This document shows, in pieces, positions 1-64,000 of a stretch of DNA of 64,000 nucleotides. The DNA is taken from NCBI GenBank assembly GCA_008802785.1, contig VUYT01000007.1, forward strand, positions 62,001 through 126,000, written 5' to 3'. Origin of the DNA: Symmetrospora coprosmae. Its lineage: Eukaryota > Basidiomycota > Cystobasidiomycetes > Symmetrosporaceae. A model generated the notes under the pieces. It did no database searches. It was not told the DNA's origin and worked only from the letters and a program-made list of their open reading frames with translations. Position numbers and translations under genes: made by a program. Numbering within the stretch: the stretch's first letter is position 1; every line of letters begins with the position of its first letter.

Positions 1-3000
1 TTCCTCGACTTTTCAAAGCCTGTCCTGGGCGCGTCCTCCTCCGCAAATAGGCCCAACGAGTCGCCATTCTGGTGCGGTCTCGCCAGCCGCGGCTCTGGAT
101 TGTCGATGCTGATGAGATGCAACAGGAAGTCGAGCCCGTGGTCGTCGCGGTAGGGCACCGGGACCCTTGTCTCGCCCAGGCGAGAGTCGTTCCGGGTCGA
201 CGACACGGGCGTCGAGTTCGTGTTCCCGGCAGAAGCAGAGGTAGCCGCCGGACTCGAAGTCTCGGAATTGTCCGAGGCACCAGACGCAACTGACGACTGC
301 CTGCCATGCCCGGGACGTGCACCTGCACCAGTTGAGATGGTCGTCGGGCCGCGTGGGCGAGGTGTCGAGCTGCCCGAGCCGGAAGCTGGTGCGGGCGAAT
401 GCTCGTGCTGCGGAGTTGTGGACCGGCCCATAACTTGCCCAACTGCAGGAGAAGCTCGACCACTGTTGCAGGTAGCAGCACTCGTCGCGCTTCCCGAGCG
501 CGCTCGCAATGCTTGCGCAATGTAACTCGGGCGGTCGTGCTGGACTGCACCGCTGGAAATCTTGGCCGCTGAAGCGTTCGCAAAGTAAGGGTCGGAACAG
601 TTTGACCCAGACGAGTTGCTGCCCGACATGGTCTGACTCCGCAAGGCGGAAGCTAGGCCGCCCGCCACACCCCCCGAGCCAGAACCCGAATTGCTCGAGG
701 TGGACGAGGCCGAGTTCGATGTGCTCATAGTGCCAGACTTGACCTTTACGAGCACGCGATCCAGTCTGTCGTGTATATTCGTATCGCTCATTCCCGTCGT
801 CTGGCTCGACGTCGACAATGCAGGACTCGCAGCCCGACGAGGCCCAAGCGCCTCTTCGAGGTAGTCCTGCGAGCGCGACCGGTCGATACTGATGGGGGCA
901 GACGCCAGATTGTCAATGGCACGCAGCTCCTCCGCGTCAGGTGTTTCGTGGCCTGAGCCAGAGCGAGACAACCCGCCATCGGCTGGCGTAGCAGGCGACT
1001 GCAGTGCCGAGGCGAAACTCTCGTTGGTAGTATGGCTGAGGACCGACGGCGTGTCTCGAGTGGGAGTAGCCGAGTCATTCCTATTTGTTCTATCATCGGA
1101 ACGTGCAATCCCACTCTGCCCTTTCCACTCGCCCTCGACAATCTCGCTAATATCGAGCTCGCTCCCGTCGACACCAATGTACGAGTAGCGGGTGGTGTTT
1201 GTCGAGTCCTTGCTGCTTCGAATACGCGAGCGGTCCTCGAGCAAAACATCAAAGCCGTGATGCGAGTTCTTTTGAGCGGAAATCATGGCTCGCTGCTGAT
1301 TGGCTCTTGAGGCGGCCCGCTGCGCAGCGATAGTCTCTTGCCGCGTCTGGTGCGGCGATACGGCCCGCTCGAGCTCAGGTGGCAGCTCGCTCATCGGCGT
1401 CGAGTACAGTGAGCGCGCGGACGGGCTGGATGAGAGGGTGGATGCTGATCTTTCGCCTGTGGCAGGTCGCAAGAGGCCATTTCCGCCCGTGTCTGGGCTG
1501 GCGACACCTATTTTGTCTACATCCGTGACCAGGCTTCCATCCAGAGAAGGCTTGTAGCTCGCTTTCCGAATCACAAAGATAGGGTCGCTCGGTCGCAAGT
1601 CGGCCGCAGATGCCGAGTTGTAGGCAGTCTCCATCGAGCGTCGACGGAATTCTTTGCTGTTGCGCTCGTACGTCTTGAATACGGGAGGCTCATGGTAGGC
1701 GTCGACCAGCTTTGTCGACGGGGCCAGGCGGTCCTCTGAGGGCGATCAGAGACGTCAGCAACGGGTCGACACACACAAGGGGAAGCCCAGACTAACCGGA
1801 AGCAGCCTGTGCGCCATTCTCAAAGACAGCAGTGAGGCAGTACCTGACTCTGGACATACTTCGCCTCTTGTTGATCCTGTCGTCCACGTCATCGCCGCCA
1901 TCGACAACTCCTTCAACGATGCCGAACCGGTCCAGTGCAGTCTCGAGGACTTCAGACACATTGGCATTCCTCGGGAAGAAGACAATCTTTTCCCTCCTGT
2001 CCGTAGGTACGTTGCCTATCCCGCTTAAAAGCGAATTGATCGAGGGCGAGCGGGACGAAGCCTGCTGCTGCCTCTCGTTGAGGTTCGCTCTAGGGATGAG
2101 AGCCGTTGATATTGGATCGAATGCCATGGAGTCGGGCAGGTCTCCGGGGTGGATGACAATCTTGATGGCGAAGCGCAAGATCGGCGAGGTGGGCATGCCT
2201 GGAGCAGGGCCCTTGTCAATGATGGACGAGACCGACAAACGATTCGCATCGAGAGCAAAGTCGTCTGCGCCCATTCCGCTGCTAGCGGCGCTGCCGGTGC
2301 TGCGCCGTTTGCCGGCAGCCGTCGTAGCACCCGTGATGGTTGATGTCGTCGAGTCCGAGCTCATGCGCTTGCCTCCAGCTCGGGCAGCAAGGCCAAGGCC
2401 CGCGGCGGACGGCTCATCCGGCGTCCGCTTGTTGATGAAGAGCTTGACGACCGAGTCGTCGCTGAAATCCGACATGCGCAGCTTCTCGATGGCCGGGTTG
2501 AGCGAAAGGTTGGACGCAATAGAGTTGATGGAGCCCACGCTCGAGCGCTTGACGGAGGGCAAACCCTGTCCTGGCGAGAGGAACCCGCTGGCCTGGCTGA
2601 GTTCTTCGAACACCTTGAGCGGGTTCTGACCAACCTCGAGCAACGTCTCATCGCCGGAAAGCTCTTTGGCCGTCAGGTAGTACTCCTGCATGATGAGCTC
2701 TACATCTGTAAGTGCACTGCCGTCCGCTTGTCGAACGGCCTGCCCTGGAGCGGGCGGAGCGAGGCGGAACCTCTGCATGGCCTGCCGGACCAGATCCTCG
2801 GTCGTAGTACTGGCATTCAGGAGGACCGTCTTAAACGTGGCTTCGGCAACGACGTTCTCGCCCGCAAAGACCCGCAGGACATTGAGAACGGGCGCCTCAC
2901 CGCCGTTGAGTGCTGTGCCTGGCATGTGCGGCGAGCCGATGAGGCTCCCAGGCCGCAGAGGGCGCACGAGCGAGCTCGGTCCCGTGGGCAGACCTGCCGG

Positions 3001-4541
3001 TCCCGGTCCGAAAGTGCCCGAGAAGTTGGGTTGCATGGCAGCCGAGCTTGGTCCGAGGACGGCCTGGCCCGAAGCAGGCGACGCAGTGAGTCCAGCCGAC
3101 GCAGGGGTGCTCGCCAGGGACGCCGTCGCGCTGCCGGACGATGGGGACCTGTTGCTCGAGAATGTCGAGACGTTCGTGAGATCCCCCGGCGAGCGGGGAT
3201 GGATCCCGTAATGGTGGTACATTGCGTTCTGCGCCTCGACCTGCTGCTGGCGGAGCGCGGCTGTCGTGCCGAACATGTCCTCCTTTGCCTGCTCCCTGGC
3301 TCGGCGCTGCTGCAGCTGCTGCGTGACGATACCGCTCTGCGCGCTCTGCCTGCTGCGCTCGGGCGACTCTGGGGCAGGCGAGCTCGTCGAAGAGGCGCGG
3401 TCATCATCCGACGTCGAGCCCGTCCCGGCGCTGCTGGCCGCCGATGCACCCGAGACTTTCCGGCTCCCTTCGGTCTTGCTGCTTTTTTTGCTCTCCTTAT
3501 CCTTCTCCTTGTCGCTCTTGTCCTTCTTGTTCCGGCTGAAGAAGCCGCCCAGGATGCCAGACGACTTCTTCTTCTTTGGCGCGGACGCACTATCCCCTCC
3601 CCCAGGCGACGTGGTGCCGCTGGCCCGCTTGGCCGCCTGCGATGATGTAGACGAGGCGGTGCCCTGCGAGCCGGCAGAACCGCGCCGGTAATGCGCCGAG
3701 TACTCGCTGTCCATCTCGAGCGCAGTCGGGGCCATCTTGTCCTTTGCATTCGGAGCCGGACCAGCCATGCTGCTGCTCGTTGCGGAGGAGGGAGAATCTG
3801 CGCCCTTGCTGGCACTGTTCGAGCGGAACGGCTGGCGGCTCTGCGTGGACTGCTGCTGCGAGTTGATGGATGCAGTGGCTGACGCGGTAGATGCAGGCGA
3901 CAGAGCGCGGCCCATGTCGGACAGCCCGGACTCTGCCGACTCGTCTCGCGCGATACGCGGCGTGAGCGAGATTTTGCGCGTCTCGCCGCCCGCAGTAACA
4001 CTCGTCTCGATGCTCTCGACGCCCTCTGCGCCCGCCGCTGGAGGCCGTGAGCGCACGCCTGCGCCCGCGGACGCCTCGTGCCCGGCATTGGACGAGTTGG
4101 AGCCTGCCGACGAGCCAGAGCGGATGGGCGCCAGCGGCTGGCTGCCTTGCATCTGGACTTGACTAGGGCCCTGGGCCTGGCGCGAGCCGGGACGTACAGC
4201 AGCAGCAGCAGCAGCAGCAGCTGAAGCCTCCTGCTCTGCGCGCAGCTGCTCGTCGATCGAAACTTTGCGCCCGATGATAGGCCGGTCCTCGTCCGTCTGT
4301 GATTGCGCCTGCGAGTGAGACGCCTGTGCAGGTCCCTGGAAGCGCCCGTCGTGCTTCTGCTGCAGAAGAGGCGAGCCGTACGCGCCCGGCTGGCCAGGCG
4401 GTCGCTGTCCTCCCGCGATGCCAAGAGCAGCTTGTGCGGACGCCTGTGCCGTGCGAGTGATGGGCGCAAGGACGCCGCGCTGGTCTGCGTCGCTAATGTC
4501 GCGAGCATCCTGTTGCGATGGCGGAGAGGCGTTGTTCCTTA

Positions 4542-4579
<38 letters not shown>

Positions 4580-6121
4580 AGGAGTGCCTGGCGAGCATGG
4601 TAGCGCTGGTCATCGTCCATATGGGCATCATCGAAGCCAGCCTGAACACCGGTCGCGCGGGCGCTCTCCTCGTTGCCGCCCTGCCGCTGATGCTGATGAG
4701 GATGATCGTCGAGGGTGCCGCCCTCGAAAGAGCCGTCAGAATCTTCGTCCATCTCTGCGCGTCGGACGTCGCCCTCCTGGTGGACCCGCGCATGCTGCTC
4801 GTTGCCTTCTTCGCCCTCATCAGGACTGTCATCCCCATACTCTCCCTCCTCGGCGTCCTCCATCATCTCGTCCCCTTCATCACCCTCGCCCTCGCCCTCG
4901 CCTTCGCCGCTCTCGTCTTCTGTGCCCGAGTAGTAGTACCCCTCGTGCTCGTGGTAGATGGGCGGGGCGAAGTCGACGAACCGACCACCGCCCGCTAGCG
5001 CAGGGTTGAGCGGGATGGGCGCGCGACCTGCCCCGGCCTTGAGAGCTCTGTTGGACGGGTGGTGCGGCTGGGCAAAGCGCGTCTGGGCGAGCGAGGAGCC
5101 GGTGCCAGTTGCGAGGTCATCATCCGTCGACAGGGCGAGCTGCCGAAACAGAAGCTCGTCAGAATTTCGAACGGATGCAAGCTTGTTGTGCATGTATAGT
5201 GTCCTGACTCACGTCCACATTGCGGTGCTTGTTGAGCCTGGCCAGCCGCTCAAAGGGCGTTTCGATGTTCTCTGCAGGGATGTACCCGACCGCCTGGGTC
5301 TTCAAGACGCGGACGAGCCACCAGTACGAGTTGGAGTCATCGAGGAGGGTGAGCTGGTCTCCTTTTACGACGGACGCCTGCCCTTCTACGGTTGCGAGGA
5401 AAGTGTGGAGGGCATAGACGAGGTCAAAGTCAATGTGCTCGTCGGGTATCGAAGGGGAGGATGAGAGCTCGTCGTCGTCGTCCTCCTCCTCTTCTTCTTC
5501 CTCTTCTTCCTCTCCCTCTCCGTGGACGTCACCCTCGTGGTGCCGTTTGTGTTCATCATCGTCATGGTGGTGTCCATCGTTGGCGTGATTGTCGTCGTCG
5601 CCGTTGTTCATGCCCGCCGTGCCATTGTGCACCTCGATGCCGTGCCCTTCGTCCTCGTCGTCGTCCTCCTCTCGCTCGTCACTGTAGCCGCCATTGTGGC
5701 TGCTGCTCGTATAGTGCAACACCCTCTGCCCCCGACTGTCCTCCGCATACTGCGACTGTGACTGCTGCAGTGTCATTGTGGTGTGTGTCGCGTCTGCAGC
5801 CTCTGCCGCTGAAAGGGGTCCCGGCAGCACTTGTTGCCCTCCTCGTGTCCCGAGCGCGTTGCTGACGACAACGTCCGCAGAGGATGCTCCCGTTGATGAC
5901 GACGTTGCCAGCCCTCCGTTGTTGTTGCTCAGAATGATCCCTTCCTGCTCCCTCCTGACCCTGTCCCGCTTCCTCTGGGCGTGCTCGCGCTGCCTGCGCT
6001 TGTCCTCCTCTGCCTGCGCCCTGCTCCCCCCCAGCGAGCTGATGAGGGACGTGTCTATCCGGAGCGGCAGTGTGCTGGTGCTGCTAGTCGGTGTGATGCC
6101 GCCGCTGCTCTCTGCTGGCAT
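1..6121 (-). CDS. Bud14/Tea4-like cell-polarity scaffold (SH3, PP1-docking motif, RA-like region), 3' partial
   Basis: Exons 6121-5213, about 5181-1797 and 1735 to the left edge, still open, so the C-terminus is missing; more than 2000 residues are present. The SH3 domain lies at about residues 233-290 (VYALHTF, DDSNSYWWLVR, GYIPAENIETP), followed by NKHRNVD. Around residue 370 RFVDF fits the RVxF motif that docks type-1 phosphatase. SH3 plus RVxF is the signature of Bud14/Tea4, which bring PP1 to growth sites and regulate formins. An RA-like stretch (VLRVFAGENVVAE) sits near residue 1070. The rest is low-complexity: Q12, acidic runs, Ser-rich linkers, a Lys-rich patch. A second RVxF-like KIVFF occurs late in exon 2. 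The first intron is odd: GAC/GTGAGT with an acceptor only 31 nt on (giving VDLASV), or 59 nt on. Orthology rests on motif order, so the name is probable, not proven. Confidence 0.75.
4543..4578. repeat. (CTG)12 microsatellite encoding poly-Q
   Basis: Twelve perfect CTG units on the + strand read as a run of 12 glutamines on the - strand inside exon 2 of the Bud14-like gene. A likely length-variable site between strains. Confidence 0.95.
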
Positions 6122-6702
6122 GTACTATATCATGGCCAGGAAGTAAGTTGATGGAGTGGGTCAGAGCAGGACGCGTGCCGGCAGCAGCAGCAGCAGCAGC
6201 AGCCTGCCTGCTTTGGAGGGGCCTGGCAGGGCAGCCATGGCCTGTATACTGTAGCAGCAAGCAGTCGCAGCGCGTACACAGATGTCATTGTGCATGCATG
6301 CACGCCTGTCTGCCAAAGCTGTGTCCGCTCTGACACTTCTCTGCGGGCACGGCACACCACTGTCGGCCATCGCGCGCGTCACCCCGAAGCCTCCTGTAGT
6401 AATAATAAGGGAAGCAGCAATTAAGCGAGTGCAGCCCGGGCACTCTTGCGTCTGACTGCAATCATAACGTAGTGTACATGACAGTAGTGCAGTGGATCGA
6501 TATATCAATATCGGTTGCGTCGCACCGAGGTCGAGGTCGCAGTCAGCGCTGACTCGCCGAGCTTGACAACCACCACGCGAGAAGGCCGAGTGGCAGCGTC
6601 ATGCGCGGGGAGGACGAACACCTTCTTGCCTCTGCTGCATATACATCGTCAATCCATCAGTACCCGTAGCAAGTACATTGCACCTCCTCACACCACTCGA
6701 GA
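6122..6702. other. Divergent intergenic region (Bud14-like / Pdr16-like)
   Basis: No coding exon seen. It lies between two divergent starts and holds a (GCA)7 tract at about 6181-6203. The stretch just upstream of the + strand ATG looks like a 5' leader. No recognisable upstream element was identified. Confidence 0.6.
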
Positions 6703-8858
6703 ATGGCAGTCACGTCGCTGCCGCCCACGTCGCCGGATCCACAGTCGCAGGTCCCGGCAAAGCGGGCACCCCTCACCTCGGACGAGTTCGCAAAGCTCAG
6801 CGCGCTCCTCCAGCACGTCAATGCAGAGGGATTCACCGTCCCAGAGACGGTCAAAGAGGCGAGGGAGCTGCAGAAGAAGCGCGCAAAGGGCAGCAAGGAC
6901 CCAAAGAGCTGGGTCGGAAGGTCGCTGATGAGCAACGGCGGCAAGCCGCTGACCGACAGGGAGAAGCACTACCTGAGCAGCGAGCGTGAGCGGGCACCGT
7001 TCTTTGGGACGCGTTTGACTCCTGGTTGTCGCCGTGGACTGATCCGTATCCTTCCCTCCTGTTTGCTGGCCACCCGTCTCCTCCATCTCCTGCTGATCCC
7101 CCTGCCCTGCCCCGCTATCGCCGCTTTCTGCTGACCCATCTCGGTCCGGGGCAACCACCCATATCCTGTACGATGACACTCCCTGCATGCACCCTCCATA
7201 CACGCGCCACTGCTTTCCACCCTCGCCAGAATGCCAGCGCTTCCTCCGAGCGACAAAGTGGGACCTCGGCGCTGCCATCAGCCGTACAGAAGAGACGCTC
7301 TCCTGGCGCCGTGAATTCGGCGTAGACGCCATCAACGACGACCCTAGCATTGTCGAGGAGGAAGCAAAGACAGGAAAAGAGGTCGTCCTCGGGTGGGACG
7401 TGCAGAAGAGGCCCTGTCTGTACATGTTCCCGTGGCGGCAGAATGTGCGTACGGGAGAGCGATACACCCTTATGCCCCGCCTGCGGCTGCGGCTGCGGCC
7501 ATCGAATCGTTCAGTTGACATTCCCCATTCCCTCTGACCGGCGCAGACCAAGCAATCCCACCGCCAGATACAGTTTGTCGTCTGGACCCTCGAGCGCGCC
7601 GTCGATCTCATGGGCCCGAATGTCGAGAACCTGTGTCTGGTGGGTCCGCTTCCATCTGCCCACATATCGTAGTCACACGTGGGCGTCTGACGCGGCATGA
7701 CATGTTTGTGATTACGCACGCAGCTCATCGACTTTGGCTCGGGAGAGCACGGGGGCGGACAGCCCACTTCGCTCGGACAGGCGAAAAAAGTGCTCGACAT
7801 TCTCCAGAACTATTACTGCGAGCGACTCGGTCGGGCAGTCTGCATCAACGTGCCTACGTGAGTGTGCCAATTCTGGCTCCTTTCGCGGACGTCCGGCCTG
7901 TCCTGGTGCCGGCCAGTCCCCACAGCATCGTGACAACGCAGCTGACGTCTGTTCCCCTGCCATTCGCCAAACTTATCTTTGCCTTGCGCTCCACAGCATC
8001 TTCTGGGGCTTTTACCGCCTCGTCTCGCCCTTTGTCGACCCGGTCACCAAGGACAAGATCCGGTTCAACCCAGACACGCGAACGCTTGTTCCGCCGTCGC
8101 AGCTCGACAAGGAGATTTTCGGAGGCGACTACGACTTTGTGTACAAGCACGAAGAGTACTACTCGTACCTTGACCAAATGTGCCGCAAGCGCCGCGAGGA
8201 GCAGTTTGCCCGCTGGCAGCAGTTCGGCGGGGGCAAAGCCGGGCTGAGCGAATTTATGAGCAAGGGCGGCATGGAGGAGGCCCGCGATGCGGCGGCGCGT
8301 GCAGAGGCGGCCGAAGACGCCAAGAAGCAGGCGCAGGCGCTGCCGTCTGGCGGGGATGCCGGTGGCGCGGCGGGGATCGCTCCTGCGGCCACTGCTGCTG
8401 CTGCTTCGTCGGGCGAGGCGTCGCGCCCGCAATCGTCGTACGCCCCGTCCACAAACTCGTCTGGGTATCGCGAGCCGCCCGAGGCGGCCACTGCGGCCGA
8501 CTGGGTTGAGCCCCCTTCGGACTCCACGCCCCCTTCGAGCGTGCACACGGCCGCGTCGCCCACGATGAGCGGCGGCCACGGCGGCGACACGAGCAGGCAC
8601 GACCAGGACGTGCTCGACTCTGTCCCGCGCAGCGCGACGCGGCCCAGGGGAGCAAGCAACGACTCGTTCGTCACGAGCAGGGAGGACCTCGCGACCACGC
8701 CCCAGCCGGTAGAGGCGCAGCTCCCCTCCATCAGCCAGCAGCAGAATGCGCCCGCGCCCGCGCCCGCAAATGGCAACGGCAATGCTGGCGTTGATGGCCT
8801 CAGCACGGGCGTCAAGGGCATGGTCATCAAGCCGGACGGCAGCATTGGCTTCGCTTGA
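6703..8858 (+). CDS. Sec14-family phosphatidylinositol transfer protein, Pdr16/Pdr17-like
   Basis: Five exons (6703-6985, 7230-7444, 7547-7639, 7724-7857, 7997-8858) join in frame to 528 residues. The CRAL-TRIO N-terminal part is seen as LTDREK and RFLRATKWDL. The lipid-binding core contains RPCLYMFPWRQNTKQSHRQ, LLIDFGSGEHGG, ILQNYYCERLGRAVCINVP and FWGFYRLVSPFVDPVTK. The SHRQ and FxDPxTK blocks are typical of the Pdr16/17 branch, which moves PtdIns and sterol between membranes at lipid droplets, ER and plasma membrane and affects azole tolerance. The last ~230 residues are an Ala/Gln/Ser-rich tail not needed for the fold. Family call is firm; Pdr16 versus Pdr17 cannot be told. Confidence 0.9.
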
Positions 8859-9217
8859 CGGAAATGCAGTAACGACTGACGTGACCCGGGGCATTTAGAT
8901 GATTTTCTTTCGTATCTAATGCGGAGTGATGTAAGCAGTAGGAGACGCGTACCAGCAACGAGATCACACATGGCAGTCCAGACCGTTCTGATTGTACACT
9001 GCGGAGATGGCTTCAAAACGTACAGGATTTTCGCTGATGCTCCTGCTATCAATGCCGGCCTTGCCGAGCTCTAGCGGAAGCGCGTGACGTCCGACCTCCG
9101 CGCGTCCACGTATAGACCGCATTAGACCATCCTAGGTACAGCCTGCCTGTAGGGTCAGCGCTTGCCGCTGACCTCCGCTCCTCACGACGTGCAAGCAGCC
9201 CTACAAAGCGCACAACC
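8859..9217. other. Intergenic region, nothing recognised
   Basis: About 360 bp between two genes on the same strand, expected to hold the Pdr16-like 3' UTR and the promoter of the next gene. No RNA gene or repeat seen. Confidence 0.6.
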
Positions 9218-10535
9218 ATGTCATCCATCGACGAGTTCCGCGGACTGGTCGCGCAGAACCGCAAGGTCGGCGTCGTCAAGGGCGACTCGCTGCAGGTCCG
9301 TGCCATCAAGCGCAAAGCCTTGGACACGTCATGCGCGACTGATCCGCCCCTAATGAACGCGTCCAGGTTCTCTGCGCTGGTCTTTCAAGGGTGGGCTATT
9401 AGCGGGTTCTGAGGCAACGCGCGACCCGGGTGACACTACTGAGCAGCTGGGTCTGCGGGGGACGCGCAGACGGGAACGCTTTCGCTTTACACTGCTTTCC
9501 AGAAGCTCGGCTACCGGGTGCGCCCAGCCCGACCGTGCAGACTGGACTGACTCGAGTTGACGTACTCCATGCCTCTGTCTCCGATGTCTCCGGCCGCCTT
9601 GCCTGCGTTCTTTAGTCGTACCACGTCAGCTTCTGAGTTTGCGTGACGATGCTGCACCGAAATGCTATAACCCTGTCTGACGCTCTCACAGATGGCCGAA
9701 CTCGTCGAGAACTCGAAAGCAGCCAAACGATGGAAGCAAGTCATGGAGCAGGAGCTCGCCACCGGCAACGTCGACGGCGTTGACTTTCGCGAGTTCTTTG
9801 ACGGCTACACAGCCGCATGCGATGCACCTGCTTGCGACTACTTTGTCGAGATTGCAAAGGCGTACCCGGACTGCAAGATACTCCTGACCACTCGCGATGC
9901 GGACGCCTGGTGGCACTCCATCTCGACAGTCTTGTTCGAGCCGGTGCGCAGGGTCTAGACATAACGACGTACACGCGCTTGCCTGAGACTGACTTCATGT
10001 TCGTCTCCCCAGCACCACCTCAACAGATGGCACAGGATGGCGAGCTGGTGGATCCCCGGCCTGTGGCACGTTCTGGACCTCACCGACAGCTGGCACAAGC
10101 TATACGCAATGCGATATGGAGCGATGGACAAGTATGTCATGCAGAAAAGGATTGATGAAGTGCAAGCGAAGTGTGTATTGCTGCGCTGGGCAAGCCTACA
10201 CCAATAGGCGACCCGCTGAGAATTGATGTCCTCCTCAGGATCCCTAAAGAGCGACTGCTCGTCTGGAAGGTCCAGGATGGATGGGCCCCGCTGTGCGAGG
10301 TGCGCGTGACGATTTGCGCATACCCGCATATCTGTAGCTGAGACTCCTTCTGCCCCCGATGTTCTGACAGTTCCTGGGCAAGCCGGTGCCGGACGAGCCC
10401 TTCCCGCGAATGAATGACAGCGCAAAGCTCATCTCCACCTTTCACAAGGTCACTTTCTTCGGCATGACGATGTGGGCAGTGACCGGTGCTGTAACTGTGG
10501 CGGCGGGAGCTTGGCTTCTGCGCAGGTATCGCTAG
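9218..10535 (+). CDS. P-loop sulfotransferase-like protein with C-terminal membrane anchor
   Basis: Seven exons (9218-9295, 9470-9517, 9617-9625, 9692-9943, 10013-10170, 10239-10299, 10371-10535) give 256 residues with every phase closed. It resembles the fungal Sulfotransfer_4-type family: a degenerate P-loop region ending TGTLSLYTAFQKLGY, then SYHMAELVENS (usual CYHMxEL), YPDCKILLTTRDADAWWHS, and late LLVWKVQDGWAPLCEFLGKPVPDEPFPRMND. A hydrophobic segment near the end (MTMWAVTGAVTVAAGAWLL) with a basic RRYR tail looks like a tail anchor. The 9-nt exon supplies SYH, which restores the motif before MAEL. The P-loop reads GDSLQTGT rather than GxxRTGT, so PAPS binding is uncertain. Substrate unknown. 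Confidence 0.78.
9617..9625 (+). other. 9-nt microexon
   Basis: The bases TCGTACCAC are flanked by a TTTAG acceptor and a GTCAGC donor. Included in phase 0 they encode Ser-Tyr-His, matching the conserved xYHM block of the family. Without them the protein would lack that motif. Confidence 0.7.
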
Positions 10536-10644
10536 GCGCTCTGGCGGCGTTGTACCGGCGCTGCTGGCCTTGCGTCTTTGACCGGTCCCATGAGGTCCTC
10601 GAGACGTCGCGTTGTATGCATTTTTGGTGAAGCGATACATATCT

Positions 10645-13600
10645 CTACACGTCTTCGCCCTCAGGGAGAGGGGCCAGTTCGCGCTCAATGTCCAGAACGT
10701 GCCGCATTCGCCGAGATTCGACGTCCTGGCGTTTGATGAAGCGCAAGTCATCAAGGGCGGTCTTGACGATGTCGCAGGACGCACCGGCAATTAGCTACAT
10801 CCCCTAAGCGAGCCATTCGACCCATTGGTGATCCGAACTCACTGTCAGCAGCTTGTCTGCGCTATACATGTGCGACGTAAGGCTGGTCAGCAACACGTAG
10901 AACGAGCTTGCCGAGTCTGCCGCGAATATCTCAGCAGAGTGGATCTTGAATATCGCAATGGCCACCCTGCACAGGCCGCGCGATCAGTACAGGCCCGAGA
11001 TGCCGAGTGTCTGAATGACTCACTTGAACAGGCTGATCGGGCCATAGACGAGCAGGACGTCCCAGACTCTCAGCAGTGTCTGGATTGGCAGGGCATCCGT
11101 GAAGAGCGAAAGAAACCACCCAAAGGTGACAGCTGGTAGGTCGACTCCGAGATCTTCCAGATGAGCGTACAGCTGCGGCAACGATGAGATCAGCACTGGG
11201 GTTTGAGGTGCTCTCCGAGTCGCGAGCACTTACGTCAGGCAAAGCCAACTGTATCAGGTCTTGCAAGACCCGCTGGTCGGCTTGCGATACCAGAAGCTGC
11301 GAAGAGTAGTAGTCGCTCGGCAGAGTTCGCTCAAGCACGCTTGATAGCATCCAGAAAGCGTCTTCCTCATCGGGATACACGAGAAGAAGAAGCGCTGCAA
11401 GCAGGTTCATGCCTGTGGACAGAGTAGATTAGCATCCATGCAGCAATGTGAGAGCCGCCCAAGTCGTGCGCCCACCTTGGCAGTATCCGATAGACGGGTC
11501 GCGCCAGCTGTAGGCTATGAGGACACGTCTGAGCTTGCTGACGCCTGGCCCGTTCCCAGCGAAGAAGACTGATGACAACCAGCGCATCAGCATTGTTTGC
11601 TGACTCATCAATCAGACCCTCCGCTTACCGTTCGTAGGGAAGGTCCGATGCGTGTCCATGTCTATCTGCTCCAAACAGGACGTCTTCTCGCCAGCATGCT
11701 TCGCAAGCAGCTCCTGGTATAGTCCGGGCTCTCGAATCTCCGATGCGCCGGATACCTCTGCCCAGATCTGTGGGTAAGCAGCAACCGGTCAACGTCTTAC
11801 TCTGCACTGCAAACCACTTCGACATTGGAGACTGACTGCCGGACGGTAGATGATGGGAATACCAGACTTGACGAGAAGCCGGAAGGTCTTATCGTCCGTC
11901 TTGCCGCTCCCCATGTTTGCAACGCCGACGAGCGTCTCTGTGAAACTTTCGACTTCGGCATCGAGCTCCGATGTTCGCGCCTGCCCAATGCCCATTGGCA
12001 CATCTGCCGAAGCGACCATACGCTTCTTCTTCTTTGCGGCTGCTGCCAATTGTTCATCTGTCTTTGGCCGTGCGGCTTTCTCTTTCCGCCGCTTGATGAA
12101 CGCATCCCAAGCCTCCTTCTGTGCCTTCTCGACCGACTCATTCATTTCGCCTAGCTGGTTCAGTAGGCGTCGGATGCTCTGATTGGATGGGGTCTCGGAC
12201 ATGTGCGGCGCACGTGCGACGTCCTCCTTGCTGTCGATGGTAGTTCCGCTACCTTTGCGTGTCGGCGTTGACGGTGACTTCAAATCAGGAGTTGCAGTGA
12301 GCAGCGCGCTCTCGAGGTCAGGGGTAGGCGCCGGTGACGGCCCAATGGCCTCGGCGAGCTCGGCAACATTGACGTCCGGCATGGGCGCAGGCCCATCCAG
12401 CGACATGATGTCGTCCTCTTTCTCCGTCTGCCGCCGTCGGTTCTCCTTCAGTAGCTTCATGCCTGCTTTGATATCGTACACAAACCCAAAGCGGTCGACC
12501 AGAGGGCCGTTCTTCATCTGGTCTGACAGATCGCTCGACAGCGTCGGTGGCTTGGCGTCGGGTGCGACAATCGTGCCCATCTCCACGATACCGAAACTAG
12601 TCGAGGCATTCTTGCTGGTAGCGGAAAGTGAAGTCGGCGCATGTGACGAGACTTGTGCTGTGGGTGGTCCCGAAGATGGCGAGGAGAAGGTGCTGAAAGC
12701 GGAAGGAAGCGTAAGAGCCGGTTCTATGGCAGTCATCAAACTGTTCCGGCGCTTGTCCTTCGAGGAATGCGCCGGATGCGCTTTGCTGCCGGCTGCTGGC
12801 TGGGCTGAGGAGGAGTAGCCCAGTGCTCGACCAATTGTTCCCTTCGCAGAGGCGATGTAGCCCTTCTGCTTGACTAGTGCTTTAGCGCCTAGTGGCATGG
12901 CTTCGTCCGCCTCGATGCCTTCTGGAGTGTTCGCTTGCCGCAAGGGAGAAGCCGGCATCTCCTCCGTAGGCGATGAAGCACTCAGCCGTACGGTGGATGT
13001 GCCAGATGCATCGCTCTGGAGCGTTGCAGGCGAGAGCGTGGCTTTGTTCTGCGGGGCTGCCAGTCTGGGCGAACGCGATTTGCTGAGAGGCGTGGCCAGG
13101 CCTTCTGCGCCACTTGCCGACGCGTCCAGAGGAATCGGACTAGGGCCGTTACGCGAGACCGGGCGGGGTCCCGCATTGTCCGGTATCACACCAATAGCAG
13201 ACAGCAGCTGTAGTGTCCAGCGATTGACATTCTCCGACACCTTCTCCGGGTGGCGATATAGAGGCGGCGCAGACGACGATTGTCCCGCTTTCTTCCTAAT
13301 AGTCGAGGCCGACTCGCTCACTGCACGAAAGTGCGAGGGGCGCTCGTCAGGTATGTCGAGCTGACTGTGTAGCGAGGAGATGGACTGCAGCATAGCGTGC
13401 GAGGTAGGTCGAGTTTGCGATGACGACTCGCTGCCGGGTGTGGAGGACCCGGCTGCGCTCGCCGAGACTGGCGTAGGCACAACGTCGGTAGTGAGCGCAG
13501 AATCTGGATGCAGACCAGACACCTTCCTTCGTCCGAGGAGGATGTTTGCTGGGCCATCGGGCCGCACAGCTGCTATCGGGTCGTCTTTCGTGCCCAATGG

Positions 13601-15307
13601 AGAGCTGATTGCGCTCCGTACGCTCGTCGGGGTGGTCCTGCCCGTACGGCTATCTATCGACAGCCTCTTGCCATCACTGTTCGGTACCTCTCCGTGCGTA
13701 CTGCTTGCCTGCGCGGGTGACACATATTCCTCGGGTGTCGCAGCCGGAACGCCTGAAGAACCGCTGATTTCCTCCTTCTTGCCTGCGTGCATCCTGTCGA
13801 TCGCGTCATCGACGATCCTCGTAGGTGAGACGGCCGGCCTCGTCTGCTTGCTACTCATAGTGCCCGTCTTCCAGCCCCACAGACTTCCAGTCCAGCTAGT
13901 CTTCCCTTTCTGACTTGCTGAGGTTGCGGAAGACACGCTGTTCACAGAGTGAATGGAGCCCGCTCTCGGCTTGGTCTGCACTGAGACCCCTGTGGTGCTC
14001 GCCGGACTGGCAGTATGAAAGGCAGAGCTCGAAGGAGTAACATCGGACGAGTCGAAAGATGCCGACGAGGGCGCAACGAAAGACGATGTTGTCGGACTAA
14101 ACCCGCCAAACAGACGGGAACTGATGGAATGGCTCGCCTGCCTTGTACGCCTTTCATGGAGGGAGTTGGATGGGGTACTTGATGGAGACTGCGGAGAAGC
14201 GCTGGAGGTCGCTTGGTGCGTCGAGGCCTTGTAGGTGCCGCCGCGCTGGAGTGATGTCGCCGGATGCGGCTGTGATATGGAACGATACGCCGAGTCTCCA
14301 AAATCGTTCTCTGACATTGCGTCCTGGAGGTCATCGTCTAGGAGAGGCGCTCTCCGCGTCTGCCCCGAGCCAAACTGAGCGTCAGTCTAGTTCGCCAGCA
14401 CGGCCCGGGTTTCCATACACACCTGATTGGACGATCTGTCCATGCTATGCGATGGGCGAGATTCCGGAGCTGAGGCAGGCGCCAGCTGGATCGTCCTCTT
14501 CCATGTCTGAGACTGTCCGTCTTTAGGGCTGACGGGGGGCGCGTGCTCGGCAGCTTCTGCATTGGCGCGGACGAGCGCTCTGTCAACCATGCCATCCGTG
14601 ATCTGCGCGCCTGTTGAGCTGTCCCGCAACAGTTGGCGAAGAGCCGCTTCACGCCGCTCCTGGCGCTCTGTCCGCAGGGACAGCTCATGCTCGAGTGCGC
14701 CCAGCTCCTGGGACAGCTGCTGTAGGAGCGCTACCTCGAGCTCCGATCCGCTTCCTGGGACGAATTGTGATTGCACATCCGGACTGTCCAGCTGGCGCTT
14801 CACCTCGCGCGCAGCGAGCTTGTGCGGAGGCCGCGAGAGGCTGACGGTGACGGATCTTGGAGACGGCGACGGGGCCTCGGCGCGTCTGGTCGTCCGGACG
14901 GCGCTGAGCGGGCCGGGAGAGAGTGTCGCATGCAACCTGGGAGTGCGCGCTTCGTTGCTACCATCCCCTTCGTGCTGGGCCGCGCATCCCAGCTGGCCAG
15001 CCAGTCCTGACTGCCCCTCGCTGTCCTTGTCCGCCCCTCCATCATCGCCGTCATCCTTGAACAGGTCGCTCCCAGACGATCCCCCTTCTCCGACCAGCAA
15101 GCTCGGATCTGGCGGATGGAAGTAGGACGAGCGTTTACTTCTGCTGCTGGTGAATGACAGATCTGGCGAGAGCGGGTGCGTGTGCTGGTGGACGTCGCTG
15201 CTGCCATTCGAGGTGACGCGGGCCAAACTGCCAGAGGCGCTCGACGTGCTGGCACTGCTGCTGCTACCGCTGCTGTCCCTGGAGGAGAGCGAGGCAGGCA
15301 GGACCAT
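10645..15307 (-). CDS. TBC-domain Rab GTPase-activating protein with long disordered N-terminus
   Basis: Eight exons (15307-14423, 14374-11837, 11767-11629, 11568-11476, 11412-11234, 11172-11024, 10966-10843, 10794-10645) give 1418 residues. The first ~1150 residues are Ser/Thr/Pro-rich, with a predicted coiled coil near residue 180-240 (LLQQLSQELGALEHEL) and a conserved DRFGFVYDIKAGMKLL block before the TBC domain. The TBC domain has both catalytic fingers: IDMDTHRTFP supplies the arginine and YCQGMN the glutamine. It continues with LRVWDVLLVYGPISLFKVA. It should speed GTP hydrolysis on a Rab in membrane traffic; which Rab cannot be read from sequence. The 48-nt first intron (14375-14422) shows how short introns are here. 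Confidence 0.88.
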
Positions 15308-15690
15308 GCTGCTGGTATGGCTTGTATCAGATGAAACACGCAGGAAACGACGCCATCTCGGATTGTTTGCGTCGTTGCGGTGTGGTCGCTGGCTAAGACG
15401 ACGCGTGCACGCCGGCGACCAGGACGGCGATGACGCATCAGAGGCGTTCGGGCTTGCAACAACTCGCTGCAGGAGTGCCGCTCAATGGGTACTCGTCTGC
15501 CGTCAGCACTTGATACTCTAGATTACTTGGATGCTATTTACACTGTACGAGGTGACGAGGCAGTCTCCTGTTGGCCTCTCCACAAAAACCGGGAAGGGCG
15601 GGGGATGAAACGATGTGGGTATCGTCGCACACCAGCAGGCTATCGCATAGATGGACACCTGCTCTGTTGACGCTCTTGAAGATGCGTTCT
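15308..15690. other. Intergenic region between two minus-strand genes
   Basis: About 380 bp expected to contain the promoter of the TBC gene and the 3' UTR of the Ccc1-like gene. No feature recognised. Confidence 0.55.
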
Positions 15691-16995
15691 TTATGCTTCA
15701 AGCGCGGCGCAAATGGCGTAGGAGCTGCCTGCTGCAAGCGCGCCGACGAGGAGGGTATAGATGGCGGACGACGTGTAGCCCGCAAGTCCGACCTTTGCTC
15801 CCGCTGTGGTCGTGGTCAGTCACGTCAGCTTGCTGCATCTTGCGGCCTGGGCATAACCGTACAGCAAAGACCCACTATAATACGCCTTGAGGGTGCCAAA
15901 GATGACGAGGACGATGGCTGTGAGCCCGACGGAATAGTACAAGCCCTGTCGGACGTTCTTGACGATGATGTACGGCAGCAAGGGGATGAATCCTCCTACC
16001 GCGTAGGCACTGCCTATCGTAAAGGCCGAGATAAACAGCCGGGAGTTGGGGACCTCTTCGAGACCTTCGCCAAACTTGAGCAGAAAGGCCGTAAGCCCGA
16101 CATCATCGGAGTACTTGAGCTTGGAAGATGCGCTGCCGTCTTCGAGTGTCGTCTTTGGTTTCCGGGCGAGAGAGTGCAGCACGGACTGGAAGAGACCGCG
16201 CTCCGGCGCTTCAAGTTGCTCCTGCGGGTTTGCGAGGTCACCTTCGACCTTCATGAGACCGACCGCCACGCGTCGGCAGATGCTCTCTTCCAGTCCCACG
16301 CCTCCAAGCACCTCGCTGACTTCCCGCTCCAGCTCGCCAGCGCACGACCGCGCGACGCGCTGCCGTGTCGTCCGGCGGAGGTACCGATAGTGGTCGCGCT
16401 CTGCCTGCGCCGAAAGGAACCCGCCGATGCCCATTGACAGTGCGCCAGAGATGAGCTCGGCAATCCCGCCAACGACGACGATGCGGCTCGAGCCGATGGC
16501 AGCGAGCCCAGCGGTCAGACCAAACGGAACTGTCAAGCCGTCCGAGAGGCCAATGATGATGTCGCTATGGCCAGTAAAGGGAAGGAGGGAGAGCGGGAAG
16601 AGCGCTAGTCAGCTTCTTGAGTCCTGTCTGCGTTCAGATGGATCGGCTGTCTGCAGGGCAATGCCACTCTGCAGCTTCGCAGCTGACACAGCTGCCAACA
16701 CGGCTTGGTGGCGAGAATGGCGTGACCCGAGACTGGACACCCACCGCATAATGTCCTGGTCAATGAGTGCTCGCTCGTCGTCGCCCTTGAGCGTCCTGCA
16801 GCAGACAGCGTCTGGCCGGCTGTGCACGTCGCACATGCTCTTCAATGGCGGCTGCACTGTGCCATATCCAGTGGGTCTGCCAGTGGTGCCTGAACTGGCG
16901 GTGGCGTCCGGCGCCGAAGAAGCGAGCGTCCAGACGGGACTTCTCTCGGTCGACTCGCGGACAGCCTCGGATCGTTTAGGGAGCTTGACCGACAT
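15691..16995 (-). CDS. CCC1: Ccc1/VIT1-family vacuolar iron/manganese transporter
   Basis: Three exons (16995-16745, 16564-15858, 15803-15691) give 356 residues. The family start of the membrane domain is clear: RDIIIGLSDGLTVPFGLTAGL, then GGIAELISGALSMGIGGFLSAQAERDHY. The cytosolic metal-binding helical part (EVSEVLGG, LLKFGEGLEEVPNSR) follows, then three further hydrophobic segments (SAFTIGSAYAVGGFIPLLPY) and a final helix ending YAICAALEA. Ccc1 moves cytosolic Fe2+/Mn2+ into the vacuole. The 54-nt last intron (15804-15857) is needed to restore the last helix. An in-frame upstream ATG at 17145 would add 50 residues; I chose 16995 because the extra stretch is unlike the family. Confidence 0.9.
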
Positions 16996-17649
16996 GGCAC
17001 AGTATGTTGGACGGTGTGTGGCTGAAGCTGTTGGAGTATTCGCGACAAGCTTCGAGGAACAGGAAGGGAAGCAAGAGGGGCAGACGCGTCCTGCATCCGA
17101 ATTTAGGGGCTGCCCCTGACTGGATTTCCAAAGGAGGAACCGCAATTGTCACGCTCATCATTGGATGAACTGGAACTACGCTACGGTACACAAGCACCGA
17201 AAAGAGAGGAAGAGAGAGAGAGAGACTAAGTACTACTACTGCTAAGCAAGGCACTGGAAAGAAGCGAACGAGTTGGTTATGATCTGACTGCTGCGTTGGA
17301 GCCTTCCTTAACGGGAACGGAACGATGACGAGGAGGTCCGGCAAGGCGCGAGGACAGGGGGATATGAGTACAAAGGAGGAGCTGAAAGTGAAGCTGGCGC
17401 CTGGAAGATGCCAGGCGACGGAGGGTCTACTGATGACATGACCCGCAGCTGCAGCTGAAGATGAGTGGACGGGGCGATCGGAGGAGAATGGACGGAACAG
17501 CTGATATGCCGAGTGCTGACTGGCTCGCACTCGAAAGCGGACGGACTGAGGACGTCGTTGGGAGCGAGGCGAGACGCTTACGTGGGAGGGAGTGACTCGA
17601 TGGCGACAAGCGGGACCGCCTTTCGAGGTCGTGAGACGGAAAGGCACAA
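16996..17649. other. Intergenic region (upstream of CCC1-like gene)
   Basis: About 650 bp; includes a GA-rich tract near 17205-17228, which reads CT-rich on the transcribed strand, as in many basidiomycete core promoters. No coding exon supported. Confidence 0.55.
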
Positions 17650-20147
17650 TCAGGCCTCGCCGATTGCCAACATGAAGCTCTCGGCAGCTGCCCGCGAGAG
17701 ATCCCACTCGCGGCCAACGTCGAGATCGTCGGGCTGACTTCTGAACCTGTCGATATCGACGGGACAGTCGCCGTACAAGTAGCGGAGGCCCACGATGTAT
17801 CGCTGGATCTGCTCGGCGGTTAGCAGTGGTACGACCTTCTTCAGATCGCCGACAGTCTTGATACTGCGTCGCTGCAGGGTCGCGAGGATCTCGTCTGGCA
17901 TGCGCGGGTCGAGACTGGAGAGGTGCTTCCTGTCGCCAACGCTTTGAGTCGAGCGGCCGGCTGGACGGTTGGCGGTGACCTTGGGCTTTGGTGGCGCTCG
18001 CGTCGGCGGAGCGATGCTCTTTGCACGCTTGGCAGGAATGGGAGGAGCAGTGGACGCACGGGACGAAGCACGCGTGCGCTTGCGAGCTGGGACGGAGGAG
18101 CTGGTTCGCGAACGAGCGGGCGAGCTCTTGAGCTGCTCGACATCCTGCTCGTCTCCATCGTGGTCGCTGTCGTCCCCTCCCTCTCGGTCCGAGAAGCTTT
18201 CAATGTGGCCGCTGTCGTCGTGAGCTTTGCTCGAGGATGTAGTGGAGGGTGGCTCCTCCCTGTCGTCCCATCCAGCGCGGAAGTGCTGTAAGTGGTATCA
18301 GATGCCCGGTCTCAGGATCACATGTGTCCGAGAGAGGCTGCCCGACCGCTCACCTCGAAGCCGATCTTCCATTGCTCGAGGTAGTAGTCCGGCTCATTGT
18401 GGTGCTGCGACGCGAAAACAGGGTCGGCCACGGCTACTTGACGCTGGAGCACTGCAAAGGAGGCGCACCTCGGTGTCGAGATGCCTTTGGTCGTACACCA
18501 GGCACGCCCCACAGTGACCAGCAGGACTGATGTATTTGATTTTCCTGCCAGGAAGGAGAGACACCATGGAGTTCAGCCAGTGCAGCTTGGGTCGGCGCTG
18601 TCATCGCTTCGGGCGAATTCGAAGAGCAGCAACTAACCACAAGCGCTTCTTGTTGTTCTCCTTTGGTACGATGGCGCGAATGTGGAAAGTACAATCGGTC
18701 ACGCAGGTGAAGGGCTGCCCTTTTTCGGGATCGGCCGGGTCCTCTTCTCTCGTCACTTTCGGTCGGCTGTTGTTGCATCTGACGGTGATCTCCTCCTTGC
18801 CTCCGACTGAAGAGACATAGGCGAGATGCTGATTGCCCTGCATGACGAGCGCTGCTGCGGCTTGAACGAGCTTGAAGGGCGAGTCAAACGTGTCACCTGC
18901 GTGGGGTGGGCCGGCGAAGCGCAGGTAAGCCTTGAGTGATGCCGTGAAGAAGGCTGTTCCAATCTTCAGGATCAGGCCATTAAGGAACTCACCGACTTCG
19001 GGGTGAGTGTCGTTGATCCTGGATGACACCCTTCTGCCGGCTGTACCGGACGGAGCAACCGGAGGCGCCTTACCGCGCGTCTTGCTCTGCGTCAGAGGAA
19101 GTGGCATCTCTAAAGTGTCTTCGTCATCCTCCTCGTCCTGGTATTTCGGCTGGGGCCTGGCCTGGCTGGCTGTTTTCCTCCTCTGTGTAGCGGGGCCAGC
19201 GGTGGGCTTGATCGCTGCGCCCAAGCCGTCGACCTGCTGGCAGTCGCTGCTTCGGCTGCTGCGGCTGCTCGTGCTAGACCCGTCAGTTTCAATGCTGCTG
19301 CCGCTGTAGGAGACGCCTCCGAAACCGGGCCTGGCTTGGGTGACCACCACAACCGGCCGACCACTCTTGCCATGGCGCTCCTTCCTCTGCAATTGGATGT
19401 GCGTCTCTGGGTGCGAGGACATCACCATTCCAGCATGGTCATTGTCATCCTCGCCCTCCTTGTCGCCATCCATGTCGTCTTGTACTCCGCCTCCACGCTC
19501 AGGCTTCTGATCTCCGTCACCTGTGAAAGAGTCGTGGCTGAAGAGAGGTGGCTTCGCTCCTATTTTACCATCGTGGATGGGCTCCTGGTCGTCGAGGTCG
19601 TCCTCAGCTTCGGCTCTGTGTGAGAGGTAGCGGTCGAGGCCAGGGGCCAGAGTAGGGACAGGGATGTCGTTGCCATCCCGCACAGGACGAGACGTGCCAT
19701 TGGTGTGCGTGGCACTCGTTCTACGCTCGTGTTCCACGGTAGCTGCAGAGTCGGTCGAGTCCGAGGTCCGGTTCGTGACGGCCATGAGGGGCTGATCTGG
19801 GGAGTGCGTCGAAGACTGCTAGACGGAGCGAGGAGGAGCGTCAGCGGAGTTGTGGCGGACGTGTTGGCAGGACAAAGAGGACGAAGAGGGAAGAGCGGCA
19901 CTGTGAGCTGACACGTCAAGCTGGGAGGGCGAGCCCCATCGGCTATGCATGGCCTCACCTGTGACTCGATAGCTTCAGCCATCAGATTGGCCGTCTTGGG
20001 GGAGGGCTGCTCTGCTTCGGGTTCCTGACTGGACGTGCGCGGACTGGCTTCAAGTTCCAGTGCCTCTCTGCTCTTGATGAGGATGTCCATCTTTACGTGC
20101 AAGTCTGATGGGAGCCGGTTCACAGACAGCTGGCCGTCCTCAGCCAT
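17650..20147 (-). CDS. Uncharacterised protein with Cys/His cluster (possible zinc-binding DNA-interaction domain)
   Basis: Exons 20147-19959, 19818-18638, from 18544, one ending at 18354, and 18285-17650; roughly 740 residues. The splice between the third and fourth exons could not be settled. The N-terminal half is acidic and Ser-rich. A globular segment includes SSRINDTHPEVGEFLNGL and SPFKLVQAAAALVMQGN, then RCNN, FTCVTDCTFHIRAI, KKRLW-KIKYISPAGHCGACL. The order C-x3-C-x-x-H/basic, Trp, His-x-Cys recalls FLYWCH/WRKY-GCM1-type zinc fingers found in MULE-like transposases and derived transcription factors, but this is only a resemblance. A basic, Pro/Ala-rich linker (KRTRASSRAST) leads to a conserved-looking C-terminus (LATLQRRSIKTVGDLKKVVP). 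Function unknown. Confidence 0.6.
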
Positions 20148-20930
20148 TTTTTCTTCTCTTTCGTTGCTGTGTGCTCGGGAGTTGGCGGGAAGAAAGAAGA
20201 GAGGGGGCTATCGGAGGGGTCCGAGCTGGAGTGCAAGGTTGTTCGTTGCCAGGCACATCCGCTCCGACCGCGGCGAGCCTGGGTAAAGCGGGAGGCTCCG
20301 CCGATGGAGAGCTGCAAGCTCCAGCAGGTCCAGCACTGTAAGGCTGTGCCCGCTGATTCTAATCACCTTGAAAGCTCGACCTCCATCACGTCGATGTGCG
20401 CTTCTCCTCGGTCCTTTCCCTTTGTTGTCTGCCCCATCTCCGCTCGTCAGGACGCCCCTGACGGCTATGACGGGCCTGACGCGTCGATGCGGAGAATGCT
20501 CCCGTTGCCCCTCATCGAGCTCATGATACTGACTGTTCACGATGGACGACACGCTCGAAGCACTGCGTTGTATATTGCGGGACGCGCGCTTCTCGCTTCT
20601 CGCTTGGCTGGCCATGTAGAAGAGCGCGTCGGTGGCAAACAGGTGCAGTGCGGCAGAACGCGAATGTCTGTCACCCAGCTTCTCTCGCCTGACGCATGCT
20701 CGCACAGCACGGATTTCTATTGTGCTTCACTCTCTTTGCAAGCATGACTTTTGATATTATCGGCTACATTTGCTATCTGTTGTGCGCCGCAGTTGCTGCT
20801 ACTCGGCTTGCGACAGGCTCGTCGCGGCCCTAGGCCTTACCGGCACCAGAGTCGGCGCTGAATGGGTTAGACGCACTTTATCAGCCTCGTTCTGCTGCCC
20901 GTGTCACGAACAGCGAAGCTTCCGGATGGC
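20148..20930. other. Intergenic region, no supported gene
   Basis: About 780 bp upstream of the Cys/His-cluster gene and downstream of the Con-6 gene. Overlapping open frames exist on both strands but lack protein-like composition, splice structure or recognisable motifs. Confidence 0.5.
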
Positions 20931-21319
20931 TCACTCGGTGGTGAAGCCCTGGTGACCCTGCTCGGCGAGCTTGTCCAGGCGGGCCTGGTCCTCCTTCTTT
21001 GCCTCGTCCGAGTTGTTGTCGTTCGAGAGCGAGGCCTTCAGCCCGCCAATGACTGCGTGCATGCACGATGAAGGAGTGGCGTGTCAGCCGTGTTGGGCAT
21101 AGGAGAGCAGAGCGGCGGGGGCGCAAGCTCGCGAGACAGGACGCACCATTTCCAGTGTCCTTGCCCTCGCCGGCAGTGGCCTCAACGGTGGGCAGGCCTC
21201 TGTCCGGGTTGTACTCTGTATGGAGGGAAATCCAGTCATCAGACGGCGGTGTCCCGCTTCGCAGGTATAGAAAAGCCAACATCTGGAGGCTCACCCTGGT
21301 CGCCGACGTTGCCAGACAT
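20931..21319 (-). CDS. Conidiation-specific protein 6 (Con-6) family small protein
   Basis: Three exons (21319-21295, 21215-21147, 21052-20931) encode 71 residues. The core GGLKASLSNDNNSDEAKKED matches the Con-6 motif (GGxKAxxxNPxxSxEAKxxA), followed by RLDKLAEQG. Con-6 proteins are short, hydrophilic and abundant in spores or under stress in filamentous fungi; their biochemical role is unknown. Only one motif copy is present, whereas Neurospora Con-6 carries two. A TATTATA element sits about 100 bp upstream. Confidence 0.82.
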
Positions 21320-21420
21320 GTTTGCTAAGTAGGGTTGGGAGAGGATGGGTTTGTTATGCAGAAAGAGCTTTGGTGAAGTGCGACGGAAGACAAGGAGGAG
21401 AGGGGAAAGCGTGCTACGAG

Positions 21421-21427
21421 TATAATA
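21421..21427 (-). promoter_or_regulatory. Candidate TATA element of the Con-6 gene
   Basis: TATTATA on the - strand, about 100 bp upstream of the Con-6 ATG. A TATA-type promoter suits an inducible gene; position is plausible but untested. Confidence 0.35.
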
Positions 21428-22211
21428 GAGCATGCTCTCGCTGTCTCCCTCGCGCCAGAGATGGGGCTGCCCGGGCGGGGATCATCGGGCCAGGATCGCC
21501 AGAATCGATTGCGTCATGGTGTCACGTGACATGTCTCCGCATCAACGAACGAACGGGCGGACCGCCTCGAGGTGAATGGATGTCGACCCGTCGGAATACA
21601 GGAAGCTGTATGGCTGTGACGCTCGAGAGTTCTGCTCGTTGTACTGTCTGCGGGCCTGCCATAGTGGCCCGGAGCTACCGTGTGTTTGCTTGTGGCAGTC
21701 CAGATCTACACACGCGCCTAGTAGCAGAGCGGAGACAGGCGAGCCTGAGGATGAAAGAGGAACTTGAGCGCTCATCCTGATCCTCTTAAGACCTCGTATG
21801 AGACGTGCCCACGTCGAAGACCATCCTCATGTGTCCATGAACGCGATCTCTAGCCGAATGGCGTTCAGGCCTTTTGAGGAGCTACGGCCTCGGCGAGCTT
21901 GAGGCGCACCACTGAAGGTCTGCCCACGCAGCGACGGCCGTACATGCGGATTGTACCATCTCATTGTTGCATAGCTGCCCATCCTGTAACTCTGAAACTG
22001 TGTTCATCGGACGATGGCTTGAGCACTCCAAACATTTTTGACATCACCCTTGCGGGTGGGCTGCTGATGATGCTCGATCGCATCTAGACCCTCCGCGATG
22101 AGCGAGCGAGGAGGAGGAGGAGACCGCGCTGACATCTTCGCTTGCACTCACAACTATACGACCTGCATTATATACACCCCCAAGACACGCACATCTATTG
22201 TATCGAACACC
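21428..22211. other. Divergent intergenic region (Con-6 / B12D-like)
   Basis: About 780 bp without a supported exon between divergent promoters. TATATA at 22169-22174, 38 bp before the + strand ATG, may be the core promoter of the small mitochondrial gene. Confidence 0.45.
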
Positions 22212-22920
22212 ATGTCCAACCAGCAGGGAGCAAACGGACCGGCCGGCCACACCAGGTGAGTCTGGTCTCCAGTGGATCCGCCCCGTCCCCGCGCCAGCTG
22301 ACACGCTCCCCTCGACGACCCGCTCAGCGCACCACCCAAGGCAGCACAGGCTGGCGGCAAGGCATTCTCGAACGCAGCAAAGAAGGACCCTGCACTCTTC
22401 CCTCTGGCAATGATCTTTGGCGCAGCCTTCCTGGTGGGTGCCCCCTTTTCTGCAGCAGGGCAGACAGGCGGCGCCGGCGGCGGCGAGACAACTGTTTCTA
22501 AATCGCAGTGGTTGCACTTCTCCAGACCGCAGGCTACTTCTTCACGACAAGGTGGTCGGGAGCATCGTCGCCAGAGAAGCAGTTTGCGTCAGTGGCCACA
22601 CCTTCCTTGTCTTCGCGTGGTGAGCTGCTCACTGACTGCCTTTCGTCTGACCAACCCCGCAGCCCCGTCTCGCAGCCATGGGACAGCAAGAACGGCACTC
22701 AGTCGGCTCTGTACAAGTACCGCGTGAGTGTCGACATCTGAAGATCATCATATGCGTCGGGCTGACCACTTTGTATCCCTTCCCTTCCCCGCAGTACGCC
22801 AACAAGCAAGGCAAGCTCGAGGACGCAGCTCCGGCGACAAGCTACGAGACTGTCCCAATCACTGGCAACATCGACCGTCTGCGCAAGTTCAACGTGCCCC
22901 ACGAGCAGCAGGACAAGTAA
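22212..22920 (+). CDS. Small one-pass membrane protein, B12D/NDUFA4-like (putative mitochondrial)
   Basis: Five exons (22212-22255, 22328-22433, 22526-22587, 22663-22723, 22795-22920) encode 132 residues. After a 30-residue Ala/Gly-rich lead, KKDPALFPLAMIFGAAFL runs into a single hydrophobic segment, then QPWDSKNGTQSALYKYR. This resembles the B12D family (KHPxLIPL ... PEPWNK ... QYKFY), to which NDUFA4, a subunit linked to complexes I and IV, belongs. The third exon starts at the CTCCAG acceptor at 22525; the earlier AG gives the wrong phase. Similarity is short, so the assignment is tentative; a conserved fungal protein of other function is possible. Confidence 0.55.
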
Positions 22921-23333
22921 AGTCTTCCCTTTGCACCGCGTGCCTCTCCGCAGATCCTTACCGCCGCAGAGTGTCCCCCCGATTCGTTAAGGGTGTAGGC
23001 GCAAAGACTACTGAACCAGATGCGCCCCCCTGGCCATCTAACATGTATCATAACCTAGCTTGCTCCGCGTGACAACAAAGCACTCTGCGTCTCGTTAAGC
23101 ACGGCAGACTTGCTCCGTCTGACTTATGCCAGCGCTGACCCGACAGAAATGCATGTTGTTCGCAAGCAGCACCGAGCGCTAAACTACTCTACACAGCACG
23201 CAGAAAGGGTAGCGAAGGAACGGACGGTATTACGATGTGGGCCTGTCGGCGACGATGCACAAACATGGAGCTGCGAAAGCTGACCCGGAGACGTTGGAAT
23301 GATGCATGACGAGTATTCGCCGATGATGCGAAT
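22921..23333. other. Convergent intergenic region
   Basis: About 410 bp between converging 3' ends. No feature recognised. Confidence 0.5.
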
Positions 23334-25440
23334 CTACCACCAGCTTGCCCAGCCCTCTGCTTTGCACTGAGTTGATGCAAACGTAGGTCCCTTGTGTAGC
23401 AAACACTTGGGGTCGTACTTCTGCTTAAGCGTCTGGAGGCGCGCAATGTTGGGGCCGTAGTACTTGGACGAATCCCAGCCGCCGTTCTTCGACAGCCCAG
23501 CCGTGCCGCGCGGGGCAATGTAGTTAACGTAGTCGTAGATCTTGACGCCGAGCTGCTGCTGTCGCGTGCTGCCGGGTCCGAGGAGGTCAGTGTGCGCTGT
23601 GGCGCAATACGTTGTACGGAAGGCGCTCACTAGGTGATAGCCGCGAGATCTGCGAGCGCGCTCTGGACCAGACCATCGTTGGCTGCTGAGGACCAGGCTG
23701 GCGAGAAGAGCGTCTGCGAGCCGACCGTAACGTGGGGCCATGCGGTTTCGCCTTCGGTTTTGGGCAGGTTGCCTCCCAGCGTAGGGTGCACGTATTGCAG
23801 GACCCAGAGGGCACTCGCGGGGACGTCGCCCTTGGCCAGTGAGTCGGCGACGTACTTTTCGAAGCGCGTGCTGATCGAGTTCAGGTACTCGGCCTTGACG
23901 CCTCGGGTCGGGACCTGGGGACCATTGAAGTACCGGCGGACTGGGGTGATGAAGCCCGAGTAAGCTACAAACGATATGAAGCAGGGATCTGACTTTGCTC
24001 ACAGCCATCGGGAAAGAAGGACGTGGTGATCGTGCTTGCCTCCTCGTAGGGGACGGTCAGGACCGACTGGCTTGTGAAGGTGAGGCCGTTCAGGGCGGAC
24101 TTGAAGACCGTGTCGTAGTTCGGCTGCTTGGAGTTGGTCGGATCTGCAAATCGGAGCGTGATTATGACTTCCTGCAGGCCAAGCTTAGACGGGTCACTCT
24201 CGGAGAGCGAGGGCGGACTGTCGGGCAGAGGGTCAAGGGGACGTCACCCTCCGCATAAACTCCATGCAAGCCTTCGCGGTCCGACTCACATGAGACCGCG
24301 AACGTAGTAGACGAGCGAGTGCGGGTCCTCGTTCTTGGTGAAGAAGTCGACGACATTCTGTCGCACCTTCCAGCTCTCGCTGGGCGTGGTCCAGTATAGA
24401 CCGATCTGAGCGGAGGTCGGCTCCGGGACAGCAAGTACCCAGAAGCTGTGTGCAAGTACACGTCGTAAGTTAACGGCACTGTCGATGCGGCATCGCTGCC
24501 AAGCAGCATCTCACCGAGTCACAATGCCAAATTGGCCGTTCCCGCCGTTGATGGCCCAGAAAAGGTCAGAGTACTGGTTCTGCTTGTTGGCAATCACGAT
24601 GGTCCCGTCGACGAGCACGACCTGCGCCTGGACAATATTGTCGCCAGCGAATCCGTAGGCCTGGCGGCGTTAGTGTGAATCGGCATTGTCAGTGTCTTGC
24701 CTTCGGACTGAGCGAGCCGCGTGCGGGAAGGGCTAGAACGGCAACTCACGCCTCCGAGGAACCCAATCTGGTCGGTCGAACCACGCGCTGTAATCTCAGC
24801 TCTTTCGCTCGATACCAGAGGTCTGCGGGTTGGCACTTACGCCACCACCGGTAGAGAAGCCACCCGCGCCAACAGAATGTACGCGAGCGCCGATGGCCAC
24901 GTAGCCACTGTTGGCGGTGGCCAGCTCGATCTGTCTCCAATTAGCACCACCCTGGTACGAGATGACTGGGGCTGTCTTGCCGGTCTTGCTGTCGGGCAGT
25001 TGGAAAGCCTTCAGAACCTCTACCTTGTTGAGGCGGGAGAGGTCGATAACAAGCCCTCCGGCAGCCGAGGCTCCAACAGTAGAGTGCCCGCCGCTCTTGA
25101 AGGTCCACTCGAACCACTTTGGCGCCTTGGTCATTGCTTTGAGCGTGTCGGCCACATCCTGCTCGTTTCCAGGGTAGACGACGACCTGAGCATCGATCTG
25201 CCACTGCTTCGCCCAGGTACGCTCGCGGCTCTCTGCCTGCAGCGCACTGCCTTGACATGCTATGGTGCCAGCGGGCGAGAGATTGAGCTCGAGCCAGGCA
25301 AGACCGCACTTGCCATTGTTGGCTTGGCGACGCGAGAGCGAGAAGGCGCTTCGCTCAGCAAGCGTGATGTTGCTATTTGCTACGACAGCTGCTGTCGCAT
25401 AGCCGGCTGCGGCCAGAAGGAGAGTCGGGATGCCGAGCAT
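23334..25440 (-). CDS. Secreted FAD-linked oxidoreductase (berberine-bridge-enzyme-like)
   Basis: Seven exons (25440-24841, 24767-24750, 24660-24515, 24445-24297, 24143-24003, 23964-23631, 23568-23334) give 540 residues. A signal peptide ([18 protein letters not shown]) opens it. The FAD_binding_4 fold is seen as [11 protein letters not shown], the flavin-histidine block [10 protein letters not shown], then [21 protein letters not shown] and [13 protein letters not shown]. The C-terminus has the BBE motif YVNYIAP and [17 protein letters not shown]. Such enzymes oxidise sugars or alcohols outside the cell or in secondary metabolism. Exon 2 is only 18 nt and supplies IGFLGG, completing the family motif. 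One intron is 38 nt (23965-24002). The donor at 24296 (GTCTCA) is unusual but the only one fitting the phase. No biosynthetic neighbours, so the substrate is unknown. Confidence 0.87.
24750..24767 (-). other. 18-nt microexon
   Basis: Flanked by a GACCAG acceptor and a GTGAGT donor; in phase 0 it encodes IGFLGG, which joins STGGG to AYGFAGDN as expected for BBE-like proteins. Confidence 0.65.
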
Positions 25441-26003
25441 GTTGACGGAGAACAGAAGGCGTCGGAGATAGGAGTGCGGGACGAAAGAGAGTGGACGGGT
25501 CTGACAGGGAAGGTCGCGCTATGAGTGCCGAGTATTGATACGTGTGTTAGGGATGCAGAGTGAAGAGGTCTACCTCCTGCTGCAGGAGATGCAAAGGGTA
25601 CGAAGCTAAGCAGAGAAAGCGCGAGGAGTCCCCTTTGCCCCTTCTCGCCTCCCAGCCTGGCAAACACTAGACGACCTGGGGTCATGAGGTCCCCTCCGCT
25701 CTTCGCGGTAGCTCGCGCATCTTCGCAGCGGACGGACCGGGACGGAGTTCTCTGACAGGACGGAGGAGGTCCATGCTCGGCGATCAAGCGGATGTCAGAA
25801 CGTTCAATTGCTTTTCCGGTGGATTGCTTCAGTCGAATGCTGTGCAAGAAGGCAGCTGAAACGGCGACTGGCCTTACTGCTCGTCACGTAGACAGTCTGA
25901 GGATTCCGAAGATTCCGGACTCGAGCCGGCTGGATGCTCTCGACCTCTCAAGAGCACGTCAGTCATCGCTTTCAATTGGTAGATTTGCTGCTGCAGATAC
26001 ATC
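25441..26003. other. Intergenic region (promoter of the FAD oxidoreductase)
   Basis: About 560 bp between the oxidoreductase start and the 3' end of the FAH gene. No exon or site identified. Confidence 0.5.
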
Positions 26004-27163
26004 TCAGAGGCGCGCTTTACCGCTGCCAGGCTGCTCCCACTGGACCGTATTCCTGAGACTGCCAATGCCCTCGCCAGACACAGTGATCTCATCGCCGTGC
26101 TCGAGCCAGAGCTGAGGCTCCTTGCTGCTGCCCTGTCCTGCCGGCGTGCCAGTGCAGATGATGTCGCCGACGCGCAGTGTCGTGCCATATGAGAGCGATG
26201 AGACGGTCTCGGCAATCTTCCAGAGTTGATCGGCGGTCGAGCCGTTTTGCAGCGGGTTCTTGTGCGCAGAGTGCAGCGAGCGTGAGGTAGCGAGATGTGC
26301 CTGCAGGTTGAGCGATTGAGCATGCTCGATAGGTAGAACGGCGGAAGACAGGAGGCACGGCCCGAGGGGAAGCCATCCGTCGAACGTCTTTCCCATTCCC
26401 CATTGCGACGTGGCGAACATCTTCTTGCGTGCCGATACGTCGTTGCAGATGGTGTACTGGGGCGAGCATATTGTCAGACTGAACATCGTGCCAGAGACTG
26501 ATAGACGACTCACGCCGATGATATAGTCAGCCGCTTGTTCCGGCGTGATATCTCTGCACTCTTTGCCAATGACAATGACTAGCTCGACCTCGTAGTCTGA
26601 TTGGTCCTGCACTCCTTTTGGTACGTAGATCTCGTCGCCGTACCCTGCAAGGCAAGAGTAGGGTTTGCTGCCGGTGAACAGCCCTGTCAGCAGAGATGGA
26701 CCCGGTCCAGCAGGATGGGGTTGCTCACAAGAAGAGGATGGGGACTGGCGTCTTCTTCGCACCGCCTAGGGGATAATTAGTACCGAGGCAGCGGATGCTT
26801 GCATTGTAGGCTGGAACATCAACGGGCGCGAGGAGTCGCTTCACGCTGAGCACCCGGTCAGGCGAGGCGAATCGGCATCGAGGGGTGAGAGGATCGTCGA
26901 CCAGAATACGAGCTCTTAGTTTGCCTGTGGTACAATAGAGGGCGAGGTCAAGGTCAGCAGAGGCTAGGCTTCAGCTTTCAAACGATGAGGACAACAAACA
27001 CACCCGACTGAAAGGTAGCGCCGACATCCTCGGAAAGCCCGCAGGTCGGCTCTCCGTAGTAGATTGAGCCATCTTCTGATGCCACGAAGCGAATGAGGCG
27101 AGTCCAGCACTGTGCAAGGCGGGAGCGGTCAATGCGATGGTGCAGAACAGTGTGCGGAGACAT
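26004..27163 (-). CDS. FAH-family (fumarylacetoacetate hydrolase / acylpyruvase-like) protein
   Basis: Four exons (27163-27004, 26924-26729, 26667-26514, 26456-26004) give 320 residues. The FAH fold is clear: LIRFVASEDG, PVPILFFKP, DYEVELVIVIGKECRDI, YTICNDVSARKKM, QWGMGKTFDGWLPLGP, LRVGDIICTGTPAG, GDEITVSGEGIG. The metal ligands of FAHD1-type enzymes (E-x-E in YEVEL, Asp in NDVSAR) are present. However, the lid segment that follows LNY in relatives, carrying the His and Glu of the catalytic pair, is missing: CLGTNY passes almost straight to PVPILFF. The enzyme may be altered or a short exon missed. The first residues before WTRL are uncertain, since a short upstream first exon is possible. 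Confidence 0.85.
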
Positions 27164-28026
27164 CGTGAGATCAGCTCAGATGCCCTAACATGGCGCGAGC
27201 CATGCAGAAACCTTCTCCTCGAAAGAGACTTATCCTGCACCTACGGGCGTGTGCATGTCTGCTTTCTGTCTCGTCAGATGTCAGTTGGTGAACCGGAGGA
27301 AAGAGCTGGAGACGTGCACTCGGGGTCGCATCGGCCCGCAGTGACCCGAAGCTCCGCGCGCGGATGTCACCCGAAAACCATCATGGCCATCATGGACGAT
27401 CTCATCGTGGGAGAGCTATCTGCTCTCCAGCTCCCTGCACTTCAGGTCGCACGACGTATCTCCTTAGTCATTTCATCCGCTGATAGCCCGCACAAAACCG
27501 CCAGATTCCGCGGTCATGGTGGTGGCACCTGGCCCCTGGGTGACCGCAAGTCTCTCTCGAAGTGGCCTTTGGGCACATCGCAGAAGCACAAGAATCCGGT
27601 CGGAGACCAACCCAGAAATGACAGGAGTTCTCGCGACGAGCTCGGGAGTCGTCAAGGAAGTGCGGCACACGTCCACGCAGCGCTCTGTCCTGACGTCCTT
27701 CGCAGATTGCCGCTCTGGGCAGCCGCAGCACGAACTCCCCGTGCGCTCGGTGCTTCGCAACCCCTTACACAACGGTCCAGCCGCTTTTCGAGCACGGCCC
27801 TGTGCGGCCATCTGCATGTTGTGCACACAAACCAGGCTGGCTGTCTCTCCTTGACTCAACTCAACTCTAACTTCCCCTCCGCCCGCCCATTTCGTTCCTG
27901 CCCGGTCCAGCATCGCATATCGACCAACTCACGTAGCCTGTCCACGCACGGCACCACACTCCTTTCACTCGTCTCATTCAGCATCGCTTTCAATAATCAT
28001 TCCTAGGCCCTCGGCCTAAGCCTGTC
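27164..28026. other. Divergent intergenic region
   Basis: About 860 bp between the FAH gene and the next + strand gene. It contains long open frames on both strands that lack family motifs. The CT-rich stretch near 27845-27990 looks like a promoter/leader for the + gene. Confidence 0.5.
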
Positions 28027-28849
28027 ATGTTCTTCCCTTCGCCCTTCTCGCAGGCCGCTGCTCTGGCCATCGGTCTCGTCTTCGCCTGCGCGCCGTCCAG
28101 CTCCGCTCACTCTTTCAAGATCGCTCGTGCCCTTGCGCCGACGCCAGCCTCTCTGATCCTGCATGCGCCAGAGCAGACTTTCGATCCGAGCAAGCATCTG
28201 CTCATCCCTACCCAATCACCAGCCGTGCTCCTCGACCAGCACCCGCCCAGCGCCCTTGCGTACCAGAAGTGCTTCGAACGAGGCATTGAGCAGGGCCGTT
28301 CGGACGCGGTGAATGCCGTTTGTGCCTCTGCGCATGCTGCGGCAAAGAAGGAGATCGACTACAACCCTTACACCGTGCAGCCGCTTTCTCCTGTACTTGC
28401 GGTGCAGCCCGTAGACGTAAAGGCGGATCAGACAATGCCCTCCAAGACTAGCACGGCCACCAAACCAGGAGATGACGAGTGTGAGGATATGACGTGAGTG
28501 CTCTTCGCCGTGCGTATACCGGTCAATAGCACACCTAATCTGACATACGGCACTCCCCTCCCTCTCTCAACGTCGCTCTTCGCAGGTCCGGCTATTCGCG
28601 AGGCTACGTCGCTGCGTTCAACGAGGAGCTCTCTATGCACCAGAAGGACCTCTTTGTCAGCTGCTTTGCCGATGCTTCTCGCGGACGAGCCAATCCTTCT
28701 GCCTCGGCAGGCGCGAGTGCTCGGGCCAGACGCATGCGGTGAGTGTTGGTGGGGCCTTGCCCTTCGTCGTGTCAGGCATAGTCTGACGCTGCGTTCCTAC
28801 ATCACTTCACAGCTCTGCCGCAGCTGCTGAACACGCAGACCAGTGGTGA
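28027..28849 (+). CDS. Predicted secreted protein of unknown function
   Basis: Three exons (28027-28493, 28586-28738, 28813-28849) give 218 residues. A signal peptide of about 28 residues (AAALAIGLVFACAPSSSAHS) is the only clear localisation cue. The mature part has two similar-looking Cys-bearing helical stretches: YQKCFERGIEQGRSDAVNAV and SGYSRGYVAAFNEELSMHQK, separated by a Pro/Thr-rich linker, then an Arg/Ala-rich end. A few cysteines could pair. No family recognised; a lineage-specific secreted protein is the most I can infer. Splice phases all close, supporting a real gene. Confidence 0.62.
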
Positions 28850-29202
28850 TGGGGCTGTCGTACTTGTCCGGCTCCGTCTCTCGGTGACTTGGAAGGGTAG
28901 TGGGCGGATTTGTAGAGCTCACCGGAAGGTTGATGGTTATCTCTCTACGGTGTCATGATAGTGTATTCTCACTCTTCGCTCTTTCTGTAGTTACCTCCTT
29001 TCGCTTAGAGGTGCCATAGTTCTCTGCTCCTCCGCGCCACCACCCACTTCTCCTCCACCCGGTCCGGTCTCCTCCGGCATTGCCGGTCGACTCTCCGAAC
29101 CTCTCGACACGTCGCGAGCGCGTTCACCTTGCATCCGTTTCATCTACCTAACTGCAGTCTTACTGTAGCCATATCGTCCGCTGCTCATTCTACCCCACAG
29201 CC
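28850..29202. other. Intergenic region, nothing recognised
   Basis: About 350 bp; pyrimidine-rich near 28970-29090, probably the promoter of the downstream carrier gene. Confidence 0.5.
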
Positions 29203-30562
29203 ATGGTCTCCGACTCAGTTGTCCACGCCGTAGCAGGCGCGGGTGGAGGGATGCTGGCAATGTGCGCGTCGCGTATCTGACAGGTCGCGACAGGGTGGGA
29301 TGCTGATGGGATGCGCGTATACCGCCCCCCTTCTCTTTTAGGGCCGTGACGTATCCTCTGGTCAACATCTCGAGTGGGTCCCCCAGTCTCCAGGCACAAC
29401 GAGCGAGACTCTGGTCCGGCAGGGCAGACGCGCTGGACAAGGGCAGACAGCGCAGACATCCCCGATACTGACGATGCTAGCTACTGATCTGCACCTCAGC
29501 TCGAGCGCAAGTCGAGACGAAGAAGCCCGAGCATGCGAACGAGTCGGCGCTCAAGACGGTCCAACGGATCATCAAATCCGAAGGCATTCTTGCCTTGTTC
29601 GACGGTCTCGAGTCCAGCCTGATTGGCATCGGCATCACCAACTTCGCTTTCTACCAAGCTTTCGAAGAGAGCCGCGCAATCATTCTGCGGGCGAAGGCAC
29701 GCACCCAGACCTCCAAGAGCGCGCACACCCTCAGCACTTTGGAGAGCATCCTGGCCAGCCTCATCGCCGGATGCGTAACCGCCGTCGTGTCCAATCCCAT
29801 GTGAGAGGCTCGCGGTATGCGAGCGCATCGGTACACTGATCGCGGACTGACGTGTATCGCCCATCGGGCCGCAGCTGGACCATCAACACGCAGCAAATGG
29901 TGCAGGCTTCTCTGTCCGACCCGGACGTGGCGGAAGCTTCCGTGACAACGAAGATTGACCCGAAGACCGGAGAGAAGATCATTGTCCGCAAGCTCGGCTT
30001 CCTGCAGACTATTCGCAAGATGTACGCAAAGGACGGGCTGGCCGCCTTCTTCCGCGGGCTTGGACCTGCCCTCGTGCTATGCATCAACCCGATCATTGCA
30101 TACACGTCCTTTGAACAGCTCAAGAATCTCATCATTGCTCGGCGTGGCCTGCGGGCAGCTCGTCTGCCTGGCAGAGCAACCGACAAGCCAAGTGTCCTGC
30201 CCCTTACGGACCTCGACAACTTCCTCCTTGGCGCATTTTGCAAGCTTCTGGCTACAGGATCGCTCTATCCATACCTCGTCGTCAAGTCTCGCTTGCAGGC
30301 CGGCGCGGCTTCGGGCAAGCGATACCGGAATTCGTTCCATGGCCTGGCAGTCATTTTCAGGGAAGAGGGCCTCGGAGCGCTGTACAGCGGCATCGCCTCA
30401 AAACTCGCACAATCAATGCTCACGGCCGCCTTCTTGTTTGCAAGCAAGGTGGGCATTGCTTGCAAGCAGGTGTTTACAGATCGGACGGCTGATACAGTCT
30501 TGTGTGAACAGGAACGCTTGTACCTAGCAGCGAAAGCCGCCTTGCGTGCGACCGCCGCATAG
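29203..30562 (+). CDS. ANT1: Peroxisomal adenine-nucleotide carrier, Ant1/PMP47-like (mitochondrial carrier family)
   Basis: Four exons (29203-29261, 29342-29373, 29500-29800, 29875-30562) give 359 residues. The three carrier repeats are marked by TYPLVNISTRAQVE, SNPIWTINTQ and YPYLVVKSRLQ, each followed by an acidic-Gly block (EGILALFDGL, DGLAAFFRGL, EGLGALYSGI). The weak first signature with STRAQVE and the second NPIWTINT fit PMP47/Ant1, which imports ATP into peroxisomes for fatty-acid activation, rather than mitochondrial carriers. The small second exon (32 nt) holds the first signature. The loop between repeats 1 and 2 is long (VAEASVTTKIDPKTGEKII). Confidence 0.85.
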
Positions 30563-30666
30563 GCCTGAGCTTACTGTGCCTCGGGGCTCGGCTGTCGTAT
30601 CTGTCTGATATTGTACCTCCAGAGCCTCATCTAAGATCGTACTGCGCACGACATGCCAAGTTCGAG

Positions 30667-32404
30667 TCATTCCTCCCAGCGCCTCAAACTCACATGTGAC
30701 TCGCTTCGTGCTGTCGAGGTTGCGCTGGAGTGTGACCGAGTCGAAAGTTTAGGTCGCGGAATATGAGCAAACTCTGCGAGATCGAGGCAAGTTAGCGCGG
30801 TTTAGACACGGAGCACGCGGTGCGCAGCTTACGCGAGCTTCTGCTGGTCGAGCGGGAGGTTGTCATTCCTGCCGAGCTGTGATTCCTTCCGTGCCGGGCA
30901 AGCGAATGAGGCACCTCGTCGCTGCGGCTGACCTCGTTTGCTGGCCCATCCTGCTGCCACCCTGTTGCTGAAACGGGACCCGCCAACCAGGCGTCCCCGG
31001 TGCTGTGCAGCGTGTGTCGAATGGAGCTCTTGTCGCGACTGTTAGAGCGTGATGATGGCTGCGACGTGGATATCCTGGCAGAGCGGGGGCCTGGACGTCC
31101 GCGATCATCGCGATGAAAGGCAGGACTGTCCGGAAGCTCGGTCTCGCTGTGAGGCGGACTCTGCGGGGGGGTGTCGATGTAGGCTGTCGCCTTGCGCTGC
31201 ATGCCCGGAAAGCTGGGAGGCTGATGGCGGTCGTGGCGAGAATGGCTTGATGACGGCCTCTCCATCCCATCGGCGAGCTCTGTATCTTCATGTGTCTGAA
31301 CGCCCTCTGTGAAAGCTGTCGCTGGCAGGGTGTTCGACGGAGTTGCGAGGTGTGCGAACAGAGCGCCATATTGCGGATGTACGTAAATGTAGGTCGACGA
31401 TGTCGGTTTGAGCCGTTTTTCGACCAGCGTGCACGAAGATTTGTTCGTGATGTTCAGAGGTTCGCGAGAAATGAGGGGAACACCGAGCTCGTCAGTCATC
31501 TCGAAGCTCTGTAGCGGTGGAGCGCCAGGTGTTTCCGCTGCATTGTCGAAAGTGGGGAGTGCTGAGGTAGTAGGAGTAACGGAGTCGTGTTGCTGCGGTG
31601 AAGACTCTGAGCGATGTGTAGGAGCGGTGCGGTAGGTCCGGCTGTGTTCTGAGCCTGATGAGTCCGCCACTGCAGCCTGTGCAGACGCTTGGGCTGTTGG
31701 GGAGTACGCAGAAGAGGGAGGAGAGCAAATAGTGTCCATCAGACATGCTCACCCTCCTCGCTTCAACGTCAACGACACCTCCTAGGTTTGGGCAGAACGT
31801 AGGAGACGCAGCAGACCTGGAGCAGCGAGACCGAGAGCATTAGACTCACCGAGATCTGCGACCGGCTCGTCGTCGCTGGCGTCTGACGTAGGATAGAGCG
31901 CTGACGAGCGTCGCTTGCTTCGGATATCGACAAGCTCAAGGACTCGTCCATCTGTGCAGGGGGGCAGAAGCATAGGTGTCAGGCACTGCTATCGCCCACT
32001 AAAGATGTCACAGCCATGCGGACTCACTTTCGATGAAACGCAGTGCGCTAATACCAAGGTACAGCTGGCTGGGAACCTTGTCGACCCGTTCGAGGACGGC
32101 GAGGCGAAGCTCGCCAACCGACTGCCGAAGGCCAAAGTGCGCAATGGCCTCGTTGATCAGACTTGGTGGCGTTCGCAGGCGTGTCTGCAGGGACGCGGGC
32201 GTGATATGGTTAGTATCGGGAGAGGGCAGCTTGGGAGACAGCAGCAAGCTCCAGTGGGTCACTCACTCCTGTCGGATCCCAGGCATCGAGGAGGAGGAGC
32301 TCGCCGGCCCACCGCAGAAGAACGGTATCAGGCGGACAGGATGACTTGGCAATCTGTTCTGACCAGATGCTTGCTTCTCGCACAGAGTGCGGCTTTGCGG
32401 TCAT
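30667..32404 (-). CDS. Uncharacterised Ser/Pro-rich protein with conserved-looking N-terminal domain
   Basis: Six exons (32404-32267, 32184-32028, 31951-31850, 31781-31753, 31676-30833, 30773-30667) close exactly to 458 residues. The first ~100 residues look globular: IWSEQIAKSS, LLRWAGELLLLDAWDPTG, INEAIAHFGLRQSVGELRLA, SQLYLGISALRFIEN. After a 29-nt exon a middle block (SSCTLVEKRL, YIYVHPQYGALFAHLAT) may be a second folded piece. The rest is Ser/Arg/Pro-rich and probably disordered. I do not recognise the family. The last intron has a clear GCTAAC branch point, supporting the final exon. Confidence 0.6.
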
Positions 32405-33530
32405 GGTATGCTAGGGAGCGAGCTTGTTGGCGCGAAGGACGGGCGTGGTGATGTAGAAAAAGGAAGACAAGTGGTGTCGAATGGGCCGAGGCGAGTCAAG
32501 CTGTGCTTTTCTGTTGGATCCTGGCCCAACTGAAGGGTGTGCGGATCCGAGCAGAGCTTGCGCCTCGAGTATGTCACTCGAAAAAGGTGTGCTGCGGAGC
32601 GGAGCCGCAGAGTGAGACGTGGTGGGGACCGACTCCGTGTGACTCCGCTCTCACTCAACGCTTGTGGAAGCAGCTCCTGTGAAGGTCCCGAGGTGTCTGG
32701 ACTACGCTTGGCCGGTTCTACAGTCGCGTAGCCGTACGACTGACGTGAGGTACTACTGACGTCGATGCAGACCCGCTTCGAAGGTCAGTGCAAGAGGACA
32801 ATGTCGAAGGGGGGATGCTCCTCAGATGGCGCTCGGGATCAGAAGGCGTTGTATTGTGGCACCCGTTGTCAATGCTTCACGCGATATTGGCGAGCGACGT
32901 AACCAGTGCGTGGTGGGACAAGGGCCAGGGGCAGGACGCGCCGGACTCTAGACGCGTGTCCGTCTGCACCGTCAGTCCGGTCTAGGCGCTAGAAGCGGGA
33001 GAGTGGGCGGTCGTGCTCTACGCCTCGAGGATGGTCGAGCAGGCGAGGTGCTCGAGATCTCGATGGTGCAGAACGGTGACATTGCAAGTAGGAGCATGAT
33101 CAGCAGCTCCCGGAGAGAGTCGTGTCGCACATCGCTATCCCTTTCACGACAGAACTCCGTCGAGGCTTGAAAAGCTTCACATCGGTCACGGCGCCGATGC
33201 GGGCCGACCCTGACGTGCTCACATCCATCTGGTCGTACAGTAAGTAATCTGCGACGTCGGCCAATGCGTACGAGTACCTCTCGCTTCGCTCCCAACCTGC
33301 TGCATCGAATGCTGCACGTATTCAACTGCTTCGAGCGTTTACGTCAAAGCACAAAGCCCATCGGGAGGCTCCCGAAGGTCCGTCTATTCGGGGACGGAGA
33401 TGCCGAAAACAGCCTTGTCTTCACACCTCTGCATCGCATCAATTGACCTCTAGGCCAGATCCGGCCCCAGTCTGCAACTCATGCATCCACACTCAATCGC
33501 TGTCGCCGCAACCCTTTCCTCCTTGCCCGA
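32405..33530. other. Long intergenic region upstream of the TOK channel pair
   Basis: About 1.1 kb with only scattered short open frames and no motif. The stretch before the first TOK gene does not obviously repeat before the second. Confidence 0.5.
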
Positions 33531-36314
33531 ATGTCACAGGTCAAGCTCGAGGTGCGACACTGCGACCGTGGACCCAAAGCTGGCAGCTTTGACCCAAGGC
33601 GCACCATCTGAGCTGTCCCTCCTTTGATCCACATAGGTGCACGCCTCTCCGCAGCCGGTAAAGACGCTCAAGCACCATATACTCACCCAATGGCGAAAGA
33701 GCGACGCAAGCGCCGAATTCAAGCAATCCGTCGACGACTTCCTCGCGGCCCTTCCTCTGGTCACGAGCCTCATTGCGCCGCTTTCTACGCTCTATGATAT
33801 TCCTGGACTCACTCAGCGGTGGTATACCTTCAATGGCGAAGAGGTCTCGGATCCTCCGGCCAACGTTGCGCTCTCAGCCGTTGGTGAGCTGGAAGAACAT
33901 CGAGTCGAAAGCCTCAGAGGCCGGACTAATGCCCTACTCATCTACAACAGGACTGGCTTTCAATGCAATAGCGAACGCAGCTCTTGTCTATCGTTTCTCG
34001 GCGAGCACGAAGCACAGGAAGCCGGCGGTATTGCTTTCGACAGCTTGTTGGGTCATCAAGGTATGGCCAGAGCCAGTCCAGACGAGTCCGGCGCGCAAAA
34101 GCGTAAGCTGACTGATCCTGCCGCAGGGTATAATTGCTGTCGTCAACCTATGTATCTATGGAGCGCGGACGCGAAACGCAGAGTTAGTTTCCCTTCGATG
34201 ACACGCTCGCGGAGAATGCTGACGCACGCCACTGCGGAACAGGGGATATGCCTACAGCACCGGCTTCTGGTGTGCTGTGCTTTCGGCTATTCTGGCGTCC
34301 TTGAACGCCATGGTACTGGTGGTTTATGCGGCCTATATGCGCCGAGCGGCCTGGAGGGACAACCGGAAGATCCAAGTTCAGGGACGGCATTTCGTCGTGA
34401 GTTCCAGCCTGACTACTCCGTATGCTGTCCGTTCGCAATGCCGACCATCCAGCGCAGCTATCCGAGCTACTCCTCTTCTGGATCATCGCCGTCTGGGCTC
34501 TCATCTTCTCACGAATAGAACACTGGCAATATTTCGATGCCGTCTACTTCTGCGTCGTCACTACCCTGACTTGTGGCTTTGGAGATTGTTGGTCCTCTAG
34601 GCTTGATTCGCTGGCCCTTTCGGCGAGAGCGATCGGAAGGACGGCAAGATGCAGCGCGCTGATTCTTTCCTACCGACACCAAACAGACTCTCCTACTGTC
34701 ACCTCCACCAAGGTTCTCACTTTTCCCTTCGCTCTCGTCTCTATTGCCGGTGAGTCTAGCCTGACTAGGCCGCTCCAGCGCTCAGAGCTCCAGCCGTGGG
34801 ACGTCCCGACCCACTCACTGATCCCATCAATTTGTAACCAGCTCTGGCGACACAAGTCAGCGCAATCATCGGGTACTTCTCCGACCGTGCCGTAAAACGA
34901 AAGACTCGCTGGCGGGCGGCGTATGAAAAGCGAAGCTTTCACGAGCGCGACAACTTGCACCCGTCAGACGAGCTCATTGCCGAGATGGACTTCCTGCGAC
35001 AGCTGGTCATGCAAGAGAACGCGGCTTCACGGCTCTACGACCTTATTTTGAGCCTCTTCGCGTTCTCTGCCTTCTGGTGTGTCGGCGCCGTCGTCTTTTC
35101 CAAAACGGAGGGATGGACGTACGGCGACTCGCTATACTTTAGCTATGTCTTCTTCTTGACTGTTGGATACGGTGATCTGAGCCCGGAGAGCTCTGCTGGT
35201 AAGGTCTTCTTCGTCATATACGCACTCATTGCAGGTAAGTCCAGCGATTTCATCTTGGCACTTCCAGCTATTTGATACTGAAGTGCCGACCATCCCACAG
35301 TACCCATCGTATGTTCATGAGTAGAGGACAGGAGACGTGCTGAGTAGCGACCAAGACTGAGCATCAACTTCGCCATCCAGGTGGCCTCCTTCGCGGTGCA
35401 GACCGTCACTGCCGTCTGGCAAGCCGGGCGTGAGCGCAGACTGGAGAAGAACAAGGTCAAGATGGGCCTCGTGCCAGCAATGGACCGCTCTGCGACCATC
35501 GCCGTTCAAAGCAAGTCCCGCGAACGAGGAAGTCCACCACAAACGGAAGACTCTGAACATTCGGACGATGATGAAGAAGAGGTTGAGATCCGGCCATTCC
35601 TGAGCCACGCTGAGCTGGTGGTGCAGGTGCACAAGCAGCGCGGTTATGTGGCTATCCTGGCCGAGGATATCCACTCGCGGGCTTCGCCTGACCTCGGGGA
35701 TGTCCTACGAGTGGACTCGGTGGATATTCATACCAAGGTCAGCGCGTCCCAAACGGATCTGCCTGATCCTCCTCGTGACTCCGGCTTGACCGACGATGGT
35801 CAGCACGACGACGCAAGCTGCAGAAGGGAGGAGGAGCGGAAGCTGCTTTGCGAAATGCTCGAGCTTATGGGTAATGAGCTTTCCCGATACCCGCTTCGGA
35901 TGGGATCAGCTGACACGGCTTTCGTCACTTCATGCTCAGGACGACTCGAGGTCAGAGCGAGGCGGATGCTCATCGACAAGCTGGAACCTGGCAGTCGGAG
36001 CCGCCTTCTGCTGCAGGCCGACAAGAACGTAACCGAGCGGACGGTCGAATTGCTCTCGGGCGAAACTATAGGCACGCCCAGCCTGCCCTCCGGCAATCTG
36101 AACGACCTGCAAGAGATACAGTAAGTCACCCGTCAGCTATCTTGCGGCGTTGGGACGAGGCTCAGAACGCTTACCGTTTTGGTCGAACAGCGCTTATCGG
36201 TCAACATGGGCGGAGCTGCTCGTAGCAGGGACGCGGTTGCAGCGCTTGCAAGGCATCGACCAGCTTATACACGAAAGGCGGCGAGGGGTTCCTTACGGCC
36301 CTGATGTACAATGA
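33531..36314 (+). CDS. TOK-type two-pore outward-rectifier K+ channel, copy 1
   Basis: Twelve exons (33531-33551, 33637-33883, 33951-34060, 34127-34182, 34243-34396, 34458-34587, 34687-34749, 34842-35234, 35301-35308, 35381-35870, 35940-36120, 36191-36314) give 658 residues. The plan follows fungal TOK1: several helices, pore 1 (VVTTLTCGFGD at 34557-34586), helix KVLTFPFALVSIA, pore 2 (FFLTVGYGDLSP around 35153-35182), then a charged cytosolic tail. Pore 2 is canonical; pore 1 has Cys where TOK1 has Ile/Val (T-C-G-F-G-D). TOK channels release K+ at depolarised plasma membrane. Exon 9 is only 8 nt. The 69-nt intron 35871-35939 contains no in-frame stop. Copy 2 follows 240 bp downstream on the same strand. 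Confidence 0.88.
35301..35308 (+). other. 8-nt microexon in TOK copy 1
   Basis: TACCCATC between a CCCACAG acceptor and a GTATGT donor. With the flanking bases it encodes V-P-I, exactly matching VPI in copy 2, where this sequence is continuous with the next exon. Confidence 0.75.
36111..36236 (+). repeat. 3' tract shared by the two TOK copies (copy 1 side)
   Basis: From the end of exon 11 through the 70-nt last intron into exon 12, this matches 39159-39284 with 2 mismatches in the intron. The exon sequence just after it differs much more. Confidence 0.85.
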
Positions 36315-36557
36315 GCGCCAGTACTCTGTTGACTGTACTATATTGCAATGCGCTGGATGACATCATATAGGGTTGCCGTCCTTTCTGCGGGTACTTGAGT
36401 GCGGCTGACCTCCGAGTGTTCGCGTCTGAGCGAACTCGCTTGCGGACATGTTGGCACACCTTGCTTCGCTCAAGTGCCTCGCATCTCGGATTATACACAG
36501 CTACAACCTCGCTGTGTAGCCCGTGCCCCGGCACTCGCTCAGTGTCTCTGCTGCAGA

Positions 36558-39362
36558 ATGCAAGAGGCCAAGCTCAAGGTGCGAAGTGCCATGCATCCAA
36601 GTGCTTCTCGCGATTGAAGCGCGTTTCCGCCGTCTGAACGCCCGCACGCTTCCTCGCGTATCTCGCAGGTGCACAACTCGCCGCAACCAGTGAAGACTCT
36701 GACGCGACACATCCGCAACCAATGGCGCAAAACCGACGCGAGCGCCGAGTTCAGGGAGTCCGTCAAGGACTTCATGGAGGCACTACCGCTCATCACGGCT
36801 CTCAGCGCTCCGATATCCACTCTCTACGATATTCCTGGCCTCACGCAGCCATGGTATTCGTACAATGGTCGAGAGATCCCTGACCGGTCTGCCAATCTTG
36901 CCCTGTCCGCAGTCGGTAAGGCGGTGCTGAGCGACGATTTCGGGACGCTCTCGGAGGCTACCAGCGCACGTCACTGATGTCAATGTGTTCAGGATTGGCC
37001 TTCAATGCCATAGCCTCCGCGGCTCTGGTCTACCGTTTCTCCGTGCGTGGGAAGCATGGAAAGCTGGCCGTGTTATTCGCCACCGGATGCTGGGTCATCA
37101 AGGTAGGACCCGCTTGCGTCGTCGTCGATCAGAGTATGCGCTAATACTGCGGACGACAGGGCGTCGTTGCGGTCGTCAATTTGTCCATCTTTGGTGCAAG
37201 AACTCGAAATCAAGAGTGGGTCGCCGCGAGCGTCGTTTCGCAAGAAAGGCGGGCAACTGGCTTATATTGACTGCTACCATACAGCCCCTTTGATTACAAT
37301 ACCGGCTTCTGGTGTGCTGTTGCATCAGCCATCCTGGCCTCACTCAATGCTGTCGTGCTCGTTGTCTATGCCTTCTGGATGCGAAAAGCCGCCTGGCAGG
37401 ACAATCGGAGAGTACAGGTTCAAGGACGGCATTTCGTCGTGCGTACAACCAGGATCTGCCCCTCAAATACGAGAGCGTGACATGCTGAGAGTATACTGCA
37501 GCTTTCCGAGCTGTTCCTGTTCTGGATCATTGCCATCTGGGCACTGATCTTCTCACGCATCGAGAACTGGGAGTATTTCAATGCCATCTACTTCTGCGTT
37601 GTCACTACGCTGACAGTAGGATTTGGAGACTGTAAGTCCCTTATACTGCTTGGGGGCAACAGAGGTACAAACCGCCTAGGGTGCGTGCGAAACAGTTGAC
37701 ATTTCGGAACCGCCCTCATGCCGCCTCGTCTCGCACCACGTGCGCATGTGCATCACCTTCCCGTCGAATAGTCTACCCTACGGGCCCGGCTACCAAGATC
37801 CTGAACTTCCCATTCGCGCTCGTGTGCATTGCAGGTGAGCTCAGCATCATAAGCGGGCTAGCCGTGTGACAGCCGTCCTGGTACTGAGATTCCTGTTTTC
37901 TGCAGCGCTGGCTTCCCAGGTCAGCGCAATCGTCGGATTCTTCTCCGCGCGCGCTGTCAGGAGGAAGGTCCGATGGCGAGCTGCTTACGAAAAGCGGAGC
38001 TTCACCGAGTGCGACAACCTGGATCCGTCAGACGAGCTCGTGGCCGAGATGGAATTTCTGCGCCAGCTTGCTATGCAGGAGAATGCAGCCTCGCGTCTCT
38101 ACGATCTCATCCTCAGCCTTGTGGCGTTCACAACCTTCTGGCTGCTTGGGGCAGTCGTCTTCAGCAAGGCGGAAGGATGGACGTACGGAAACTCCGTCTA
38201 CTTCGTCTACACCTTCGCCCTTACCTTGGGGTACGGCAACCTTTTCCCTACATCCAATGCTGGCAGGGTCTTCTTTGTCGTTTACGGACTTATCGCAGGT
38301 GAGCTCAACATAGTCAACCTCTTCACCCCGAGCTCTTCGCCCGCTAATCTGACATGTGCGGATTCCAGTGCCAATCATAGCATCTTTTGCTATTCAGACG
38401 GTTACGGCAGTGATGGAAGCGGTGCGCGAGAGCAGACTAGAGAAGCACCAGATCCAGTATGGCCTCCTGCCAAAGCTGGAGACTTCCGCCACCATCACCG
38501 TGCAAGCGAAATCGTGCGGGCGAGCAAGGCCGCCACAGGCAGAAGATGATGAAGAAGATGGGCACGGGGATAAGATTGATGTTCGCCCATTCCTGAGCCA
38601 TTCCGAGCTTGTTGTGCAAGTGCACAAGCAGCGCGGCAATGTGCCCATCTCGTCCAAGGCCGGGCGGTCCGGTGCGGAAACTGGCCCGACAGAGGCTGCA
38701 TCACAAGCCTCGGCCCTCGAGAGCGCAGATGCAAACAGCACAGCAGTCCAAGGGGCGGCCGTCTCAAAGGGAAAGGGGGACGTTAAGGAGACAGACCTCC
38801 CTGCTCCTTCTCATCAATCCGATTCCACCGTAACCGACCTCGATCCAGTCGATGCATCAAAGCCGGAGCAGAGCGACGAGTATAAGCTTCTGAAGGAAAT
38901 CCTCGAGCTGAGCCGTCAGTCGCGTCCCTGATTGCAGAAGGGTAGAGCAAATGCTGATAGGGGCGCCCTCGCTCATGCCCAACGCAGTCCGCCTGGAAAT
39001 AAGAGCGAGGCGGATCATGATTGCCAAGTTGGAGCCAGGTAGTCAGAGTCGTCTTCTCCTACAGGCCGACAGCAACGTCACACAGCGGACTGTTGAGCTC
39101 TTGTGTGGCGAGACTGTAGCAACACCCGGTTTGCCTTCCGACACCCTGAATGATCTTGAAGAGATACAGTAAGTCACCCGTCAGCTATCTTGCGGCGTTG
39201 GAACGAGGCTCAGAACGCTTACCGTTCTGGTCGAACAGCGCTTACCGGTCAACATGGGCGGAGCTGCTCGTAGCGGGGACGCGACTTCAACGCCTGGAGG
39301 GCAACGACCAGCTTATGCACGAAAGGCGTCGTGGCGTCCCTTACGGCCCCAATGTACAATGA
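36558..39362 (+). CDS. TOK-type two-pore K+ channel, copy 2 (tandem paralogue)
   Basis: Eleven exons (36558-36578, 36669-36915, 36993-37102, 37160-37215, 37285-37438, 37502-37631, 37772-37834, 37906-38298, 38369-38914, 38988-39168, 39239-39362) give 674 residues. The first eight exons have the same lengths as copy 1, a clear sign of tandem duplication. Pore 1 is canonical (VVTTLTVGFGD, to 37630). Pore 2 reads ALTLGYGNLFPT (38217-38252): the usual Asp after GYG is Asn. So each copy departs from consensus in a different pore. The cytosolic tail is longer than in copy 1 by a Ser/Ala-rich insert. The region coding VPIIASFAIQ is uninterrupted, unlike copy 1. The last intron is almost identical to that of copy 1. 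Confidence 0.87.
39159..39284 (+). repeat. 3' tract shared by the two TOK copies (copy 2 side)
   Basis: Counterpart of 36111-36236. An intron better conserved than the adjoining exons points to recent conversion between the copies. Confidence 0.85.
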
Positions 39363-39580
39363 GGACATCAGATAAACCCCTGTAGCCATTTCTATGCTGT
39401 AACATAGGTCCTGGAAGCTTGTCCCCTCTTCCTCGCCACGCCTGCCCTCGTCCCCGTCACGGTCAGCGTCACGAGATTCGGTGGGTTGCGGCTTTCCTCT
39501 CTTCCGGAGTCATCGAGCTCGAAGAGCAGGGCAAAGACGCTTGCCGCGACAGCTTCGCACGAGAGGGAGACTAGCCCGTC

Positions 39581-42500
39581 ATGGAGGACGACGCCCAGCT
39601 CGTGCAGCAGCTGGGCGGGTTCGCGCTCGACAACTTCCTGTCCGAGTTCACGGGCGAGCAGAACATCCGCGCCTCTGGCCTGTCGGCGCTCGGTCTCAGC
39701 GGGAAGGGCCGCGGGCGAGCTGTGGATGCCAGTCAGATCTACAGCGAGCGCTACGAGGACGACGATGTCGCTGGACCCTCGTCTGGACCGCGGAGAGCCG
39801 GCGGTGTGCCTGCAGGCGCTCGGGATGGGAGCGAGGGCATTGACTGGGAAGATGAAATCGACAGGGAGATGGACGAGGAGGACGCATTGATGGGTGGAAC
39901 ATCGTCCTCTGCCTATGCTGCACCCTTGAGCAAAGCAACAAAGCTGCGAGGCGAGGACGACGACTTTGACGAGGATGACGATGCAGTGGAAGCGGGACCA
40001 CCTGCACGGAACGCTTTCGGTCAGCAGCAGCAACAGCCTCTCCCCGCCGATGGGATGGAAGACGAGGCAGATTATATGCACATGGTCAAACAGGAGGAAA
40101 CAGAGGAGGACGCGGCCGAGCTGGCAGCGCAGCAGCAGCTGTTCCAGCAGTCCATCGCGCGGATGCAGGCAGCCCAACAGCCTCAAGATCAGCAGGACCT
40201 CCTGGCAGCTTTCAGAGAGCCGAGCGCGCCTCTCATGGACGTCGCGACGCTCTATCCGTCCTTTGCGCCAGATAAGGTGCTGAACTTTACAGAGCTCTTT
40301 GTGCCGCGGCCCAGGAAGCGAGCCAGAATTGACCCAAGTGCCGAGCTGTGTGAGTCCCTGGCTCGATAGGTCCAACGCCGGTGCTAGAAGTGGGTATGCT
40401 GATACTACCACCGACTCGGAACGTGCAGACCCGCTGCCGCAACCGTCCAACTACTCAACAGCGCCATCAACACGCGACTTCCGTTCACACAGGCGGTATG
40501 ACCGCACGTCGGCAGCAGCGCAGTACCTCCTAGACGCATTGCGCGAGCAGGCAGAGGGCCAGTCGGATGATGACGGAGAGCACGAGGAGGCAGCCTTCGA
40601 GCAGCTGGTGCGGTCAGCGAATGCTGCTGGCTGGAAGCTACCGCTCAACATGTCGAGTGAACAGGACGCCATCAAGTTCGAGGATTGGGAGGACAAGGTC
40701 GTATGGGACAACGACTCCCAGATGCAGCTGGTCCTAGCGACCCAAAAGCCGGAGGCGAGAAAGTTTGGTTTCAAGAATGCAGACCTCGAATCGGGAGACT
40801 GGGCGCGCAGCGTTATATGGAGCGAACGCGCGCCATTCAAAGACTTCACAAAGCTGCAGTTGAATCTCAACGATCCTGCTGGCCCTGCCGCGTATCCGCG
40901 CAAGGAGATTCCGTGGGAAGAGACAGCGGCCGCGAAGCAGATTGCGGCTCGCAGCGCAGCTGGTACCATCCGCGATCCGTTCAATCTCGCCAACGACAAG
41001 CTATACGAAGTGCGACGTGAACAAAAGAAGACGGTCCGGCAGACGTTTGGTCAGCTCGAGGTCCAGCATACGTACCCTGCGATGAAGCTGCAATTCCCTT
41101 GGTACAAGACACAGCTCAGCAAAGCCGAGCTCAGGTCATTTCATCGGCTGCCAATCCAATTCGCAACGAACATTCCGCTATCGTTCTCAAAAGTGCGCTC
41201 GAGCAAAAAGAAGAAGGACAAGGCGGGTAGGAAGCTCAAGAAGGACACGGTCGGAGCCGAGGCTTTCAGGACCATGGGGGATATCAGCCTCAGCAATACC
41301 GGCTCTTTCGTTCTGCTGGAGTACAGCGTGAGTAGCAGCGGATCCACGCAGGCTTGACCTGGTCCCACAGCTGATGCACGTTACGTTGGATTGACTGGCA
41401 TGCAGGAGGAGAACCCGATGATCATCTCCAACATCGGCATGGGCAATATCATTGTGAATTACTACCGCAAGACGGACGCTTCCGACTCGTACATCCCCAA
41501 GGCCGAAATGGGCGAGCCGTTCCTCCTCGACCCTTCAGACGAATCTCCCTTCATGCGCTTCGGCGAGGTCGAGCCGGGGCAGATGATCCCCGCTCTCTAC
41601 AACATGCTCGTACGGGCTCCGCTGTTCAAGCACCACGCCTACGACACGGATTTCGTTGTGGCCAAGACGACCATCGATGGTGTGACCAAGTTCTACGTGC
41701 GAGACATCAAGCACGTCTTTGTTGTCGGGCAGACCTATCCTCGCAAAGATGTCCCCGGTCCTCAATCGCGCAAGCTTACATCGACAGCCAAGTTTCGCCT
41801 GCAAAGTATCGCCTACAAGCTCGTTAGCAAGAGCTCTCGTCAGCGTGTCAAGATCGGTCGACTGCTCAAATACTTTCCGGATCAGACAGAGATGCAAATG
41901 CGGCAGCGTCTGAAGGAGTTCATGGAGTACAACAGAGCTGGAGAGGACCAGGGGTACTGGAAGATTAAGCAGGGCAAGCTGCCAGAAGAGGAGGAGCTCT
42001 TCAAACTCATTGGTCCAGAGGAGGTCATCATGTCAGAGAGCACCCAGGTTGGACAGAGGAACCTGCTCGATGCCGGACTCAGCTCGACTGTGGACGAAGA
42101 CAAGGGCAAAGACACCGAGGAGAGTCAGCTCGACATACGCCAGCAACTTGCGCCATGGTTCACGTCCAAGAACTTCCTCAACGCCACGCAGAACAAGGCC
42201 ATGCTGAAATTACACGGAGAAGGCGACCCATCCAGTCGCGGAGAAGGCTTCTCCTTTCTTCGTGTCTCGATGAAGGATATCTTCCTTCGGGCGGGCGAAA
42301 AGATGGAGGACCGCCTCGCCGAGATTGAAGCCCGGCCAAAGTCTGCGCATCGATACAACGTTGCCGAGCAGCAGGCTATCTATCGAGCCGAGATCGACCG
42401 CATCTGGAAGGCGCAGTTTGACGCTCTCAGCAGCCCGTACGAGCCGATGGTCACCGAGGCAGACGAAATCCGGTGGCGTAACGAGGAGCTCAAGATGGAG

Positions 42501-43441
42501 AAGGAACAGGGAAGCGCCTACATTCCCATAGAGGCAATGTCTCCAGGCGGTGGCGACGGGGATGACAGCGACAACGATGGGCAGGGCAGCAAGAGCGCCT
42601 CTCCGGCTGCTGCTCAAGCTGCTGCAAAAGCTCAAGCTGCTGCACGGGCTGCTGCGGTAGCCGCAGCCAATTCAGGTCCGCCCAAGGTCCTCCGAATCCG
42701 GCGTCTTGTGAGTCTTCTACCGAAGCTGCATTGGTCGGCTCGACAGCAACGCTGAAAGACCTATGGCTCGGCTTGTCGCGCAGATTGATGGAGTTTGGCG
42801 ATCCGAGATTGTGCGAGATCAGGGCGTCATAAAGGGGTACATGCGACAGCGACTCGCGCGCGATGCTGACGAAGAGGAAGAGCCAGAGAACCTGGCCTTC
42901 AATGGTGATCCTGTCCATGACGCCGCGGTCAGGAAGAAGTAGGTTCATGTTTTTTCGGGGTCGACCAAGGTGTTTCTGCGCTACTGGCTGATATCTGCCC
43001 CATCCGCCTCTCAGACTGGCCGAACAGCTAGACAAATTGCGCAAGAACCAGGAAAGGCGATTGCAGAGGAAGAATGCCAAGATGGGCGTCACAGGTGATG
43101 TCTTCCTGCCGGGAGGCAAGAAGGTCAAGAACGAGACGACGGTGAGCTTGGGGCTTTCAGCTAGGATGTGTGTCGATGTGGCTGACGTTGGACTGTGGCT
43201 TGTACCGCAGAGACGCTGCGGAAATTGTGGTCAGATCGGACACATGAAGACGAATCGGAAGTGTCCGAAGTGGGCCGTGAGTCTTTGTCCGTCACACCTG
43301 ACACGCGGTCAGCGCTGATCCTTCAGTCATCCACAGGAATTCAACGCTGCGAACAATCAGCAACCGGGGGCCAACGCCTCCGCGGACCTTGGCAACCCGT
43401 TTGCGGTCGGACTGCCAGGCCTCGCTCAGGGAGACGAGTAA
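39581..43441 (+). CDS. TAF1: TFIID subunit TAF1 (fungal TAF145/TAF130 type)
   Basis: Seven exons (39581-40349, 40429-41327, 41406-42707, 42784-42938, 43015-43141, 43211-43276, 43337-43441) give 1140 residues. The N-terminus (VQQLGGFALDNFLSEF) and acidic stretch match the TAF1 N-terminal region that contacts TBP. The central conserved TAF1 domain is clear: ENPMIISNIGMGNIIVNYYR, GEVEPGQMIPALYNMLVRAP, FYVRDIKHVFVVGQ, RLLKYFPDQTEMQMRQRLKE, VLRIRRLIDGVWRSEIVRD. A CCHC zinc knuckle (CGNCGQIGHMKTNRKCP) lies near the end. It lacks the tandem bromodomains of animal TAF1, as is normal for fungi. TAF1 is the scaffold of TFIID at RNA polymerase II promoters. Confidence 0.95.
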
Positions 43442-44394
43442 GGGGAGCAGCAAGCGTAGTTGCTGTGCAGAGGAAGTACACTGTTGTTGTACGGAGCTAT
43501 GGATCAAGGCAAGCAGACTTTACCAACTTCAACTGGGATCCCGTCGCTGCTCCGCTCGCAGAACCTGCTCCGCTGACGCTCGACAACCGGCCCGACGGCG
43601 CGGCAATCCGTTGTGGGTCGGACTGCACGCGCTGATAACCCACACGTTCCTGTTGCGGAGAAGGTTTGCAGAAAAGGTGTGGCGATAACGCCATCCTGCT
43701 CGAGTTGTTGTGCGCGAGGCCCAGAACTGCGATGCCCTTGCTTCTGGAAGGTCGCGCATCATCTAGCGGGACCAGCAGGAGGAGCACTTCTGCAAGCTTC
43801 GCTGCAGTGCTGCGCGTGTACGCAGTAGCAGATTTCCGGCAGTCGCAAGTCGGTACGCTCAGCTGTCAGTGACGTCCAGATGTGCTCTTTCTGTCGTCGA
43901 GGGTCAGGCTCTCCCTGTGAGAGTCGGCAGGCGCTCGAACAAGGATAACAGCTGACCAGTCCATCCGGCCGGTCACGCAGTTGCCCGTCCGTCGGCGTCG
44001 CGGTGATCCTCCTCGGGGTCTTGTGCTCGCTGGCCTCTTTCCGGTGACACTCATCAGTGGTGAGTCCAGGGCAGAAGAGAAAGAGCTCTTCGGCTGTGCA
44101 AGATCAGGCTGTGACATCAATCCAACCTACCCACCGTCCAATCCTACATATACCATAGTGTCCTATAGAACATCCCACCATCAGGATCAGTACATACGCC
44201 AGTGCACGCCTGCACATCTTCCGCTATCGCGACCCTCTCGGTCAAGAAGTCCGCCACCGCGCGCGGGAGCGGAGCCGCTTTGACAAAAGTGCACGACGTC
44301 ACGGCGAGGCGGTCGCATCCGCGAACGCGTTGAGGACGCGAATCTACACGGTTGGAGTACCATCCAGCGGTCTGAAAGTCATCAAGGACGCGCC
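43442..44394. other. Intergenic region, no supported gene
   Basis: About 950 bp between TAF1 and the Prm10-like gene. Several overlapping open frames downstream of the TAF1 stop are Cys/Arg-rich and look like chance frames. Probable 3' UTR and promoter. Confidence 0.5.
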
Positions 44395-47300
44395 ATGTCC
44401 CCTGCCTCTACTCCACCGAGAGTCATGCTCGACGGCCTCGACCTGGCGTCGACCTCTGCGACCACGTCCAGGGAGCGCGAGCTGGAAAGGTTGAGAGCCC
44501 AGCTCGAGAACTCGGACCTGGCAAGGCAGTCAAGCCAGACGAGACGCAACCTCACAAGTAGCACTGGCACCGACGAGACGGTCGACCTCAACCTCCTCCA
44601 TCCTCTGGCTGAAAAGCCCGGAACAGGCGATTCCACCGCGGCTCAAGATAGGGGCAATCATGCGGGCGGAACAGAGTCGGGAGGGACCGAGAGCCCGGTT
44701 GCGGCTAAGAAGCGGAGGGTGCAGTGGATTGGTCTTGCCGATGAAGCTCGTAAGCGTAAGCCGTACTTGGAAGGGGATGGGTGGGCCAGACTTGCTAACA
44801 TCCCTCTCGCCCGGCGAGCGCAGAAGGGGAGAAGCGCCGCATGAGCGACGTCGAAGCTCTTGCGGCCGCCGCTCTGGCAGCGGAGACGGGCTCTACAAAT
44901 CACCCTGGACACGTTTCTGTGTCTGTGTGAGTGTAGACGCGTCCGCCAATGCCACTCTTCGCGGGAACGGACTGATAAGCCGAACTCACACAGCCCCTCG
45001 ACCCCTGCCGATGAGCCCTATGGTTTCGACTGGACGGGCACTAGCGGTGCGTCCGATGGCATGCGGACACCCGGTATTGCGTCCGATCCTGTCACCCCAG
45101 AGGTCTCGCGTCCGGGCACGCCGGAGGAGCACCTCCCCATTCCATCGGGAGAGAGGGATGGATTACCGCTACCTGCGGGGAAGCGTGGCCGCACTTTCAC
45201 ACGCGAAGCTGCCAAGCTGGTCGCGATGCACAAGGCGAAGAATGCCTTCCTCGGCAGGAAGCCTGGACAGTCACGAGCACACGCCAGCGCCAGCTCTTCT
45301 GCCGATACCTCGCCCGTCCGCTCCAAGAATGTCCCCGGGCCGAGTAAATCTGCACTCAAGGCACGGGAAGCGCTATACAATGACGAGCATACTATCAGCA
45401 CGCCCGCGCCACCTGTGCCTGGAGGGAGTGGCGTTCTATCAACCCTCCTGAAGCTCTATGAACAGCCACAGAGCAACCACTCTTCTCAGGCCACTCTCGT
45501 CGCGGGGTCTTCCCGAGCTCCCAGTCCCGACCACATCGAGGCATCTCCCAGTGTGTCCGCTGCCGGCCCACAGCAATCCCAGCACCGTGCACCAGCGACT
45601 CTTGACACGCCGCCCGCCTTCTCGGAGAAGAGACAGAGATCAAATCCCCAGCTCAGCGGCTTCTTCAGAGACGCAGCTGTCAAGTGGCACGATTATCGAG
45701 ATGACAGACCGGCCATTGCGAAAAGCCATGCCGGCGTCTTCGGTGCCCTCGGCGCTTCAAGCTTTGCTCTGGCTGGAGCAGCGACACCAACCGGCAGTTC
45801 TGTGGCACCGGCTCCTCAGCGGCCGGGCTTCCGCCTCAAGTAGGCTATGCCGTGCCTTTGATAGCCCTGGCGAACGAGGGCGTGCTGACGATTTGATCAT
45901 GGTCTACATTGTTAGCCGCTACTCGATGCCAGAGGTGCCGACGCAGAAGAGCTTCAGCCGTACATCTTCGCCGGCTGCATCAGGCACGGTCACTCCAACC
46001 TCTGCTTCGCCACCTATGACCCCTGGAGGAGGCATCTATCAGCGTCGTGTTGGATCATCGCTGAATCTGTCCACGCTTGCCAAGGCGCCTGTCTCGCTCG
46101 CGAAGGGATCAGAGCGGCTCGCAAAAGAAAACTTGGACCCGAAGAAGTACCACCGCGAGTCGAAGGTACTGCGTGCCAACAAGACATCAGCGTCGAATAG
46201 CCGGCCGAGCACGCCGCAGAACGAATACGAGCTGGATGAGAAGACCCGTGCCAACACATTCGCCGCGAAAGCCATGTCGACGGCTCTTCCGCCCGCAAAT
46301 GCTGCGACAGCCCTCCGCAAAAAGAAGGACAAGCGCCGGCAGGAGGAGATCTTCATAACGATGCACGTTGCAGCTATTCTGCAACGGCAGGACTTCATTC
46401 TTCGGCTCGCGCGCGCCCTCATGATGTTCGGTGCGCCACCACACCGTATCGAGACGCAGATCCAGCAGACGGCCAAGGTGCTCGAGATCGAATGCCAAGT
46501 CATCTACATCGTCAATTTCATGATTGTGTCGTTTGTCGACTCATCTTCGCATACCTCCGATATCCGGATGGTCAAGCAGGGCGCCGGTCTCGATCTACAT
46601 CGACTGAACGAGATTGCCATTCTCCACTGGGAAGTGATGCACGACAAGATCGGTGTCGCTGAGGCATCGGAGGAAATCTCCAATCTTATGACCGCCAAAC
46701 CGCACTGGAACAACTTGACACTCTGCTTCTTTGGAGCATGCTGCAGTGCTTGCATCAGCATAGCAGCCTTCAATGCCTCATTCATCGACCTTCTTGTATC
46801 CGCCGGTCTTGGAAGCATCCTGGTGGCCATTCAGTGCTTCATCACGGCCAAGAGCGATATCTTGAGCTCAATTTTCGAGATTATCGTCACAACAGTAAGT
46901 CCAGCGGCGAGGGATACCATGACTCGTCACACTAACGCTAGAATCGTCAGATCATCTCATTTGTGGCGGCAGCTCTCGCCTCTACCGAGATATTCTGCTA
47001 TGCTGCTATCACGTCAAGTTCCATCGTCCTCATCTTGCCTGGGTGGTGCGTATCAGCCTCAGCTTGCTGTGCGCATGTCCGGCTGATCGCCTATCTCAAT
47101 TGACAGGCCGACTTGCACGGCTGCTCTTGAGCTCCAGTCACGGTCCCTCGTCTCCGGAAGCGTCCGCCTCGTCTACGCAGTCGTCTACGCTCTCTTCCTC
47201 GGCTTCGGTATCTCGCTTGGAGCGCAGCTCTGGACCCTCTTTTCGGGACAGGAAGGTACGTCGTATCCGACTCGAGCATGTCAGGACAACCTGCTGATGG

Positions 47301-48296
47301 CTCGCCGCTCTTTATCGCTTTCGCAGTATTCACCTCGAACGACAACACCTGCTCACTCTCCCATGATCCGAGCATCTGGTATCGCGCCACGATACCGCAG
47401 TGGTTCTACTTTATTGTAGGTCTTATGCTTGTGATATTGGAACGACACAGCAGCTAATAGCACTGATGTTTCTTTTCGCAGGCTGTTCCAGGCTTCCCAC
47501 TCTTCCTGTCCTTGCGCAACTTTGCCAAGCTGCAACGGAAGGAGACCCTGATTGGCGTGCTCATCGCTGGCGCGGGATGGAACGCCAACCACTGGAGGTG
47601 GGCTCTTTTCCGCCTATGCGACCACAACTGCGACCTGGACTACGTCGCTAAGGGGTCTTTTCGCAGCGTCTATGGCTTCCCCGGTCGATCAGACATCTCA
47701 TCGGCTATCGGAGCTTTCGTGGTGGCCTTCATTGGCACCCTCTGGGGCAAATACTTCCAGTCTACGGCTTTCATTGTTTCCGTCACGGGTGCGTGCTGCC
47801 ATCGAGCGAGAGCGAGGCTTCTCATGTGGCAGACACTGATCCCCTCGTTCTGCCGATGTCTCCGCTCAGGCATCATGTTCCAGCTTCCTTCGGGGTTGGG
47901 CAATGGAGGCCTCTTGGCAGTGAGTGGTCGCTGCCGTACGACGTGCCCCGCTGTTTATAGCTTACACTGCATCTTGCTCACCTAAGTACGCCACCACAAA
48001 CGCGGACACCGTAGCAGTATTCCAGTCAGGCTGGAGCGTAGCGCAGCAGCTCATCAGGTGCGCACGTCTCCAGCATAACTGTCCAGGTCTCTTGCTAAGG
48101 TCCCTTTTTTCTTGGCTGTCTAGTACCGTTATTGGGATGGTCGTCGGTATCGGGGCGGCCATCGCTATTCTCTATCCCTTCGGTAAGCAGTCGAGAAGGA
48201 TTCAGTCCCTGAGTCCCTGGCGAAGTCGCTCAGGCTGACGTTCTTGTTACCTTGCTCGATGCAGGCAAACGCCGAGGCGGTCTCATGTCGTTCTAG
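44395..48296 (+). CDS. PRM10: Prm10-like membrane protein (ThrE / Thr-Ser exporter domain)
   Basis: Thirteen exons (44395-44749, 44824-44926, 44994-45839, 45916-46894, 46951-47045, 47107-47255, 47327-47415, 47482-47597, 47667-47788, 47870-47919, 47987-48057, 48124-48182, 48265-48296) give 1021 residues. A long disordered N-terminus is followed by the ThrE domain: FILRLARALMMFGAPPHRIE, CQVIYIVNFMIVSF, VASEEI-like EASEEISNL, then about ten hydrophobic helices including SGSVRLVYAVVYALFLGFG and GFPGRSDISSAIGAFVVAF, ending in IGMVVGIGAAIAILYPFG. Yeast Prm10 is pheromone-regulated; the bacterial relative exports threonine. Substrate here is unknown. The proposed 69-nt intron 47598-47666 keeps the frame open if retained. 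Confidence 0.88.
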
Positions 48297-49116
48297 AGTG
48301 CTTGCAACAGCGCTCTTGCTCACCTGCTGTGCGGGGTCGTAAGGCGCTCTTCTGGTAGGTGCTTTCGTAGACGGAACATAGACATCATTAGACACCCAAC
48401 TAGATGCACATAGTATAGAGCTACAGCATACTCGTTCAGCAACTGGAAGGACGGACACTGGCTTCTCTCAACCAAGTAAACGCGTAAAGCTCATTTGCCA
48501 CATCTGTGACCAGATATAGCCACGCGTTTTCGCGGCTTGGTTCTCCTCAGCATGCCGCGTCTTGAAGGGTGTTAGGGACGGGGAATGAGGGTCAAGAATA
48601 GGAAAGAGAAGCGGCACGGACCCGCGTAAAGGAGGTCTGAAGGCCCGCCTTGAAGCGTCTGCGCGCGCGGCCGCTCGGTCCTCGCTGCGCAGTATAGACG
48701 AATCTCGCCACTGCGGCGTACTGCGGCGGTCCTCTGCGCAGCCATCTCTGTCGCGCCTGTCTCCTTCTGATTTACTCACTACTTGATACTCTGTTCACTC
48801 ACTCGTCCTCATTTCCCTCCTCACTCTGATCCGACGCATCCGACATACTGACAGACGCCTGGCGCGACTGACTGCGACTGCGGATCCCGACCCTTCAAGA
48901 CCAGATACACACGACCTGCACGACAGCACCCACGCGCACACTCGTGCATAGGTTAATCAGTACATCGCCAATTGCACCATCCGACTACGAAAGCTCTCCA
49001 CTTTCTTTCTTTCTGCCGCATCTTTACGGTGAGAATGACGAAACGCACAGTCCCGTCGATTGATGAAGCAGTACTCACGCTTTTCCCGCCTTTCCCCGCC
49101 GTTCGGTAGCATCATC
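48297..49116. other. Intergenic region upstream of the GH26-like gene
   Basis: About 820 bp. Pyrimidine-rich and A-poor near 48760-48830, consistent with a promoter. No exon supported. Confidence 0.5.
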
Positions 49117-50474
49117 ATGCACTGCAGCTCCTTCGTTTCCGCGTTCACACTGCTCGCCACGGCCTCGGCGTACCTCGTCGAAGCCGGCAGCCACCAGGGA
49201 GCAGCAGGCCTGTCTCTCCGGTCACCCGGCGCACACCGCAGACACCACCACTCTGGCTCGATAAAGCGCAAGCGTGCGACCAAGTGCCGCGCGTCTTCCT
49301 CGTCTAGCTCCTCCACGACTTCGGGCTCAGACTCGGACTCATCCGCCTCCACCTCAACTTCGGGCAATTCGGCCTCGGCCAACTCGACCACGTCCAGCGG
49401 CTCGACGCTGAGCGTCAGCTCTGCCTTCCTCTCCAAGAACGGTCTCCCCTGGGGCTACCTCCCGGACGAGGCAGACGCTGGCGGAACCAAGCAGACCATG
49501 GCGCAGCTCAACGCCATGACCAACACCAAGTCGGCCTTCTACGGCTACTACGCGCAGGCGCGCTCGGGAACGACCTTTGACGGCAGCCAGCTCCTCGCGG
49601 TTATTGATGACGTAAAGGCCTCGGGTGCCATCTTCCAGCCCGCCGTCATGCCTACTGGCGGGTGGCAGGGCCTCACGTCCAGCGACAACAGCCAGGCAGT
49701 CGCCATTGCCAACGTCATGAAAAAGTTCACCGACGAAGGGATCGAGGTCTGGCTGCGCTTTGCTCACGAAGGTCAGTCCTCATCCTGCAGATCGACGGAA
49801 GGGGAAGGAAGCGAGACTGAGTGGCGTCCGCTTTCCCCGCAGTCAACTGGTACCTCACGGACGGCACCTACTCTGGCAGTCTCAGCGACTTCAAGGAGGG
49901 TTGGAAGACTGTGGCAGCGGCCATTGACGAGATTGCGCCGGACGTCAAGATGTTCTTCACGCCCAACGTGGCGAATGCGGCTCAGTACGAGCAGTACTAC
50001 CCCACCGAGGGGCGAGTAGACGTCATTGGCATCGGTGCGTCCCTTTGCCATCCCATTCCCAGCAAATCGTCCTTGAGAGCCAACGCTGACCGTGATGTTC
50101 TTGATTCTGCAAGACTACTACCCCAGCAAAGCGGGGTCGTTCGTCTCGACCATGCAGACCTTCCACGACGCGCACCCCGATGTCAAGTTTGCCATTGGCG
50201 AGACGGGTCTGAGCCAGACGGCCAGCATGGAGGCGCGGCTGGCGTACGTCGAGGAGATCACGAGTGAGGCGACGATGCAAGCCCTGCCGAACTTCATCGG
50301 ATGCACCTGGTGTGAGTGCAGTCCGCATCCTTGCGCTTCTACGCTGTCGAGGAGACACAGCTGACGTGGCGAGTGGCCCGTCTGCAACCAGTCAACTTCC
50401 TCAAAGGCGGAGTCGATTTCCGCATTCTTGGAGCTGGCGACGACAGCGCGACCGCGGCCTTCTTCGCTTCATGA
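49117..50474 (+). CDS. Secreted GH26-like glycoside hydrolase (beta-mannanase type)
   Basis: Four exons (49117-49771, 49843-50034, 50114-50311, 50392-50474) give 375 residues. I chose the ATG at 49117 because MHCSSFVSAFTLLATASA is a good signal peptide; an in-frame ATG at 49063 would bury it. A basic then Ser/Thr-rich linker (possibly O-glycosylated) precedes the barrel. The barrel has WGYLPDEADAGG, FYGYYAQARSG, WLRFAHEVNWYLTDG (acid/base Glu in RFAHE), DVKMFFTPNVA, VDVIGIDYYPS and FAIGETGLSQT (nucleophile Glu in GETG), then GCTWFNFLKGGVDFRI. These match clan GH-A, family GH26. It probably cuts mannan or a related hemicellulose outside the cell; exact specificity cannot be read. Confidence 0.78.
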
Positions 50475-50974
50475 GAAAGAACCGTTCTTCAGCCGTATAC
50501 GTCAAGGAGAGATGTCCGGGAGATGTCCATAGGACGGCGAGAGCGCTGGGCGCCAGGGCCGCCATTCATGTGTCTCTACGAAATGTCATGTCTTCTAGTT
50601 GTGATCGATGGTGCTGCGATGTTGCGGGGCAATATCATAACCGAGCGCCGAGCGCTTGGCGCATTCGAGTCCTACCTCGCTGTTGTGCAGGTTTTGCCGT
50701 CTTGCTGAATTCCGTTCTTGCTGACTCTCCTCTCCCTTCTCCCTTTCCGAACAAGCTCCTCTCCCTTCTCCCTTTCCGAACAAGTCGCAATCTAGGATCT
50801 CGCTGCCTGCTCATTGTCCGTCAGCTAGACGCCGCTCACCGCAGCCTGCAGACAGATGCCTTTGCTGTCGACGCAATCGTGCGCCTCATCGTATCGATAC
50901 ATTTGACGTCCGTAAGTCAGCCTGCGCCTGTTCCTACACGACAGCCACCATGCGCCTAGTGAGTGACTGCCTTG
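50475..50974. other. Convergent intergenic region
   Basis: 500 bp between the converging GH26-like and Pre3 genes. Contains the 29-bp tandem duplication listed separately. Confidence 0.6.
50727..50784. repeat. Perfect 29-bp tandem duplication
   Basis: Two identical adjacent copies (50727-50755 and 50756-50784), each starting CTCCTCTCCC and ending CCGAACAAG. Noncoding, between converging 3' ends. Perfect identity suggests a recent slip or duplication. Confidence 0.95.
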
Positions 50975-51982
<1,008 letters not shown>

Positions 51983-52223
51983 GGTCGCGTATAGTCTATG
52001 TGAGTGAGCGGTGTGTGTACGTATTAGATGATGTGCAGTTGTCGCTATCGCGGTATGCAGATGAGGTGTGTGATGGTGTGAGGCTATACTGTACTGTGCT
52101 CTGTGCCTGGCTGCCCCTCCCTTCCCCTTCGCTGACGCGGCTGAGACCGAGGACAGGCGACATCCTCTCCCTCTTGACCCCCATCACACCGACGCAGGAA
52201 CATCATCACCACCACCTAGAGCA
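51983..52223. promoter_or_regulatory. Shared divergent promoter of PRE3 and RPN12
   Basis: 241 bp lie between the two start codons. Both products are proteasome subunits, so co-regulation through this stretch is likely. I looked for the yeast Rpn4/PACE site (GGTGGCAAA or its complement) and did not see it. Part nearest RPN12 is rich in C and T. Confidence 0.6.
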
Positions 52224-53249
52224 ATGGCTTCCTCGTCATCAGCACCGTCACCCCCGTCCATATCCTCCCTCCTCGCGCAGATCAAGCAGAGCTACGACAG
52301 CTCCGCGTCATCCTCATCCTCATCCTCGAGCACCACGCCCCTCCTCGTCAAGGCAAAGGTCCAGCTCGCCCAGTCTGGCCTCCTCCTGCCGTCCTCATCC
52401 TCAAGCAGCGAGGACCTCGAGACTGCGCGGGACATTCTCAGCTACGGCGCCCTCCTCTCTGTCCGGAACCGCGACATCCCGGCCTTTGAGCGCTACCTCG
52501 CTCAGCTCAAGCCGTTCTGGGATCCCAGTCTGGGGTGCGTGCAGCCGCGCGCGCGCTCTCTCACGTGGACGTAGGAGAGCACACGCGCATCACTCCACTG
52601 TGCTGAATCCTCATTGCCGCGTCTTGTCCCTGTGGCGCCTGCCGCCTCCAGCCTCTCGCAATCAGACCTACAGGCACCCTTGACGGGTCTCGCCTTGCTC
52701 CGCTGCCTCGCAAACAACGACATTGCAGGGTTCCACACATTGCTAGAAGAGCTTGCTTCCTCCCATGGTGCGTGTTCTGTCCTACTCCCTTGCCCGCGCC
52801 GGCAGCCCGCTGACCTTGCATCGCGCCGTACAGGCCTCGACGACCTGCACACCAACTCGTACATCAAGTACCCGCTCGACCTCGAGCGCTGGCTGATGGA
52901 AGGCTCGTACTCGAAAGTGTGGTCCTCGCGCGAAGCATCGCCCAGTCCAGAGTACACCGTTTTTCTCGACCAGCTCGTGTCGACAGTCCGAAACGAGATT
53001 GCCTCGTGCGGGGAGAAGGCCTACGCCTCGCTTCCTCTGCACGATGCCGCTGTCCTCCTCTTCTTCAAGGACCGCGAGGACCTACTCAAATTTGCAAGCG
53101 AGCGCAGAGGATGGACCGTCAATCCGTCAACAGAGACCATCACTTTCGAAGGGACGCCCGGAGCAGAGAATGAGACTCAGGACCTGCCGAAGGAACGCGT
53201 GGTAGAGACCATCCTCGGCTACGCAAAGGAGCTAGAGACAATCGTCTAG
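52224..53249 (+). CDS. RPN12: 26S proteasome regulatory subunit Rpn12 (PSMD8)
   Basis: Three exons (52224-52534, 52652-52767, 52834-53249) give 280 residues. After a Ser-rich start, VKAKVQLAQSGLLLPS, ILSYGALLSVRNRDIPAFER and YLAQLKPFWD mark the helical repeat part; LRCLANNDIAGFHTLLEEL, YIKYPLDLERWLMEGSYSKV and DAAVLLFFKDREDLLKFA form the PCI-type winged-helix end, as in PSMD8. Rpn12 is the last lid subunit to join and triggers docking of the lid on the base. An Ser-rich insert near residues 25-75 is longer than in yeast. Confidence 0.92.
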
Positions 53250-53428
53250 ATGAGGGAACGACGGCACTGGGGCAGTGTAGCAATAATCGGATAGTCGTAG
53301 TCGATGCGCCTCGCCGGCAATGGTGTCGAGTTTGGCGGATGTTCAGGCCGCTTGATCGAACCGTCTCTGCTGATTCATGCGTCTATTGCTACACACGACA
53401 TACGCTTTGCATGAGATGCACTTCCGTC

Positions 53429-56400
53429 TCACGTCTTCCGTAGCTTCACCTGCATCCGCTCGATCTTGGCTCGAGCCTCTCCCAGCAGTCTGGCCTCTTC
53501 TGCCAGTGAAAGTTCAATCTTCCTTCTCTGACTCTCGCCCATCCTGCCGTCGTCCTTCCGGCTTTCGTTCAGCCTGATGCCTTCGAGCTGAGGCCGGAGC
53601 AGATCAAGCTGTTCCTTGAGCCTGTCCGCCCGGCCCGTCAGGCTCCTGTCTTGCCTCCCGCCAGCCGCGCCGCCGACGCCGCCACCGCGCACCGCCGCCT
53701 GGACGCGGTCGAGCTCCTCGATCCACCTGCGCTCGTAGCTGCTAAGCTCCGGCTGCGAGTTGTCCACGAGCCGCTGGAGCACCCTGTCCGCCTTGCGCTC
53801 GAGCTCGCGCTGCTTCGCACGGACGCGCTCGACCCGCTCGCCAAACGCGGCAAACTGCGCGTCCCGCTCGGCCAGCTCCCCGTCCAGCGCCTGGTACTTG
53901 CCCACCTGCCGCGGTAGCTCGCGTAGGTGCAGCTCGAGCCGCTCCTGCACAGCGTTCCCAGCGCCAATGAGCCCGCGCACAGAGGCGTCCAGCTTGTCCA
54001 CCGTCCCGCCCACGAAGCGCAGGTTGGCCACGGTCAGCTCGATCCGCCCGTCCTTGTCTACGCGCGCAGTCTTGGCTGAACCCGAAGAGCTCGAGGGGAT
54101 GGCGAAACGCGCTGTGGGCGCATTCGAGCTGCGCGTGAGCAGCGGCGGCAGCTCAAACTTGGCCGAATCCGAAAAGGCGACGTAGGACTTCTTGCTGATT
54201 TGCAGCTGGCCAGGGCCTCCATTCGCGGCCGGTGCTGACAGCTGCAGGCCTTTGTGTGCGGTTGCGGACCCACTGCCCTGCCCCCCCGCTTCTGCTATCC
54301 GCTTGCTACGGAACGACAGCTCGATGCTGATTGCTTGCCGGTCTCCCGTCAGAAGCAGGAGAGCATAGCCGAGGTAGACGTCATTGATGACGGACAGCCC
54401 GATGACTCTGTTCTGGAGCGAGTTGTCCTCCGCTTCGTCGGCCAACGATGGCTGCAGCAGCCAAGCGACCTCGGACGACGGCTGTGCAGCGAGCGAGCGC
54501 TGCAGGCTAGCATCGTCCGCGTCGTCGTTGGCGGATATGCTGGCGAGGAGGTCGAACACCGGTCGGAGGGATAGCGAGTGCGCGCCGAATTGGTGGTAGA
54601 TGTACAGAGAATCGGTGTACTCGGGGTCCTTGACGATCTTGATGCCGCCGGTGCCCGATGAAGACGGATCTTCCGCCGACGGGCCAAAGAGATCGATAGA
54701 CTCGTACACGAGCAAGCTCGGCAGATCGCTCAGCTGGGTGCTGCCGCTCCAGTCCGCCTCAACCTTTTCCACATCCAGGCACACGTCGACCTTGCCGTCC
54801 GAGTACGCGATGAGCACAGCTCCCATGTCGCTGGGCGCTGTGTCATTCTCGCTCGGGCCCGCACTTCCAATCGAGACGTACGCAATATCCGAGGCGAGTG
54901 ACTCGTCGCTGTTGTCGAGTTCTCGCGGAGACGGTTGGAGCAGGAATGGACCCTGTCGGGAGGGCGGAGAGCGGAGATAGGACGGGTACCGCACCGTCTG
55001 GAACTCTTCGCCCTCTTCATTGTCCTTGTCGTCATCCGCCGCAAACGCCGGCGTGCTGTGGTCGGCGCTCCGCTGCGTCAGGAGCGAGTTGACAAACTTC
55101 AACTGAGCAGAGTAGCGCGTCTCCAGGATCTGCCGCTCGGACAGTGACAGCTCGCCGATGTTGGTGCCGAGGTAGTTCACCTTAGCCGAGATGAAGGACG
55201 CCAGCTGAGACAGATGCGCTGTAGGTATCCGGCTGTGAGAAAGAGAACACAGCAAGGCTTAAGCGACTTGCAGCATCCGTTTCCAATGCCCAGACCTGAG
55301 CCAGGGAGCCTCACGCTTTCTTTGGGAGGTACGGGCATACGCAGTACACGTCGCCGTTCTGCATGAGGCAGTACAGCGTGAATGGCGACCAGTCGCCCTC
55401 CCCTTCGCCGCAGCAGAACGAGACTGCCGTGTCGGCTCCCTCGTCAGTGTCCCCGAAAGCGTGTCTAGCTGGTGATGCGCCTTTGCTGAATGGGACAGAC
55501 ATGGGTGTCCCGCCTCTCGCGCCACGCGGGACCAGTGCTCGTGAAGAGGGAGTTGCCGATGCGCTGCGCTCTCGGCGGGACCGTTCTGCTTTTGAAGGTG
55601 TAGTGATGGTCGAGAGGCCGTATGACACGCCCCGGGAGGGCATTGCGGACCTCCCGATGACGCCGCTTGGCGCGCAGAAGTCTGTGATCTGCGTTGGCTC
55701 TTCCGCGTCGTGCAGGATGTCATACTCTCGCAAAAGTCCATCTGCGGTCAGCACGAGCAGGACGGCGTCGTGCTCGCCCCATGGGTGGAACGACACTTTC
55801 GCTATTGGCGGAGAGGACGGGGAGTGGTAGAAGGGGCCTATAGGGTCGTGGCTGTTCCGGTGGCAGAAGGGTGTACCGCATCAGTCGGGGTTCCACGCTC
55901 CCGGGTGTCTGTCCGGACGAGCCCTCAGGTCCAGCATTGCTGCTCGGACCGTGTTCATAGGACGCACCTGCACTCGAGCGCGCTGCTAACAAGCCCATCC
56001 CAGCCTTTCCTCGGCAGTTCGAGCACGACGAGCTGTGTGCGTCCCACGACGGCCAGGAACCGCGAGGACGGGCTGGCGACCAGCTGCAGGATCTCAAAGT
56101 CAATGGCGGGGGTGTTCAAAGTCTGCCGCGACGAGAGACAGTGTATAGGTGTCAGCTCTGCCAAGGCAGCCTCTCCACGCTGCCGACGCGAGCCCACCTT
56201 GAAGCTCCCGGACGTCTGCGCCGGGCCAGCACCCATTGCTGTCGATGCAGACGCGGCAGCTGCACCGTTCACTCCCTCGAGCTTGGCCTTGTAGCTGGCC
56301 ACGTTGAGGATCCTTATCTTCCTGCCCGCGGCGACGCAGAGCTCCGTCTTTCTCGCAATGCAGCACACGGCTCTGGCTCGCCCAGTGTCGGCCTCTTTCC

Positions 56401-56677
56401 CGTCGCCATTGCCATTGCCAATACCGCCGAACACGGTGGACGCATCGAGCGATACATCGTCGTCGTCGTCATCGTCGTCCGCGTAACGGCTTGTGCTACC
56501 ACCGCCGCCACGGCCGCCGTGGTGGGCGTGGCCATGGATGCTGGAGGCGTTCGGCGAGGGTGGCACTTGTCCGGAGCTCCGGCGGTGATGTCGTTGCTGC
56601 TGCTGCTGTGGTATTGCAAAGATGGGATGCGACGAGAGCGTGTCGAGCCACGAATGCAGCGAGCTCAGGTCGTCCAT
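53429..56677 (-). CDS. NUP82: Nucleoporin Nup82 (NUP88 family)
   Basis: Four exons (56677-56198, 56122-55968, 55851-55315, 55232-53429) give 991 residues. The start MDDLSSLHSWLDTLSSHPIF is chosen over an upstream TTG frame. The N-terminal beta-propeller shows ELCVAAGRKIRILNV, FEILQLVASPSSRFLAVVGR, LVVLELPRKGWDGL, YHSPSSPPIAKVSFHPWG, LLVLTADGLLREYDI and LYCLMQNGDVYCVCPYLPKK. The C-terminal part is coiled coil (RVRAKQRELERKADRVLQRL, SLAEEARLLGEARAKIERMQ). Nup82 sits on the cytoplasmic face of the nuclear pore with Nup159 and Nsp1 and serves mRNA export. A Gly/Asp-rich insert lies in the first exon. Confidence 0.88.
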
Positions 56678-56871
56678 CCTCGACTTGGTGGTGATATGGA
56701 GTGTGAGCGGAGGCAACCTCGGGAACCATCGAAGTCAATGCATACTTTACACGGAGGCTCCGTCCTCAACAACCACAGGGACTGTCACGACAACATCTGC
56801 AGAAGCGAAACAGCCTATGGCACCTCTCATACGAGTCTTCCTGCCTCTTGCTTCCGTTGGCTAGACCTTCT

Positions 56872-59299
56872 TCACGTGCTGAGGCCCAGACTGCTCTTGA
56901 CGACTGGGCTCGCGCCGTCCATGAGGACGCTGTTACTCGGCTCCTGTTGTTGTGCCTGAGCCTGCGCCTGCGCCTGCTGTTGCTGCTTGAGCAAGCTACC
57001 GCCCGCCGCCTGCTTGAAGGGACTTCCCGTGAACGGGTTGGGCTTGATCTGCAGCGCGGCCGACGCAACGGGCGGGATGGGCGGGCCCGGCTCGACGCCC
57101 ATGCCGAGAAGGGACGCCGACGATGGCGCCGACAGCGGCGTGTGCGCGTGCTGCATTTGCGGCGTGCTGTTGGCGTGTGCGCCGGACCCTCCCTGCGCCC
57201 CCGTCGTGTGGAAGGACGAGCTCGAGCTGCCGAGGCCATACAGAGACCCAAGGTACTTGGGGTCGATCTCGTCCTCGAAGAAACGCGAGCGCATCTTGAA
57301 GAACGTAGACGCTGTCAAGAGGCTGTCTGAGCCGGCCTGGTGCTGCGGCCCGATCCGCGCCACCTGCAATTCGTCTGCGACGTCCTGCAATCCGCCCTTG
57401 AGCGACTTGCAGCTCCGCATGAGAAACTCTGCGCAGCGGAGAATTAGGAGATTCAGACTCTGATACTGAGGTCCCGGCTTCCGAGCAAACCGCACGCACT
57501 GATGTCATAGATGCACGGGAACCAGATCTTGAGCAGCTCAAAGAACTCGACTTCGTTCGGTGGGAGAGACGCGCACGAGACGAGCTTGAGCAGGTAGCCA
57601 AAGTCGTAACCACTGCGAGCGTATGAGTGGTCAGAATCAGCCGTACTCCATCGGCGACCGCAGAGAGTACGAGGCCCCACCTATGGAAGCTGATCCACTT
57701 GACGTCGTCGAGAAGAACGAGTCCGGACGAGATGAGCAGTTCACCAAAGCTCTCGACGTCAATGCCGACCTCTTCGTGCTTCTTGAAGTTGATGCCGCTC
57801 TTCGTAAGCAGCTCGATACTCTCCGGAGCGTACATGTCTTCGGATAGCGAAAAGCGGAAATTGAACTGCCATGTCGAGATGGGTTCTGCCAGATTGCCCT
57901 GCCCATCGCAGAGCGTGATGCCGAGCTGGATGATGCGCAGCAGATCGACATTACACCTGTCATTGAAGAATGTCTCAGCCTGCTGCCGGACCAATGCGGA
58001 AGCCTCGCAGTATCATGGGACCCACCGCAGAGTCTGGTAGTGGTAGTCCGAGCTCGACTTGAAGTTGCCTATCGGTCGTGCGACGACTCCTGGGAACTCT
58101 GTGTCCATCGCTACAAAGGGGAAGAGCTCGATGGCGTGCCGAATGTTCTCTAGCTCTTCCTCGAGGTTGTTGGCGTAAACGTCGATAATGCCATCGCTAG
58201 CCTGCTGCGACTGGGACGAAGACGAGGCAGCAGCAGTGGAGGATGCTCTCTGCTGCTGTTGTTGCTGTTGGGCAGCAGATTGCTGATGTTGCTGCTGCTG
58301 GGCTTGGTGGTGCTGCTGGTGGTCTCGCTGTTGCTGCTGGTGGTGCGGGTGGTGGTGATGCGCTGAGGCAGACGACGAGATGGACGTCTGGTGGTGCTGC
58401 TGCTGAGCATGATGCGCGTGCTGCTGCTGTTGCTGCTGGTGATGAGACTGCGGCGGGCCATGCTGCTGCTGCTGCTGCTGCTGGCCCTGCGAGTGGTGAT
58501 GCTGCTGCTGCTGCCCTATTCCTCCTCCTCCTCCTTGCTGGCCCTGCCCCTGCCCTTGCGCATGGTGCTGGGGATAGTGCTGCTGCTGATGTTGGTGATG
58601 ACCACCACCACCACCGTGCCTGGAACCCGACGAATTGGACGATGGCGGTGCCATTGTGCTCTGATAGACCTGGTACGGGCGATGCTGCTGCTGACCACCA
58701 AAGTCGGCCGCGATGGACGACAGGAAGGGAGATTCCCCGTCTACCTGAAGGTGGTAGCTCGAGAGTGTGTTGCTGTTATTGCTGTGGCTGCTGCTCTGGG
58801 CATACCCTGCTGTCGATGCTCCTACTCCTACTCCTCCTCCTGCTGCACTCCGGCGTTCTCGATGCGCCCTCGACCTGTGCGTGACCCGGGCAGCCCCGCT
58901 GGTGCCGACGACAGAGCCGGACGACGAGGTCGACGAGCGAGGGCGTCCTCCAATGCCGCCGCCAGAGAAGATGGACGACGCCGAGAGCGAAGGCGATGCT
59001 GTCCTGTTGCTGTAGCTGTGGTTCAAGCTGCCGCCGTGCTCAAACGACACGAGCTGCTCGAGGCTGCTGCCCCTGCCGCTGGTGTGCGAGGGATGGTGAT
59101 ACGTGGTGGGAAGTGGGGTGGTACCACCGCAGTTGAGACTATGTAGAGTGATATATGTGCAGCGTGTCTGCTTCTTGTGATATGCGATATGTGTGCGATG
59201 GCGTTGCTCGGAGGGAGAGGGAGAGGGGAGAGCGGGATGTGCCCCTTGTCGCTCGCCCAACACGCTTCTCCTCCCTCTGCTCAAACACACAATGCGCAT
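56872..59299 (-). CDS. POP2: CCR4-NOT deadenylase Caf1/Pop2 with long Q/H-rich N-terminus
   Basis: Exons run from 58654 or 59299 to 58026, then 57956-57681, 57612-57500 and 57428-56872. The DEDD nuclease is complete: FVAMDTEFPGVV (Asp, Glu), HSGYDFGYLLKL (Asp), QHQAGSDSLLT (Asp), plus CNVDLLRIIQLGITLCD. Caf1 shortens poly(A) tails in CCR4-NOT. Upstream of the nuclease lie over 200 residues of His/Gln/Gly/Ser runs. The frame is open back to an ATG at 59299, only a few bases from the ATG of the divergent phosphatase gene, which is hard to accept as a true start. The next ATG in frame is 58654 (MAPPSSNS), giving 524 residues; an upstream exon is also possible. A Q-rich C-terminal tail is present too. 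Confidence 0.9.
58235..58620. repeat. Imperfect CTG/CAG and GTG/CAC triplet-rich tract coding Q/H runs
   Basis: Dense CTG, GTG and TGG triplets on the + strand read as alternating poly-Q and poly-H on the - strand within Caf1/Pop2. Likely length-variable. Confidence 0.85.
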
Positions 59300-59304
59300 A
59301 CGGG

Positions 59305-61210
59305 ATGGACGTCCATCAAGAGGACGGTGACAGTGCTAGCCATGCAGCAACGAAGACTGACGGACGACTCAAGAGGATGAAGATGGACACCCCTGACAAG
59401 GCCGCGTCTGAACGCCAGGCATCCCCACATACAGGCTCGCTCATTCCGGCGACCACGCAGTCCAAGCTCAAGGTGCTTCTCCTGACGGCGACTACCGTGC
59501 TGCTTATCCTCGCGTGTCAAACTCCTGCCGAAACGCGGTATCTCCTATCCATCGCCACATCCTCCTTGAGCGCCCTATTTCGGTTGACATCCCCAAAAGT
59601 ATCGCCGCCGGACTTCCCTCCCGCTACCTTCCATCATCTCGCGCAGTACTCTCCCTACTTCGCCCTCGAGCCGTCGTATGTAGCCCCACCGGACGGCTGC
59701 ATCGTCGACCAAGCCTCCATCCTGCAGAGGCACGGCAGCCGCTACCCAACATCGGCAGCAGCGCGTGTCATTCAGCTCACCGTCGACAAGCTCAAGCGTG
59801 CAGCATTTGATGCGGGCTGCTGTGCGCCAAAGCTGCAATTCCTGCGCGAGTGGCAGTATGCGCTAGGCGAGGAGGACCTCGTTCCTCTGGGCATTCGGGA
59901 GTGAGCGCGACTGCTCAGATGGGGAAACGGCCTTGCTATCTGTGCTCGAAACCTTTGGTACTGAGATTGCACTTTCATTGTTCTCCAGAGCAAGGGATGC
60001 CGCTGCCGAGGCCTACCGTCGCTACTCGATCATTGCCCTCGAGAGAGGCGTCTTTGTCAGATCGTCGAGCAGCCCACGCGTGCAGCAGAGCGCCACAGAA
60101 TGGCGAGAGGGTGCGTTTGAGTCCGTGTCTATTGATTGCTATGCGACAGCCAACCTGAACAGTATTAGCATGGCCGTTTTCTCCAGGCTTCCTGAATGCC
60201 TCCCATATGCTCCGGATCAGCGAGCCGCTAGTTATATCTGATGCTGCTGGTGTACGTATAAACGTTGCCATTCGCTGTCAGAGATAGCAAACTGAATGTG
60301 GGCACCACTCACTCCAGTCTAACGACACTCTCGCGAACAACGGCTGTCCACGCCACGTTTCGCGAAAGGAGCACTGGGAGTGGGCGAATGTCTTCACGCC
60401 GCCCATCGCGAAACGCCTAGGACGGGATTTGGCAGACCTAGCCAGACTCGACGCGAAAGACGTTATCGTCCTCTTTGGCCTATGTGCCTTTGATAGCGTA
60501 GCTCTGGAGCGAGCGAGCGACTTCTGCGGCCTTCTCACGAGCGAGGAGATACTCAAATTCGAGTACTTCCAGGTGGGGTCAACATCGCATTCACAAGCTC
60601 AATAGACGCTAGCTAAGCTTGCCATTCTACGCAGGACCTTGAGAAATACTACAACAGAGGATACGGCAACCCGCTCGGGCCGGTCCAGGGCACGGGCTAC
60701 GTCAATGAGCTCCTCGCTCGGCTGCAGGGACTTCCAGTCGATGACGCCACGCAGGCGAACCACACGCTGAACGACAATCCAGCGACCTTCCCACTCGACA
60801 AGGGCGTGTATGCAGACTTCAGCCACGACAACACCATGGCAGCCATCGTATCTGCCATAGGCCTCTTCCGTGATGCGGCCCCCCTCCCACCTACGCACAG
60901 ACCGCCTCATCGCGCGTGGAAATTCGGGCACATTGCTCCCTTCGCGGGCAGACTCGTCTTCGAGCGCATGGACTGCTCGGGCACACCGCACATCCGCATC
61001 CTGGGAGACGACGCTGTGCTGCCGCTTCCGTTCTGTACAGGCGAAGCTGGAGGCGATATATGCACGCTGGCAGAATTCGTCGAGAGCCAGCGTTTTGCGA
61101 GAGTCGATGGACAGCGGCTGTGGGAAGCGTGCGGCTGGCAGGAAGCGCCAGGCGCTCGTACGCCCGAAGAGGCTGGAGAGGACGAGGTCCGGCATGATTC
61201 GATCACATAG
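59305..61210 (+). CDS. Membrane-anchored histidine acid phosphatase (phytase/HAP family)
   Basis: Five exons (59305-59900, 59989-60110, 60187-60251, 60318-60572, 60635-61210) give 537 residues. A cytosolic, charged N-terminus of about 50 residues precedes one hydrophobic segment (KLKVLLLTATTVLLILACQT), so it is a type II membrane protein rather than secreted. The catalytic RHGSRYP motif follows (nucleophile His), and the proton donor is in ADFSHDNTM near 60810. ISDAAGSNDTLANNGCP and WANVFTPPIAKRL are typical of the family. Substrate may be phytate, other phosphate esters or inositol polyphosphates at the vacuole or cell surface. Exon 3 ends at a GTACGT donor, needed for phase. Confidence 0.86.
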
Positions 61211-61373
61211 GAAGAGGCATATCCGACTTTGCGTGTGTCGCGGAGCCTGCAGCTACAGCTACGGTACAGGGACAATAATGACTATACGGAAACTTCCCAC
61301 TGATGCCGTCTTACAGCTCATGCTGACCTCAATGAGGTTGCTCTAGAGCCCGACAACTGCTACACCCGACGCC

Positions 61374-62986
61374 TCACCGCCTGATAGGAATCGAGAGCGT
61401 CTCTCCGATGTCCGACACGCCGACGCCGTGTTCCTCCAATATTTCGGTCGGCACCTGCTCCCTTCGACATGCCTCTTCTAGGAGCGAGATGGGTTGGGCA
61501 CCTCTGCGATAATAGCACAAGCATGTAAGCCATCACTCGGATGCACAGATCACTTGCAGCGATAGGTGTCACGCACTCGTCTTCGCTGCCGACAAAAGTG
61601 GCAAAGTGAATGCCCATGGTCGACTTTGACTTGACGTCTTTGGCTATCAGCACGGCGTCCAGCGGTGTAGCATGGGTGGCGAGCGTGAGTGCGTCCGGGT
61701 TGAGCTGTATCGGGGCGAAGAAGTGCAGGTACCGGCTCAGCCATGCTCGCTGTGAGATCTGGACCCTGAATACCCTCGCCTCACCCGTATGCCCCACTGC
61801 GACACGAAGGACAGCGTTCCACCACGCCAGATTGGGATGGCCGAGAAGTCCATCGGGCCGTACTTCTCGCCGATCAGCTTGAACGCTGGACACGTCGACC
61901 CATTCGGAGCACCGCGGAAGCCAGTGTCGCCGGCCATGTACACGGTTGCCTTCTTGGACGATGCCGATCCTGCCGACTGCTCGACGACAAAGCCCGCCCA
62001 CAGCGTGGCGTTCGCGTCGATGCCTGCGCGGGCCGACGCGTGCTGGGCAGGGACGCAGGCGACCTTGATTTGCCCCCTTGCTTCCGCAGCGTTGCTCCCT
62101 GGTGCGGCGAGTACATCGTCTGCGAGGGGCTTGTGGCCTGGACCGAACAGCTCCTCTTCCCACCAGTCCATTTCTTCTATCTGGTCCTTGGGTACGCCGC
62201 CGTCTTCCACGAACCACTTCTTGACACCGAGCGGGACGACAAAGCGCGTCGTCCGGCACTGTCGTGCGATCAAGGGCATCAGAGTGTCGGCGTCCATGTG
62301 GTCGTAACTGGGAGATGGGAGGCTCCGTCAGCCACGATGTAGCCTGCCAGCTGGACGAAGGACACCTACTGGTTGTGGCTGATGAACAGGAAATCAATCT
62401 GCGGGATGTCGTGCAGCGAACAGGGATTACCCAGCATCCTGACCGGACCTGCGACATCGACTGGAGATGCGCGTTCGCTGAAGATAGGGTCGATGAGCAG
62501 TGTGACAGATCGGGCGTTCTCCGCGAGCGGTGGTAATATAATGAGGACGCCCTGTCGTAGAGCGGATTAGTGTATGTCAGATAGCGTTACAGGCGTACAG
62601 CAGCTGCGACGCACAGCATGTCCGAGCCAGGTGACTTGGATTTCGTCCGACTTGGACGTACGTGCGAAATCCGGCTCGACAACCTTTATCCCTGCAGACG
62701 CCGTCATGCATCAGCATGGCACTCTCTGGTCAGGCTGGCGGTACCGGGATGTTCAGGCAAGCTGCGACGCACGCTTGACCGACTCAGGGACACCCTCTTC
62801 GAACTGGGCCAATCCGTCTTCGGGCATGGCAGACTCTCTCGCGCTCGGCCACGGGTTCTCAAAGTGTCCGAAGATGCCATGGTGCGACTTTGGCTTCTTC
62901 CATTCGTTGTCCTTTTGCTCTTTGCTCATGAACGGGCGCACAATGCGCTCCTTGATGAGCTCCGGGTTCAGGTCCAGCATGGGCAT
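61374..62986 (-). CDS. NAPE-PLD-like zinc metallo-hydrolase (metallo-beta-lactamase fold)
   Basis: Six exons (62986-62773, 62691-62615, 62551-62370, 62307-61785, 61749-61577, 61503-61374) give 432 residues. The N-terminus HGIFGHFENPWPS and IQVTWLGHA resemble N-acyl-PE phospholipase D. The metal motif HxHxDH forms across an intron: SHNH then YDHMDADT. CVPAQHASARA and VYMAGDTGF provide further ligands, and LATHATPLDAV and MGIHFATF complete the fold. In animals NAPE-PLD releases N-acylethanolamines; fungal relatives are little studied. An intron-like acceptor lies just before the chosen ATG (MPMLDLNPEL), so one or more upstream exons may exist near 63050-63330. Substrate not predicted. Confidence 0.84.
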
Positions 62987-64000
62987 GATGGCGCGTTCCC
63001 TGCGAAGTAGGTATAGCGAAAGCTCTTGCTAAATTACCAGCCTGAGTGAAGCAGAATAAAGCGAAGCGCGATGTCGCTCGTCCATACGAAACAGTCACTC
63101 CTGTCATCTCGCGACTTTCCGAGGTCGGTGTTCAAGACTCCAGTCGTTCTCACGTGCGCCCGGAGATGACGCCGGGCCAAGCAGACTCGGGTATCTGTCA
63201 CTGAAGGACTCGTTCCTCGTTGGGGATCTGCGACGTCCACGTCCACCCTTGTCCGCAGTGGGTGCGGCAGGTAGGCTCACCACTCCGGTGGGCTCCATGC
63301 AGCTCGCAAGGCTGCTGGTATCCACTCAGCCAGCGCAGACTTTCACTCGCATCTTTGGGCATTCTGCATCGCCGAATACCGGTCAAGATCAAGCGCTACG
63401 GACACCTCCTACAGGCCTTTTACCCGCTGGTCATCTCGCTAGGCGGAGGTACAGCGAAGCGCAGGACGGGAGCAGTATTTGAGCAATGGCTCGAGGCTAT
63501 AGGGCGCGCAAAGTACACCTGGCTCATATTCGATTCGGGCTCAGCCTACTCAGGGCAAAGGCGCGATTCTTTGTGCTGTAGGCTACTCCTCAGCACCCGT
63601 TGTACACCGTTGTTCACCTCCTAGGATTCTTTCTCCACTTCCTCTGCTTTTGCAATCTTTCACCTGTAGATTTGACCGCGAAAGTTGAGTTCATTCCAGG
63701 TGCCATGTGACTCGCACATGATGGGACAAGTAGGCTCTGGTCTACTCCAACTCCGTGTAATCTGTCGTATTTTGTCGTTGAGGCCTGGATCCCAGCCACA
63801 CATATCCAACCAACAGCACATAACAGTCACAGTGATGGCTCACCCGAGTGCAAAAGGCCGACGATCTTCCGAACAGCGTGTAGGCGGGCGTCGGCGACAT
63901 CGTGCGTTTTGCTTCTGCTTTGAGCGTACGGGCTTCTTTTGACTGACGATGCTGTCAGGTTCAGTTGAACCAACGCATGCAGCGGTACCCATTCATGCAA
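62987..64000. other. Right end: possible 5' exon region, then no recognised gene
   Basis: 63000-63330 could hold a 5' exon of the NAPE-PLD-like gene, because an AG acceptor with a pyrimidine tract precedes its first ATG, but no joined frame is convincing. From about 63330 to 64000 I see no protein-like frame, RNA gene or repeat. Confidence 0.4.

Follow-up and report, generated by a model that had tools for sequence, protein, structure and literature searches.

The two adjacent TOK-type genes at positions 33531-39362 probably encode two working outward K+ channels that stem from an old tandem duplication, and the first of them would, judging by its filter and by related channels, have an altered selectivity or gating. 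The pair consists of kept tandem TOK duplicates, which are of a known kind; the Asn variant in the filter of the second gene (copy 2) is known from working relatives, and the Cys in the filter of the first (copy 1) is worth measuring. The genes were found in a window (the whole stretch of DNA analyzed, 64,000 nucleotides) of Symmetrospora coprosmae with a G+C content of 59%; the host assembly comprises 20.05 Mb in 77 contigs. The TOK genes themselves mark the DNA as fungal, and the density of introns in the two genes hints at a basidiomycete.

Copy 1 (33531-36314, forward strand) and copy 2 (36558-39362, forward strand) lie head-to-tail, 243 bases apart. GT-AG spliced models yield 12 exons and 658 amino acids for copy 1 and 11 exons and 674 amino acids for copy 2, and the encoded proteins are 69% identical. 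A tandem TOK pair between 33531 and 39362 had been proposed in the first-pass annotation, and this is upheld: both genes are full-length when spliced, with their outer ends on exactly these positions. All 10 introns of copy 2 are matched by a copy 1 intron at the same place in the protein alignment. Copy 1 contains one additional intron (35309-35380), absent from copy 2, which creates an 8-nt micro-exon (35301-35308, forward strand) that is required to align V-P-I-V of copy 1 with V-P-I-I of copy 2. The codons of the micro-exon, V-P-I, are located close to the last transmembrane (TM) segment. Another intron of copy 1 (35871-35939) is 69 nt long and lies within an open frame (35348-36124); if retained, it would lengthen the cytoplasmic tail by 23 residues.

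Immediately after the GFGD codons, copy 1 has an intron (34588-34686, forward strand) with the donor GTTGGT (34588-34593). An intron of copy 2 (37632-37771) is found at the same place, and the preceding exons are of equal length (130 nt in either copy). As the donor is unusual, splicing at the pore-1 intron of copy 1 is not certain. Donors without a purine after GT account for 3 of the 21 in the pair (GTTGGT at 34588, GTTAGT at 34183 and GTCAGT at 38915), one of which belongs to copy 2.

Downstream of the pair (40299-42755), two open frames match DUF3591 (PF12157; E 1.3e-27 and 2.3e-137), which we take to be the core domain of TAF1 in TFIID. No Pfam match was obtained for the frame at 39575-40369, which may be the first exon of the DUF3591 gene. 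Further along, the open reading frame at 45458-47086 encodes ThrE (PF06738; E 3.9e-30), a domain of putative threonine/serine exporters.

TOK channels are outward-rectifying K+ channels with eight TM segments and two pores, and two-pore channels act as dimers. In a Pfam search, the PF07885 (Ion_trans_2) pore was identified twice in each copy (E 1.1e-27 for copy 1, 6.2e-25 for copy 2). The top solved relatives of copy 1 are the TOK channel 9pik (E 8.1e-35) and yeast TOK1 (45il, E 1.1e-33), and those of copy 2 are yeast TOK1 (45il, E 2.2e-30) and 9pik (E 1.1e-29); in both copies, the PDB alignments to the TOK channels run through both pores. In both proteins, hydropathy analysis with a 19-residue window identified eight TM segments in addition to the pore helices, with P loops between segments 5 and 6 and between segments 7 and 8, and GXG is present in both pores of each copy (GFG and GYG). 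With eight segments, both copies differ from animal K2P channels, which have four TM segments per subunit. Fungal Shaker-like channels (SKC) are distinguished by the Kv-type Ion_trans domain (PF00520), for which copy 1 reached 16.4 bits, below the cut-off of 25, and copy 2 was not listed.

The filters of copy 1 read TCGFGD in pore 1 (34569-34586, forward strand; Cys codon TGT at 34572-34574) and TVGYGD in pore 2 (35159-35176, forward strand), and those of copy 2 read TVGFGD in pore 1 (37613-37630, forward strand) and TLGYGN in pore 2 (38223-38240, forward strand; Asn codon AAC at 38238-38240). Spliced models and codons bear out these letters, which had been read in the first pass. The accompanying statement that each copy alters a different pore is correct, but pore 2 of copy 2 departs twice, as Leu replaces Val/Ile at the second position in addition to the Asn. 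Against PF07885, pore 1 scores 34.5 bits in copy 1 and 36.7 in copy 2, and pore 2 scores 46.6 bits in copy 2 and 54.2 in copy 1, differences to which other pore substitutions contribute as well, unseparated. Yeast TOK1 and 9pik, used as two outgroups, have Val/Ile and Asp at the positions concerned, so that Cys, Leu and Asn are derived.

The Cys or the Asn may be restricted to this strain or may stem from an error. A change from Asp (GAC) to Asn (AAC) requires a single base, which would be compatible with a sequence or assembly error at that codon. The Cys codon (TGT), however, is at least two base changes away from any Val codon (GTN), and silent differences between the copies in the neighboring codons resemble those of genuine divergence. 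We regard an error at either codon as very unlikely.

Comparison of copy 1 with copy 2 gave dN 0.22 and dS 1.46 by NG86 over 657 aligned codons, and dN 0.21 and dS 1.57 by ML. Saturation of dS indicates that the duplication is old, and a dN/dS near 0.15 that both proteins were kept. Both copies are under purifying selection, which fits two working channels. dN is lower than dS in all eight regions tested, and regional dN/dS values (NG86) are approximately 0.05 for the linker, 0.07 for both S2-S4 and S5-pore 1-S6, 0.20 for S7-pore 2-S8 and 0.32 for the variable tail. The cytoplasmic tail is the most diverged part (46% identity). Against the two solved TOK channels, copy 1 scores 123.4 and 119.6 bits and copy 2 scores 106.3 and 108.6 bits; since copy 2 is outscored against both, it is probably the more altered of the two overall.

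A simple pseudogene status was rejected for both copies on the basis of the intact spliced frames and the purifying selection. A milder form, in which copy 1 is decaying or silent and its filter Cys and odd splice donor at the pore mark a loss of function, could draw on the GTTGGT donor at pore 1 and on the 8-nt micro-exon. We consider this very improbable, as the frame of copy 1 is full-length over its 12 exons, the excess of dS over dN extends to every region, the protein is closer than that of copy 2 to both solved TOK channels, and donors lacking the purine are not confined to copy 1.

The similarity between the copies is not evenly distributed. A near-identical tract (36111-36236 in copy 1 and its partner 39159-39284 in copy 2, both on the forward strand) covers the end of exon 11 of copy 1, the whole 70-nt intron and the start of the last exon, with 5 mismatches in 126 bases. 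In the last paired intron (36121-36190 and 39169-39238), the copies share 68 of 70 bases (z 18.8 vs. shuffled sequence), whereas the other nine of the 10 paired introns retain little of their likeness (z 0.5 to 4.0 vs. shuffled sequence). The top-scoring fragment (36111-36314) contains 19 mismatches in 204 columns and was reached in none of 5000 column shuffles, a procedure that ignores codon structure and the difference between exons and introns. In the last exon dS is 0.53, while it ranges from 1.26 to 2.30 across the seven remaining regions. Identity in 80-column windows rises to 0.96 in the tract and is at most 0.82 elsewhere upstream, with 0.81 at pore 1 and 0.65 at pore 2; both pores lie outside the tract. 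Most likely, the 3' ends were recently homogenized, which gene conversion between the copies would explain most simply; as a rival explanation for the likeness, the intron could be strongly constrained. A dispersed repeat was rejected, as a genome search with 36100-36320 matched the two copies alone. This homogenization is better evidenced than the readings of channel function discussed below.

In the 20.05-Mb genome PF07885 has four matches, every one inside copies 1 and 2, a count that is a lower bound, from a profile search that goes exon by exon. The copy 2 protein as genome query yielded 18 matches, all within this contig stretch. No further TOK or two-pore K+ channel gene was found in the 20-Mb genome with these lower-bound counts. 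PF00520 (Kv, Ca2+ and TRP type channels) had no match in the genome; a Cch1 calcium channel is expected in a fungus, so that intron-split genes may have escaped this search. TOK orthologues were also sought in collections of viral and of genome contigs, neither meant for fungi, with 79 and 33 pattern matches, respectively, and none confirmed. The DNA pattern for TT-hydrophobic-TCG[FY]GDxxP was absent from both collections, and in the viral contigs the Val/Ile filter form and the Val/Ile plus Asn form were likewise absent. These zero counts are uninformative on rarity, as the collections offered no working positive control. A shortened filter DNA pattern recovers the window's own pore-1 site of copy 1. 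In the full-text literature the motif strings TCGFGD and TLGYGN had no match, a weak result given that figures fall outside such a search, and PMC4462678 contains nothing on D292 or D423.

Based on these analyses, we propose that an ancestral TOK gene duplicated in tandem long ago and that purifying selection kept both copies. Each protein most likely dimerizes, in which case four P loops would form one pore, and from TOK function we infer that K+ would leave the cell through each channel upon depolarization. Copy 2 should be K+-selective, since TREK-2 naturally combines one Asn pore with one Asp pore; the Asn of copy 2 could shift gating or K+ sensitivity, like D292N in TOK1. In copy 1, the Cys in place of Val/Ile in pore 1 may give a looser or differently gated filter, comparable to Thr118 of TWIK1.

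Heterodimers and split conductance, suggested in the first-pass annotation, are possible. If the heterodimer were obligate or preferred, its pore would combine single Cys, Asn and Leu sites, and its properties would be unlike those of either homodimer. In favor of such pairing, the copies adjoin and share 69% of their residues, and two-pore channels can mix: TASK-5, which is silent by itself, functions together with TASK-1 or TASK-3 (PMC11364637), and heteromers have been proposed for Aspergillus TOK channels (PMC3410928). However, each copy has two complete pores, and tandem placement by itself is uninformative on assembly. An obligate or preferred heterodimer is in our view unlikely, while being compatible with the proposal of two working channels. 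Rather improbable is a composite reading in which the Cys filter of copy 1 is dynamically selective (Na+-permeable or redox-sensitive), copy 2 serves as K+-selective partner, heterodimers form, the ratio of the two genes tunes K+/Na+ flux, and gene conversion keeps the tails but not the pores alike.

A less likely explanation than the one we favor, but one that carries appreciable weight, is neutral drift of the filters, with Cys and Asn tolerated, both proteins being ordinary K+-selective TOK channels, and both genes kept for dosage or for different expression or regulation. Of the 12 filter residues, 3 are unlike between the copies (25%), close below the 31% across the whole protein, and the greatest divergence, in the tail, points to regulation and not permeation; the natural occurrence of Asn in TREK-2 and in two Aspergillus TOK channels (see below) is in line with this as well. 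On the other hand, the filter of a K+ channel normally shows much stronger conservation than the remainder of the protein, so that 3 changes in 12 residues exceed mere background, and changes at the site of the Cys alter selectivity in TREK-1 and TWIK1 (see below).

Among known systems, yeast TOK1 (PDB 45il, 45io) and the TOK channel 9pik share the two-pore TOK plan with both copies, and their filters (TVGLGD/TIGYGD and TIGLGD/TIGYGD, respectively) are without the Cys or Asn of copies 1 and 2. Unusual TOK filters have been reported before: a TOK channel of Candida albicans is described as having VYG instead of GXG in pore 2 (PMC3410928). Multiple TOK genes are known from Hebeloma cylindrosporum as well, which has three, and two TOK subfamilies have been reported in Asco- and Basidiomycota (both PMC4101882).

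For the Asn of copy 2, the closest parallels are TREK channels and TOK homologues of Aspergillus. TREK-2, whose pore 1 reads TIGYGN and whose pore 2 reads TVGFGD, stays K+-selective (PMC5626358), and in the PDB alignments pore 1 of TREK-1 also ends in Asn after GXG. In these alignments TREK pore 1 (GFGN or GYGN) faces pore 2 of both copies, which is the better-scoring of two possible matches. The first-pass claim that the Asp after GYG is strongly conserved is too strong for two-pore channels at large, but most of the TOK homologues surveyed keep Asp after the first GXG (PMC3410928), which makes Asn exceptional among TOK channels. Like copy 2, TREK-2 (KCNK10) combines one N pore with one D pore (GYGN/GFGD); it is, however, an animal channel with four TM segments, with the Asn in pore 1 and Ile/Val at the second position, whereas copy 2 has the Asn in pore 2 together with Leu. 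The same source lists A. flavus EED45164 and A. fumigatus XP_747058 as TOK homologues with Asn after the first GXG, in hosts that carry two or three TOK genes. These channels, compared by published description only, resemble copy 2 in having Asn directly after GXG, but in copy 2 it follows the second. In yeast TOK1, the D292N substitution in pore 1 altered gating and K+ dependence (cited in PMC3410928, partial text). All of these cases, TOK1 D292N, TREK and Aspergillus, concern pore 1, whereas the Asn of copy 2 is in pore 2. That the Asn alone would make a broken or exotic filter was rejected, as TREK-2 and the two Aspergillus TOK channels carry it. Asn after GXG is thus a functional state known from other channels, and it may tune gating.

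The Cys of copy 1 is the more interesting of the two departures and less usual than the Asn; none of the TOK and TREK pores in the PDB alignments has it at the second filter position. Tandem duplication with a different departure in each copy holds, but these departures are unequal in weight, as Asn is natural elsewhere and changes at the site of the Cys alter selectivity in animal channels. In TWIK1 the second filter position is Thr118, which brings Na+ permeability, and T118I abolishes dynamic selectivity and locks the K+-selective state (PMC11079055, passages on this residue). At the equivalent position in pore 2 of TREK-1, I267T results in a Na+-permeable channel (PMC5376757, likewise in part). 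By analogy with Thr in these animal channels, the Cys is predicted to alter selectivity or gating in copy 1. As its pore 1 has Cys and neither Val nor Ile at the second filter position, copy 1 can be said to have a TWIK1-like filter, one that may work like that of TWIK1, with no membership claimed. TWIK1 (KCNK1) and TREK-1 I267T share with copy 1 such a residue in one pore; they differ in that they have Thr, are animal channels with four TM segments and had their selectivity change measured, whereas copy 1 has Cys and a predicted change. If the Cys leaves ion choice unchanged, the gene would show the extent of filter drift tolerated in a kept duplicate. If it changes ion choice, the pair would test how one filter position sets two-pore selectivity, and copy 1 would be a natural fungal counterpart of the dynamic selectivity of TWIK1.
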